Part shown: one piece after another, positions 1-64,000 of the stretch
How the letters are laid out: the number at the start of each line of letters is the position of its first letter
Position numbering within the stretch: the first letter of the stretch is position 1
Source: Parasitella parasitica
Lineage: Eukaryota > Mucoromycota > Mucoromycetes > Mucorales > Mucoraceae
Assembly (NCBI GenBank): GCA_025201805.1
Contig: MU619273.1
Span: 165,329 to 229,328, forward strand
DNA length: 64,000 bases
Reading direction: 5' to 3'
Made by a program: the position numbers and the translations under genes
The notes under the pieces: generated by a model
Databases searched by the model: none
Seen by the model: the letters and a program-made list of their open reading frames with translations, nothing else
Told to the model about the DNA's origin: nothing

Positions 1-793
1 AGCGACCCGTCTCTACCTCCTGGCACTATCAAAGGTAAGTATTTTTGTACATGGCACAATAAATATATATATATATATACACGCCCATCTAACTGCACTC
101 AATCTAGTTCTCACAAGAACGTTGTTTGTCGGTCCTATCCCTGACCACTATGACAAGAATGACGTTGCTCAATTATTCAGTAAATACGGTGAATTAGCAA
201 GTGTTATTGTAGCCAAAAAGCTCAAAGGTCGCCATAATGCCTTTCTTAAGTTTACAACCAGAGCTTCTACAGAAGCTGCCAAATATGAATCTGAGGGACT
301 AATTGTCGAAGATGTGCCAGTGAAAGTCAACTGGGCGTTCGGTTTCGGACCAAAAAAACATTTCAACTATGACCGTGGTGATTCCATCATTCCTCTGGCT
401 GAACTGAGTTCAGTCGAGAAAGACTATTTGGCGAATGCTCCTGTTGGTGGGTTCCATGGTCATCCTGTGCGAGAGTTGATGGTCATCGAAGAGCCCGAAG
501 CTCAATACCGTCCTGAATGGAAAAACTCAAACGCAGGTGGTGGCGGAGATGAGCCACGAGGTTTCAAGCGTCAGCAAGGCAGTGGTGCAAATTTTGAGGA
601 AATCAACACTGTTAGAAAAAGAGGGAGGTTTGCAGCCAACAACAATGATGATGGGTATAACGACCCAAACCTCCCGAATTTCTATGGCTCTTCTCCGATT
701 AGAAATAGTGGACGTGGCCATGGTTTTGGCTATCAACAACATCAGCAACAACACGATGGCTCATCAAGCATCACATACTCTGATCATCAATGA
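1..793 (+). CDS. Nrd1/Seb1-like RNA-binding protein, C-terminal part (5' truncated by window)
   Basis: Visible CDS is join(1..34,108..793), 239 codons plus stop; the start lies upstream of the window. The intron 35-107 (GTAAGT...TCTAG) restores a continuous frame through the RNP2-like strand TLFVGPIP. An RRM follows (RNP1-like HNAFLKFTT). It runs into the block VNWAFGFGPKKHFNYDRG and then SVIPL/EEP-type residues (SIIPLAEL, VIEEPE), an arrangement I know from yeast Nrd1 and fission-yeast Seb1. Those proteins bind nascent RNA and the RNA polymerase II CTD to direct termination. The CTD-interacting domain expected at the N-terminus is outside the window. The tail is low-complexity, rich in Gly, Asn and Gln/His. 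A T-rich 3' region with AATAAA-like sequence near 861 follows. Family call is by recognition of the RRM-plus-extension pattern; fairly confident. Confidence 0.8.
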   Translation, partial: ATRLYLLALSKVSIFVHGTINIYIYIHAHLTALNLVLTRTLFVGPIPDHYDKNDVAQLFSKYGELASVIVAKKLKGRHNAFLKFTTRASTEAAKYESEGLIVEDVPVKVNWAFGFGPKKHFNYDRGDSIIPLAELSSVEKDYLANAPVGGFHGHPVRELMVIEEPEAQYRPEWKNSNAGGGGDEPRGFKRQQGSGANFEEINTVRKRGRFAANNNDDGYNDPNLPNFYGSSPIRNSGRGHGFGYQQHQQQHDGSSSITYSDHQ

Positions 794-2708
794 TTTGGAT
801 TTTATTTTTTAATCCATCATTAGCGTCATGGCTGCTGCTGTTACGAATGTTGTTTGTAGATAATAAAAAGTGATCTTTTCTTCTTTTCTTTTCTTTTTTT
901 TTTTCTTTCCCTCCTTCAATTGTCGACATTAAAATGACTCGACGCCAGGGAGCAGCTTGGCTGCAATCCTCAGTTCAGCGCATAATATGAAAATAGGGTG
1001 CTGTATTTTAGAATAGCCACAATTTTTATTTTTTTGATACATGGATGACCATTTGTGTATTTATTTACTACTAATCACAAAACCAATTGCCTTTCCAGCC
1101 TTGTATCGAGTTTATATTTGTCCATGATTTTTTTGTTCTGAAATCCTTGATAATCTTTGGCACCTTCAAGCATCTTTCATTCATTTTCTTTACCACTTTA
1201 GCTCCATATATAGTATCTGAGCAGCAGATCTGGATGATCAGCTATTTCATTTTAAACCAAAAAGACAAGCTTTTGATGTGTTCCGTTTCTTTTCAATTAA
1301 ATTTGCCTGGTTCAACCCCTCTTATTGAATATTTTGTTCGGTCAACTGCTTTTCATGCGTGTTTCTTCTTAGCTGCTCGCATTGGAGACTTTGTGTTCTG
1401 TATAGATGGAGGTTAAAGTACTATGCATCCATCCCTCTCTTCCCGTTATCCATCGTGTATTGCGTTGTTTAATTAAAGATTGATGAATAAAATCATTATT
1501 TCAACATCGTCAGTTGTAGAGATCACCAAAAAAAAAAAAAAATCTTGTTTAACCAATTCCTCATGTCTCTTTCCCGATAGATTCTTTAGTATGTCATCCT
1601 TTGCTCTCATTATTAACTTGATTCCTTTCTTTCTTCTCGAGATTTAGGTTTGTATTTGTCGTGCAGCATATCTGTTGTGTTGGCTGCCCTCTGATGTCTG
1701 GAGGGTATATGGTAGTTGTGAAACAGTAATGTGACAAACCCTAGGGTAGTACCCTGGAGCCTTGTTTGCGCATAGCTTCGTTTGTGATTCAACTGACGCA
1801 TGTAACTATTGTATCAATGAACTTTATATTCACATATTATCAGTCGCTTCCCTGAAATCATTCTCGTCCATTTTGTCGTGTTGTTCTCGTTGTCTTATCT
1901 TTCCGCATAACGACATTTATTAGCTCTAAATATAAGTTTACTTCCTTGGACCTTTGATAAAACCACGACATTAAACAAAGATCTTTTTTATTCTCATCTC
2001 ACTTTTACTGAATTGTAATCTACATAAATAGCTTGCTTACATCCACAGTTCTAACATCGATATGCAAAGATTCTAAAGTTCAAAAAGATGATCACATTCG
2101 ACTAGGTTTCCTTAATCGAAACACAAGACATTGGTTATAACAGGAAGATTGCAGCATAACATCTGTCAGGCACATGAACAATCATGGCCGGCGATGAATG
2201 GACTTCAAATATGCAAGCTTCAAGATCAACTAGTCAAGGATTTCCATAATAGGCCCGTTTAACATGCAAACAGAATTATCACAGGTTTAAAGAGACCATC
2301 CCAATCCTCAGCAGTCGATTTTTTAATTCAGATAGCTATAAAAACCGTTAAAGATTCAATATATGACATTTCACCCCTTAAAAACGGCGAAAATTAGAAA
2401 TTATATATACATCGTTTGCCTGCTATGCACAAAAATGAATACCCGTTGATGGGTAAAATAGCCTTTTCAGCGTAGCGTAACTTGATATTAATTGAATGGC
2501 GATAGATATCATTGGGTAGGTTTTTGAATTGAAAGGGGGGTTGGGTTGGGTGGTGGTGATGAAAGGGTTCACTTGACCATTTATTCATGGTGTAAAACCA
2601 GGATCGACATTAGATTTTCCGTGTTCCGCTTCAACAAGGTATAAAACAGCGGCAATGCTTATTTCCTCTCTTGTTTCTTCTTTAATATAGTTTTCTTCCA
2701 TACATATT
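794..2708. other. Intergenic, no supported gene
   Basis: About 1.9 kb, AT-rich. The frames open here (for example 1087-1416 plus and 2394-2588 minus) have phenylalanine/serine-rich compositions typical of translated non-coding AT DNA and no recognisable motif. Probable 3' UTR of the upstream gene at the left and promoter of the 2709 gene at the right. Confidence 0.6.
2640..2647 (+). promoter_or_regulatory. TATA box of the 2709 gene
   Basis: TATAAAAC lies 69 bp upstream of the ATG at 2709, followed by a pyrimidine-rich leader (CTCTCTTGTTTCTTCTTT), a common fungal core-promoter arrangement. Confidence 0.5.
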
Positions 2709-3014
2709 ATGGGTTTTGTCGAGAAAATCAAAAGCACTTACGACTATTATAAGCTGGATAAATACACAAAAAGACGAGTATCACAGTCTCAATTCGAATC
2801 GCATGATCGCCGTTATTATGAAAACATTTACAGAGACGGTGCTTACTTGAGCCCTGAAGAATCAAACTCAAATAATTCATCCTCTTCCCATGGAAGCTGC
2901 AAGCAAAAACGATGGAGCCTACACGACTTGGTGAAAAAAGCAAATAGGAAATCGCCTGCTGTTACCGCAAGTCAGACGAAAACCTCAGAGACGTACACAC
3001 TGGGCCGAGTTTGA
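2709..3014 (+). CDS. Small basic/serine-rich hypothetical protein (101 aa)
   Basis: A single-exon frame of 101 codons with an ATG 69 bp after a TATA box and a pyrimidine-rich leader. I do not recognise a family. Visible features: a charged N-terminus (MGFVEKIKSTYDYYKLDKY), tyrosine-rich first third, a Ser/Asn tract (NSNNSSSSHGS) near residues 56-65, then a basic stretch KQKRWSLHDLVKKANRKS that could be a docking helix or nuclear signal. No signal peptide or membrane segment. Composition and promoter argue for a real gene rather than chance; function unknown. Confidence 0.55.
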   Translation: MGFVEKIKSTYDYYKLDKYTKRRVSQSQFESHDRRYYENIYRDGAYLSPEESNSNNSSSSHGSCKQKRWSLHDLVKKANRKSPAVTASQTKTSETYTLGRV

Positions 3015-3235
3015 GTTTACTCAATTTCTCCCCTGCTCTATCAAATGTGCTATATACCGTATATATATCTTTTAATATAAGAATCTTTATTTTTCTTAAA
3101 AAAAAAATTGCATGAAAATAATATATTTTTTCAATAAAGCATTCATTAGAAAGGCATACTATTTGTGTCAATTTGCAGTCGGGTGAATTGTTCATAGGGT
3201 TGTGATGGTGTTTTCCATAGCATGAAGTCTGCGTC

Positions 3236-3643
3236 TCATTTGGTCTGTGCCAAAGTTCTCAACCTATTTTGTACAACACAAAAAAAAAAAAAAATTAGCA
3301 TAAATTCATCGGTTCCTCCTGGTGATAATTGTATACTTGCATTACGTATGATACCAGGATTAAGATCCCAGAAAAGATCTTCTTGTTGTCTTTGTTCAGG
3401 CCGCCATAATGGATCATCATTTGGATTATACAATCTGCCAGGTGGTGTATTATTCATCTGAAGAAAATTGGTTTGCTCTCGTTTTTTTTGTTCTTTGATA
3501 CGTTGAGGAACGTTTCCATTCGTTAATCGACGAGCAAGGCCCGGATAAAGATCATATTGTGTGTGTGTCGTATAATGCGCATAATATACTCTGGGGGTTG
3601 TTTCCAGTTGTACGGTTTTCTGAGAGGATGTGTTAGCAGACAT
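3236..3643 (-). CDS. Small unknown protein (100-135 aa)
   Basis: Start chosen at MSANTSSQ (3643), because residues encoded upstream are a phenylalanine run read from a T-rich leader. The first 100 residues look coding: polar, Pro/Arg/Gln-rich, with PRVYYAHYTTHTQYDLYPG and PPGRLYNPNDDPLWRPEQ. The last 35 residues of the unspliced frame contain a phenylalanine run from a 14-T tract followed by TACAAAATAG, which looks like an intron 3' end. If a GTAATG donor near 3345 is used, the protein ends shortly after NPGIIR with a stop at 3259. I cannot decide between the forms and recognise no family. Confidence 0.5.
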   Translation of the reverse strand: MSANTSSQKTVQLETTPRVYYAHYTTHTQYDLYPGLARRLTNGNVPQRIKEQKKREQTNFLQMNNTPPGRLYNPNDDPLWRPEQRQQEDLFWDLNPGIIRNASIQLSPGGTDEFMLIFFFFCVVQNRLRTLAQTK

Positions 3644-5810
3644 TCCGGTGTTGAACCAAGAATAAGTAAAGGTGAAGTTGAAAAAAGAAAAAAAAAAGAC
3701 AAAGAAGAATGTATTTATAGACAAAAAAAAAAACTGAATACATGTGGTAATATCGTATGCTTATTGTCTTTGACGTTCCTTTTTCAAATATGGGGGTTAG
3801 CAGGTGATATTACAATTTATGTAGTCCACTGCCGATGCTATATTATTTGAATTTCATACAGATCTGTGTATGCATGGCACGTCTTTTCTACATGTTTGTA
3901 TACAGAATACTCAACCCGCCATCACCTATTTACTATTTACACTTCTTAACCACCAAACGTACCTCTTAGAGGAACCCAGCGCTTTAACACGAGATATATA
4001 AGAATAAGCAAAAAAAGAGGAGTATTGTCACCCTGTTCTAGGAAAAGCATCATCATGCGGACAATCATGTGCCTTAAACTGAAAAATAGCCTAAAAGGTC
4101 TTTTTGAAAATATGTTTAATATTTATGTGATCTCCAAATCAATGAGCATATAACTAAAAATGTTTTTACGTTTACTCATATATTACAGCAACCAAACTTC
4201 ATGTGCTTTTTGTTGTTGTACATGTATATATACAATAGTGAATGTACAACGAAATCAAATAGTGTACTGAATATACCAAGAAGATTATTATTGAAATATA
4301 TAACATTTAAGAAGCACTAACTATTCCCGTGTTCTGCAGAAGATAGTTGATGGCACGTGCGTTATGAAGCATTTACCATTGAAACCTTAAAAGTACTTTA
4401 TATATATTTCATGTGACAAAAACGCATCAAAGTTAATCATACAAATGCTCAATTAGACCGTGCGTACAAAATAATGGAATAGAAGTCTAAGTTTATTATC
4501 CCTACATATAGTACATATAAAATATAAACAGGTAATGAAATACCTATGCCGTACATGTCATAAGATATGCATTCACCTAAAAATTAGACCATCTGCGATA
4601 AATTCAATAAGGACACGTTACTATTTTAAAGCGAAATATGTACAAATTGCACAATTGCAACTTATATGATACAATGATAATTAGGGATGTAATAAGCTTT
4701 GTATTGCGATAGGGTACAGTTATCTAAAACAATCTATTGTGTTAATGGAGTTTTTTAATTGCTAGCATTAACATGATCTGAACCATTACTTACTATATAA
4801 TACATGGAGATATTACTGGTTACGCAGTGATGGAGAGCAATGTATGTTATGTGAGCTATTCTATGGTAATAAACTTCTTATTATACAGTAAATCATAAAA
4901 AAAAAAAATACGGTTAATTATGATATTTTGACAAGATGAAAATAGATATAGCCAGATAGATGTTTCCACTAAGGCCCCACTAAGGGCCCAATATCTACCA
5001 CGATACGTGCTTTTTTATATCAAGTTGAATGTTTCACGTTTAAATAAGTCTTGATGGTCAGAAACATTTTTGTGCTCTCGACTTTCTAAATTGTATTTCT
5101 TTTTCCTACATACATTGAATAAAACTGGAGAATTTGCTATTATTTGAGAGGCCAGCAAGTATCGTAGGTGATCTGCCATAATTATAGACAGGAGATCATG
5201 CACATATAAACAGGATAATCGTCTAGATCATCAAATGATGACTCTTTGGTAAATTTACCTGTCCTTCTTCCTTTCGTATAGTCGTCGTTATTTGATTTAA
5301 TAGGTTTTGACATTGACTGTGTAAGATTGATTTGCAAAACATTGATTTTTATCTCCGTTAGAGCAATTATTATAATCACATCATCGTTTGTTATTGTTTT
5401 ATGGGCATCTTTATCCAGAACTATTGAATGATGGTAAACTTTTTAGCTGATGAAATTACTGCCGAACTTGATATCTTTTTTATCATTATTTTCTACTACT
5501 TCAAAATAACGTATGTATAGAACTTCGTAGCGCAATGCAAGAGACTGTGAAGTCTCCATAATGGGGAATATCAAAAGAAATTTATCAATAAGGAGTCCTA
5601 ACAAGAGCCAAGACAGCAACGAAAGTTCGTCGTTCATATAATAAGCTTCACAATAAGACTTGAGAGAGTGTATCGTACGAAAAAAATGCCATAGAAAATG
5701 GGTAGTATATGCTAAACTTACGCCAATTGAAACATTACATTACATTATTTAAAATCCAAATACAGGATATGCACGATCACTTTTTTTTTTCCCCTCTCTT
5801 TATTTTAAAT
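3644..5810. other. Intergenic, AT-rich, no supported gene
   Basis: About 2.1 kb with many stops in all frames and repeated short TACATGTATATA-like motifs. Small frames at 5015-5203, 5182-5379 and 5443-5637 (minus) lack motifs. The right edge is the promoter and pyrimidine-rich leader of the Rab3GAP1 gene. Confidence 0.6.
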
Positions 5811-8800
5811 ATGAGCAGTAGTAAACGACGCCAAAGTTCATCCTATAGCGAAGACTTGTCAAGATATGAATTTGTTGATTATACGTCCGTGTCTCATTTC
5901 GAGAAATTTGTTACACATATCGAAGAGACGCTGTATTCTTGGGGTATCAAGGATGGTTCTTATGGTATATTTTCACAACAACAAGTAGCAAATGTTAAAG
6001 CGGCCATAGCACAACCTTCACCTGTAGAATTTACCAGAAGAGAGGAATTATCAATGAGCGACGATGTATATCAACTCACCTATTATTGCCATCCTACTAT
6101 CACTACTTCTACGACGGATACTGAAGAGGGAGCCGTCGAGCACTTTCACCAGTTCAATACAGTGCAATATCATCCTCTACATCGATGGACTGGCCAAGAG
6201 CGTTTGTTGGTTTTGAAGCCAATGCAAGATTCTCTTAAAAAGAAAATATTCAACACTAATAAATCATCCATTGATATCTCACAAACTAAGCAATTGATAT
6301 CAGCATGCGCCATTGCGTTTCAAAACACTGGTTGCAGGGTGCCTGTGTTTGTGCCTGTTGGACAGAACCGCCATGAAATGTATATGGGATACGGCGTCAC
6401 TACTCAGCAACCAGACAGCCCTTTCAACGAGACTGAAGTGCGGTACAATATGACTCTCACAATCCCACCTGCAGCAGATCTGTCCTATTTGGAAGGCTTA
6501 AAGACACTTTTTTTACAAAAGCTTAGCATGCACCGAGAAGATTACGGTATGTGAGAGAGAAAGTAGATATTGAGTTGATTTAGCTCACTGTGGCAAACAG
6601 GGAAATCCGGAGAGGCACCAGATGCATCTGTCTACATATCAGCGGTTTATACCTACAACCTTAAAAATTGGTTTGACGAAAATTGGAAGGATTGGGAAGA
6701 GATTTCGGAAAAGGAAACCAAACGTAGAGGCAGTTTTAGTGACGATTTTGAAGCATGGGGCGATGAAGATGATGGAGCGGATTTGATGGAGGCTGACGGT
6801 CAGGATACTGGCCTAAGATATAAACGAAAACTAGAGAAAATGAATCAACATCAGTTAACGTTTGGATCCTTCAATGACCCACTTCGCGCATTAACCTTAA
6901 GTGCATTGTTCCCTCTTATCCAAGAAAATGAATTTCATGAAGCTTATGATCGAAACATGGATGCATTGACAGCAAAGCAGTGGCAAATTTCGAGAGAATT
7001 CGCTCCGGTCAGCCAGCAAAGAGCCTATTTAGCTACGTTGGTAGAGCAGGTGGTTGAATCATGGATAAAGGATCCTACAAACCGAGAGTACCTGGCTCCT
7101 TACGACGACGATAACGATGAACCTATAAATGATGGCGCTGGACTAATGCACCACTTGTTTACAGCTGGAAATCGAAACAAATTTTCAGCACAAATGGGAG
7201 CGTCGACAGGTACAAGCACGACCAACAGCAGCACCAGCGGCCTTGCAGACTCGATTACTGTCACTAAATCAGACGCAGTAGATAACGTATTGACAGCGCT
7301 GTTTCACCCGATGACTTGCAAAGAAGACACCACAAGGAAGAGCACTACGCCGTGTAAATTCGACAACACCAAAAAATTAGTTTTCAAATTAAAGTGTAAC
7401 TCTACTGTGCCATACCGATCCTTTTTATGGAATTTGTTACTCTACAGTTTGGAAGAATCATCAAAAGGAAGGGAATCAGGCTCCAAAAAGAATATCACAA
7501 GCTTTTTAGGATTTCTTAAAATGGTTTGGATCGAAGTCTTGAAGCAGATCCGCTGGCATTGGGAGAATTCAGAGGCTATTCCTAGCTTAAGCCCCTATCT
7601 TTATGGCGATTCAAGTGCAGAGGTGCCTGAAAAGGATAGCAAAACACTAGGCATTGATCTTCGTTATAATATTGTAAGTTGTCACCCGAATGTGTCAAAC
7701 GCTTATGATCTGACAAGTTTGAGAATTAGCTGCACCAAAAGATAGCCATGGTGAATTGCTGTATTTTACGGCGAAAACAGAATGCTCCACAAAATGGCAA
7801 TGTTGGAAATACTGCCATCAAACCAGTTCGGCAAGCTGGGAGTCTGTTTAATCAAATGGCTGAAAAGCAAGTACCCAAATTGTCAAAGTTTCAAACATTG
7901 CTTGAGAGATTTGTTGAAGGAGGAGCTGATAACGACAACAGTGAAGCCATTGAGGTATGTTTGACAGAAGAGAGCAGACAATAGCTGAAAGATGACGGGA
8001 ATAATAGGACTCTATCACATTTGCGCTCTCCGACCTCGACGATAATCAAGTTTCTGATGAGAGCGATTTATTTGTAGACGCTGTTGACGCTAGTTCTAGC
8101 GACAGTGGTGGCAGTCAAAACAATCTTACCCAATCACAACAAGAAGACGAAGAAGTGGAAGTGGTTGTACCTAGTATGCCATTTACAGTCGAAGAGTTGG
8201 AAGCCGATGAGGTGAATGCTGTCAAAGATCCAGAAGCTATCGAAGGGGAATCAACGGTGCATGATTCATTAAAGCTCTTAAAGACAGGACAGCCAATGCA
8301 TATTCCTATTACACAAGATCCTGGATTTATGACAGAAGATATGATTACACAGCAAGCAGATCTGTTTGAAAAGTTAGGCACATCGATAAGCGCCACACAG
8401 CAAAGAGCCAAATTGCAGTCAGCACAACTCTATTCGGACATGCAAGCGTTCAAAGCTGCAAACCCACATGCCTGTTTAGAGGACTTTGTTCGATGGCACT
8501 CACCGCGTGATTGGGTAGCAGATAAGGATGGAGAAGGTGGTCGACTAAGCACTCGTATGTCAGAACCGAACAACATTTGGCAAGAATTGTGGAAATGGTC
8601 GAAAAGAATACCCTGTGTTCGACAAAAACCGCTATTCAATCTGTGCGCTGAGGCTGAGAAAGCACTGCATTTTTTAGAAACAACATCAATCCATGACTTC
8701 TTCTCTCTCATGCTGCCCACACTTGGTTTAATTGCTTACGATACGCTTTCTGTCCATCCTATCGCACAGTACAGTCAACATGTCTCAAATGGTTTAATAC

Positions 8801-9366
8801 ATCTATCAAGTGAATTGGTTGATTTCCCATGGGAGGAATTACGGTAAGTTGCTTAGCATTGTACGTGACAGTGGCTCACTTTTACTTTTGACAGCCAAGG
8901 AAAACAAACATTCGATGGGATCATTTCTGCCATACGCCACCAAGAATCGCTTATGTGTCATGCTATATCGTTACTTCGAAAGGTGGGTTATAATTGTCAA
9001 TTATTATATAGACATCTCATTCATGCTATTTTTTCAGTTACCTAGGCAGTACGATCTTGTGGATCAACTGCTGCTTAACGATCAAACAATAGTCAAAGAA
9101 GGAGATGAAAGATCAGCTGTATTCCAATTGTTTAGAAACGATCGTAAGTTTAAATATATCCTTTGCAAAGATCTATAATTAAACACATTTTAATCACTTT
9201 AGGTGGCATTATATCAGAGCCAACATCTAGCGAATACATTTTATATAGCGATTGCAAGGATTTGACCAGCCCTGGCCGCATTTTACCATCAAGGCAGTAT
9301 GCGATCGTTAAAGATAACGAAATCCGAATCATGTATACACAAACAACAGATGCATTATTTGCTTGA
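5811..9366 (+). CDS. RAB3GAP1: Rab3 GTPase-activating protein catalytic subunit (Rab3GAP1-like)
   Basis: CDS join(5811..6546,6601..7673,7730..7954,8008..8843,8895..8982,9038..9143,9203..9366), 1,075 aa. Every intron is GT-AG, 50-60 nt, and keeps frame. Recognised by the N-terminal block FVDYTSVSHFEKFVTHIEE, the internal FLWNLLLYSLEESSKG, the IDLRYNI/LHQKIAMVNCC junction across intron 2, and the C-terminal GGRLSTRMSEPNNIWQELW with RIPCVRQKPLF, which parallels the arginine-containing catalytic region of human RAB3GAP1. In animals this subunit, with RAB3GAP2, acts on Rab3 and Rab18 in exocytosis, ER structure and autophagy. The linker about residues 700-760 is acidic and Ser-rich. An upstream in-frame ATG at 5709 is less likely, since the pyrimidine-rich leader sits between them. 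The gene is absent from Saccharomyces, as far as I know. Confidence 0.9.
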
Positions 9367-9524
9367 AAGATAGTGCATCAGAAAAATCATATACAAACAT
9401 GTCCAATGATATTACCAGAAAAAAATATTTTCCTTTATTTTTTTTTTCTATCTTTTACATCTATAATATATTCTTTCTTTCTCTCTTGCTTGCTAACGAA
9501 AAAGGCAGACAAACAAATAAATAC

Positions 9525-9986
9525 ATGTGGAAAAACAGAGAAAAGCACATTCTAGATATCTATAAAAATGATCAATTAGTCGTTGAACGGAATCTAACAA
9601 GACAGCCAACACAACATCCGTCAAATGAAAAAAGCAAGATGTACCAGGGAAATGAATTTGATGTTTTCGGTAAAGACTCGAAAGAAGAGCAATTTGCACC
9701 ATTATACTCGAAAGAGCAATTTACACCGAAAAACAAAGACAAGATGGACGGATCGAAACGAGAGACCTTGCTGAAAACAGAGCTGAAAACAGAGCTGAAA
9801 CGAGGACAAGTGGAGGCTCTAATGCAGCACACAATCATTATCAAGAAAAGAAAAGTGTCACCTGTGACAACACCCACTTCTAGCAACGTGTTTTTCAAAT
9901 CAACTGCAGCTATCAACTCGCCCATTGCGAATATGTTTGTTGACCCAAAGCAAGATCACCAGGATAAAGATTTGGCCTACTATTAA
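9525..9986 (+). CDS. Lysine-rich hypothetical protein (153 aa)
   Basis: Begins 158 bp after the Rab3GAP1 stop, same strand. The frame is open from 9363, but residues before MWKNREKHILD are a phenylalanine/leucine run from a T-rich leader, so ATG 9525 is chosen. The protein is charged and probably disordered. It has imperfect internal repeats (EEQFAPLYSKEQFTP; KTELKTELK) and a strong nuclear-localisation-like motif IIKKRKVSP near residue 108. It ends in DKDLAYY. No family recognised. Confidence 0.55.
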   Translation: MWKNREKHILDIYKNDQLVVERNLTRQPTQHPSNEKSKMYQGNEFDVFGKDSKEEQFAPLYSKEQFTPKNKDKMDGSKRETLLKTELKTELKRGQVEALMQHTIIIKKRKVSPVTTPTSSNVFFKSTAAINSPIANMFVDPKQDHQDKDLAYY

Positions 9987-10098
9987 TAAATAATGTAAAT
10001 AACTATACCATCCACAAATGTAAATACAAGAAAATGTCCCCTTTTAAGAAAACTAGAAATATGTGCAACGCCAATACATTTTATTGGCTGTGAGATAA

Positions 10099-11191
<1,093 letters not shown>

Positions 11192-11267
11192 GGAAAACAA
11201 CAACTCAAAAAGCATTTATTTTCATTTTATTACATTATAAAGAATTACACACAACCACAGTAGATTT

Positions 11268-12405
11268 CTAATTGATCTTTTTTGCGCTTGTTTGTATTGC
11301 TTTGCTATATTCATAGCCTGCAAAAAACAATGGCAATGTGAAGGAACTGGACATGAGAGGCGTTACGGCGATGAGAATCCATACCCAGGAAGGGACATGC
11401 TGATAGTCTCTTTGGCTGACAGTGTACATCCATGCCACAGAAATTAATTGCATGCAAACAATGTCGTAACTGACACTCGATTGGGCTGGATGACTGAAAA
11501 ATGTGGTAATTGCAGTGTCATATATCTGGTACCATGTGTGCTGATTAAATGGTGCCAATGTTGCCAAACAGGTGAACCACTGATTGGCATAGATAGAGAG
11601 ATTGGCACCTGCCGCCAACGCGTACAAGACAGCGGCATAAGTGGATGCACTCTTTGACGACAATGGTGTTGATGATTCAGTGTAAACTAGAGGAAAAATG
11701 AGCAAAATATGCATAGCCAAAAGATTCCCCATGAATGCATCTGTGTCGGCAACAAATGGGCACAAAACCACAGTAAGAATACCTCCAACAGATGACAGTG
11801 TTAAAGTTTTCAGTAACCTGGAAGACGGCTGTCTGTTTGAAAAAGGCTCAAAGGTCAACAAGACGGCAAAGAAGAGAGAAGCCGCAAAAGAAATAGCCAC
11901 AACTTGACCGAGAAGCATGTAAGTCCAAATATACGGAATACGTCGTCTTGTGCCTGTGTTTAGCCCAATCTGTTTGTTTTCAAATGCTCATGTTCAGAAT
12001 TCACCATGGCTTACCTTCAATCGCTAAAATGGGAGTCCAAACTGACACGGTCAGAGTGCATATTTGGTGGCTCCACAACCATTGCCAAGCACCAACACAA
12101 ACTTTTCTCCAGGCACTATCGAACAAAGATACGTCTTTGAGCCAATACGACATTGAATTCAGTGATAACGGCTGCTCGTATCTAGCAAGTTGCTTCCATT
12201 CTTGATAGCTATGTGCAAAGAACTTGAACATGTAGGTCCATGTAGAAAGTAATGATATCAAAGACAAGAGAGCAAACAAAATGACTCCCGGGTGATTGAA
12301 GTAATACACCATTTGAAGTTCGCGCTTCACTCTCCACACCAAAACAAAGATAAGTGCAAAATAAGACGCAAGAATTGCAACTGTAAATGGATGTTCTACG
12401 TTCAT
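11268..12405 (-). CDS. Conserved polytopic membrane protein, function unknown
   Basis: CDS complement(join(11268..11953,12015..12405)), 358 aa. The 61-nt intron 11954-12014 joins PILAIEG to TRRRIPYIWTYMLLGQ in frame. About eight hydrophobic segments are visible: residues 8-25, 40-60, 100-125, then after the intron YMLLGQVVAISFAASLFFAV, SSVGGILTVVLCPFVAD, MGNLLAMHILLIFPLVY, the ANQWF region, and VWILIAVTPLM near the C-terminus. The block WLWSHQICTLTVSVWTP followed by IEG and basic residues is one I associate with an uncharacterised fungal membrane-protein family. The C-terminus AIQTSAKKIN is basic and lysine-rich, which could suit ER retention. Convergent with DPM1; no functional link shown. 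Confidence 0.75.
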
Positions 12406-12560
12406 TGCGTGTGTGGTTGTTATATGGTGGTATATTAAACAGAAGAAAAAAGGGGAGGGGGGTGGTTGTGTGATGGCATTTTTAAAACAGCCCTTTAATA
12501 TGAATCTGCATTTTGCGCTATACATATTATTTTTATTAAATCAGGAAAACCCGCTTTTGC

Positions 12561-12599
12561 ATTATTATTATTATTATAATCATCACCATCATCATCAAC
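12561..12599. repeat. ATT/ATC microsatellite
   Basis: A trinucleotide run (ATT repeated, grading into ATC) between two minus-strand genes; it lies just beyond the PP2C gene stop. Confidence 0.8.
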
Positions 12600-12601
12600 G
12601 G

Positions 12602-14308
12602 TTAAATTTCCACAAGTATAATTGTACAATCATCGTAATCTTGCAATTTAGATGCGAAGAAGCCATGAGCCCCTTCTCTGTTGGCAAAGTATCTAGCAGA
12701 ATGAACAAGCGTACGTTCTCTAATTTTGCGTGCTCGGAGATCCTCCTCGTCTAATTCTTTATGCAAGAGAGGCGCTGGTGGCAATGGCTCCTCATTTTCT
12801 GTTTGCTGCGGTGCTTTCAATTCAACGCTCATGGGAGATCCAGCTTGCTCTTCATGCATCGTTGTGAAACTATCACCGTTTACAATGTCAATATGACCAC
12901 CTTCTTCAACTACACTGGCAGCTTCCTTTCCAAGTCTTTTCTTTGCAGTGTAGTCTTGTTTCAACTTTTCTTCTTCGTCCAGTAGATAGTGACCAATCTT
13001 CTCGCCATCTTCAATCATAGGACCCAGTGTCTTGGCAATAGCTTTATTCTGTCTGTCTGCCGTTTCTTCGTACATGTAGTCAAAGGTACCGTCTGTGCTC
13101 ATAAACAAAAAGTGCCTTCGCTTCTCTTTGTTCGGGCCATTTCTGATGGTTGTGCGAGAACCTCTTCTTGTATCTGCTATGCGGATAAATGTGACATCAG
13201 GTTCACATGAAATGATTTTGCGGTCTGGATCCATCTTGAAGTCTAAATCACCACAGGAACGCGCTACGTTCAGCGAAGGTACTCGATCTCGATCCCGTTC
13301 CTCTGTTGCTCCAAACCGACTATTAGAACTGTGCCCTTCTGTTTTCGGTGAGAATATTGACGGATCAGTTCCTGTCTGATAATCCTTGGGCCTAATCCTT
13401 GCATTCTTGAGAGATATACGTTTAGCATGTCGATTTTTGTCCTCCCTCAACTTGTCCACGTCTACTTTAATGACCCTGTTTTGAACAGAATCCACAAACT
13501 CGCCACCATTCTCCAAGATGTGGCGGGCCAAGTGCTCCAAGTAGGGTTTATGGTCTTGTGAAGCGAATTCAACATCAAAATTATAGTCTTTATCGATGCC
13601 GACAGTGTATGGTGTAGTTACAGGTAGCGGGGTACTAGGTTCAGGAGCAGAAATTAATACTGAACGAGAGTCTCCAATATTCACATTAATGAGCCATTCG
13701 CCAAAGAACAAATTCAGAATAAGCGTACATCCATCATTATCTACCTTTTCGTTCAGGTTCTCTTTAGATGCCATCTGTTGTCGCTTTATATCCAGATAAC
13801 TGTCGTCCAATTGTTGAATCATGGTTTTTATATTCTTTTCTAGTTTTGCTCGTACGGTTGGATCGTTCAGTTTTGAAGGGACAAACTTTGAGCATACGGC
13901 CTGAACAGCCTGAGGCGTCTTTCTCACAAAGTATTCAGAGCAACCTGGGCCTCCATGGCCATCCGCCAACACAAACAAACGCCCTACCACTCGCTTGTTT
14001 TTGGATATATCACTGACTCTATATTTGTCTTCGCAATGTATTTTGGGAATCTTAATTTTTTCATGCGAGCGAAAACGAGGGTATGAATAGCCTTTTTGTT
14101 GGACAATGGCAAAATTGCTGGCTACGTTGTACTCTGTGAAATTGATCGGGTCGATGTAATCTAGGTCTGCTGTAGGAGGTGAGAATACTAAAGAGTAGCT
14201 TGCTATTGTATCTTCAATCACTTCTGGCTGTTGTGGTGGTTGTAGTGGCACTGCCTTTGGTCCCTGTGAAGCGCCCAAAAGTTCCTCATAGTCAGACCCT
14301 AATCCCAT
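12602..14308 (-). CDS. PP2C-family (PPM) Ser/Thr protein phosphatase
   Basis: Intronless, 568 aa. PPM metal-binding motifs in order: ADGHGG (residues 115-120), GCTLILNLFFGEWLINVNIGDSR in pieces around residues 190-215, DHKPY near 250, LNVARSCGDLDFK near 350, LFMSTDGTFDYM near 405, and DDCTIILVEI at the C-terminus. The aspartates coordinating Mn/Mg are therefore present. The usual N-terminal RxxMED block is replaced by KIHCEDKYR, so this is a divergent PP2C. An acidic/basic insert separates STDGTFD from DDCT, longer than in simple PP2Cs. The ATG is only 56 bp from the stop of the upstream HARE-HTH gene on the same strand, so its promoter must overlap that gene's 3' region. Substrate unknown. 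Confidence 0.88.
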   Translation of the reverse strand: MGLGSDYEELLGASQGPKAVPLQPPQQPEVIEDTIASYSLVFSPPTADLDYIDPINFTEYNVASNFAIVQQKGYSYPRFRSHEKIKIPKIHCEDKYRVSDISKNKRVVGRLFVLADGHGGPGCSEYFVRKTPQAVQAVCSKFVPSKLNDPTVRAKLEKNIKTMIQQLDDSYLDIKRQQMASKENLNEKVDNDGCTLILNLFFGEWLINVNIGDSRSVLISAPEPSTPLPVTTPYTVGIDKDYNFDVEFASQDHKPYLEHLARHILENGGEFVDSVQNRVIKVDVDKLREDKNRHAKRISLKNARIRPKDYQTGTDPSIFSPKTEGHSSNSRFGATEERDRDRVPSLNVARSCGDLDFKMDPDRKIISCEPDVTFIRIADTRRGSRTTIRNGPNKEKRRHFLFMSTDGTFDYMYEETADRQNKAIAKTLGPMIEDGEKIGHYLLDEEEKLKQDYTAKKRLGKEAASVVEEGGHIDIVNGDSFTTMHEEQAGSPMSVELKAPQQTENEEPLPPAPLLHKELDEEDLRARKIRERTLVHSARYFANREGAHGFFASKLQDYDDCTIILVEI

Positions 14309-14363
14309 TGAATCAAAGCTCCTATGTTAATTTTTTTTTTTTTTTTTAAAAAAAAAGGCCATT

Positions 14364-15212
14364 TTATAATTGATTTAAAACGTACGCTGCATCATCGCTG
14401 CTTTCATAGTCATTTCCGCCGTCATCGTCTTTGTAAATTGGCACTTGCATTTGCTCTTCGAGAGATTGATCACCTTCCACATCGATATCAGATTGGCTTG
14501 CTGATTCAGCTGGTATTGATTCGGTTATCGTTGGTGTTGAATCTTTGACAGCGTCTTTAGCTACATTATGTTTTGGCTTTTTGGCTTGTGGTCTTTTCCT
14601 AGTCTTTGCTGATACTCGTAACTTTTCGGTTGGCTTATATACGTCTGGTGCTTTGCGCTGGCGTTTTCCTGAATATGAAATGTGGCTGTAAGGCAGTACA
14701 GGAAGTACCGTAACTGGTTCATCTGGAACTGTTTTCATTCTGGGTAGAACAGCATTGCCGACAAGTTCGTCTGAAAGCTTGTATTTAGTTTGTTTCCTTG
14801 CATCATCCCGCACGATGGAGAATGGATCTATAAGCTTTGCAGTTCTACATATTCCTCTTGAAGAAGATACAATCCCTTGAATAGTGCTTCTTGGTGTTTC
14901 GCCTCTACATACCAATATAAAATAAAAAAAATTTAAAAAAAAAAAAATAAAAAAAAAAGAAAGCCAAGCATGAAAGCACACGCGCTTTTGTATATGGACT
15001 GTAAAGTATTACCTCAACGGCAGTAATTCCAAAGCTCGTACACAATTTACTATCTCTCCGGCTGTTAATGCTTGATTCCCGTAATAGAAAATGGTAGCAG
15101 CGACTTTCATAAAAGAACTATTTGCTCTTAGCTGATCACAGATGTTTAGTCCCTTGAGCTCAGTATCGAGAGGCTCATGCTCAATTTTTCCTGATTCTGT
15201 ATCTGTTGCCAT
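14364..15212 (-). CDS. HARE-HTH domain protein (chromatin/DNA-associated, putative)
   Basis: CDS complement(join(14364..14904,15013..15212)), 246 aa; the 108-nt intron interrupts the domain between LELLPLR and GETPRSTIQ. The spliced stretch FMKVAATIFYYGNQALTAGE, then IV...LLPLRGETPRSTIQGIVSS, matches the HARE-HTH pattern (helix, LTxxEI, KGxTPxxTI). That winged-helix-like module occurs in ASXL-type chromatin proteins, RNA polymerase delta and restriction systems. The C-terminal half is disordered and basic (KTRKRPQAKKPK), ending in an acidic SDIDVEGDQSLEE region. Role inferred only from the domain: DNA or chromatin contact in the nucleus. Confidence 0.65.
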
Positions 15213-16582
15213 TATCTCTATTCTTTTTGGAGAAATGATAAAAAAAAAAGGCCTGATATATACTTCTGGACATTGATTTCTTATTAGGGTGCGAGCGTGC
15301 TGTGTGTGCACCCCTTTGCAGTCACTGCAGGCGTTGTAGGTGGAGGCGTTTATCGCTTGACTCTGCTTGCCAGATCTTGCAGAAAATAATCCTAAAAGGG
15401 TCCAAATAGCAACTATGTATTTTTTCAAAGATCCATAAGTGTTGAAGAAACTGCCATAATTAAAGTTATAATCTGAAATTCAGGTTTCCTTTTCTAATCA
15501 TTTGTTGATTTGAAAACGAAAGGAACATTGGATAAGCCAGGGGAATCATTGACAAAGCAACTGAAGCCAACGATAGCTACAAATTGGCATTATTAAATAC
15601 TGTATATAGTTTGCCCGGTGCTGATTACTTGCGCAACTTTTGTTACAAGTTGTGTTCAAGTTTTTACGTATCAATTTTTGCGTATTCTGGATGAAATGCG
15701 GCTTAATGTTGCTTACAATAATGTTGGTCAGTCGATCAGTTCGCCTGTTACATTTTCTTTCAAAGCACAGAGTCTTTAGCTGGTTGTTTTTAGCGTTCAA
15801 CATATTTTTGAACACTTATGGCTGGTATACAGCATGCTGATACTTTACCTATGAAAGGTAGTGAGTATTTATACACAACAGGGAGGAAATTTGTCATTTT
15901 TACGACAAATTTAGCACCTCTGTTTTCCCACATCATACTCTTCAACTGTGTAATTATTGCCTTGTAAACTAGTTGGCCTTTGCCGTGATCTAACAAGCTT
16001 GACGGTGTCTCATATCTTTACCATCCACGCTCTTACAACATAAGCAAAGAAATAGTCGAAGACATATCAATCATTGCATGATAGTACCTGAACAGAATGC
16101 CCAAAGTCTCTCTCAAGACCGTCTTGGTATTGAAAATATCTACGTGCAAGTTGTTTAGACAAGTTCTAACCAAGGCATAACCTGTAACTGACAAATTCCG
16201 AATTAGAGCTTCATTTTGATACTCTCTGTGGTAAGATTAGTGTTAATGCTTTTCTATTCACGGCCTTTATTTTTTCACTCAAAGCTGTTTTTACTTCTGT
16301 TGGCACTAATTACCAACATACAATTTCAATATCTTCTCCTAATTATCTCATAGATCAATAATAATAGCATATTTTACACATTTCTTGAGACATTGAATAC
16401 AAAATAAAGTTTTATATTCGACAAATAAAATAAATCAGTAAATCAAGACGTTATAAAAGTTATTGCTGTCTTTACTGTTCGAATCATTATCGCCTTGAAA
16501 TATATGAAATAATCTGGCGTAGAAATCCGAGGAGAATGCGACTTGAGAAATCAAAGGTGTGTATTTCTAAACTCTTTACTCC
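15213..16582. other. Intergenic region between divergent genes
   Basis: About 1.4 kb. Small open frames near 15546-15840 exist on both strands at the same place and have no motif. Nothing supported beyond promoters of the flanking genes. Confidence 0.55.
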
Positions 16583-18550
16583 ATGGTTCGAATCAAGAAA
16601 CAAGAGATTCCAGAGCACGAGAAGGAAGGTACGACTACAAACCTTTTCTGACACACTATTTTCAACATGTCATTTTGAAAAGTTGCATCTTATTCACTAA
16701 CCTGTGCCACTACAGAAAATCGAAAGATTAGTTTTGCTTCTTGTTACAAAAGCCTGAGGAGCCGGAAACATGTTACAGTTCCATCTTATGTTCAAAGCGA
16801 ACCTCAACTGGTATAAATTGACGTTGCATATTTCTTGGCGTGCATTTGTTAAAAAGTGAACTAGACCAAGCTTAGACAGTTTAAACAACAAGATGTGTAT
16901 GGCTATTATGCGGACAAGGAATACGAAGCATTCAAGATCGAGTTAGCTGGGTAAGATAAAAAAAGGGATTGCTTTTACAAGATCTTTTCTGATCTATATG
17001 CGTTTATTCAGTGATAAAATAAATACTGTGTGTAAAGATAATGCATTCAGTGAACAAGTAACACGAGCTGAGCAAGTCCTCATTGAGCAGCGAGTTGCTT
17101 TACAGCAACAGCAGTTCAAGGAATTTGAGAAAAGAGAGAGGATCGACAAGATTAGAAGAGTCAAGAGTGTATACAAGTATTTAACAAATGAGGAAATTAT
17201 AGCAATACTGGAAGAAAGCGGTAATAATGAGGTATGTGTGTGTCTGACACGACTATATGTGCATTGCATATATGCTAAGTGACCCTAGCAAGAAGCCATC
17301 GTCCGCCTGACTCAGCCCGCTTACTTGTGTACAATTCTTAAATCTATTGCCTTAAAACATGCCACTGAAGTTGAGACAAATGAAAATGCTATGAATGAGG
17401 AGCAGCAATCAATCTACGCCCAAACTTTACAGATGCATTCCAAGACACTTGAGAAAATAACTGATGGGTTAGCTAAACAGTAAGTTTATCGACACGTTGG
17501 CTCTCACCTACTGCTAACATATACACATAGACCGCATGGCACAGGCCAAGGCCGCTTTGGTTTAGATGAAGCGCTTAAACAAATGCGAAACAACAGCGAT
17601 GGTTATCTGTTTGAAGGTTGGTCATCTGCCCGTATCCGTGCCTATCAAATGGCCCAGCAGAACCCTAACAGCTATTACTATCGCTTCAACGCACCAGGAG
17701 AAGAACAGCGAAAAGGAAAATGGACTGAGGAGGAACGCACGATGTTTCATCAGCGGCTTGAACAGGTTGGATCCAACGGTCAATGGGGGATATTCTCCAT
17801 AAAGATCCCTGGAAGAGTAGGCTACCAGTGCTCCAACTTTTATCGCCTATTGGTGGAGACAAACAAAATCCAGGATCCAAACTATGTCCTAGATGAATAT
17901 GGGAAGGCGCACTATTTGTTTGAGAAAAAGAGGATGGATAGTAGCACCAAAAATATTATCCGTACGCATAGGAAACATGGATCGAGGACTCATGCTGTGT
18001 TGGCGTCAGCAACAGCTGAGAGTTGTCACGAAACCCCATCTAGTGCAAAGGAGCCCACTGCTTCCAACAGACACAGAAAAAAGCGAAAGATGTGGAGCAG
18101 CGAAGAAGGGGATTGCGAGGACAAGTCTGGCACGTTTAAACTGAGATCAAGTACACGAGTCAAAGGTTAAGAGCAAAAGATTGTAAATTCTCTGCCTGGG
18201 TTTATGGACCCTATTACGCTGGAGGAGGTGGTCAAACCAGCCATTTCTACTTACGGTCATGTTATGGGGTAAGTGGAAGCATGGGCCGCCTAATTTTTAC
18301 TAAAAAAAGCTACACGTGTATTTATGGAAACAGTTATGACAGTTGGGTGCGCTGCCTTACCAATTGGGAAGGCAAGAAGAGTGTTTGTCCTTTAACCAAG
18401 AGGCCACTGACAAGGAGAGATTTGAGTGAGTTTCTCTGGCGGAAAACAGCACTAAAAAGACAACTAAAGGTTGTTTTTTTTTTTTGTATTTCTGTAGCTA
18501 TTTTAATAGTGGAAAACATTGAAGCATATCAAGACAAAATAATCCAATAA
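16583..18550 (+). CDS. CUE/UBA-like + Myb-like + U-box-like protein, with in-frame stop TAA at 18168
   Basis: Best exon chain: 16583..16628,16716..16810,16871..16950,17012..17231,17289..17479,17531..18268,18334..18425,18498..18550 (505 codons, all phases consistent). Order: basic N-terminus; coiled-coil QQQQFKEFEKRERIDKIRR; a CUE/UBA-like helix set (YLTNEEIIAILEESGNN...AIVRLTQPAYL); the Myb/SANT-like KGKWTEEERTMFHQRLEQVG with WGIFSIKIPGRVGYQCSNFY; a basic linker; and a U-box/RING-like fold (LPGFMDPITLEEVVKP, GHVMGYDSWVRCL, SVCPLTKRPLTRRDL). TAA at 18168-18170 interrupts the frame between the Myb-like and U-box-like parts. No good GT-AG intron removes it. Either a nonsense mutation, a sequence error, or a protein that truly ends at RVKG. 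Likely nuclear and ubiquitin-linked by domain content. Confidence 0.72.
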
Positions 18551-18596
18551 ACAAAAAAGCATGTCCTGCACACATGCACACATGCACACAACAAAG

Positions 18597-18606
18597 TATA
18601 TAAATA
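18597..18606 (+). promoter_or_regulatory. TATA box of the F-box/LRR gene
   Basis: TATATAAATA, 81 bp upstream of the ATG at 18678; just upstream is a short ACACATGC tandem. Only 127 bp separate the preceding gene's stop from this ATG, so the core promoter must be here. Confidence 0.55.
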
Positions 18607-18677
18607 CCCTGCTTCCCTTTTTACTTGGCTTTTCATATTTCTTTTTTTTTTTCTTTGCCCCCCCCCCCTTTATTTTA

Positions 18678-20089
18678 ATGGATCGAAACCCAATCCTTAT
18701 ACCAGAAATAAGCCTTATTCTCTGCTCATTTGTAGACAGCAGAGATCTGCTTAACCTTGCACTCACATGTAGGGCGCTTTATCATTCGTCCTGCTTGCGA
18801 CTATGGAACACCTTGGACCCACAATCACAGCGGATATTACGTAAAGTCAAAAACACATTGAATTATACAAACATGTACAACAAGTACGTTTGGAAATTCT
18901 GCCTGTCGACCAAGCTAAACATCAACCATCTGGAGAGGTTGTTTTTTGACAACTTTATCTTTCCAAACCTTAGGGAGCTGGAGTTCTCCAATGCTGCTGC
19001 ACAAGATCACATCCTGTATCCAATGATCGCAGGCGCTAAAAAGTCGCTCTCGTCGCTCGATCTTTCTAAATGCTACTGCCTGTCTACCGCTGTAATCAAG
19101 CCACTACTCACCATGTCTCCCCATCAATTGGAGTCCTTGGTGTTGTATGGTTGCGGCAAGATGAACCTTCAAGTCTTGGCGGATATCATCAGCCGCCATT
19201 GCAATTCATTAAAACGACTGCGGCTTACAGATGTGAACGATGCTATCGTAGACGCAATCCAAAAATGTAAAAAGCTGGTCGACCTTGGGCTCGAGCATTG
19301 CAGTGATACCATGTTGTCCAGTGCGGCTTTAATCCGCCTTTTTACCAGCCTGTCAACACATCAGGTGCAGCTAACGCATCTTCGGTTGCGCGACATCAGC
19401 AGCCTCACTAGCCAGCATTTGCGCATCATTGCCAAAGCGCCTACTATTCAAACTTCACTAGTCTATTTCGACATGAGCGAGTGCAACCGGATTAGCCCCG
19501 AGGGTGTTTCTTGGCTCGCCACTGAATGCATCAATCTGGAAAACCTACTGCTGGCTTATCAAGAGGGTGTTACTAATCAAGCAGTACAGGCAAGTTTGTT
19601 GCAAAAGTCCACATATCCAAACTCTATTAGTAATCGAGATTGCCGTAGCTATTCATTCAGAACTGTCATCGATTGAAGCATGTGGATGTCTCTGGATGCC
19701 GACTTCTGACCGATCATGCGTTTTTTCCTCTTCTCGACGCTTTGGATGATAGCCTTGAAACACTCAACATCAGTGGTCTGGACATGTTATCGCTATCTTT
19801 GATACGCCAGCTGCTCAATAAAATCAGCTCGTTGCAGGAGCTGTGCTTGGGTGTAGCCTACGATCTAGATGAAGCAGACCAAATCTTGCACACAATCAAC
19901 AGCGCCAGCTCCCACATCCGATTTTATATACACATCGACAAGTTTTGCACAATATGCAGGCTACCGTCGCATACCACGCCTCCCAGTAACGCCGCTAGAA
20001 AACTGCCGTTGCTAACGGAAAGCCAAGACGACATGGGAAACTTTACGAGACTACCATCGCCATCCACTTGGAACATACCACCGCTGTAA
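18678..20089 (+). CDS. F-box/leucine-rich-repeat protein
   Basis: CDS join(18678..19589,19661..20089), 446 aa. The N-terminus LIPEISLILCSFVDSRDLLN followed by LALTCRALYHSSCLRLW is an F-box. It is followed by AMN1/Skp2-type LRRs: LSSLDLSKCYCLS, LESLVLYGCGKM, LKRLRLTD, LVDLGLEHCSD, LVYFDMSECNRIS, LENLLLAYQEGVT, then LKHVDVSGCRLLTDHAF and LETLNISGLDML. The second-exon join (AVQ to NCHRLKHVDVSGC) restores an LRR consensus. It requires a GC-AG intron: donor GCAAGT at 19590, acceptor ATTCAG at 19660. Probably a substrate receptor of an SCF ubiquitin ligase; substrate unknown. Confidence 0.85.
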
Positions 20090-20344
20090 CTGTACAGAAA
20101 ACTTGATCGCATGCATTCCACTGCAAAAAAAAAAAAACTCCCTCCCCTCCCCCTTCCATGTAAAATTCACATTTTGTTAATAAAAACACAGGATGTACAC
20201 AATTCATATGACTCTTGGTTCAGTAATATGGCTACCAAATGCCACAGAGCAGTCATCATCATATATTCGTGCCAAATGCCGTAAAGATAGCACACAATAC
20301 TTTGTGTATTAGGGTTGTTTATTTGTTTATAAATGCCATATTCC

Positions 20345-22254
20345 CTAGTATAATGTCACAATTTCATCGCCCATCAGATCAAACGATACGCCAGTTGGTT
20401 GCGCTTCGACCGCATAAGGCAACGAAATCGTCAACACTATAGTATCAGTGTATTCAATAAAAGTAGTTGTAGAGTGAACAGTTTTAACTTTCGTAAGAGG
20501 TATTGTTGTAGTTATGACTTCTTTGGCATGGTGAGTTCTGGTCGCTGTCCCGACGTACGTTGTCAGTGTTGTTTTGGGGCGCCCGCGCATCTTGTTCAAG
20601 TCATTCAAGAGTTCTCCCATAGGGATTTCGGGAGGAGGGGCTGGCCTGGCCCTCAAAAAAGCCTCAATTTTTGCAGGATTCGCCGGATTCGCCGGATTCA
20701 CAGCGAGCTCATCTTGTGTTGGAGGCGCCAAACCAAGAGCAAGAGAATCAGCAAAGAAGTTTTGAGGATGAATGGCTTGTGATGCAGAATTTTGTTCACC
20801 AAGTATGCTCTCTTCACTAATTAAAGATTCAGCAACCGTAGCAGCGAAAGATGCTCCACTATTACTTTCATCAACAAATACACCGTTTCCTTCGTTGCTC
20901 AAAGGAAATAACTGCCGCCCTTTGCGAATAGTCCACTCCAAGTAGTCATCATCTTCTTCTTTTGATTCTTCTGTATCACCCACATCATTTCTTCTCAGAT
21001 AAGGCCAGCATAATGCAGATGCTGCATGGCACGATGGTTCCACAGCCTCAAAATCATATAAGCTTGCACCATTAGTCTTATAATTGGCGGCAATCAGCTG
21101 GCCTGCAAACCCTCCCGCCGATCCATCAATCACATTGCCTTGAATTCCACAACAATTTAGGTCTTTTTATCCGGGCATACACTAACCATACCTACCATAA
21201 GGCATTAAAAATGTGCCGCCGATCAAGCTGTTGATGTTTCTAGTTACAGTAAACGACTGTTCGCTGCTTTCGTCTATGAAACCGTCCTCATCTACTGTAA
21301 AAAAGTTCCAGACAGTGTTGCATGCTGGCAACTTGCTAGTAAAGCCTTGAAAACCAGCGAGTTCAAACGTAGAATTCCGGACAACTGGGATCTAAAAAGC
21401 CTGTCAGCAACGCTGCTTGCCGTATTATACAGCACACTCACATTCAAGATCACTGGTTTGTCGACTGGCCATTGGACTGCATGTTGGTCTTGCGCAAATG
21501 CGCCCGGATGTGATAAATGCTGCATTTCGCTCGAAATGCTGCATTCAGCGCTGTTTTGACAAGAGGCGAAATTAAAATAATAATATTTGTCATTTTTGTG
21601 TGGACGCAACGATTTGATATTCCCATCCTTTGACAAATGGTGGGTTGCCTTTTGCAATGCGAGATACAGCGATGTTTTTTTGGCAGTATTCTCATAGTCT
21701 GACATGGACAGCGTATTATGCTGGCTGGGGTTGTTGACCAGCAATCGACAGGATTGCACTGGACGCACTAGACTATCAAGGATATTCTTGCCGTAGCCGT
21801 AGACCTGGATCGAACCTGATATAATAGAGTCTCTGATTTGGTAGTTCTGCTTTGTGTGATCCATCCTGCTCATGTAGAGACCGTACTCTGTTAACGGCAC
21901 AGTTTCGTTGTACAGCGAAGTGCAGTTCATTTTGCCCTTACTGTTAACGTAGTAGTTCTCTATGGCCAAGTCTGAGCCAACCATCAATGGCCCATCGATA
22001 CCGCTTGCAGCCAAACCCCTCTCGACATTTGCCTTGAAATCTTTAAAAACAATGGCGTTCCAATAATTCAACTAGACAATTTTTTTCATACTAGCTTAGC
22101 CGAATCTGCAGCAAGCGCGTGTGAGTATGTGTTAGTATACCTCTTTTGATTGGCAAAGGATGTCTTTTTCCAATGTTAATGGCGTCTTGCCTACAACACA
22201 GAGAATCTCATTGAGAAAACTCGTTGCAATCCCAAACAGCAAAAGTCTTTTCAT
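20345..22254 (-). CDS. Secreted choice-of-anchor-A domain protein
   Basis: CDS complement(join(20345..21138,21196..21391,21442..22071,22141..22254)), 577 aa; introns of 57, 50 and 69 nt. The N-terminus (MKRLLLFGIATSFLNEILCV) is a signal peptide. The domain begins NYWNAIVFKDFKANVERGLA and continues GPLMVGSDLAIENYYVN. It ends with the block TFLMPYGNVIDGSAGGFAGQ, joined across an intron, then LIAANYK. This is the choice-of-anchor-A pattern of extracellular proteins (also seen in bacterial and oomycete surface proteins). The C-terminal 260 residues hold an acidic stretch, an Asn-Pro-Ala tandem near nt 20684-20702 and a Thr-rich TTT region, with no obvious membrane anchor. Spore-coat or wall location is a guess. 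Confidence 0.75.
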
Positions 22255-22791
22255 GGCACTGGTTTTCAGAGTATGGAACAAAAAACAAAAAAAACAAAAG
22301 GAAATTGTAATAATTGCGTATGTATCAATGTTATATGTAGACTGATATTGGTATGTAAAAGTGCCATTCCTTATTCCGGATAATCTTAACACCCGGTCAG
22401 ACACAGTTTCATAATTATGCGTGCATGTTTTGCAAGCGCGTCCAATTTGTTCAAAGCCGCCAGTGTGAATTTATCCAGTGTCCTATGCGCCAGGCTCAGC
22501 AATTTTATTAGACAAAGTTGCCACACTACCTAATAGTAGTCCTGGAGATGGGTGTTGGAGCAGGTTACTGATGCTTGTGCTTGACGCTACGACCGCAGCA
22601 TCAGGCACACCGTCCTCAAGCGAGGTGGTTTCATTCACCAAATGTTGTCAATTAATCATGCTGAAACTCTAAATTTAGTAACCAACAATAAGAAATGACT
22701 TTTAGGGGACTTGGGGTTGGTGGATCCTAAGCGTGAAATTTTAAATAAAGTCGATTGATTCGATTCCCTCCCTTTCTTCCTTGCTCTTTCA

Positions 22792-22837
<46 letters not shown>

Positions 22838-22991
22838 CACTATACCCGCTAAAATTGACCAACCAACTACCCAAGAAGCAAGTGCCTCAGAGTCACAGCA
22901 GCACCGTGTAAACCACCGCATCCCTTTTGTGCATCGCATTTCATCGTTTAGACACTCACGAGATAGCACAACCTCATCGTCATCATCCCAA
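22255..22991. other. Divergent intergenic region with a 44-nt poly(T) tract
   Basis: Separates the minus-strand secreted protein and the plus-strand PSD gene. The poly(T) run at 22794-22837 lies about 150 bp upstream of the PSD ATG, and frames running through it give only Phe or Lys runs. Probable shared promoter region. Confidence 0.6.
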
Positions 22992-25900
22992 ATGTCGACT
23001 AATCAAGCTGAAACAGACAAGCTGTCTGCTGATTTGATTTTGAAAGTAGATATTATTAGAGGCCGAAATCTGAATCGAGAAGATGAGGTAAGAAGCTAAT
23101 GTTTGCAGCATATCAAACTGAATTAAATTAACGCCCCCCAACAAGGCAAATATCCCGAACCCTTATGTCAATGTGAGGTTTGGCAGCATTAGACAAAGAA
23201 CAGACACAATCAAAAAGTCGTCAGATCCAGAATGGCTTTGCAGTTTCGAATTCAATTTATCAAATGATATCATTGGTCACAAAAAGAGGTTGAAAGCATT
23301 AAAAAAGCAAGGTTTGTCCATTACCGCTTTTAGCAAAGACAGATTCTCGTCCATCTTTTTGGGCCAAGCAAGTTGGCCACTGGACGAGATGTTTTCTCGC
23401 CCAGACCAGTTTGCTTTCGACGATGCCACGGTAAGCTTGTGAAATTACGCTTTGCTGAGCAAACAGTAATAGGATCGTGTAACACATACTAAAAAAAAAA
23501 AAATGCCTCGATTTTGAATAGGCTAAATGGTATCCCTTATCACGGACTAGTCGTCAACATAGACGTTTTCACCTGAGGAAAAAACGTGGAGATACCACGA
23601 GCACGAACACATCTGACGCTGATCAAGCAGAGATTTGCTGTCAGTTTGGACTATTGTACAAAACAGGCTCAGGCACTGTCATTCCTACAGACTCATCCAC
23701 ATTCGCAGAAGACTGGCAGTTCTTATTAGATGAAGAAGAGGATGACACTGACATTAATGCGCTTTCATCTTCACCTCCACCGGCCTCCACCGCTTCGGCT
23801 ATGCCTGAAATGCAAAAAAGCTCGAGTACCGCATCATTCAGCAGTCGATTTAAAAGACCCTTGAAACAGGACAACTCTACATCATCCATTAATAGTTTAT
23901 CGCCTTCCATCGAGAAGCTACAGCAGCAGCAGCAGCAGCAGCAGCAGCTTCAGAAGCCAAAGAGAACAAGACGATTGAAGAATAAGTTTAGGCGTCGTGG
24001 TAGACGTGGGAGCCGTCGCAACAAGAAGAAGAATTCAGAAGGAGGCTATGCAAAGTTCTATTCAGATGTCATGGGTATTACATTTTTGGAAATCGAGAAT
24101 GCAAAGGACCTTCCACCTGAAAGAAATGTCACCAGGACTGGTTTCGACATGGATCCCTTTGTCATTGTAAGCTACGGCACATCCACATTTAGGACAAGAG
24201 CCATCAGACACAATCTGAATCCTACCTGGAACGAAAAGTTGTTTTTTCATGTCAGGAACACCCAAGAAAATTACAAGATAAAGTTTGCCGTCTACGACAA
24301 GGACAAATTCTCGGGCAACGATTTTGTCGCTTCTCAGGAGATTTCAATTGCTGACATTATTCAAAAGATGCCTACCACCTTAGCTACTCCTACCGCACTT
24401 GAGCAAGGAGATGGCAATGCCACCACTCCCTCGCAGGAAATCGAACGCAATATGGGAAGACATTCAATCCCTTTGAGACTGGCCAAGCCCGACAAATGGA
24501 AAGACAGCTGCCACCCAACCCTGACTATCCGCGCCAAGTTTGTGCCTTATGTCCAAATCAGAAAAATGTTCTGGATTGCCTTGGCGAAAACATGTGATGC
24601 AGACAATTCAAACACAATGAGTCGCTTAGAGGTGCAGGCCATGCTGGAAGCGTTAGGCTCGAATATTTCAGAATCAACGATAGACCATTTCTGGGAGGAG
24701 CACGGCAAAGACTTTGAACAAGACTTGACCATGGATGAACTAGTCGCAAGCCTGGAATCCTTCATCTTGGCTGTTGACACAAAGCAAGACGGCTATGACC
24801 CCAACGCTATCATCGAACAAGAAAAGGATGTTCCTGTCGATGCCAAGAACAACAATACTGTGAATCCCTTCTTTTTGGCAGCGTCGGATGACGAAGACGA
24901 CGATGGTGATGATGATGACGAAGAAGAAGACGAATACGACCTGATTGACGACGATGATGAATTAGACGACTATTATAGTGAAGGTGGTTATTTCTCCAGC
25001 CATGGCGAGTACGATGAGGATGACGTTGATTTAGCTCACTCGGGCTCAACCACCACTGCGCCGCAGTCGCCAGATGAAGCAGATTATGAGGCATTGGCTG
25101 AAGCTGAAGGTATTCAGTATATCGACGGTCCATTGAAGGAGTTGAAGCTGCAGCAAGACAAGGATCTTGATAATCAGCGCACACACAAGATGGCCCAAGA
25201 AAAAGTTATTCGCTTGAATGAATGTCCTATTTGTCACAAGCCTAACCTCTCGAAGCGAGGCCAAATGGACATTGTAACGCATGTTGCCACATGCACTGCG
25301 AATGACTGGACAACTGTAGACAGATTCTTGATGGGTAATTTTGGTTCCGAAGCGCAAGCACAAAGAAAGTAAGCTGTCAGAATGCGAAGGATATGACTGT
25401 AGTCTCTAACGGCACTTTAGGTGGTTTGTAAAACTGGTCAACAAAGTCGGATACGGCAGATATTCAGCTGGAAAAAATAACGCAAATATTATTGTGCAAG
25501 ATCGCTTAACGGGCCAACTAATTGACGAACGTATGAGTGTCTATGTACGTTTGGGTATGAGATTAGTTTATAAAGGCATGCGCTCGGGTATCCAGTCAAA
25601 GACAGGTATATTATATATTAACCGTAACATTGCGTGCGCCGTGTGTTAACAAAGTATAAACCCTGTTTGTAGCCAAGCGAATCTTGGCAAACATGTCTAT
25701 AAAACAAGGCCGTCGATTCGACAACCCACTTTCCAAGAGAGAAATCAACTCATTTATAAAATTCCATCAATTAGATATGAGCGAAGTGTTGGAGCCTATG
25801 GAGAACTTCAACACGTTCAATGAATTTTTTTACAGAAAACTCAAGCCTGGATCTCGTCCCTGCGAAGCGCCTGATAATAAACGAGTAGCCGTTAGCCCTG

Positions 25901-26511
25901 CTGACTGTCGTATGATGGCATTTCCTACCATTGACAGCGCAACCAATATCTGGATCAAGGGTGTTGAATTTAGCATATCCAAACTTTTAGACGACGCAGA
26001 GGAAGCCAAAGCCTACGAAGGTGGTGCATTAGCTATTTTCAGATTGGCCCCACAAGATTACCATCGCTACCATTCGCCTGTGGATGGTGTCATCCGTAAA
26101 ATCCACAGTGTTCAAGGCCAATATTATACCGTCAACCCTATGGCTATACGAACTACTTTGGATGTATATGGTGATAATAAGCGTGATATTGTTCATATGG
26201 AGACCGAAGCCTTTGGCAAAGTCGCCATTGTGTGCATTGGCGCTATGATGGTGGGCTCAATCATCTTGACAGCCGGCGTAGGCGATCATTTAGCGAGAAC
26301 TGACGAATTGGGCTACTTTGCATTCGGTGGCAGCACGCTAGTTGTTCTGTTTGAAAAAAATGCTATGCGTTTTGATGAAGATTTGTTGGAAAACGCAAGC
26401 AACTCGCTTGAGACTTTGGTAAGGAAGTTCTAATATTGTCTGATCATCTTTTACTAACCGCTAAACATAATCCAGGTGCGTGTTGGTAATCATATTGGCG
26501 TGCATCCTTAA
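22992..26511 (+). CDS. Phosphatidylserine decarboxylase, C2-domain (PSD2/PSD3) type
   Basis: CDS join(22992..23087,23146..23430,23522..25368,25421..25605,25673..26418,26476..26511), 1,064 aa; the last exon is 36 nt. It makes phosphatidylethanolamine from phosphatidylserine in endomembranes. Order: C2 domain 1 (LILKVDIIRGRNL, NPYVNVRFG); a Q9 tract and basic linker; C2 domain 2 (LEIENAKDLPPE, DMDPFVIVSYG, NPTWNEKLFF); an EF-hand-like DADNSNTMSRLEV; a very acidic region; a Cys/His cluster CPICHKPNLSKRG...HVATC; and the decarboxylase core (FNEFFYRKLKPGSRP, DYHRYHSPVDG). The autocleavage site reads FGGST about 40 residues from the C-terminus, where Ser becomes the pyruvoyl group. The final intron (GTAAGG...CCAG) is inferred from the ETLVRVGNHIG ending. 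Confidence 0.92.
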
Positions 26512-29500
26512 TGTCACAAAAATCACATGTACCTCTAATGGATCTCGCTTCCATTGTTGTAGATTGAAGCACTGTAAAACAAAGAAATCATACTTTAATT
26601 AATTACCCTTGTCTTGATTTGCCATTAAATATTCATTTGATGTCTATGTGTAACAATAAACGAGCATCCCACACACACACACACACACACATACCGGCGA
26701 ATGCGTGACCATATCTCCAATTCAAGCAATGATAATTGAATTGAATAAGATTGGCGAAGGTTGGTGACGATATGATTTTCTTGTTTGTTTGTGGATAGCA
26801 AACCAAATTCCCAAAGAAGAAAACTGATATTGCAACGGTGTGTTTCTTTTAATTCCATTGAATGACCTTTAGTTGATAGGCAGGCATTGAACAATATTGT
26901 TGTGTATAAAATACCAGACCTGTTGCCATTATACCCAAGATATCGATTAGCTTATCCAGTGACAAATTACTTGGTTCTGGGATACTTTCTATTTAATTTC
27001 AGATGTTTACAGAAGGAAATTCAGACTATTTCAGTGAATGTTCCTTTTGAGAGTGGATGAAAATAAAATTGGCTTTGTCCAATAAAGAATTGAAATACAG
27101 TCTGCCATTTGCAGTTTCTGAAAAAAAAAAAAAAAATTCAAGTAAACGATAAAAGTCATGGTGATTGCGATACTATATATAAGGGTTTCCGTTAATATAT
27201 TTTTTTCTGATAAAAGCAAAGAAGTTTTTGGGAGAAGAAAAATGCCTCCGTAAAAAGATTTCAAGTGGGGATTTCCATATTTAGAGAAAAAGACTAATTG
27301 CTTTGTTTTATTCATAGTGAAGATACGGAGAGAAAATTTTGTCTTTAAGTTCAAGGTAATCTTTAAAAAAGGTTGTGGTTGTCTATCGACAAACATTTGT
27401 GATTCTGGGCGTAAATGTGTTTGTTGACTTTGGATCCAAAACCTTTAATTGGATTCAGGAACGGAGAGCAAGGTTGAAGATAAACACAATTATGTCTTTG
27501 GGATTTCATAAATTTCTATACAGATAATTTTTTATGAATGGGTGTGTTATCCTGGTAGCAGATTGTTTCCTTTTTTCTGGCATTTTCTTATACCTTCAGT
27601 TGACCCGGCGTCATTCAGTGTAGAAGGTCTTGTCAGACAAGTACCGAGCTGGATTCTCTTATATCCAGTTTCACAGTAGAACAGCTAGTCAAACCTGTGC
27701 CATTTTTTCCATTATATTGGAATAGTTCAAATGTGTGTGTCTTTGCAAAGCCAGCATAGATTTTGGGCATATGATTTTCTTTTTTTTTTTTTTTTTTGGC
27801 CTGTACGAACTTCAAAATAAGGCATAGACTGTAAAAGACAATGTTTAGCACTCTCAAGCACAAAAACAAGAAATTCAAAGTAATGCATTAGACTATAAGG
27901 CACCTTTAGATTTACGTATTTGCATAGCTTAGAGCAAGTTTTCGTACTTTTCAAGTTGACAAAAGACGAAGGTAACGACTTTTCTGACTTTTTTTCGGAA
28001 AAGTATTTTTCACAATCGGAGCGTGAGATTGTCAGGCCAGGTACTGACATGCAAGCGCTACCATTAGAAAGCCAAAAAGCACATCATTCAAGTAAATTAG
28101 TTTGAATTTTTTTTCTCTTGAATTGGGTAATTTGTGGCTTCTCAAAGCTAAATGCCTTCTTCACAATAACACGATTTCTCATTGATAGCGGAGATTAAAC
28201 ACGTCCAAAATGAGAAAGGAAAAATTCTTTCAAAAACTCCATTTGGACATTTCGAAAACTAAATTACTTCTTTGAGGCAAGATATCATTCTTTGGTACTA
28301 TGCATAACACGGCTGTCAGTCTATGATAATAGCTGTATTTTTGGGCGCTCTACACGATTGTATAATTTCATGATCCCTGTATGCTTACGAAAGGAATTTT
28401 GCTGAAAAAACTTCAAAACAGTTCAAGAGGGAAAAGTCAATATTTTGCTTAATCAGAGCGCATTTTCAGTCTTTCAGATCAAGGAATGGTCTTTTACGAT
28501 CATTTTCCTCTAATATATGCTATAATAAAAAGTTGCATTTTTGGGGTCTAAATCGAGGATAATGCATAATCGATGATTTTGTATGCGTGGATACAAGGAA
28601 AAAATCAAAAAAATCCGTCATTTTACATCGAAAAAAAAATCATGCTCAAATTGCACCAAAATCATATATAATATTGTTTTTTCCCAGTGGATACTATTTC
28701 TAGTGTTTTCAGGGCATTTTTGATTATGAAATCAACCAAAAAATGGCATACAAAGCTAAAGTTCTTGCTTTAAGCTGCAAAAAAATATCTATCTGGAGAT
28801 GACACTTCTATAAAGTAAGTATTTTTGATATCACAAGTATATCTTTCTTCATGTTTATATGATAAAACATGTATGGCTTATTGAGTTGGAAGTAGAAGAG
28901 GATAATTATTGAACATTTAGCTGCAATAAGCCCTTCTTCTGTGTGAATGATTCTTAAGTTACTAATTGCTAGTGACAGGGAAGTCCTATGACCATTGTTG
29001 CTTATAATAATACTTCTTTTGCACCACTCTACAATAAATTTAACGACCATACAGTTATCCAAAGTTCTTCTTAACGCTTCGATATCACACAAGTATTGAC
29101 CTGGACCACAAGTTCATTTTATTGTACAATTTACTTGATAAACATGGCTAAATCTCTCCTGATCTCGTCATAAAAGAAAAAATACCAGATTTGTGCAACT
29201 TTGAGTATATATTACGACAGGTAATTTAAAGTTGTGCTTTATTGACACGTTTCACTAATAAGCAAATCAATTATTGACCTTGTTTGCTTGACACTGTAAA
29301 ATGGAAGAAAAAGAATGATTCCATTGATGTTTGATATCTGAACCCGACAATTAGGGATGATCTATTTTGCGAGTAGAAGATTGCTTCAAATCGAGGCATT
29401 TACTGCTTTAAAAGTAAAAAATGTCCCAGTTTTGCTAAAAGAAAAGGGGAAGAAACAAGTAAGTATAGCAATATGTTGTCTAATCGAAAAGATAAAAGCG

Positions 29501-29937
29501 CTTGGCGAAACCTTATGTCAGAGTATAATTTTTAGGTAGCAAGGGTCAAAATTGACCAGAACATTTAATTTTCTGCTATCAAAAAAATTTTGATAAAACA
29601 TTACGTCTGTAGAGGTAAAAAAGAAAAGGCTAAACTTGCTGATTCATTTTTCAATCTTATATAACGGCTTATAATTTACATATATAAGTGCTTGCATTTC
29701 AAGCAAAAACGGATGGATAAGCTTTCGAAGTTAAAAAATAAATTCTGCATTTTAAACTATTATAGATAGTAGTTGCACAAAATAAAGTAAATTTAATATA
29801 ATGAGCAGAAAAGAAAATTAAGAAAAAAATCCTCGATGTAAATTACTGAAATAGTAGATTTTATATGAATAAGTTTAGTGTGTATGTTCTGATATCAGAA
29901 AAATGTAGAGAGGCATACATGATTTATTACTAAAGGA
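26512..29937. other. Gene-poor AT-rich 3.4-kb region
   Basis: No convincing CDS. Contains an AC dinucleotide run at 26670-26691, several poly(A/T) tracts and short minus-strand frames (27727-28050, 28808-29092) that look like decayed coding or chance. Candidates for degraded mobile DNA but no transposase motif was recognised. Confidence 0.5.
26670..26691. repeat. AC dinucleotide microsatellite
   Basis: About ten tandem AC units directly read from sequence. Confidence 0.9.
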
Positions 29938-31206
29938 CTACATGTAGTTGATAAGCTTGCAAGAACCTCCTTGATAAATATCAACAGTGGTGATCTTATG
30001 AGACTTGTCCAATTTCTCGTAGTTGTCCATAGCGTAAACGTAAAAGTCAACGTGTTTCCCATTAAAGCTCCAAGATTGATCATCAACCAGCAAACAGCCG
30101 TTATGTGCTTTGCTGGAACCAGGAACCTTCCAACCGACAAGAGCAGGGACAAAAATTTTAGTATTTTTCTTGATATCGTTGGAAGCGATAGTAACATAGG
30201 GACGAAGAGGAGTACCAAACGAAGTTAAACCGAAGGGATCAGAATCCTTGTCGACTAATTCGAAACACTTGTAGCCAGAGCAGCTGCAACCGCCAAGGTT
30301 GACAATCTTGGATCCAACAACACCAGTGCCTTCCATGACAAGAGCATCAGCATAATTTTCACCAACAGAGCCGATGGTTTTACCACTGCATGTTTTGACA
30401 CTGACACTCTTGCCACCTGTGTAATCACTGGGTTGAGCGATCCAGTAATAGGTGAAAGCAGACTTGGATTGTAACTTCTTGCGAACTTCCTTCTTGGAAG
30501 AGGATTTCTTGGAAGTCTTCTTGGTAGTAGTCTTTTTAGCGGCCAAACTGGAAATTTTGGAAGAGCCGCCCTTGACGCAATAAGACTTGCCAGTGTCGAG
30601 GTTATCACAGTTGGAGTGAACTTGTGAGTTTAACTTGTAGAAAGTACTCAAGCTAATACCATTCGCCTTGGCCAACTTTGCGCATGTATCAGAATCAGTA
30701 ACTAACAATATATAATATGGTCAGGACCTTGTTTTTTTGTGCATCATTTATTGTTAGTCACCTTTGTGAGTCTTAGAACATCCAGAGGCGCTATCAGATG
30801 AAGATGATGAAGAACTGGACTTCTTGACACAGTACTTTTTGCCATTGTTAAGATTAGGGCATCCGTTCTTGATTTGGGGGTTCCAATCGTAAATGTTTGA
30901 TAAAGTAACACCGTATTTCTTGGCGAGTTTGACACAGCTATCACTACCAGAAACTGTATGATATTTGGCACAATCAGTAGCACGCTTTGTTAAAACATGA
31001 GATTCTTCATCAAATTCTTCAGATAATTCAAAATTGATATCATCGGTATCATCAAGATCGAAAGCTGAAAGATAGGATTCAGAGAGTTTTGTAGCACCAT
31101 CATGAACAACAGCAATGTCGTTGGCAGCGTTCGCAGGTTGAACAAAACTTCCACTATTGAGTAAAATGAACCCAAGTGTGGCTAAAGAGAGAGATTTGAA
31201 ATACAT
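29938..31206 (-). CDS. Secreted LysM protein with cysteine-rich barrel-like C-terminal domain
   Basis: CDS complement(join(29938..30701,30762..31206)), 402 aa. Signal peptide (SLATLGFILLNSGSFVQPANA), an acidic propeptide, and a Kex2-type site VLTKR at about residue 75. Two LysM modules follow: CAKYHTVSGSDSCVKLAKKY with YDWNPQIKNGCPNL, and CSKTHKVTDSDTCAKLAKAN with YKLNSQVHSNCDNL. The second is assembled across a 60-nt intron. A Ser run and Lys-rich linker lead to about 190 residues containing GGCSCSGYKCFELVD and GCLLVDDQSWSFNGKHVDFY. The latter resembles 3D/double-psi-barrel proteins (weak call). LysM domains bind chitin or other GlcNAc polymers; roles in wall remodelling or masking of chitin are possible but not shown. 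Confidence 0.82.
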
Positions 31207-31247
31207 TTAAAATCTAATTGATTGGTTTGTCGTTTTCTGGAAGTTAG

Positions 31248-31255
31248 TTTATATA
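31248..31255 (-). promoter_or_regulatory. TATA box of the LysM gene
   Basis: TATATAAA on the minus strand, about 42 bp upstream of the ATG at 31206. Confidence 0.4.
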
Positions 31256-31488
31256 GAAAAAGACAATCTGAAGATTCGGAAAAGTACCGCAGAAAGGGAG
31301 AGGCAGAGGAAATCTGTTAAAGAAAGGAAGGGGGAGGAAGAGGGATGAAGTTTTTCAAACAATAATTGAAAAAAAAGAGAGAAAAAGAGCTCGCTTTATG
31401 ATAGCTTGTAAAGGTTATATACATTTTACTCTGGAAGCAACATGTAGGACAAGTTACACTTCACCAAATAATGCAATCAATTATTTGT

Positions 31489-31502
31489 GTTGCCATGGCG
31501 AC
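31489..31502. promoter_or_regulatory. RFX-type X-box, one mismatch
   Basis: GTTGCCATGGCGAC: two half sites of the X-box consensus GTNRCC-N2-RGYAAC with a single mismatch in the right half. Lies between divergent genes, 283 bp from the LysM ATG and 755 bp from the OB-fold ATG. Confidence 0.45.
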
Positions 31503-32027
31503 TTTTCCGCCAATTCTATGTGTGTGCCCAAAATTATACATCTTTGAATATCAATTGAAGGTAGTTATCTAACAAGAAAAAACTTTACAGAGAAGGCTCC
31601 TGCCACTGTTTTGCACATCTATACACATGTGTATCCTGTTTTGCGTTATCTTGATTTTGACATGTCAGAGCATAAACAAACAATGCAGTAGTATGAACCT
31701 ACAACGGAAAGGTATACACTAATGATTGGTTGATTCATCATCATATTACTTTCTTTTGGGTTTCTTAAAAAGGAGATCATCCTCACTTTACCTTTCATAG
31801 TTTAATCTTCTTTTTTTATTTCTCATGTACCACATAGTATATTTGAGAAACATCCGAGAAACAAAATAATATATGGGTACAATTTATTCTAAATGAGGGG
31901 ATTGATCAGTTTGTATCATCATGGTCATAAATTGTATTGCAACCAAACATTATTGAAACGAAAAAAAAACATGTTCAATGACTTGATCCAGCGCTGCCAC
32001 GACAACAAGAACACCCACACTGACCAC

Positions 32028-32041
32028 GTTACCCTAGTAAC
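32028..32041. promoter_or_regulatory. RFX-type X-box, perfect consensus
   Basis: GTTACCCTAGTAAC matches GTNRCC-N2-RGYAAC exactly and is an inverted repeat. It lies 216 bp upstream of the OB-fold gene ATG. RFX/Crt1-type factors in fungi repress DNA-damage genes through such sites; binding here is inference. Confidence 0.5.
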
Positions 32042-32256
32042 CGTTTCCTTGTATCGTAGCAACTGGATGGATATCCCTGGACCAGCTCTTACCAATACTT
32101 GCGAACCCTTGGCTCATTGACACAATGTAAAATGACGATGCGCGTTCTCAAACGCGATCTTATTTTTCTGGTTTTGAGTAAGCGATCGTTTTCATATTTT
32201 TATTTTTACAATCATTTCCTTTTTACGATTAAATAATATATAAAAATACATTCAAA

Positions 32257-33166
32257 ATGAATAAAATAAACATTCCTGAAGAAAATTTGTGCTGCCACCA
32301 TATACTGTTCATCAAAGATGTTGTAAACTCGACATTTGTAACAAGCGAAAATTGCTTCAAAACAGAATCCACTCGATTAAGATACAGAAAAGCCAGGTCA
32401 GTCATTCACCCTTTTCAGAAATGCATGGGCACGCATTCACATTCAATTTGACTCATAGGTTGAATGGAATCATTGTAGTTGCACAGAGACCTTTATTGTT
32501 AAATGAAGTAAATCATATTTGGTTAGGTGAGATTGTTACAGAAAGAAATTTGCTCATTCTTAATATCCAATACTTTAATTAAATATAGACGATGGCACTG
32601 GTGTCATTAAGGTCATACTATCTCTCCCCCTTGTCTCGAGGAAAGATTCGTTTTTGATTGAGAAAGGCGCCTCTATTACTGTATTTGGCGCTGTTCAATG
32701 TTTGGATGACAGTAACGAAATTGTTTTGCATTGCAATGGATTCAAAGTCGAAGAAGATGGAGGAGGCGTTAGTGAAATTCATCATTGGCTCAAAGCCATT
32801 GCAGAAAGACCAAATAATTTATCAGCAACACAAGCCAACATGTTTTACAGCATCTCGTCTTTTCCATCGCCAACTAGATTATTAAACGACAGCTTTATGG
32901 CTTCCCCATTGCGTGATTTCAATGCTGCAAATACTGGGTATTTATGGTCCCCCGATCACGCTTTTGCGACTTCAACGCCATTGAGGGCAGTAATGAAAGA
33001 GGAAATAGACTTTGATGACGATGAGTTTGATAGTTTCGGTGAGATTGACCTTGTTGCATTAGAAAACAATGCTCTTCAGCAGCAACAGCAACAAATGCAA
33101 CAAATGCAACGACAACCAATAGTGAATAAACGTAAATTCTCATTGTCAATGGATGGTTGTGAATGA
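32257..33166 (+). CDS. OB-fold protein, RMI2/STN1-like (putative genome-maintenance factor)
   Basis: CDS join(32257..32396,32459..32526,32589..33166), 261 aa, introns of 62 nt each. The spliced core reads RLNGIIVVAQ...HIWLDDGTGVIKVILS, then KGASITVFGAVQ and EIVLHCNGFKVEED, HHWLKAI. The DDGTG turn followed by a strand is the OB-fold signature of RPA2, STN1 and RMI2. The order (GxxV, DDGTG, KGxxxxVxGxVQ, then a helix with HxxW) is closest in my reading to RMI2, the Bloom-complex subunit, but STN1 is not excluded. The C-terminal 100 residues are disordered, acidic, and end with a Q/M tract and KRKFSLSM. An X-box pair in the promoter fits a DNA-damage role, as inference. Confidence 0.68.
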
Positions 33167-33306
33167 TCCCCCCTATACGATAGCAATGAAACCCAATCAA
33201 TATGCTGCAGTGACTTTATTGTCATCAAAAGTAGATATAATTTGACATCCATTGGAGAAAAAGAACCTCTGCTTCTTTCAAGTTTTATATTCTTTTCGCA
33301 TACAAA

Positions 33307-33775
33307 ATGCTAGAACTACAACATAATAAAGATAAAATATCGCCTGAAGATCTTCAGTATATTGAAAGAGTAGGTTGTTTTTTATTATTATTAATTTTCT
33401 TGAATGATGTTGGATTAAAGATTTTGAATAGAAATACCTTGACTGGATGGATAAGCAGGATGATACCAAAGCAATCGAATTGAACGTCATAGAGGATTGC
33501 AAAATCACAGATCTTTATGGATGCCTGCTAGGGATCTTTTCTAAATTAGGTGTATTCGATACATTAAATACATCTGAAAGTCGGTTTTTGGATTTTCTGG
33601 TTGATGTTCGAGGCAAATATCAAGAAACACATTATCACTCGTTTTATCATGCTACTGATGTGGTCATTGTTCTGTATTATATCGTAATGGGTTTGAAAGC
33701 AAAAAAGTACTTTACAAACGAAGAGGTTGCTACTTTGTTCATTGCTGCCATTTGCCATGATGCTGNNNNNNNNNN

Positions 33776-33820
<45 letters not shown>

Positions 33821-34726
33821 GATTGCTAATGATCCATCTTCTAGTACGGCTACAATAACGATTACCATGTAAAGTTCAAGACTGAGCTTGCCCGTCATTA
33901 CAACAACACCTCGGTCCTTGAATCCTTATCAGTAGATATTGCCCTTGAATTGACAGAAAAGCATAAAATCACCACTGCCACTGATATAGATATGATGAGA
34001 AGTTTGATCTTGGCAACAGACATGTCGTCTCATTATGAATTATTGAATAAGGCAGGCGAATTAGAAGATATCGTGTCAAAAGTAAATCACTGGGATGAGC
34101 AAGACAGCTGTAGTGAGTTTGACGAAAGTTCAGCTGCTTCTGAAACATTGTCAATCAGCAGCCAGCAACGATTTCCTTCTCCATCACCACTGGATCAGTC
34201 TCAAAGACTATCATTTGCTTGTATCTTGCTGCATGCAGCTGATATCAGCAATACTGTCCGTTCTTGGAATATCTCCAAGCAATGGTCAGACTTGATTATC
34301 AAGGAATTCTTTAGACAGGGAGATGCTGAAAAGCTGGCTGGCTTACAAGTTTCTCCAGGAATGGATCGCAATTCAGCTTCTCAGGCTACTGTCAGCTTGA
34401 AATTCGGTGATTATCTCGTGAAACCCTATTTCGAAGCAGTAAAAGGTTTATTACCCAAGGCCCAAGTATTTATTGATAATCTCGAAGAGAATAAAGCCAA
34501 ATGGCTCGAATTAGAAGCAAGTTCCATGTCTACCTCAATCGGTATCTCTGAATCTGGCGCTACCACAACACCAATACGACAATTCAGTTCACCGGCAGGT
34601 ACAGTGATAATCCAACCCACTGTAAACCACTCAAAAGCCAGCGCAATACCCATCCTACGAGCTGCAACCCACCCTAGTGTATTTCATGCTTCACCAACCT
34701 CATCTAGAAAAAATAGTTTAATATAA
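33307..34726 (+). CDS. 3',5'-cyclic-nucleotide phosphodiesterase, class I (interrupted by assembly gap)
   Basis: Visible exons: 33307..33369, 33432..about 33765, and 33845..34726; the middle is lost in ten Ns and a 43-nt poly(A). Class I PDE features: HYHSFYHATDVVIVLYY (first metal-binding His motif), FIAAICHDA directly before the gap (the HD motif), then after the gap GYNNDYHVKF, NNTSVLE, LLHAADISNTVRSW and FFRQGDAEKL. The usual His-Asp-His-Pro-Gly residues fall in the lost segment. The post-gap exon begins after TTCTAG at 33844. It hydrolyses cAMP and/or cGMP, opposing the adenylate cyclase-PKA pathway whose catalytic subunit is encoded at 39.6-41.2 kb. The C-terminal 100 residues are Ser/Thr-rich. 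Confidence 0.88.
33766..33818. other. Assembly gap (10 N) plus 43-nt poly(A)
   Basis: Ten Ns at 33766-33775 followed by A at 33776-33818, inside the phosphodiesterase gene. The poly(A) probably represents a collapsed or misjoined low-complexity intron edge. Confidence 0.9.
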
Positions 34727-34950
34727 GAAAAATAGCTATGGCCACCAGAACTTCTCAATTGTATATTTTAGCGCATATCGCATATTGTTACAATTTTTTT
34801 TTTTGGCTTGCTGTATGAATCGTATTATTGTATAAATAAAATATCGCTTAAACAGGTTTTTAAGGAGTTGATTTATTATTTATTTGATGATATGTGAAAT
34901 ATTGTTGATCGGATGCCACGTTTTTCACATTGTCCTACATGACCCAAAAG

Positions 34951-34958
34951 TATAAAAT
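34951..34958 (+). promoter_or_regulatory. TATA box of the RGS gene
   Basis: TATAAAAT 94 bp upstream of the ATG at 35052, followed by a pyrimidine-rich stretch (CTTTTCTTCTTTCTTT). Confidence 0.45.
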
Positions 34959-35051
34959 TGAAACTTTTGTCATATAAACAAATATGGATCCAATCTTACC
35001 CTTTTCTTCTTTCTTTATTCACACACACTGAGCTATGTATATTTAAAACAA

Positions 35052-35696
35052 ATGGATGCTTCACTAGAATCAATATTAGAATCCAAAGATAACCGCTATA
35101 ATGACTTTACTATGTATATGCACCACACTTATTGTATAGAGAATTTGTATTTCTGGCAAGACGTGCAGAATTACAAACTAAGCCCGGCTTTAAAGAAGTA
35201 TCAAACCATGATCAACAACTATATTGTAACAAACGCACCGTATGAAATCAATATACCCTGGGATATGCGACAAAATGTACTAGACAACCACTCCCCGCAT
35301 TGCTTTGACGAAGCCGCTGAAGCCATATTAGAGCTCATACGGGTCAACTCATATTTGCCATGGTATCAAGACCACTGCAACACGCACTATGTTGCTCCTA
35401 GAAATTCTTTATCACCCTCCCTGTCATTTCCTGAGCGCTGGAATATCATAAAGCATAAACAATCCTCTTCATTTAGTATCAGTCGGCCAAGCTTTAGTTC
35501 TGTAAGATCATCCTCAGCGACTTCCATGTTTAACCTGGCTAGCGATAATAGGGCAAATTCAGCGTCTACAAACAAATTAGCTGGCATGTTCCAAAGAAAA
35601 CGCCAGGCCCTTATGATTCGAATGAAAAGGACGTTTATAGAGCATGATTTTAATAATAAAAATAATAATGGCTTTTCTTGGCTTGCTAAGAAGTAG
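35052..35696 (+). CDS. RGS-domain protein (regulator of G-protein signalling)
   Basis: Intronless, 214 aa. The RGS box spans about residues 5-120: LESILESKDNRYNDFTMYMH, IENLYFWQDVQNYK, a central YIVTNAPYEINIPWDMRQNV (the AxxEINI/V motif contacting G-alpha), FDEAAEAILELI and a closing SYLPWYQ. RGS domains accelerate GTP hydrolysis by heterotrimeric G-alpha. The remaining 90 residues are Ser-rich with basic patches (FQRKRQALMIRMKRTF). Its 3' end is 103 bp from the convergent KH gene. It neighbours PDE and PKA genes, consistent with a cAMP/G-protein theme, although clustering may be chance. Confidence 0.85.
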   Translation: MDASLESILESKDNRYNDFTMYMHHTYCIENLYFWQDVQNYKLSPALKKYQTMINNYIVTNAPYEINIPWDMRQNVLDNHSPHCFDEAAEAILELIRVNSYLPWYQDHCNTHYVAPRNSLSPSLSFPERWNIIKHKQSSSFSISRPSFSSVRSSSATSMFNLASDNRANSASTNKLAGMFQRKRQALMIRMKRTFIEHDFNNKNNNGFSWLAKK

Positions 35697-35799
35697 TGCA
35701 AAACTATCAACAGGTCTTCTTTCGTGTTTATAGTGCTGGAGTAACACCACACAAATGGAGCAATAAACAGGATTTCAGGTATAATTTATAGTGTTGTTG

Positions 35800-36581
35800 T
35801 CATGGAAATTCACAGTAAACTTCTTGGTTTCTGTCTGGTGATTGCACAATGTCTGTAAACAGCAAATCATCTTCCTTTTCTTGCTGATAGAATTTGTTTT
35901 CTGGCGCACACATGGCTAATGTCAGGTTTTCATCCAACTGCCGTGTCAGTAACTTCACTGCGAGGTAAAAGTTTCGGATGCTTTCTTTGTTGCCAATCGA
36001 AATCCGCACGATACGTTCTGTTGAGTTGGGTAGATTTTGCGACATGATTCTGATTTCCGTGTTTGTTTGTAATGCAATCACTCCAAAAACGTTTTCTCCA
36101 TTTTGGCTTCTTCCGCCTTCTTTTAAATATTGAATCAGAAAATCTGGCAACACAAAGTCTACGCCATTTTGTGTCTGTACGAAGAGGAAGGAAGAAAAGG
36201 AGGGGAGGGGGGGGGGGGGAAGGGTATATTAATCAACCTTGTAAGGGTCCATTGTCATAATTTTCTACGTACTGGATCATTGTAGGATTCAACGAGCATT
36301 TCAAAGCAGTTCGTGCATGCCATCGCACAATCCTCGGCTCTTCCTTTTATTAAAAAAAGCCTCATAAACGGACGTAGAGATTCGTACTTTGTAAATTGCA
36401 GAAGAACATGATAAAAATTCGAGATGCTCTGGATTGTTTTGCCTTTTTGGCCGATGATTTTACCAGTGTGGATTCCCGGTAGAAGCAATCGTAAATTGAT
36501 TCTATTTTCTTTATGTGATTTCTCGTAATTAATGTAGGATTCTATTAAATCGATTCCAGAGAGATGTGATGGAGAATTCAT
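35800..36581 (-). CDS. KH-domain RNA-binding protein with one canonical and one degenerate KH
   Basis: CDS complement(join(35800..36174,36273..36581)), 227 aa. The intron (GTACGT...CGTACAG, 98 nt) contains a long C-tract on the coding strand. KH1 is clear: INLRLLLPGIHTGKIIGQKG with GKTI, i.e. a GQKG GXXG loop. The second exon has a KH-like end (IRIMSQNLPNSTERIVRISI, ESIRNFYLAVKLL) but the GXXG loop is replaced by SQNGENVFG, so KH2 is degenerate. Start MNSPSHLSG (36581) was chosen because upstream codons are a proline/glutamine run; an in-frame ATG at 36656 would add 25 residues. Target RNA unknown. Confidence 0.75.
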
Positions 36582-37371
36582 GGTAGAATGTTGTTGTTGT
36601 TGCTGGTGTTGGAGGGGGGGTGGGGGGAAAAAAGTAAGGTCAATCACAGCACTCACTTTTTATAAATCCCGTTGTGTGCAAATTAAAAATTCTTGATTCT
36701 CATCAAAGATAGAATGAACTCGTCTAAATTTTGAAGAGAAATAGCCCATCTTAACTAGTACTATACTTGAATATGATCTCACAAGGTGGAATTCTAGAGA
36801 ATGATGCCAGTAATAAATGTTGAATCGATGTTTTGTGGTCTCCCTTCGGGCTGAAGGTAACTGGAACTACAAATCGACATGACTAACTCGATTGTAAAGA
36901 GCTGCAAGACAAAAAAAAAACTTCAAATTTTGGGGATCATTGAAAAACGTCAAGATTCAAGGGGAACATTGCCGAGTATCATAGAAGGAATTTTTTTCAT
37001 CAAGACGGATCGTTCCCCAAATCACTCCAGATGGCTTTAGATTCAAAAATTTCGTGAATACCATTCAGAGTAGAAACATAAAATAAAAAAAACTTTTTAC
37101 GGTATCATACAAGTGCTGAATACATCAAATGTTGAGATTTTGTAGTCAAAGGTCGCTGTACTCGATTATTTTCCCACACCACTACCACCATTTTCAAGTG
37201 ATATCCGTCTTCTGTGTTACTTTACCACTTTATAACTGTGGTTATGCAGGTTGTTAGGGAGATCTATTGCAAAGCTACTTTTCTGATATGTTCATTAAAC
37301 AGTGTCGCTAAGCTGACGTGAACAAGTAGGCATTTAATAACAAGTTTGGAAAAAAAAAACCAGACAGGGAC
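36582..37371. other. Intergenic
   Basis: About 790 bp between two minus-strand genes; includes the promoter of the KH gene and the 3' flank of PRPS. No further feature seen. Confidence 0.55.
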
Positions 37372-38396
37372 TTATTGAGGAACGACATTGTGAAATAAAT
37401 AAGAGACAGATTCGCCATTGTGAGTTCTGCAAGATGCAAAGGTGTCAACTGCATGCAATTAATGTATGTGGTATTATCTTACCTTCTAATGGCTTCGGCG
37501 ATTGTAGGCGAAATATCAATGATGTCAATCTTGGGGCAGAGAGCCATCTTGTCTTCAGAAGGGATAGTGTTTGTAATAACAATCTTTTCAATCACTGACT
37601 CATTAATAACCTTGATGGCCTTGCCAGACAAGATGCCATGAGCAACAATGGCATACACCTTTTTAGCGCCATGTTCCATTAGAGTCTTTGCTGCTAGCCC
37701 CAATGTACCACATGTATCAGCCATATCATCTACCAAAATTGCAATTTGCCCGCGAACATCGCCAACCAGCACCATTCGAGATACCTCGTTTGCCTTTTTG
37801 CGTTCTTTATGAATTAACGCAAAATCCAGCTCAAGATTGTCCGCAATAGATGTAGCACGCTTGGCACCGCCTGCATCAGGTGAAACGATCACGGCATTTT
37901 GCCAACTGGGGATTTTCGTTTTAATGTAATGGATAGTGGAAGGCTCGCAATACAGATTATCCACAGGGATATTGAAGAAGCCTTGGATTTGTGATGCGTG
38001 CAAGTCCATGGTGATTACATGATCTGCACCGGCCACAGTCAACATGTTTGCAGTGAGTCGTGCAGTAATAGGAGCTCTGCTTTTATCCTTTTTATCTTGG
38101 CGTGCATAAAAGAAGCAAGGGATTACAGCGGTAATGCGGCGAGCAGATGCAGTTTTACAGGCATTGATCATGATGAGCAATTCCATAAGGCTATCGTTGA
38201 TTTCGCCACAGCCTGACTGAATGATAAACACATCTTCATCACGGACAGACTCTCCAATGGTGACGGATGTCTCTTGATTGGAGAACTTGATGACGGTTGC
38301 TTTCGCCAGCTGAAGGCCCATACGCTTTGCTACCAATTGCGCAAGTGCCGGCGAAGCATTGCCAGCGAATATCTTGATGGCATTATCGGTTGACAT
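37372..38396 (-). CDS. PRS: Ribose-phosphate pyrophosphokinase (PRPP synthetase)
   Basis: CDS complement(join(37372..37426,37483..38396)), 322 aa, the class I length. It makes PRPP from ribose-5-phosphate and ATP for purine, pyrimidine, NAD, His and Trp synthesis. Motifs: [86 protein letters not shown], and the PRPP loop [17 protein letters not shown]. The last 55-nt exon, found after a GTAAGA donor, supplies the family ending NGESVSYLF. Start [10 protein letters not shown] (38396) is canonical; an in-frame ATG at 38459 would add an unlikely leader. Paralogues elsewhere in the genome are likely. Confidence 0.95.
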
Positions 38397-38598
38397 GACG
38401 ATTGAAGTTATACAATGTGTCAAAACAGATGAAAAGGATTTTCGTCTGTGACCGTACACACACAGGATATCGGAAACAAATGTGAAATCACAGGCTATTG
38501 AAGGGTCTCAGAAGAGAAAAAAATAAAAAAGGCGTTTATTATTATGTACAGGCAAGAGGAAAGAAGATTGCAAAATATGTATAGGCGCAAGTGATGCT

Positions 38599-38850
38599 TT
38601 AATCATCGAAAACAGCATTTACCGAAGGAGTAAATACGGTGGTATCATTGGCAGTGGTGCCTGAAGCAGTGGCATTGGAGGAAGCGACAGATACATGTCC
38701 TTGAGGAGTATAAAGGGTGGAGTCAGTCAACGGTGCAGCTTGGTGGTGTGCCTTTTCGAACTGCATGCGCACAGAAGAGCTGGCAAAAGTACGGGCCATA
38801 GATTTGGAGAGAGCAGGACGAGCAATGCGAGAGACAACGGCAGAGTTCAT
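38599..38850 (-). CDS. Small probable mitochondrial protein (83 aa)
   Basis: Start chosen at MNSAVVSRIARPALSKSMAR (38850), a textbook amphipathic presequence rich in Arg/Ser/Ala with no acid, followed by TFASSSVRMQFEK, where processing is plausible. The mature part is short, polar and Thr/Ser-rich (LYTPQGHVSVASSNATASG) and ends VNAVFDD. No family recognised. 202 bp upstream of it is the PRPS start, same strand. Confidence 0.6.
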   Translation of the reverse strand: MNSAVVSRIARPALSKSMARTFASSSVRMQFEKAHHQAAPLTDSTLYTPQGHVSVASSNATASGTTANDTTVFTPSVNAVFDD

Positions 38851-39625
38851 TTTGGCGTAAAAAGAGATAATGAAGAAAGAAGACATCTGAGGCTGCTGAG
38901 GGTCCTATTTATATATGGAAGAACGACAAACAGCATTTTATCTTGCAAAGCAGGATTACTTGATTCGAACCAAACAAATATTATTCATGTGACCCTGTAA
39001 CTTTTGGCAGAGACTTATACAATGCCTTGGATCGACTCATATTCCAATCAATCGAACAACTAGTGCGCAAAATCCAATTTCATTGGCAACAGTTTTTTGT
39101 TGGGGAACTCTTCTTCTTTGAGGGAATCACTGCCTTAAAAGGGTTTCTCTCCTTTTAGAAATACTTAAAGATATGTGTGGTATAGCGGACGTTACTGCCG
39201 ATCCCCTTGGTTCGAAGATACCCTCTGTATGTTTGTTTGCTTGGCAAGTTCACACAGCAGAGCAGCGTTTCAAATGTAGGGGGTTTCTTTTATTTCTAAT
39301 CGTTTTATCCGCACATTTCATCATGTATACACAATAGCCATTCGATCCAATCACAGTCATTGTACCAGAGGCTGTTTGATGTGAAATTCCAAATAATAAT
39401 GATGAATCATTAGAAATGAAATGTCTCGTTGGAGGAAGAAGGAGTGTCCGTAAACACCCATCTTTTCATATGCTGTCAAACTCTACTGATTTACATCATA
39501 AAACACTCCCAACTACCGCACTAAACCAGAGAGAAGGACTCGGTCGAAATTTAGCGCGTGGTTTCATCATTAGTTTCATTTCATCCGCCAAATCCGCTTG
39601 AAATCACAAATTTCTATTTTATTTA
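38851..39625. other. Intergenic
   Basis: About 775 bp. A tRNA-promoter-like A-box/B-box pair near 39178-39220 was considered and rejected because spacing and stems do not fit. No gene supported. Confidence 0.5.
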
Positions 39626-41233
39626 CTAAAAATCAGGAAACTTTTCTCTATAAGGATCCTCAGCAGGAAGGCCGTATTGCTCGTTACTTTCGGGATATCT
39701 GTCGAAATGACTAGCATCACCATCGCCACGGATTTGTGGGATATAAGGCGCTCTAATCTGTTTGTTAGCGACGCGATCAAAGTCTACGCCTTGGAACCAA
39801 GGGTGATTCTTGATATCGTCAGCACCATTCTTCAGATTACCATATCGACGAGACAAATCAGATGTTAGCAAGTGCTTCAACAAATCCTTTGCATTTGGAT
39901 CGAAATAAGACGGCCAGCGAATCTTGCCCTGCAAGATCTTTTCATAGAGCTTCAAGTGGTCATCATCATAAAATGGTGGATAACCTGCCAGCATTTCAAA
40001 TATCAGAATACCCAAACTCCACCAATCGACTGCTTTGCCGTAACCTTTGGACTGAATCACCTCTGGGGCTGTGTGTGGTTTTGTTAGTTGGAATGAGTAA
40101 AATGAGGCATACAACCTCCAAGCTTACCAAGATAATCAGGTGTACCACAAAGCGTCCATGTAATGTCGGGTACATGTTTGGCAAATCCAAAATCAGTAAT
40201 TTTGATATGGCCGTTGGCATCCAACAACAAGTTTTCAGGCTTCAGATCGCGGTAAACGACATCCTTTTTGTGAAGATACTCAATTGCCAGTGTCACCTCA
40301 GAAGCGTAGAATTTCGCAACATGGTCAGGAAAACGCTACAACAAAGTCAGCCAACTGACAAGATGTGAAAGAGAGAGAGAGAGCACACTTCCTTACCTTG
40401 CTTTTTCTTAGCACACTAAATAATTCACCTCCGGGAACGTAATCCATTGTCATGTAGAGGTTGACGTCGTCTTGAAAAGTGCCCCACAGGTTGACCAGGA
40501 ATGGATTGGCTACGGATTCCAATATGTGTTTTTCATTATTGGTGTGCTCCACCTGCTTCAATCGAACCACTTCGGTCTTTTTCAAGACTTTGATAGCGTA
40601 ATACCTGCCGTTGTGTCTTGATTGAGCTAAATGAACTCGACCAAACGAACCAGTGCCCAGCGTGCGCAACAAATGAAAGTCGTCCAGTTTGAGTCTGGGT
40701 CTATTTTTGCGTTGATCCATAATAGCAGCGTCGTAGTGTTGATATTTGGATTTTAATGCAGCGCGACCTTGCAAAAATAGATTCAGCCGTGTGCGCTCAA
40801 AAATCCTAAATCATATGAAAATATTTACCTCCTTGCGGTTGCTCTGGTTGCTGGTGATTAGCTTGCTCTATTGCCAATTTGGTTAGACACATGTCTGGGG
40901 TATCCTCCAGACCAACCCAACTTTACCAGGCGTATCAATATCCATGTTTTGATGCGATTCTTGCGATTGTCTCGGTGTTACATAGCCAGTTGCATAGTGG
41001 GTACTACTATTGCCAGCTTCTTCTTGGACATTTGGTAATTGAGACTGTGGTTGTTCTTGGGTCGAGTTTGTTGCATGGGAGGACGAAGTCGAGGAGTGTG
41101 GCGTATGGATACCAAAAAATGACCTATTACTGTCGTTTTTTGATAGTTCTGGCTGTTGCTGCATTTGCGGTTCTCTTGTTTGATTGTGATTTGCGTGCTT
41201 GGCTCTGTCAATGATTTTATTGAAAAAAGACAT
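39626..41233 (-). CDS. cAMP-dependent protein kinase catalytic subunit
   Basis: CDS complement(join(39626..40068,40128..40335,40397..40767,40829..40867,40927..41233)), 455 aa, including a 39-nt exon. AGC kinase with all key motifs: glycine loop [13 protein letters not shown], catalytic Lys in [29 protein letters not shown], activation loop [15 protein letters not shown] (spliced), [14 protein letters not shown], and the C-terminal hydrophobic motif FPDF, the PKA-type ending. The first about 130 residues are a Gln/Ser/Asn-rich extension without domains, as in other fungal PKA catalytic subunits. Phosphorylates targets when regulatory subunits bind cAMP; in Mucorales PKA controls dimorphism and growth. 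Usually one of several paralogues. Confidence 0.95.
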
Positions 41234-41354
41234 GTTTCCTGTGTGTATTTAAATATGTAACAAAAAAAAGTGAATTAGAGAAAAGAAGGTTTGTGTTTTA
41301 GGAAAAAAGAAAAATCCTTCATAACAGACGCACGCACACACACGTTTGGTTACA

Positions 41355-41612
41355 TCAAATGATAATGCATCTTGGAAAAAAAAAAAAAAAAGAAGGACTG
41401 CTTACAACCCACATTATGTAACGTTTGTTTCGGTGAATATCTTCAAAAAACGTCCTTGATGGTATAGCATTTGCATGTAATGATTTGCAACATAATTCCA
41501 CGAATTCACTCGTGCTGTGTACGCTACTTTTGAAAATGTAATTTGCCACATCTTGTTTGCGAATGACTCCAGAACGAAGGTGATAATGCAGCTCATTTGA
41601 CTCGGTTGCCAT
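41355..41612 (-). CDS. Small unknown protein or orphan exon
   Basis: A frame starting MATESNELHYHLRSGVIRKQ and continuing through FVELCCKSLHANAIPSRTFF looks coding to residue about 70 (HRNKRYIMWV). A GTAAGC donor then precedes a T-run ending CCAAG; splicing there would give a 75-residue product ending shortly after ATGCATTATC. Unspliced, it reads a phenylalanine run. Reminiscent of an N-terminal helical segment of a larger protein, but no family recognised and the possible intron (about 37 nt) would be unusually short. Confidence 0.35.
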   Translation of the reverse strand: MATESNELHYHLRSGVIRKQDVANYIFKSSVHSTSEFVELCCKSLHANAIPSRTFFEDIHRNKRYIMWVVSSPSFFFFFPRCIII

Positions 41613-42878
41613 TCGACTGCAATCGCTGGCATGAAACCCAAAATAGCCCTGGTCTTAATTTTTTCAGTCTAGCAAAATAAACTTTGTAGTCTTTAAACAC
41701 ACTATTAATTGCAATCGATGCACGTTCATTACCTTTAATGCGATTTATTTACGAATATTAAGCTTGTTCTATCAGCTCATAAACCGATCTGTTTCGTTTT
41801 ATAGCATAGACATTGGTATTCTATTTAGATTTAGAGATTTGTGATTTTGGCAAATGTACTTTTTAACATCATTCATTCATTGATTAGGATTCGAAGCTGA
41901 TTTTCAAATTGCTGAGTCAATTATATGTAATTTACGACCTGCTGGAGGGATTTGTTGAAATCAGTATGATGATTAAGAGCAGGGAGAGACAGCCCTTTTA
42001 GAATAAATCAACATCTCAGTGTTTCTGTGAAAGTTTAAGGAGTAATGAGAAGCTCAGGGATGTAAATCAAGCATAACTGCTCATTTTATACACTCAGCAG
42101 TGAGTGGAACAAAACTAGTAAAAAGTGAAGAAGCTTTGTTGTGAAACCTGTTGGCAATGTGGCCTCTCTTGCTGCTGTAAAGAAGCCAATGCATGACCAC
42201 ACCAGATACTAATTCTTTTCGTTGTATATTCAAATTAGAGGCTACTTGATTAATATTTTATTATCATAAAAATTAGCATAACTTTTAAAACAACTTTTAA
42301 AATTAGACTAGTTGCAGTTAATGATTTATTGCAAGCGAATGCTTATACATTTCAAGTATAGACATAAAAACCTTCCTGTTTTCGCACAAAATTGCATAAT
42401 AAAGCTGATTCTGTCAATAGCAGACGTTGCATTATAACCCTAACTTATGTCTGTACATTAGCAGGTGAGAACAGCAACATTTAGAACTGGATTGACCTCC
42501 GTATATTTCAAGTAGATTTGTAATTTTGACAACATGGAAATTTGATATGCATTGTTGTTTATCGCTTTGTATTACGCCTAACCGATTGGTTGCGGTCGTA
42601 GCGGCCCGGGCTCCAATGAAGGGCCTAACGCTGCACAAACTACATCCATAACCAGACATTCATGCTTGTTCAAATCGTCAAGTATTCATGATATAGTTCT
42701 GTAAAAAAGAATATAAAATCAAATAGAGCAGTCAAAGCTGAATTCTAGAAATATAAGCACAAAACTTTGACTGAAAAAAATCATTCGATAACGTATTCAT
42801 GTCTGTCATTGATACCGATGGTGACACGCTGCACCTGTATCCCGTCTTGACACAGGCAGCATTGAAACGCCGGATTCG
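41613..42878. other. Intergenic, upstream of CYP51
   Basis: About 1.27 kb of AT-rich DNA without supported genes; the right end is the CYP51 promoter. A 75-codon minus-strand frame at 42432-42659 has no motif. Confidence 0.55.
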
Positions 42879-42886
42879 TATAAAAG
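42879..42886 (+). promoter_or_regulatory. TATA box of CYP51
   Basis: TATAAAAG 80 bp upstream of the ATG at 42966. Confidence 0.6.
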
Positions 42887-42965
42887 GATTGAGCAAAAAG
42901 CATAACTAATAAATGCTCATATTCTCTATCCTGCTCCTATATTATTTATACCAAAAGATCTATTA

Positions 42966-44618
42966 ATGGCAATAATCTCTACTCTTCTGTCAGGATTTTC
43001 CATCGCTGACTTTATTTATAAGGCTTTCATGGCCCTTGTCTTCTATTGGGGTTTTCATCTTATATCCCAGATGGTAAGTCGCAGAGATGTTTGCGCGCAC
43101 AGACCTGATTGCCTAATATGCTGCAATAGCTCATCCCCAAGGACCCCAATGTTGTTCCTACTGTATTTTCTTGGGTCCCAATCATGGGCAATGCGGTTGA
43201 ATTTGGAAAGTGAGTGATATATAGATATATATATATGCTGTAATTCAATTAGTTTAACAAACTATCACATTAGGGATCCCATCAAATTTCTGCAAAGCTG
43301 CCAAAAAAAGTATGGCGATGTCTTTACCTTCCAGCTTTTGAACAAAAAGGTCACTGCTTGCTTGGGCCCTGATGGCAACCAGTTTGTATTCAATGCCAAC
43401 CAAAATGTTGCTTCTGCTGCTGCTGCTTATAACCATATGACCAAGTATGTCTTTGGCGACGATATTGTATTTGACGCTCCTCACAGCGTCTTTATGGAGC
43501 AAAAGAGATTCATCAAGGGCGGTTTGAATGTCGAGACTTTCCGTAAGGATGTTCCGCTTATCATTGAAGAGTGCCACATGTTTTTTGACAAGTTTGAAAA
43601 GTCTGGTATTGTGGACTCCTACAAGATGTTTGGCTCGCTCATCATCAATACGGCCTCTCGTGCTCTTCTTGGTCTGGAAATTCGTAATGCGCTCGATGAT
43701 GGCATTGCCCAACTCTACTACGACCTGGACCAAGGTTTCCGTCCTATTAATTTTATGTTTCCCAACCTGCCCCTCCCTGCTTATCGTAAACGCGATGAAG
43801 CTCGAGGAAAATTGGCTCATCTCTATGAAAAGATTATTGAAAACAGACACGCTGATACATCTGGAATTGTCCATAATGATCTTCTCCAGGCACTCATGGA
43901 TGCTCGATACAAAGACGGCTCTGCTCTTCCTAATCATCAAATTTGTGGCATCTTGACCGCTGCTCTTTTTGGGGGCCAACATACTTCGTCGACTACTTCT
44001 GCTTGGACTATTTTGGAACTTGCCTACCGTCCCGATGTTATTAAGGCTGCTCGTCAAGAGATGATTGAAAAGCTCGGTTCTCTTCAAGTCGAATTTACCT
44101 ACGATAATTTGGAAGAATTAACATTCTTGGAAGATATTGTTAGAGAAACTCTGCGACTTCATCCTCCTATTTTCAACATGATGCGTCGTGTTGTTGCTGA
44201 TAAAATGATTTATGAAAAGTCAGGTCTTGAGATCCCTAAGGGCAATTTCCTTTGCGCTGCTCCCGGTGTCACTCAAATCGATCCTGCTTACTTTCATAAT
44301 CCCATGAAATGGGAGCCCAAACGTTGGTCTGAGAAAACTGACCCTATCCATCAGCTTGAAATAGGCGACGATGCCAACATTGACTACGGTTTCGGCGCTG
44401 TTGGCATCTCCTCCCGCAGTCCTTTCCTTCCTTTCGGTGCTGGCCGTCATCGCTGTATTGGCGAAAAGTTTGGTTATTTGCAACTGAAGGCCATTATTGG
44501 TACATTTATCAAGAGATTTGATTTCGAAGGCCTGACTGAAAATGTTCCAAAGCCTGACTATACCTCTATGGTTGTTGTTCCCAAAGACAGTAGAATCCGC
44601 TTTACTCGCAGAGACTAA
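42966..44618 (+). CDS. CYP51: Sterol 14-alpha-demethylase (CYP51, mucoralean F5-type)
   Basis: CDS join(42966..43073,43130..43209,43274..44618), 510 aa. ER-anchored P450 removing the 14-alpha methyl of lanosterol/eburicol in ergosterol synthesis and the target of azoles. Features: N-terminal membrane helix (KAFMALVFYWGFHLISQM), the proline-rich entry FSWVPIMGNAVEFGK, the I-helix GGQHTSSTTSAW, ExxR in VRETLRLHPP, and heme-binding FGAGRHRCIGEKF with Cys at residue 457. In the B-C region the usual VYD is IVFDAP, placing Phe exactly at residue 129; position 293 in the I-helix is Ala. Y129F (with a nearby V-to-A change) in the F5 paralogue has been linked to intrinsic short-tailed azole resistance of Mucorales (from memory). 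A second, F1-type paralogue is expected elsewhere. Confidence 0.95.
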
Positions 44619-44733
44619 ACAACCTTGGCATTCTATAATTTCATTTCAACGCATTCATTTTTCTTTCAAAACAATTTGCTCATTTTTCATTTGATATGCA
44701 TAGAAACACAATAAAGATTCTTTTATTTATTTT

Positions 44734-45168
44734 TCAACTGTATGATTTTGTTGTTTCTGTGAGTGTTGAAGTGTTATTAAAGATGTACAGGTGCGCGAAA
44801 TACAACCCAGTCCCGATCAAGATCAGAATCATACTGAACCGAACAAACCCATAAACTAGACGATAAATCCACTTGAAAATGCCCATAATCATACAATAGA
44901 AGATGTACAAGATAACTAGCGACAAGAATATGCCCGTGATATTGGATTCGATGATCATTTGTGAGATCATACCATACAGCTGTCGAACAAAAGCAGGCGA
45001 GCTTGACAAAATATACGAAACAGCTGTTCTTGCTGTCGCCATAACTTGCTCCGGGGCAGGCAGAGGAATATTCGATTTTTGAAGATTCACATAGCAAAAT
45101 GTGTAGGCCTCTGAGATGAGTTGAAATGCTTGCAATGTTACGTTGAAAGAGTTGTTGAAATTATCCAT
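44734..45168 (-). CDS. Small membrane protein, Apq12-like (nuclear pore assembly and biogenesis) candidate
   Basis: Intronless, 144 aa, convergent with CYP51 (115 bp between stops). The N-terminal 70 residues are soluble and helical. Two hydrophobic segments follow, ITGIFLSLVILYIFYCMIMG and VRFSMILILIGTGLYFAHLY, separated by the short amphipathic-looking FKWIYRLVYG. That helix-amphipathic-helix hairpin near the C-terminus is the arrangement of Apq12/Brr6-associated proteins of the nuclear envelope-ER. I see no decisive sequence signature, so the family call is tentative. Confidence 0.5.
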   Translation of the reverse strand: MDNFNNSFNVTLQAFQLISEAYTFCYVNLQKSNIPLPAPEQVMATARTAVSYILSSSPAFVRQLYGMISQMIIESNITGIFLSLVILYIFYCMIMGIFKWIYRLVYGFVRFSMILILIGTGLYFAHLYIFNNTSTLTETTKSYS

Positions 45169-45186
45169 TCCTGGTGTCTGGAGAAC

Positions 45187-45214
45187 AAAAAAAAAAAAAA
45201 AAAAAAAAAAAAAA
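45187..45214. repeat. 28-nt poly(A) tract at element edge
   Basis: Uninterrupted A run between the 5' end of the Apq12-like gene and the tandem repeat that opens the recombinase/helicase locus. Confidence 0.85.
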
Positions 45215-45225
45215 GGAAGATTAAG

Positions 45226-45304
45226 GCCTGGCTTTTTTTTTTCTTTTCACGCTTTTGCCTGGCTTTTTTTTCTTTTCACGCTTTTGCCTGGCTTTTTTCT
45301 TTTC
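45226..45304 (+). repeat. Tandem repeat, three units of GCCTGGC-T(n)-CTTTTCACGC
   Basis: Three near-identical units of about 27-30 bp (GCCTGGC, T-run, CTTTTCACGCTTTT), the last truncated. One unit in inverted orientation precedes the exon-1 copy at the other side of the locus (about 49970-50005). So the unit belongs to the upstream region of this gene family, or to a terminal inverted repeat. Confidence 0.8.
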
Positions 45305-45315
45305 AGGATTGAAGC

Positions 45316-45546
45316 ATGTTTGTAATTTCAAGAGAACAAGCAATTTGCCTATTTTATGCGGTACCGTATAATAAAGAAAATGCAGAGAAGTACACCAAGA
45401 CGATTGACGAAATGGAGGATATTACGATTTGTTACTCAGAAAATCCTAAACAACCATTTCTTTGTTCATTAAAATCAATGATTGCCAATCCATCAGAATA
45501 CAATGCAATTTTGAAGAATAACAGTCAAGAAAAAGAAGAGAGCTAA
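45316..45546 (+). pseudogene. Solo, truncated copy of the recombinase-like gene's first exon
   Basis: A 76-codon frame beginning MFVISREQAICLFYAVPYNK. The minus-strand gene at 49968 begins MFVISREQAICLFYAIPYNK; similarity continues for about 70 residues (NAEKYTK, IDEMED, then a diverging tail with the shared QEK). The tail ends at a stop without the donor splice site or downstream exons seen in the full copy. Only 46 bp separate its stop from the convergent end of the interrupted gene (45593). Best read as a decayed inverted partial duplication. It could still encode a short protein, since no stop interrupts the similar region. Confidence 0.65.
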
Positions 45547-45592
45547 TAGTAATTTTAAATCGATGATAATAATACTTTATACAAAATAAAAA

Positions 45593-46299
45593 CTAGTTTT
45601 TAGACCTATGATACAAATTTTCCCGACTATCGAATTTGAATAAGGCTTTTGGCTCTATTAATTCTTCCTGGCAATTGATAACGTGAACTTGATTATCGTG
45701 AATAATGGTATCAATAATTATTTTTTGAATATTACTATTTTCACTAAAACCAAAAGTTAATTAATTGCTTTGTTTATAGTATGTTACATACCGCAGAAAC
45801 GCCTCTAAATCAGTAAAGTTGGTGGTGAGGCCCGCTGAATCTATTATAACCAAAGCTACTTTGTTTATTTTTTGAATATCTTGAAGTAGATCTGCAAAAA
45901 AGTCAGTATTATAGTAAATGAAAATTGTATGCTATTTAAGATATTAAATACCTTGTGCATTGCCATTGATACCTGATAGCTGATCAATAATCGCATTTTT
46001 TTTTTATATCTCTTTTTTTAAATGGTGTACCAGCATTACAGCTAACAGTGACATAAACCTTCTGCGCTAAGGACCTCTCTTTCAATCCAAGAACCATAGA
46101 TTGAAGGCATTTGGTCACTTTCTCGTTATCCGCAGTCGTTTTTGACTTTCTACAATAGCCAATAATAAAATATCCTTGTATTTTAAGATCCATTATATAT
46201 TGTTGGTATTGTATTGGTAGATTAACTATGTCTTCTATAAGTGCATCTACAACGCGATAATTGATAAGAAAAATAGAATTAATAATTTGTGCGTTAAAC
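45593..46299 (-). CDS. Recombinase-like gene, C-terminal exons (partial, one frameshift)
   Basis: Minus-strand segments 46299..45952, 45891..45792 and 45743..45593, with introns GTATTT...TTTGCAG and GTATGT...GTTTTAG. The core reads YFIIGYCRKSKTTADNEKVT, then LKERSLAQKVYVTVSC, KKINKVALVII-type strands and SAGLTTNFTDLEAFL. The GYxRxS start, a mid-domain strand pair and an LTTN helix recall the catalytic domain of serine recombinases/resolvases, though the match is weak and I have seen this family only as lineage-specific repeated proteins of Mucorales. An A10 run near 46007-46016 must lose one base for the frame to continue into NAIIDQLSGI, so this copy is frameshifted or mis-sequenced. The 5' side is lost in the 390-N gap. 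Confidence 0.5.
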
Positions 46300-46689
46300 N
46301 NNNNNNNNNNNNNNNNNNNNNNNNNNNNNNNNNNNNNNNNNNNNNNNNNNNNNNNNNNNNNNNNNNNNNNNNNNNNNNNNNNNNNNNNNNNNNNNNNNNN
46401 NNNNNNNNNNNNNNNNNNNNNNNNNNNNNNNNNNNNNNNNNNNNNNNNNNNNNNNNNNNNNNNNNNNNNNNNNNNNNNNNNNNNNNNNNNNNNNNNNNNN
46501 NNNNNNNNNNNNNNNNNNNNNNNNNNNNNNNNNNNNNNNNNNNNNNNNNNNNNNNNNNNNNNNNNNNNNNNNNNNNNNNNNNNNNNNNNNNNNNNNNNNN
46601 NNNNNNNNNNNNNNNNNNNNNNNNNNNNNNNNNNNNNNNNNNNNNNNNNNNNNNNNNNNNNNNNNNNNNNNNNNNNNNNNNNNNNNNNN
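46300..46689. other. Assembly gap (390 N)
   Basis: Run of N inside the recombinase-like/helicase locus. Long frames reported across it on either strand are artefacts of the Ns. Confidence 0.99.
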
Positions 46690-49418
46690 TCGTTTGGAGA
46701 CATAGAGATCTTTTCAATTTCTTCGGAAGAAGGTTGAGGTTTTCTTTGTATGCTTGTCATCATTCCTAAATGGAGTATATTATCCAAATTTGGCTCTTTC
46801 CTTGGCATCTTATTAAGTTTGACATCCCATTTCATCAATTTCCTTCTATCGGAAACAAGTGTTGGTTCCGCTATGATGCTAGTTGAATTTACTTCCAATT
46901 CAGATTTTGTGCGTTTTGTTGATATTTCATTATTTTTGTGTTCATCGCATGAATTTAAATTGTAGGGTGGCAACTTGTTTTTAAGCGTGGGATATCCCGA
47001 TTTTGAGTTATCTGGCTCCAAGTTAGGGGTTATTTTATTTGTTATGTCTGCCGAAAGAGAATAATCGTTTTTCTTTCTCTTTGCAAAATTTAATTCGGTC
47101 GTCTTCCCCCCCTCAAAAGCATTATTTAACAAATTGCGCTCATGTGGAAACGATGGAACGGAAGAGAGAATCGAGGATTCGGATGAAATGAGATTAGACA
47201 CATGAAGAGGAAAGGTATGAAGAACTGAGGCTGAAGTATTACTGTGAAAATAATTGAATGAGGTAGTTGGACTACGAGTTGGTCTTGAAGAGGAAGAATT
47301 AGAAGTCGTGTCACGAAGAAGACGTCGATTAGAAGTCTCGGCATTATTAGCAAAAGCCTTTGTAAATATTCGCAGAAACGAGTTCAAAGTGGAATTATCG
47401 AAAATAGGACAACAAGAAGCAAAAAGAGAACGCGACGAATAGTTATCAAGAATAGTGTTATTAATAGAATTATTATCAATAAAATTACTGTTCGAATCAA
47501 TATCTACGAAGATGTTATTCCAGCTATCAAATTCAGGATCTTCTGGAGGAGGACCACGGGCAACACTAACGAGAAAATCGAATGTTACATCTATGACAGA
47601 GTCATCATCATCGTCTTCGTAAACGGAAGCAGGAGGAATGATTGGGTTAATGACTGTTGGAGCGTTGAAATTTACAACAGTTTCGGTCGGATGTTCCAAG
47701 CCATAGAAACTCAAGGCATCTTCATTGTTCATTGCATTGAGATCTGCAGCCGATTCCTCAACTATTGGTTGTAGCCATCCACCTGTTGGCTCGTTGTTGT
47801 AGGTAGAGTGATTCCAAGCATAGAAAATGTTATTGAACAATTGCGTCTCGTCTGCTTGGGGAAAAACCATTGAATTGTAGTCTTCTAACCACCATTGATC
47901 CAGATCAGAGGAAAGAAGGAACTCCTGGTATGGTGGCAAGGGCGAGTTGCTGGTAGGCGCGACTTCGGTGATGATAGGTGTAGTAGGTTCTAGATGCGTT
48001 TCCTCAATTGAAACAGTGGTGATGTCAGAGTAGGATGAAATTTGGGAGAAATTGAGAGAGTTTCGTACTAGGCTGTTTGATTCAAACCCGCTGGGGTAGT
48101 AACGTTTCAGCAAGGCTGCGACGTCTTGCGGACATCTGCGAGACAACGTACGGTAGATCGATTCAGTAACATGGAAGTACTTTTGATGACTTGTTACGAA
48201 AGTGCAGTGTCTATTAAGGAATGGGATCTGTCTACTGTCACCGAAAAGAATGATTTTTCCGTTCGGGTTCAATCGAGCGATCGCGGCATAGAGAGCACCA
48301 GCGTGAACCATGAGAGCCTCGTCAACAAGGACGTTGTTACAACCATCTGTGAACACAGCGCGACGGTGCATAAGATATGAATCGATAGTGCGGATGTTTG
48401 ATGCTAATTGTTGCTGCAAGGCTGCGTTGTCATCATCTTTAGATGAGAGTAACTGGAAAATCTCTCTGCGCGTTTCCTCTGCCGTGCTGGACGTCTCGCA
48501 AAGTACGATATCTCCGGGCTTGTAAGTGTGCACGATCTCGTACGTTTTCCCGGCGCCGGGTACACCTTCGATAAGAGTTGCGGAGAAAGGGCGGTAGAAA
48601 AACTTCGGATGTAAGTGTGACACGGCTGACGAAATACTGCGAGCGTTGAATACTTCGAAAGAACCGCAGACAAAGACGATGTCAGAACGGGGCTGGTTCT
48701 TTGGTTCGACGAACACCAGACCTTCTGGTCCCTTCTTGTCGCGCAAGGAGACACCGCGAGGCACCCCGAGCTTGACAAATCGCCCCTGCATGTCCATAGC
48801 TATAGAGTAAGTCGCAGAAGTTTTGATGTAGGATGAAGAGACGTAAGCTAACATAGAGTCGGCCACTGTTCCATCCGGGAGAAGTCCGTCGGAATTAGGT
48901 CTAGAAACTCGAAGGAAGTTCGGGTTATCTTTGCCGTTTTGGTACAGGACTAGTTTGTCCATAGGCTTCGGTTTGCCGTTGACAGTGCAATAATCAAAAA
49001 CTTGTTTAGCTTGGTTCTCGACACATTGCGCTTCGTAGGCCTTGTACTTAGCGTACTCTACCGTAGCGGCAATCGCAGCGGCAGGCAGTTTAGCACGGAA
49101 GGCAGGGTTGAGCTGTTGGCAACGCACTTCCAACTCGCATGGTAAATCGCTCGGGATGGTATCAGCGAGTTTGAAACGGTGAACCGGTGTTCCGTCGGGT
49201 TCCGTTGGAGTACGGTTGTCAAAGGTACGCCAGTCAGCAGACTGGTTGATGAGTTGGTCTTCGGCGACCACGTCCGACGACTTCCGAACGTTGGTGGATT
49301 CGGTAGCGTCGGGAAGGGACTCGTCGTCATCATCAGTAGAGGAAGTACTCTGTCCCTGATTATCTAATAAGGCCGTAGATCCGTAAAATTGATCTTGATG
49401 TTGGGCTGGAATCCTCAT
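46690..49418 (-). CDS. Endogenous viral element: (+)RNA-virus superfamily 1 helicase-like open frame
   Basis: One uninterrupted minus-strand frame from MRIPAQHQ (49418) to the gap, about 909 codons. The helicase is at about residues 220-440: Walker A EGVPGAGKTYEIV, Walker B VDEALMVHAGAL, motif III GDSRQIPFLNR, and a downstream TLSRRCPQDVAALL block corresponding to the RRTLRCP-type segment of virga-like helicases. These are the hallmarks of alphavirus-like (Martellivirales) replicase helicases. No methyltransferase or polymerase motif was seen, so this is a fragment. The first 200 residues are acidic then helical; after about residue 460 the frame is acidic and Asn/Ser-rich, and its origin is unclear (viral, or the host gene's middle). 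Base composition is higher in G+C than the flanks from about 48000 to 49400. No intact virus is implied. Confidence 0.8.
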
Positions 49419-49968
49419 GTTTTCTTTTAACACTTGCAGTTGTGAAATTCAACTTTTGTGTTCTACACCAATTTGTGAATTTTGAAAAGTTATCTTCTTT
49501 AAACAACGAAGTGTATTCCCAGACCTGTGATAATATTGTATTCATTGATAAAGCTTTACATTCATACAAAACAGACTCTGGATCTTCTGAAAGATAAGCT
49601 ATATCCAGGAATTGTTTTAATTGTGGAGTAGTTTCTATAAAATGAAAAAAGTCAACCAGTGGAAGATAAAAGCATTAACTGTAACAAGTACCAATTTCTA
49701 TTTTGCGATTTCCGACTTCTTGATTGCTTTGGCCAATTTCTTCATCAGTTTTTTCTTGTCGGCTTCCAGATGGGTATAAATGAATATCAAATGAGTTGGC
49801 ATAAATTATTCTTGTACAAAGAAGTCTTGGTTTTTTCTGGTTTTTTGTATAGCAGACGTCGACATCCTCCATTTCATCAATCTTCTTTGTGTACTTTTCT
49901 GCATTTTCTTTATTATATGGTATAGCATAAAATAGGCAAATTGCTTGTTCTCTTGAAATTACAAACAT
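49419..49968 (-). CDS. Recombinase-like gene, N-terminal exons (interrupted)
   Basis: Minus-strand exon 1 49968..49692 starts MFVISREQAICLFYAIPYNK. Exon 2 begins at 49634 after a 57-nt intron (GTACTT...TTTATAG), giving KIEIETTPQLKQFLDIAYLS across the junction, then LSMNTILSQVWEYTSLFKED and LNFTTASVKRKHE. Exon 2's own frame stops at 49360, while the viral helicase frame begins at 49418 in a different phase. So the host frame is broken at the junction near 49420. Together with the exons at 45593-46299 this looks like one gene split by the viral segment. Function unrecognised apart from the resolvase-like C-terminal part. Confidence 0.55.
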
Positions 49969-50000
49969 GTTTAAAGCGTGAAAAGAAAAAAAAAGCCAGG
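49850..50000 (-). repeat. Inverted repeat partner of 45266-45425
   Basis: Read on the minus strand, GCCTGGC-T(n)-CTTTTCACGC and the first about 100 bp of exon 1 are nearly identical to the plus-strand sequence at the left edge. The two arms are inverted about 4.5 kb apart. Outside the arms (left poly(A), right ACGCGCGTC...) the sequences diverge. Confidence 0.7.
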
Positions 50001-50040
50001 CAAATTTACGCGCGTCAAGAAAAAAGCTTGTTTGTGTCAA

Positions 50041-50430
50041 TGAATCAAAAAGGTCTGTGTGACAACCTGCACTCGAGAAAACGTATGAATTCTTGTGATT
50101 TCACTTAATTTCATGTACTCGATGACTAGAGATTAAAGAATATCTATTACTGGAAGCCAAAAAAAAAAAAAAAGGGTTGCTTCTAACGAATCTAATAATT
50201 GCTAATATCTTATCAATGGTAACTTTCGCTGCAGACAAGTAAGCAAAGTAAATCTATTCATGTTGATTTGGTACCATTTATTGACATCGAAATAATATTT
50301 TATATAATGATTTATCATCATTCAAACCTAATCAAACTTCAAATGGTCCCCTGGACCCTTTTATATACATACGTCGCTACTTTCTAAATTATAGACACTG
50401 GGCTAGGCTTGACCATAATTAGCGGTTTTT

Positions 50431-50465
<35 letters not shown>

Positions 50466-52453
50466 TTTTTTTTTTTTTTTTCATTTTTTTGCAGAATAGA
50501 CTCCTAGTCAAAAATGTCTTTTCTTCAGTCGCGAGATTTTTTCTTAATAAGGTTTATGAAGTTGGCACCATTAAATACAAAATTCCTGTAGTAAGCAAAA
50601 CATATTGGATGCATAGGGTATGCTATATTAATAAAATCTGGAGATAACGTTATGAAAAAAATACAAACAGAGTTACAGCATAGTCCAATACTCTTGAGAA
50701 AACGAGAGCAAATTTTTTCCATTAGCTTATGGTTTCAAAAGAATAGTTAGCCAATCGCGCTGGTATATCAAAACTTATAGCAATTTAATAATGAAATCAT
50801 TTCCGTTTATAATTGATTTGGCGTACTGTGTAGAGTGTAGTATCGCTTCTTTTCACAGTAGTACCAGCGCCATGTACTTTCAATATGATACCTTTTCTGG
50901 GCCCCTGAAAATGTCGAGTTCTTGGAAACAGATCTGCCGTACAATATAATTAAAGGCTCCTGCATTTTCCTATAATGCTGTCTCTCGTTTTGACACTGAT
51001 AGAGCAGATTCCTTACTCCTATTTTGTGGCGATAACCTGGTTTAGCTTAATCAGAGGGTTATTGTTGCTTGGATTCAGGGGTCAATATGTGTAGATCATG
51101 TATTAATTATGAGTGGGCATTGACCAGATAACTTTTAGGCACGTATTTTTCATGTATAGAACAACTTGTTTAGAATTTACAAAAGCCCAATCACCAGGGA
51201 AATTGAATATAGCTATTGCTATAAAATCTAAAGAGGGTGACACGGTTGAAGGAATGTCAAATTAGAAAACAACCATTATAAAACGAAAGAATATATGACA
51301 GACAGAGCTTGTATCAGAGAAAAGCCTCCTGCTTTGAATAAATCACAAAAACCTGCTTCAATACCGTTGTCTTCCTACGCCCATCTCTGTAAAACTAACA
51401 TTGCATTTATAGAAGTTAAAACCAAAAGATGTACAAGTGAAACGTGCTTTCCTTCGTAACCACTCGGAGCAAAAACCAAAGCTAACGCCTAAAAATGTAC
51501 AGTTTGCTTATTCTCACTCCTGTGTTTATCGATATTTATTTAATAAATGCATAAAGCATCAAAAAACCTGTTTGCATTCGTTCATGTTAACAAGATGATA
51601 CTGTACAGAGCAAAGATGCAAAACTCACAACATGATATGTGTCCATAATTGTTGCAGATGTAGGAAATAGATGAATGATAAAATGCAAGGTGCATAGTCA
51701 ATTATCTATACGATACAGTACATGAGATAGCTGATCTAGACTGGAATCAAGTATGCATTTTGATCACTACTCAAAAATACTTTAAAAATGCCATTGGAGT
51801 ATTCAGATATGATGTATCAATAGCATCCGATTATGAATCGAATGATTTATACAAAAAGTACTATATGGATTATAGTGAAGCAGCTATTCCGCAGAATCAA
51901 CAGTATTGGAAAATAGATGGAAGGAAATGATGCGTAGTAAGGCTTCCTCAATCTAATCATCAGATGAGTAAACCACAACAAACGCTCTCCTAGTCAGACT
52001 TTCCGAATTCATATTTTTGCACAAGAATCATTAGTTAAGCATGAATCAGATAGAGATTGTAACTTTTAAAAAAGAAATAGCAAGTAGCTTTTGTGCCCAT
52101 GGCAAAGAATCTGACGAGCATTTGTCGTTTAGCATGGTAGAGCAATTACCTTCACAGCCACTTCCTCAGCTGTAAAAGATGAGCGTTGGAGGTATCACAA
52201 ATCAATAAAATGTGTTTGTATGTACGACTTGAACCAATCTGTAAAATAAAATATGGGATTTGTGTTGCCAAAAATCAAGATTTCGGCTTGATAGATAAAG
52301 TAAACAACTTTTTTTTTTTTATTGTTTGTTCGTTTGCAAATATAAATGCATTCAAACGTTTTTTTTTTAATTGACAAAAGCGACACTTCAGGAGAAGAAG
52401 CCATTTTTATTAAATATAGACGAAAAAACTGGTTTTTTTTCTTTATACACATG
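50041..52453. other. Gene-poor AT-rich region with poly(T) tract
   Basis: About 2.4 kb without a supported gene. A T-rich low-complexity block spans 50426-50488. The small frame at 50525-50722 (minus) has no motif. Confidence 0.55.
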
Positions 52454-53901
52454 CTAATAACTGTGCAACGGTTTTGCGCTGATTTGTGAGATCTGGGTTG
52501 ATCTGATACTACTTTCGCCGCCACTGTCTTCGTCTTCGACGTGAAGCTTGCTGTCTCTATCCAATTGAATGGACGCAAAGTCATATTTATCTTGCTTGAG
52601 GTGCTTGTCAGAGGGCTCAATCGCGTCAAAAGTAAGTTCGGCCGACATATGGTCAGTCGTGTAGATGGTCTTGGTTTTGCCATTAACATCTTTCACGACG
52701 CTTTTCTTGTTTGTTGTGACCTTAAAAACATGGAGAAAAAAAGGTTAGAAACTTGGCTTTTCGTATCATCATGTCGATGGTTACCCAATGTACCGTAACA
52801 GCGTTAATCTTATATAAGATGCACAGATGAAAGGTTAGCTAACTTAAAATGGCAGAAAACAAAAAATAAAATAAAAAACGTACAGTAACATCCACCGTAC
52901 ACATGGTGAGACAGACTAATCCTCTTTCATGCCCCTTGGTAATAACTACGACCAATACGTTGGCAAACGAGATGAGCAGCGATACAACGGAAGCCACCAA
53001 TGTACGGCGAGCTAGCTTATACAGTCTTGATCGCTTCCAATTTGCTCTGGAAGTGAGCCCAATGTTCATCAAAGGCGCCATGAAGAGCCATGTGAGATAC
53101 AAGTTGAAAATCTATATTATAACACAGCCGGAAAGATTAATACAAGTAACACCATGAACATGTCCATTGGACGGTGTTCTACATACGAAATCATAAACCT
53201 ATTTCTGGGATTAGTAAGGAGTTACATGTACATAATACAGTGAGAAATAACTTACAAGTAAAGGAATACTGGCAATCAGCTGCAAGCCAATGGTGCATTT
53301 GCCATCAGCCTCCAAGTAGATGTTTCTGTAAGTCAACTATATTGCATGTTTGACGGCATTGTTAATTCATTGGATTCATGCGATGCGCAGTGTATATACA
53401 TGTACCATTAGTGCAAAGATGATGATGTACGGACACAGCATGGCAAGATGGATTCTATATGACCATGTCTTGAGACGGGATGTCTTGACAGCGGTGACCA
53501 AGTAGACACGCTCAATCAGCCAGGCATAGACTACAATTTTACTACCAGCGTAAAAGATGTCGCAAGAGAGCATGCCCAAAGTACAGGAAGTCATGTTGTC
53601 TGTGGACTAAATGTGAGTTTATTTCGTCAAAATAAAATATATACATTTCAAATTTCTTACTGTTATTAGTGGATACAACAACCGAGGAGGTGAATGCGAA
53701 TGCCCATGATGACAGATACAGTATGATGACCATGAGCCGACCGTAATTGATGGTTTTAAATGTTTCTCCATATGTCTTTGATCCAATAGCAGTAGCCAGG
53801 ACGGTGATGCATACAAGCGAAATTAGTTCGGAAATGATTTCGAGCACATCCGGGCCAACGATGCCCAAATCAATGAAGACTGCATCTGAAGATTCAACCA
53901 T
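52454..53901 (-). CDS. Seven-transmembrane protein with two micro-exons
   Basis: CDS complement(join(52454..52720,52785..52808,52884..53111,53187..53198,53256..53336,53400..53599,53661..53901)), 350 aa. Exons of 24 and 12 nt (the latter encoding VYDF) are required for frame and give continuous membrane helices. Seven segments: ISELISLVCITVLATAIG; LMVIILYLSSWAFAFTSSVV; the IFYAGSKIVVYAWLIERVY region; HLAMLCPYIIIFALMV; LQLIASIPLLVYDFIFNLYL (spliced) extending to MAPL; ASVVSLLISFANVLVVVI; and LVCLTMCTVDVT with INAVTVHW (spliced). The cytosolic-type tail is acidic and Ser-rich. Topology fits a GPCR-like protein, but no class signature is recognised. The donor after exon 2 could be GTATAT (chosen) or GTACAT six bases earlier. 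Confidence 0.78.
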
Positions 53902-54020
53902 ATAGCTTGATGAAGTTTTGGAAAGAAAGCGAGGTAGAGGGAAGGGGGAGCAGAGAGAAGAGAGGTGAAAAGATAAAGATCATTGGAAAAACATGCAATT
54001 CCACGCTTTCTTAAATACTT

Positions 54021-54067
<47 letters not shown>

Positions 54068-54204
54068 TGTCAAAAGCAAATACTCTCCTTTGAACAACAA
54101 TCAACAATTACTGTACAACGGTGCCTTTCCAAAATGCGAAAGCTGTGTAGTGAATAATTAAGGAGAAACACAACAATGAGAAGACAGAGAGAGCTAAGTT
54201 TATT
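53902..54204. other. Intergenic with 43-nt poly(A) at 54023-54065
   Basis: Upstream region of the seven-TM gene; the homopolymer gives an artefactual phenylalanine frame on the minus strand. Confidence 0.7.
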
Positions 54205-54902
54205 TTACTTTTTTTTTGATGCTGGTTTCTTTTCCTCCATTTCCATCTTCAGCAGATCTTCTTGGGCCTTTTTGGCATCCTTTTCACGCTTTTCCAATGC
54301 CCTCTGTTCGTTCTCTTTAGCTTCCTTTGCATCCGCCTCTTCTTGCTTCTTTTTGCGCAAATTTTCCTGATCCAGCATGGACTTCATGTCTAGTTGCATC
54401 TGCTTTTGTTTTTCGTGTTCCAGCATTTGCGCTGCCGTGCTAAAGATGGTTTGTCCCCATCCTTCTTTGAATGTGTTGGCTTCCGTAGCAATGTCTTGCA
54501 ATTCTGCTGTGATTTCCTGCTCGGCGGCAGTGAATTCGCGCCAGAGGTCGTCGCCTATACTACCTGTCTTCATCAATTGTTGCAAGGCTGGCTTTTCTTG
54601 CTGCACTTGCACTAAGCGACGGACAGCTTCCATAGCACGGCGCAAGAGAGAGGCACGCAAATGGTGCTCAGGAACAGCTGGCTCGCAATTTAAAAGAGCA
54701 ATGTATTCCTCTTTTTGAGTGTTGATAGGAAACCACGCTTCGATGGACTGAAGCACTGTTTTGAGATGAATTTAATATACACGCTTTGTGTCTGTCTGCT
54801 GCCCATAATCTTACTTGTGGCTCTTCGATACACATATGAGAACGCACTCATGGCGGCAATGCATCCTCCAAGATAAACAGTGGGTAACAGCAAAGAGCTC
54901 AT
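54205..54902 (-). CDS. SEC66: Sec66/Sec71-like subunit of the ER post-translational translocon (Sec63 complex)
   Basis: CDS complement(join(54205..54755,54815..54902)), 212 aa; the 59-nt intron joins VYRRAT to MLQSIEAWFP. One N-terminal membrane anchor (LLLPTVYLGGCIAAMSAFSY) is followed by the conserved soluble part: VPEHHLRASLLRRAMEAVRR, KPALQQLMKTGSIGDDLW, AAEQEITAELQDIA and FKEGWGQTIFSTA. The block xLLRRAMxxVxR ... GSxGDDLW ... AExEIxAEL ... GWGQxIF is the Sec66 signature. A long charged coiled coil (residues 140-212, KKKQEEADAKEAKENEQRAL) ends PASKKK. Sec66 works with Sec62/Sec63/Sec72 in post-translational import into the ER. Confidence 0.92.
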
Positions 54903-55080
54903 TGTACTAGCCGTGCTTTTTTTTCTTTTTTTTGTTAAATGGGAAATACAAAAAAGAAAGAAAGGGGGGAGGGGCAATTACAAATTTTATTAAATAACTC
55001 ATCACCCACAGCAAACAGGTTGATGTATTGATTCATGATTGGCCTAAATAGGGCTATTGCAACCATGGTGACTTGTCAAA

Positions 55081-58000
55081 TCACTCACCAAGGAGCCATT
55101 CAACCATGGCCACTTCCTCTTGATCTTCCCATTCACAATCTTGCAAGAACCACTCTTCATCGCCATCTACCTCGCCATGCTCATCATCATCGTCATCATC
55201 ATTATTACCATAGCTCTTGGGCTCCTTGATTACGTCAGTTTGGACGCCTTGATCAATGCCGACGGGTCGATGCGGTTGCGCAATGGTCGGTTTCTTTGGC
55301 GATAAAATAGTAGAAGTACGCTCAATTGCGGAAGGATCTTGCTGTAGGTACAAGAATCTTTCTCTTCGAGGCATGTGAGATACTCTTTGATGGTCGTCCA
55401 GCGTAGACGCTCTCTCAAATTTGAGCACCTTGTCTAAAACCGCATTGTTGTTGTTGTTGTTTGACGATGATCCGTCTTGATGCTGTTCGTTTGCTTGATG
55501 TTGCTGCTGCTGTTTCTGCTGCTGCTGCTGTTGACGCAATTGCCTCAGCACAGATCGGCGTTGAGCAGCAGGTGGGATAGCGCTGTTGTCACTCTCTTCG
55601 GATTTCAATATGTCGTCCCATTGCTTGATGGATACGCTAACAGATCCAACCGTAGACACTCTATGTCGCAGCAAAATGTCTTCGTGCATGGACTTTCTGC
55701 GATTGTTGCTGATCATAGATGCCCGCTTTGCTACCATACTGGATGGTCTTTCGGGAGACAAGGTAGATGTCTTTTTTCGTGGTATGACTCCGTTGCTATT
55801 GGGCGTAGTTTGGGGTATTTCCGTTATTGAAGACACGTTAGGGAGCTCAAAAGCATCGGAAGAAACGTCAGTGGGGACGGGATCAATGTTTAGCGTTGAC
55901 ATGCCCAGTTGTTTGCCAGATTTGCTGTTATCAAAACGAACCTGTCGTGCTGCTGCTAATGCTGGTGATAATGTCAGAACGTCGCTCTCAGTGCCATTCA
56001 TCTGCTGAGGCTCCTCACTCAACGCTTTTGCGGGCGGTGCATTCACATCATCATTCAATGTCACTACCGTGGTCGGCATGGGTTCATCCACCACAGCAGA
56101 CGCCAAATCTTTTTGCATTTGCTCCTCTTTTAATTTCCTCAAATTTTCGCGGCTCTTTCTGCTACTCACACTGCTTCTGCGAATGACCATTCCATTGGTA
56201 TTCATTGCACTAGCGCTCACAGCATTTGTAGTACTGGACTTTGTAGGTTGAGGTATGGGCGGTTCCTGGATGGCGATGGTGGTACCGTTGACCACAGGCA
56301 AAGGCATACTAGCTACGGATGAGATGGTGGATGGAATGGAATCGTTGCTGCTGTTATTTGTGCTCGTCGTTAAGGAATCAGTATTAGCTTCGACAGCTTT
56401 GATGGAAGCTGGTATTTTAGGTGGAGAAGGCGGTAACTTTCCTAAAGGTGTGATTGCGGTAGGCTTTGGAGTAGGTGGAGGTGATTTTCTCGTGCTGCGA
56501 ATTGACGGCGGTTTACTAGAAGGGGTAGCAGCATTAAGCTTGGGTGATTTGATGCTTCCGGGCGGTTGGATTAAGGGCGAGGCAATAGGAACTGTTGCAG
56601 GTAAAAAATCTGAAGATAACAGAGGCGGGGGAGGCTTTGGAGCATTTCGAGGGTTTTCGAATCTGCTCACATCATTGACAACAAAGCTCTTTCTACCCAG
56701 TGGCGAAGTTGGTGTCTGAGGACGAGCATTGATTTTGGGCACTTCAATAGACATTTTGGGCTTGTGGGGGCCCACTTCTTGGGCATTTTGACCATCTGGG
56801 GCTTGGTTATTACCATGATTCGATAGGGAAACTGGAAGAGACATTGAATGTGGCAGCTTATTAGTCTGTAAATTTTGATATTGATGAGATATCAAAGGTG
56901 ATGATGGTCGTGAGGGAAGTCCGTTTACAGCGGACAATCTGGGCGAGTTTGAGCATGTCGAGCGGCGCTCCCAAGTTGGCTTTGGAGGCGTAAATTCGTC
57001 TTTATGTTCGATGGATCGTAGCCTGTTTGGCGTAAGCGACACTTTGACAGTGCCGCCCGACTTGATGAGATCGTCGAAATTCATGGCATGTGAAGCATTT
57101 GGGTCGTAGAGTGAATTAAGAGACGTCGCACGTGGTAGCATATCTCCATTAAAGGAATTGCGATTACTCTTGAAAAGATGGAACGTTGATTTTCTATTGC
57201 TGTTGATGCTGTAAGAACTTGCGCTAGTTGCTGTTGCGCTCGAGAAGGACATGGCGGAATGTGGCCGAGGGATCTCATGCGCCCTGGCTGCAGTTGATGC
57301 TGTGCTTTTTCGCGGATTGCTATCTTCAAAATAGTCCAAGTCGAGATCGTCAAATGTTATGTCCAGGAATGAACCTGTTTCGTCTGTGTAACGACAGCAA
57401 TTGAGTTTACCTGATATTTATACAGAAGAAAATGCGGTGAAAAACTTACTCTGTTGATCATTGGAATAGCTCTTCCTATTATTATCTGTAGCCGCAGTGG
57501 TGGTTGGTAAATAGGACGCTCTTGGGGTATTTGTATTCGAGAAACCAGCTCTTTTCTATTTTTCTTTGTATAAGTATGTCTGTATGCCGCCAGTTTGATT
57601 TCGCGCTGATTTACCTCCATCTTTTCCTTCAAATCCATTCTATAAAATACATCACCCAGCTGTATATCGTCTACCAGTGCTAAAAACACCTCCTTGACAC
57701 GAACGTAGTCTGTATCCTCATGCTCGGCTGTCATGGCAACAGCTGTCAAGAGATATTCTGCAATATGCTCCATGACAGTAGTTACATAAATAGCCACAAT
57801 AGGCGAGATGGCCACCTTTGCGTTTGCGTCGTTCCTTTTGTGCCGTAGACTCTTTTGCAAATGTATTTGATCATCTTTGTCGGCCAATGTGCAATACTCG
57901 AAGCATTTTTCTCGCAAGAGCGACACAGCTTCGTCCAGAGGAAAATCCTTTCCAGCCAAGTTCCGCATGCGCTCGTACAAATCGTAGTCAATACTTTCGG

Positions 58001-58256
58001 TTTCTGTAAAGGTCTTGATTTCCAGCTCTGCTTCCACAATAGCGTTCCTCCCTAGCGTGGAGGGCAGTAGGCTGACGACTACCGACTTGATTTGAGATAG
58101 ATCCAGCGACAGCGAACAATTCAGCAGCAGCATTATGAATTCATCCAGGAATTGGTTTATAGCCTGCAAAGCATCGGTTGACACTCGAAAAGGTCCAATC
58201 TCGGATATTATGGCATTGGCAGCTCTTTGGCAAATATAATGCTCATCTGACATCAT
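55081..58256 (-). CDS. Double histone-fold protein with long disordered C-terminus
   Basis: CDS complement(join(55081..57383,57450..57555,57615..58256)), 1,016 aa. The N-terminal 210 residues carry two histone-fold-like units: YICQRAANAIISEIGPFRVS...LDEFIMLLLNCS, and ISPIVAIYVTTVMEHIAEYL...VKEVFLALVDDIQL, the latter strongly H2A-like (SPIVAxYxTxVxEyIAEYLL). About 800 residues of Ser/Pro/Asn-rich sequence follow, with SH3-ligand-like proline runs (KPPPPLLSS, SPPPTPKPT), a QQQ tract, an Asn run and an acidic end (NNDDDDDDEHGEVDGDEEW) closing WLLGE. Introns of 59 and 66 nt were placed by frame. The arrangement recalls proteins such as SOS1, where a double histone fold is regulatory rather than nucleosomal. 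Function unassigned. Confidence 0.75.
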
Positions 58257-58698
58257 GTGTGATTAGAGAGAGATAGAGAGAGAGAAAAAGAGAAAAAGAT
58301 TAGTAAAACTGTAATATTCTGCAAGCTATTTTAAGGTACCTAATGTCATTAGTTGTATATATATTAAAAGGGGGAGGCGATATTAGTAAGGGGAGGAGGG
58401 ATTCTGAGCGGGGGAATAATATGTAGCGTATTGATAATATGTATGTATAAGCCGAGAATAATTGATGCTCGATGTCTGTATACTCTTCAGAATAGCATCA
58501 AATAACGAGAGAGAGAAAGATAGTGAGGAAGAGAGGAGGGAAGAAGAGGAGAGACAAGAGCCTGTTTATCATCCCCCTTTTTCTTCACCTTGTTGCATCT
58601 TTCTCACTGAGTTATAAGTTGATAATATGATTTGTGTAACTGTTCATTTGCTAAAGTAAATCATTTATCCTTTATTCATACACTAAGCTGTGTATCCG
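58257..58698. other. Intergenic, GA-rich
   Basis: 440 bp between two minus-strand genes with GAGAGA microsatellite-like runs near 58263-58300 and 58507-58555 on the plus strand; presumably the promoter/5' leader of the histone-fold gene. Confidence 0.6.
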
Positions 58699-59196
58699 TC
58701 ACCACTTGCTAAAATTATCCGTCCAAGACACATCCTGGCTGGAGCTGGTCTGATTTTGCTGATATCTTTTCAATGAATGCTGGTAGTGCTCCCATTCCAG
58801 GTTTTGTTTTAAGCTCTCCGAGAGAGGATCTGATGAGGCTGCTGCAGCTGCTGCTAGATTGGAGGAGGAAGGAGGAACTGGCATTGACAGCGATTTCTGC
58901 ACGGTTATGCGTGTTGGCATTGTAATGCTACTGCATTGCTCTGTCGGTGATACCGATGACGAGGAAAATAAGCTGGATAAAAGAGATGTCGTAGAGTATG
59001 GTTTATTAGGCCGCTTCTTTTGAAAATCGGATTGATAGGCAAATTCAAGTTCCTCATCAAACTCATCGTCGAAATCATCATCCTCTGTTGTGCATTCATT
59101 GTCTAGTAAATCCATAATATTCTGTCTATTTTCTGGCATTTTACTGTGGGTAATACCATCATTTGGCGTTTTTCTGAATTCTAATTCTGAAGGCAT
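58699..59196 (-). CDS. Hypothetical acidic/serine-rich protein (165 aa)
   Basis: Start chosen at MPSELEFRKTPNDG (59196); in-frame codons further upstream overlap a TATA-like TATAAAAC sequence. Visible: acidic tract TTEDDDFDDEFDEELEF near residues 36-52, Ser runs, an Ala run (LAAAAAASSDP), and a C-terminal helix-like segment ESLKQNLEWEHYQHSLKRYQ with an aromatic end VSWTDNFSKW, which may be a binding motif. No family recognised. Confidence 0.55.
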   Translation of the reverse strand: MPSELEFRKTPNDGITHSKMPENRQNIMDLLDNECTTEDDDFDDEFDEELEFAYQSDFQKKRPNKPYSTTSLLSSLFSSSSVSPTEQCSSITMPTRITVQKSLSMPVPPSSSNLAAAAAASSDPLSESLKQNLEWEHYQHSLKRYQQNQTSSSQDVSWTDNFSKW

Positions 59197-61434
59197 TGCT
59201 ATTAATGCAGTTCTATAAAAAAGAATAACAATCCAAGTTTTATATGTGGTCTCGTAAAGGCGACTGGGTGAGACACTTTTTTTTCCTCGGAAAATCATTC
59301 GAGTGTCATGTCGGATTCATTTTATGCTTCTGCTCATCATATAGTAATCTGAAAGCCGATGGTCTTATGAGATGATCTTCTGATCGTGTCGATCTGCCAT
59401 AGTCTTTCGCAAATCACCAGATAAAACGTTAATTTCATAAAAAATGAGTCTTTAAAAAAAACACATATACATGAACGTTTCTGACATGCCAATAAAATGC
59501 TTTGATTTACAGATCATCACTATCATATCCATGCATTGTTTAGTCCGGGTCGTTCAGTTGCATAAGCCAAACCCCTATATTAAAAAAGAATGCAGCAGAT
59601 ACAAAGTTGCCGAAGTGAAGGATAAAATAAAAAATGTGTTACAAGCTCTCTGAGCCGCGCTTAATTTTCAATGTACCAAAAATAATGGTATTACTTATTT
59701 TCTCAGATCTTTGAAGCTAAGCAATATATTCAATTTTTTTTTTCTGGGAGGGATTTGATATAAAAACCAACTAATATGTAAAAAGATAACTCGAAAGAAC
59801 CATCTTTTAAACCAGGGTTGGGATTGTACCACTTCCTCACCCTTCGCTTCGGCAGATTTGGTATTGTTTGTTGTGCCTAACAGCCCTCGCTTCGGATTCC
59901 AAAGTGGCATGGCTGCTTGCATGAATCCTGGATGATCGGTTTATAGTAGTATTTTTCAAATGTATAGGAACCTTGATCCAGCGGCTTTCGCTTGTTTATT
60001 GTGTTGAACAAACGGGGGAAAGATTTGATCCTTAAAACTGCGGATTATAGATTTTTGATCCCTTCTAGACAACTTTGGAGGTCTTCCCGTGCGTTTCTCA
60101 ACGGTTCCTTTGCCAATTTTCTCAGATCTGTTGACGCAATGGCGGATGGTATATACAGGGATTTCTCATTTCTCGTTCAATCTCTACGATCTTCTGCCCT
60201 GCAATTTTCCTGCCAATGATTATACTGCAAGTGTAATCATCGAGTTGTTGGCGATACTTTGGTAATATCTGAGAGTGCCAAATGTTGCTTATGCTTCAAA
60301 ATATTTTTATCTGTAGTATTAGAGGAATGACAACATGCGAAGCATATCAAGTTATAATTTGAAAACACTTTGATAACAAGATAGTAAAAGGGTGGAAGCA
60401 AAACTAGAATGCAAGCTCATCAGCTTTATTGCAACCAAAACACACTAAACATTCATTCATTAGCAACAATATTTATAACACCAACATGTTTTCCGTACTC
60501 GTCGTACCATGCAGGGTAATTTTATCTCTTTAATTTTTTTTGTGATCAGAAAAATTGCACATAAGTTTGTAAATCCATAATGTCAAATATAAGCTGTTTT
60601 CGCAGAGCAGAAAAGAAGATTCTGCAGTTTTTTCGAATGCAACAAATAGTTGAAAAAAGTTAATTACAATACAAAAGAAAACCTGCCTAAAAATAATTTG
60701 AAAGACTCTCCTGATTTATTAGTCAAATATCAAGTATTTTCAATTGTATTTTACCAACAAACAAGGAGACTTTCAAGTTTCGAAGACCTTTTTTCCGCAT
60801 TGTTTCTCTTTATCTAATTGAAAAAGGGTCTAGTAACAAAAGTTGATACTTTTAAAGGACGGTATTTGATAAAATCTATCAAAGAGACGACTAGTCAATC
60901 CATTTTTGCTAAATCAAATCGCAAACCCTTTTGACAGCTTGGCTTATCTCTGGCCAAATTACATCTCTATCAATACTCAAGTCAAAAGACGCTATCGATT
61001 ATTTGGTAAAAGACATAGAAAATGCTCCAAACTTGCAACACTGTTCCATTTCAAGATTTCGCTTAGCATTCATTGATTTGGATCACTTGTATAGTGTATG
61101 TCAAATTCTTGGAGTACTTCATGAGTTCATCCTGTTGCCATAACCATCAGCTCCCAAAGGCGCTGATATATGAACGATAGGCGCTCTATCAGCCAGAAAA
61201 AATATCAAAAATGCAGAAATGCTTATTTTTATTGCCTCATTCGCATAGCGATGTATCTTTCAAGGGGATGTGTTCGAAAAAAATACAAGGATATTGAAAG
61301 CGAGCGTATTCAACTCATAAAAGAAGCTCATAAATCAGGTCATTTTGGTGAGAGCATTGTAATTACTGATGATTATGAGGCCAAGAAGTCTCCTGCCTTG
61401 ACTATTTTTTTAAAGGCTGCTTCAAATTAAAGCG
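59197..61434. other. Region with repeat/mobile relics
   Basis: About 2.2 kb. Contains a Tc1/mariner relic (listed) and short plus-strand frames (60931-61143, 61170-61430) that may be decayed or unrecognised upstream exons of the gene at 61435-63528. One of them ends with a GTGAGA donor-like site near 61346 and a TTTTTTTAAAG acceptor-like site near 61408, but the phases do not join. Confidence 0.45.
59950..60235 (-). mobile_element. Tc1/mariner-type transposase relic (N-terminal HTH/linker region)
   Basis: On the minus strand one frame reads IGKGTVEKRTGRPPKLSRRD followed by QKSIIRSFKDQIF, the typical helix-GRPxKL-helix junction of Tc1 transposase DNA-binding domains. Upstream residues in another frame (RKIAGQKIVEIERE) could be the first helix, so the copy is frameshifted. 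No DDE catalytic domain or terminal repeats were found nearby, so it is a short fossil. Confidence 0.5.
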
Positions 61435-63143
61435 ACTTTAATCTCTATTTTTATACGGTACAAGAGGCACCCTCAGGACACTAGTTCGGGAGTCCCACAT
61501 TATAAGGACAGCCTGCTTGAGCTGTTCAATAAACTCACTTGCAATAATAATAACTCAAATGAAATTCGTGCAAAGATTAAAAAAAAGGTAAGTTTTAACT
61601 GTTAACTTTCTTTAGTTTCTACGTTATATTATTTGCTGTTACTATGGGAATCTATATCGATTTAAAAAATGGTATACAATGAGTTAATATTGAAAAGCAT
61701 ACTGATGCATTAACTCTTCTCCTTACGATCTTTTATTTAGAAATACACTTAAGCCTCGTATCCCAAAGTAAAGATCGATCTAATGTTTCGTGGAATATAT
61801 TCGTTTCCGAGATGCGATCATTAATGCTTTCGAGATATGATAACACGCCTATGAGTGACTATAAAGCCGTTTGGAAGCAAGCGTTTAAGAACGCTGCTAA
61901 TAGCTTATCTTATTCCATTGAATCGAACGAACAAGAAGATACATGGAATGAGGAAATCATTGATGCCCTCAAAGAAACAAAAACTTCAGAATCGAACTTT
62001 GATGAATCTTGTCATAAATTATGTACCTCGACTTCATCACTATTATACCAAAAAAAATTGTTACCAGTTGACTATTCGAACATGTCTGAAGTTTTTTCTA
62101 AACTTACAAAGAAGTGGAAATTAAAATCTGGGAGAATGGTAGAAGATGTTGTCTTTAAAGCTTCGAAAGAATTCATTGTAGAACAGTAAATACCTTGAAT
62201 TTTTATTTATATTACTTTATTTGTTTTTCAGTAACTAACACTGGTTTAGTCCTGCTCATTCTTTTATATTTAATACAAAAGATCCAGCTTGGAAAGAAGC
62301 CTTCTCACAATCTGAGTTTGATGAAATAGAGGCTGCAGGAAACATCTTCCAATTCAACAAGCCGTTCCCTTCTGACTTACAAAACATCATACTCAAACTG
62401 AATAAAAAGGTAAACTCAAAGCATGAGTTGTACTACACATCTACTTACCTTATGTTTTAAAAGTCTAACTTTAGGGACATCTATGATGCAGTTGCCACTG
62501 TTGAAGCTCACCCAATTGATAATCCAGACAAATTCTGGTTAAAGCAAAGCATTTTAAACTATGCAATGCTGTTTATAGATAATGAAGTTCTATTACCATC
62601 AGAGACGGAACAAGATTTACTTGACGATGTATTCGGTTTTATAAAAACAAGCTGTAGACTTAGTGGAACTAAAGCTTATGGGTAAGAACATTCTATTGTT
62701 TGTACTTTGTTTAAACAATTAATTTGACTTATATGCTTTAATAGCGCTAAACAAAGTCAATCATCAAGTGAATGTAAAAACTCAACAAGATCAATAGGTT
62801 CTTTATCAAAAGTTCAACGGAAGCAGTCGGCTGAAAATGCTGATTTAAGCTTTAAATATATTTCTCATGAACTTTTCTGTCTCGAGATTGGCCTCAAGGA
62901 TCATGGCCCAAACGATACCAAAGAATTGAATGAAAGTTCAATTAAAATACCATTAATGATGAAAAACTTCTATTTACATCTTATTTCTCAATATAAAATG
63001 AATCCAAATGGAATCAAAATAATGGGTATTATTATTAGTGGTAAGAAAAAGAAAATCAAAACTGGATAGTGTAAAATCAGGCAATGCTTTCATGGACAAC
63101 AAAAAAATCGTTTTTTTTAAAAAAAAAAAAAAAAAAAAAAGTC

Positions 63144-63199
<56 letters not shown>

Positions 63200-63528
63200 T
63201 GTTCAAATTAAAGATTTATCTCCCGTGTTTAGGCCCCAATATCAAAGCTTTGGGAATGTCGTTTAATAATGGATCCATGTCGCTTCTTTCTATCTCTGAT
63301 AGACTTCATATGCCCGAATCTATTTGTGAAATACCACGCCTTCTTCCTCCGGTATTGAATCTCATATACAATTTAAACAAAGTGCTTAAATCAACTGCTA
63401 ATGAATTGAAGGAGATGAACTCTTCTGTTTCCATCGAGCCGAAAATCAAGTTTTCTCTCCCCCCTTGCTTCGTCCCTGTTGCCGCGACAACTATCAATAA
63501 GAAGAGAAAGTCAAAAGAAAACCATTAG
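61435..63528 (+). CDS. Lineage-specific multi-exon protein (5' end unresolved)
   Basis: Exons by frame: about 61435..61587, 61698..62185, 62250..62409, 62464..62681, 62745..63040, 63233..63528, all phases consistent. Text across junctions is continuous (RAKIKKK to HTDALT; VEQ/H to PAHSFIFNTKDPAWKEAF; SGTKAYG to AKQSQS; IIISG to PNIKALGMSF). The last intron (63041-63232) contains both poly(A) runs. The product is at least about 500 aa, helical, with basic ends (INKKRKSKENH). I recognise the style of a hypothetical protein family expanded in Mucorales, possibly associated with mobile DNA, but no named domain. Acceptors AAAAG and TTAAAAG are weak, so two introns are less certain. Confidence 0.55.
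63119..63197. repeat. Two poly(A) tracts (22 and 53 nt) split by GTCC
   Basis: Directly visible; located inside the last intron of the preceding gene and preceded by a T8 run. Possible assembly or sequencing slippage. Confidence 0.85.
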
Positions 63529-64000
63529 TACCTCCTTCAGCTTCCATTTATTTTATTATTACCTCTATTATTGTTATCGCCTATGCTATTGTCACTTATA
63601 TTACTAGTACTCATCACTTATCATCGCTTCTATTATATCATGTGTAGCAACCCCCCAATTATTTTATATTCAATAAATTACTTCAGTACGTTTAACAGCC
63701 GTCATTTTATTCTTTTTTTATTGTAGATAGATTGAGACAATGAACTAGGCATACTTCGAGAAGATGGCCATCACAATGATTGCTAAAATTAACAAACGAA
63801 CAAATACATAAGTACAGAACAATTAAGTCTTCTTTAGTTTCAAAGCAAAAAGCTCTTACTAGCAGGAATAACCACGAGAAGGTAGAGACTATGTATTCCC
63901 AAAAATGTTGTAAATTAAGCTACGGGCTGGAGAATGAAAACCCAGTAGAGGTAAACAAGGCATCCAGTCATCACGAAATTTAGAACAAACCCCACAGATC
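63529..64000. other. 3' flank, no supported gene
   Basis: AT-rich with a CAATAAAT polyadenylation-like signal near 63670; the frame at 63780-63983 lacks motifs. Confidence 0.5.

What the first reader, a model, noticed from the sequence alone, without database searches (positions are those of the whole stretch)
45593..49968. RNA-virus-type SF1 helicase embedded inside a fungal recombinase-like gene
Sequence shows: a minus-strand gene with N-terminal exons at 49692-49968 and about 49420-49634 and C-terminal exons at 45593-46299. Between them is a roughly 900-codon open frame with GVPGAGKT, VDEA and GDSRQIPF motifs. Known: these motifs in this order mark alphavirus-like replicase helicases of (+)RNA viruses. 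Inference: a viral cDNA integrated into the gene. The frame has stayed open for at least 2.7 kb, which suggests either recent capture or selection on the product.
Basis: partly seen in the sequence, partly recalled or inferred. Interest (0 to 1): 0.92.

Follow-up and report, generated by a model that had tools for sequence, protein, structure and literature searches.

The report
Virus helicase fossil with retrotransposon seam
A piece of a plant-virus-like RNA virus gene has been copied into DNA and dropped into a decayed repeat gene of what looks like a fungus, and a short scrap of a retrotransposon at its edge suggests which kind of enzyme copied it.

Summary
A stop-free minus-strand frame (919 codons, 46691-49448; 909 from the ATG at 49418) carries an alphavirus-like SF1 helicase core (Pfam Viral_helicase1, 76 bits; its four solved-structure matches are viral-type helicases), lacking motifs IV-VI. 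It lies inside a spliced gene, and the same genome has an uninterrupted copy of that gene on contig C3, differing at 12 of 1632 aligned bases. The right insertion edge is therefore exact: 49382/49383. The 39 bases at that edge (49344-49382) equal positions 420-458 of a 464-bp LTR repeated in the genome, its presumed U5. The order is gene | U5 scrap | virus. I read this as a recent non-retroviral endogenous viral element: a retrotransposon reverse transcriptase switched from its own RNA to viral RNA, and the cDNA was end-joined into the gene. The host frame stops inside the U5 scrap, so there is no simple fusion. The open frame needs no selection (neutral chance 0.06-0.31, higher if younger). 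A second, decayed helicase fossil lies on contig C140. Not settled: a tail of about 440 codons without known relatives, the left edge (390 N), expression, the exact virus, and the 'recombinase' label, which no test confirmed.

The parts
49692..49968 (-). Exon 1 of the interrupted multi-copy gene
   Evidence: In phase, GT..AG intron; near-identical in C3 copy L024
49383..49634 (-). Exon 2 of the interrupted gene up to the insertion edge
   Evidence: Right flank 49383-50001, 619 columns, 98.9% identical to C3; homology stops here
49344..49382 (+). 39-nt LTR scrap = LTR positions 420-458 of 464 (presumed U5), lacking the last 6 nt
   Evidence: 39/39 identity; 10 exact copies among 14 other places within 3 mismatches in the fetched loci; LTR has TATAAATAG at 252, AATAAA at 392 and exact 5-bp target duplications in 6 of 12 full-length copies, counted by eye
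46691..49418 (-). 909-codon open frame of the insert (ATG 49418 to the gap edge)
   Evidence: No stops; no second full copy found in the genome
48014..48575 (-). Alphavirus-like SF1 helicase core, motifs I-III
   Evidence: Pfam PF01443 76.2 bits, profile 2-163/228; solved replicase/nsP2-type helicases E 1e-12 to 1.4e-8
48576..49343 (-). Presumed viral sequence upstream of the helicase core (no family match of its own)
   Evidence: Same frame, GC about 50% against 39% for the window
46691..48013 (-). Tail of about 440 codons in the same frame, unknown origin
   Evidence: 46692-48044 tested: 0 Pfam, 0 NCBIfam, 0 PDB; no second copy found; no homologue found (saturated)
46300..46689 (.). Gap of 390 N hiding the left insertion edge
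45593..46299 (-). 3' part of the interrupted gene
   Evidence: Left block 45257-46299, 1053 alignment columns, 6 substitutions and 3 gaps against C3
45257..50001 (.). Extent of the repeat unit shared with C3 (insert excluded), bounded by GCCTGGC...GCCAGGC
45293..45493 (+). Inverted partial copy of the gene's own 5' exon at the other end of the unit
   Evidence: 201-nt arms, 79% complementary to 49791-49991

Best explanation
A recent non-retroviral endogenous viral element. RNA of a virga-like/alphavirus-like (+)RNA mycovirus was copied by the reverse transcriptase of a resident LTR retrotransposon. Synthesis began at the LTR element's primer site, copied about 45 nt of U5 (39 remain), then jumped to viral RNA, probably the viral minus strand because the sense helicase follows the antisense U5. 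The chimeric cDNA was joined into a decayed, multi-copy gene by end-joining, not by integrase. It is now most likely an unselected fossil. Shown: helicase type, uninterrupted paralogue, right edge, LTR identity and order. Inferred: the template switch, the template strand, end-joining, lack of function, and that the host is a fungus.
For: Viral type: PF01443 76.2 bits. The 4 of 177,635 PDB sequences at E<=1 are labelled 'Replicase large subunit' (two), 'helicase' and 'Protease nsP2'; that the third is also viral is recalled. Insertion: C3:258097-259780 holds the same gene with 42 bp where the window has the gap plus 2.7 kb. Recency: 12 substitutions in 1632 aligned bases between the two copies, and the frame is open. 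LTR edge: 39/39 identity to LTR 420-458. It is the only stretch of the insert for which the genome DNA search found other copies; 0 expected in 100 shuffles of the window. The scrap starts 23 nt after AATAAA, where U5 could begin. It lacks the terminal 6 nt, is followed directly by the gene, and shares 1 nt at the seam. RT source: 57 RVT_1 matches in the genome, a lower bound. Repetition: a second helicase fossil on C140 (24.4 bits, cut-off 21). Precedent: LTR-virus hybrid cDNAs and an LTR-flanked EVE in mosquito cells (PMC6797480, passages); [quoted passage not shown]
Against: PF01443 alone is not specific: its control rang in 9 of 14 prokaryote genomes, and the general AAA_30 model also just passes its cut-off (28.3 against 27). 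The left edge is unseen (390 N). No relative was found in the protein collection (17 scored only the 7997 candidates sharing most words) or in IMG/VR contigs, so the virus is not placed by phylogeny. No RdRP_2 or Vmethyltransf match in the genome (no positive control). The tail does not fit a simple contiguous viral copy, because helicase motifs IV-VI should follow there. No full-length LTR element or primer site was found. U5 rests on TATA and AATAAA positions alone. 6 of 12 full-length LTR copies lack an exact target duplication.
Confidence: 0.78

Rival explanations
1. Viral cDNA made by another route (for example a non-LTR RT) was joined separately to a broken LTR fragment during double-strand-break repair; the U5 scrap is filler and not the primer end of the cDNA.
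For: The scrap is short, lacks the LTR's last 6 nt, and there is no integrase-type junction to the target; repair filler from repeats is common (recalled).
Against: The piece is the part of the LTR next to the expected primer site and begins about where U5 should begin, a coincidence for random filler.
Confidence: 0.2
2. A captured gene: the composite frame (viral helicase front plus tail) is expressed and kept by selection as a new host protein.
For: 909 codons without a stop; the tail is open where 23.6 stops are expected by composition; chance of staying open if neutral and as old as the duplication is 0.06-0.31.
Against: Motifs IV-VI missing, no second full copy, host frame stops in the scrap, no expression data; recency alone explains the open frame.
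Confidence: 0.1
3. A retrotransposon-borne viral helicase of the kind described in insects (helicase fused to a retroelement polyprotein).
For: Retroelement sequence directly abuts the helicase; such fusions exist in insects (PMC4686597, PMC6338049, passages).
Against: No other copies found; no RT domain in the frame; only 39 nt of LTR; no LTR pair seen.
Confidence: 0.03
4. Assembly artefact joining unrelated pieces.
For: A 390-N gap inside the locus; the flanking gene and the LTR are repeats.
Against: Insert, U5 scrap and right flank are one gap-free stretch; only 1 nt is shared at the right seam, so a repeat overlap is unlikely to have caused a mis-join there; both gene halves are in C3 order and orientation.
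Confidence: 0.05

Closest known systems
[quoted passage not shown] arrhizus genomes (PMC11351042; sections 11 and 13 read whole)
   Same: SF1 helicase of virga-like type in a fungal virus; in that virus Met and Hel sit on a segment without RdRP; its RdRP has 30-64% identical proteins encoded in R. arrhizus shotgun sequences
   Different: No sequence comparison could be made here; the paper says the mechanism of endogenization is not well understood and describes no retroelement junction in the sections read
LTR-virus hybrid vDNA and LTR-flanked EVEs in Aedes cells (PMC6797480; passages)
   Same: LTR retrotransposon sequence fused to cDNA of a (+)RNA virus, then found in the genome
   Different: Insect; EVE-derived piRNAs there; here a likely fungus, one 39-nt U5 scrap, small RNAs untested
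IAP-virus recombination in mouse cells, Geuking et al. 2009 (seen only as a reference in PMC2805616; content recalled)
   Same: Retrotransposon RT switches to an exogenous RNA virus template and the product integrates
   Different: Laboratory infection in mouse, not a natural heritable fossil
Viral SF1 helicases in insect retrotransposon proteins (PMC4686597, PMC6338049; passages)
   Same: Tobamovirus-like SF1 helicase acquired with a retroelement; the first paper also mentions cucumoviral and pomoviral helicase sequences close to plant LTR retrotransposons
   Different: Complete helicases fused to LINE/LTR proteins and multi-copy; here truncated, one copy found, no RT
Nodavirus-like element captured by a retrotransposon in the nematode Bursaphelenchus (PMC5177903; listing only)
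   Same: RNA-virus gene associated with a retrotransposon in a genome, as the title states
   Different: Other virus and host; details not read
RdRP-type EVEs of Phycomycetaceae and Mortierellales (PMC7482067, passages; PMC12548735, passages) and yeast totivirus-derived genes (PMC2805616, passages)
   Different: RdRP or capsid genes of other viruses; no retroelement junction seen in those passages

Membership tests
Alphavirus-like SF1 helicase (Pfam Viral_helicase1) | Score over curated cut-off and Walker A, Walker B and motif III in order | tested here: met
   76.2 bits against 21; GVPGAGKT, LVDEA, GDSRQIPF. Control of the same model rang in 9 of 14 prokaryote genomes, so the score alone is not specific.
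Alphavirus-like SF1 helicase (Pfam Viral_helicase1) | Motifs IV-VI (complete core) | tested here: not met
   Profile ends at 163 of 228; no QGET, TRH or SRH string in the 909 codons. It is a fragment.
Alphavirus-like SF1 helicase (Pfam Viral_helicase1) | Closer to viral than to cellular SF1 helicases | tested here: met
   4 of 4 PDB matches at E<=1 are replicase/nsP2-type (one labelled only 'helicase', its viral origin recalled); NCBIfam RecD 20.3 bits of a 310-bit cut-off; AAA_30 28.3 bits of 27. No tree with RNA viruses could be built.
Non-retroviral endogenous viral element | RNA-virus sequence covalently joined to host DNA with an empty site known | tested here: met
   Right edge gap-free; empty paralogue on C3. 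Left edge hidden by N.
LTR-retrotransposon-mediated viral cDNA | LTR element sequence directly abutting viral sequence | tested here: met
   39 nt LTR 420-458
LTR-retrotransposon-mediated viral cDNA | Integrase-type ends: full LTR terminus and 5-bp target duplication | tested here: not met
   Last 6 LTR nt missing at the right edge; a duplication cannot be seen because of the gap
Retrotransposon-borne viral helicase (insect type) | Helicase fused to an RT-bearing, multi-copy element | tested here: not met
   No other copy found, no RT domain in the frame
Serine recombinase/resolvase (the interrupted gene) | Match to Resolvase family | tested here: not met
   PF00239 0 matches in the genome although the control rang in 10 of 14 genomes; no match over any cut-off for a 217-aa relative; profile search of PDB gave no recombinase, its one row under 1e-3 being a designed protein with no stretch significant on its own
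Virga-like mycovirus | Met and RdRP of the same lineage, phylogenetic placement | tested here: inconclusive
   No PF00978 or PF01660 in the genome (no positive control); no relatives found to place it

The most novel reading that the evidence does not exclude
In this organism LTR retrotransposons routinely copy RNA-virus replication intermediates (viral minus strands) and bank them in repeat loci, a counterpart of insect LTR-virus vDNA memory, and this locus and the C140 fossil are two entries; the composite 909-codon frame may in addition be a new expressed protein. (No LTR was found at the C140 fossil in the 9 kb examined, which counts against the general form.)
Probability: 0.08. Interest if true: 0.88.

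Novelty: new variant of a known kind. Interest (0 to 1): 0.62.

Why it matters
How RNA viruses without reverse transcriptase get into fungal chromosomes is described in print as not well understood (PMC11351042). Here one locus gives base-level evidence: a resident LTR's presumed U5, then virus, in a site whose uninterrupted twin is still in the genome and only 0.7% different. If it holds, it extends LTR-RT-mediated viral cDNA capture, known from insects and mouse cells and hinted at in plants (PMC4686597), to a probable fungus. None of the rows listed by my ten literature searches reports an LTR-virus junction in a fungal genome, judged from titles, abstract starts and the passages read. Four listings were cut short (45: 20 of 38; 47: 15 of 18; 51: 12 of 16; 68: 15 of 260), so this is not proof of absence.

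Tried and rejected
Protein searches of the helicase and of the tail found no relatives; 17 and 41 scored only about 8000 candidates sharing most words. IMG/VR scans by protein and by a motif III DNA pattern found nothing; I infer that this collection holds few RNA viruses. Other pieces of the virus in the genome (RdRP_2, Vmethyltransf) were not found (no positive control). I first took the 39-nt repeat for a transposon terminal inverted repeat or a subtelomeric element, because many copies lie near contig ends. Target duplications, TATA box and AATAAA showed an LTR. The idea that the tail is copied from a host gene was dropped because no donor was found in the assembly (only best candidates are scored there). 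A Resolvase identity for the interrupted gene was tested and not met. Copia-type RT was sought and not found, without a positive control. Linking the LTR to a full-length element failed: no flank is shared between the full-length copies, and the RT-bearing frame on C11 lies antisense to the nearby LTR. The LTR was also sought beside the C140 fossil and not found. Two further pieces around the C140 fossil had no viral family match.
Full report
What is there. The window is G000:C37:165329-229328 of a 30.7-Mb assembly in 232 contigs. The minus strand carries a stop-free frame from 49448 to the edge of a 390-N gap at 46690: 919 codons, 909 from the ATG at 49418. The motifs are at 48543-48566 (GVPGAGKT), 48315-48329 (LVDEA) and 48219-48242 (GDSRQIPF).

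The helicase is of viral type. Pfam gives Viral_helicase1 at 76.2 bits (cut-off 21) over profile positions 2-163 of 228; the general AAA_30 model also just passes its cut-off (28.3 against 27). Viral_helicase1 by itself is not specific, since its control rang in 9 of 14 named prokaryote genomes. The comparison with solved structures separates better: of 177,635 distinct PDB sequences, the 4 at E<=1 are labelled 'Replicase large subunit' (two, 1e-12), 'helicase' (6e-9) and 'Protease nsP2' (1.4e-8). That these are tomato mosaic and chikungunya virus proteins is recalled. In NCBIfam the best model is RecD at 20.3 bits, far below its 310-bit cut-off. The core stops after motif III, so this is a fragment. 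G+C is about 50% in the helicase part and 28-33% in the adjoining parts of the interrupted gene.

The site before the insertion is still in the genome. A DNA search of the genome with 45200-50100 found C3:258097-259780, which matches 45257-46299 and 49382-50001 in the same order and orientation. Between the two blocks C3 has 42 bp (the block starting at 49383) where the window has the gap plus 2.7 kb. The blocks differ by 12 substitutions in 1632 aligned bases, plus four gaps. The right edge of the insertion is therefore 49382/49383, inside exon 2. The target belongs to a family: its third exon matches 11 places in the genome, the window's and C3's included. It seems to have been decaying already: the C3 copy has a frame break in exon 1, and compared with two relatives both copies appear to lose the frame in exon 3. 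I could not confirm that it is a recombinase. PF00239 found nothing in the genome while its control rang in 10 of 14 genomes. A 217-aa relative from C207 and a three-member profile gave no recombinase match; the one profile row under 1e-3 is a designed protein without a stretch significant on its own.

The edge carries a retrotransposon scrap. Bases 49344-49382 recur elsewhere: within three mismatches at 14 other places in the loci I fetched, 10 of them exact. They are positions 420-458 of a 464-bp repeat; a search with it gave 35 rows, including the query copy and the window's own piece, some rows being parts of one copy. The repeat starts TGTCATG and ends CTGATA, has TATAAATAG at 252 and AATAAA at 392, and 6 of 12 full-length copies have an exact 5-bp target duplication, counted by eye. 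I read it as an LTR, mostly solo. Positions 420-458 lie just after the poly(A) signal and stop six bases short of the LTR end, so they are probably U5. For no other part of the 2.7-kb insert did the DNA search return another place (it skips simple repeats and scores best candidates only). In the window itself only this one match exists, with none expected in 100 shuffles.

How it most likely formed. On the window's minus strand the order is exon 2, antisense U5, sense virus. A tRNA-primed reverse transcriptase copies U5 first (textbook LTR cycle, recalled). A jump to another RNA at that point gives this order, and since the DNA then reads in viral sense, the template would be the viral minus strand. 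The missing six LTR bases and the single shared base at the seam fit end-joining rather than integrase. A source of the enzyme is at hand: 57 RVT_1 matches. Shown are the order, identity and edge; the switch, the strand and the joining route are inferred. [quoted passage not shown]

What it does now. The host frame, spliced through exons 1 and 2, stops inside the U5 scrap, so no host-helicase fusion is made in that form. The helicase frame would need its own start at 49418. If the insertion is as old as the split of the two copies, about 10 substitutions and 0.8-2.5 frame-breaking indels are expected in it, and the chance of an open frame without selection is 0.06-0.31, higher if it is younger. 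So the open frame can be explained by youth; selection is neither needed nor excluded.

What does not fit neatly. After about residue 469 the frame continues for some 440 codons to the gap. G+C at third positions falls from 0.51-0.61 to 0.26-0.33. There is no family or PDB match (451 codons tested), no other copy found in the genome and no relative in the protein collection (about 8000 candidates scored). Helicase motifs IV-VI should stand there if the viral copy were contiguous. It may come from another part or segment of the virus, or from a rearranged cDNA. I cannot tell.

A second fossil. C140:47826-48173 encodes 116 codons with 35% identity over 68 residues to the window helicase and scores 24.4 bits for Viral_helicase1 (cut-off 21). 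The match covers profile positions 73-150, around motif III. Translations of the surrounding DNA are broken by stops and, as I read them, frame changes. Against it: two neighbouring pieces had no viral match, no PDB match supports it, and no LTR was found within the 9 kb fetched there. Capture has thus probably happened at least twice, from different viruses, but the LTR route is seen only at the window locus.

Comparison with the known. A virga-like virus of Rhizopus microsporus carries Met and Hel on one segment and RdRP on another, and its RdRP has 30-64% identical proteins encoded in R. arrhizus shotgun sequences (PMC11351042, sections 11 and 13). EVEs of RdRP type are known in Phycomycetaceae and Mortierellales (PMC7482067, passages; PMC12548735, passages), and totivirus-derived genes in yeasts (PMC2805616, passages). 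Insect retrotransposons carry complete viral SF1 helicases (PMC4686597, PMC6338049, passages), and the first of these papers mentions viral helicase sequences close to plant LTR retrotransposons. The present locus fails the tests for the insect class (no other copy found, no RT). It works like LTR-primed viral cDNA capture, and it is a non-retroviral EVE by the features that could be tested, with the left edge untested.

Limits. No RNA virus collection was on hand, so there is no tree. The RdRP_2 and Vmethyltransf searches had no positive control.

Noticed in passing
C140:47826-48173 (L003:1360-1707, L037): A second alphavirus-like helicase fossil, 35% identical over 68 residues to the window's, over the Pfam cut-off at 24.4 bits, with broken frames around it.
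   Followed up: partly
L024:1397-1626 and 3253-3482 (C3): The uninterrupted gene copy sits at the centre of a palindrome with 230-nt arms, 99% complementary, that reach beyond the repeat unit.
   Followed up: no
window 45293-45493 and 49791-49991: The repeat unit carries an inverted partial copy of its own first exon at its other end, and GCCTGGC/GCCAGGC at both limits, like a mobile element.
   Followed up: partly
L025-L036, L038-L067: 464-bp LTR family, mostly solo; several copies lie at or within about 2.5 kb of contig ends (C1, C4, C11, C29, C124, C136), perhaps because full-length elements did not assemble.
   Followed up: partly
window 46691-48013: A stretch of about 440 codons in frame with the helicase has no known relative in the collections searched.
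   Followed up: partly
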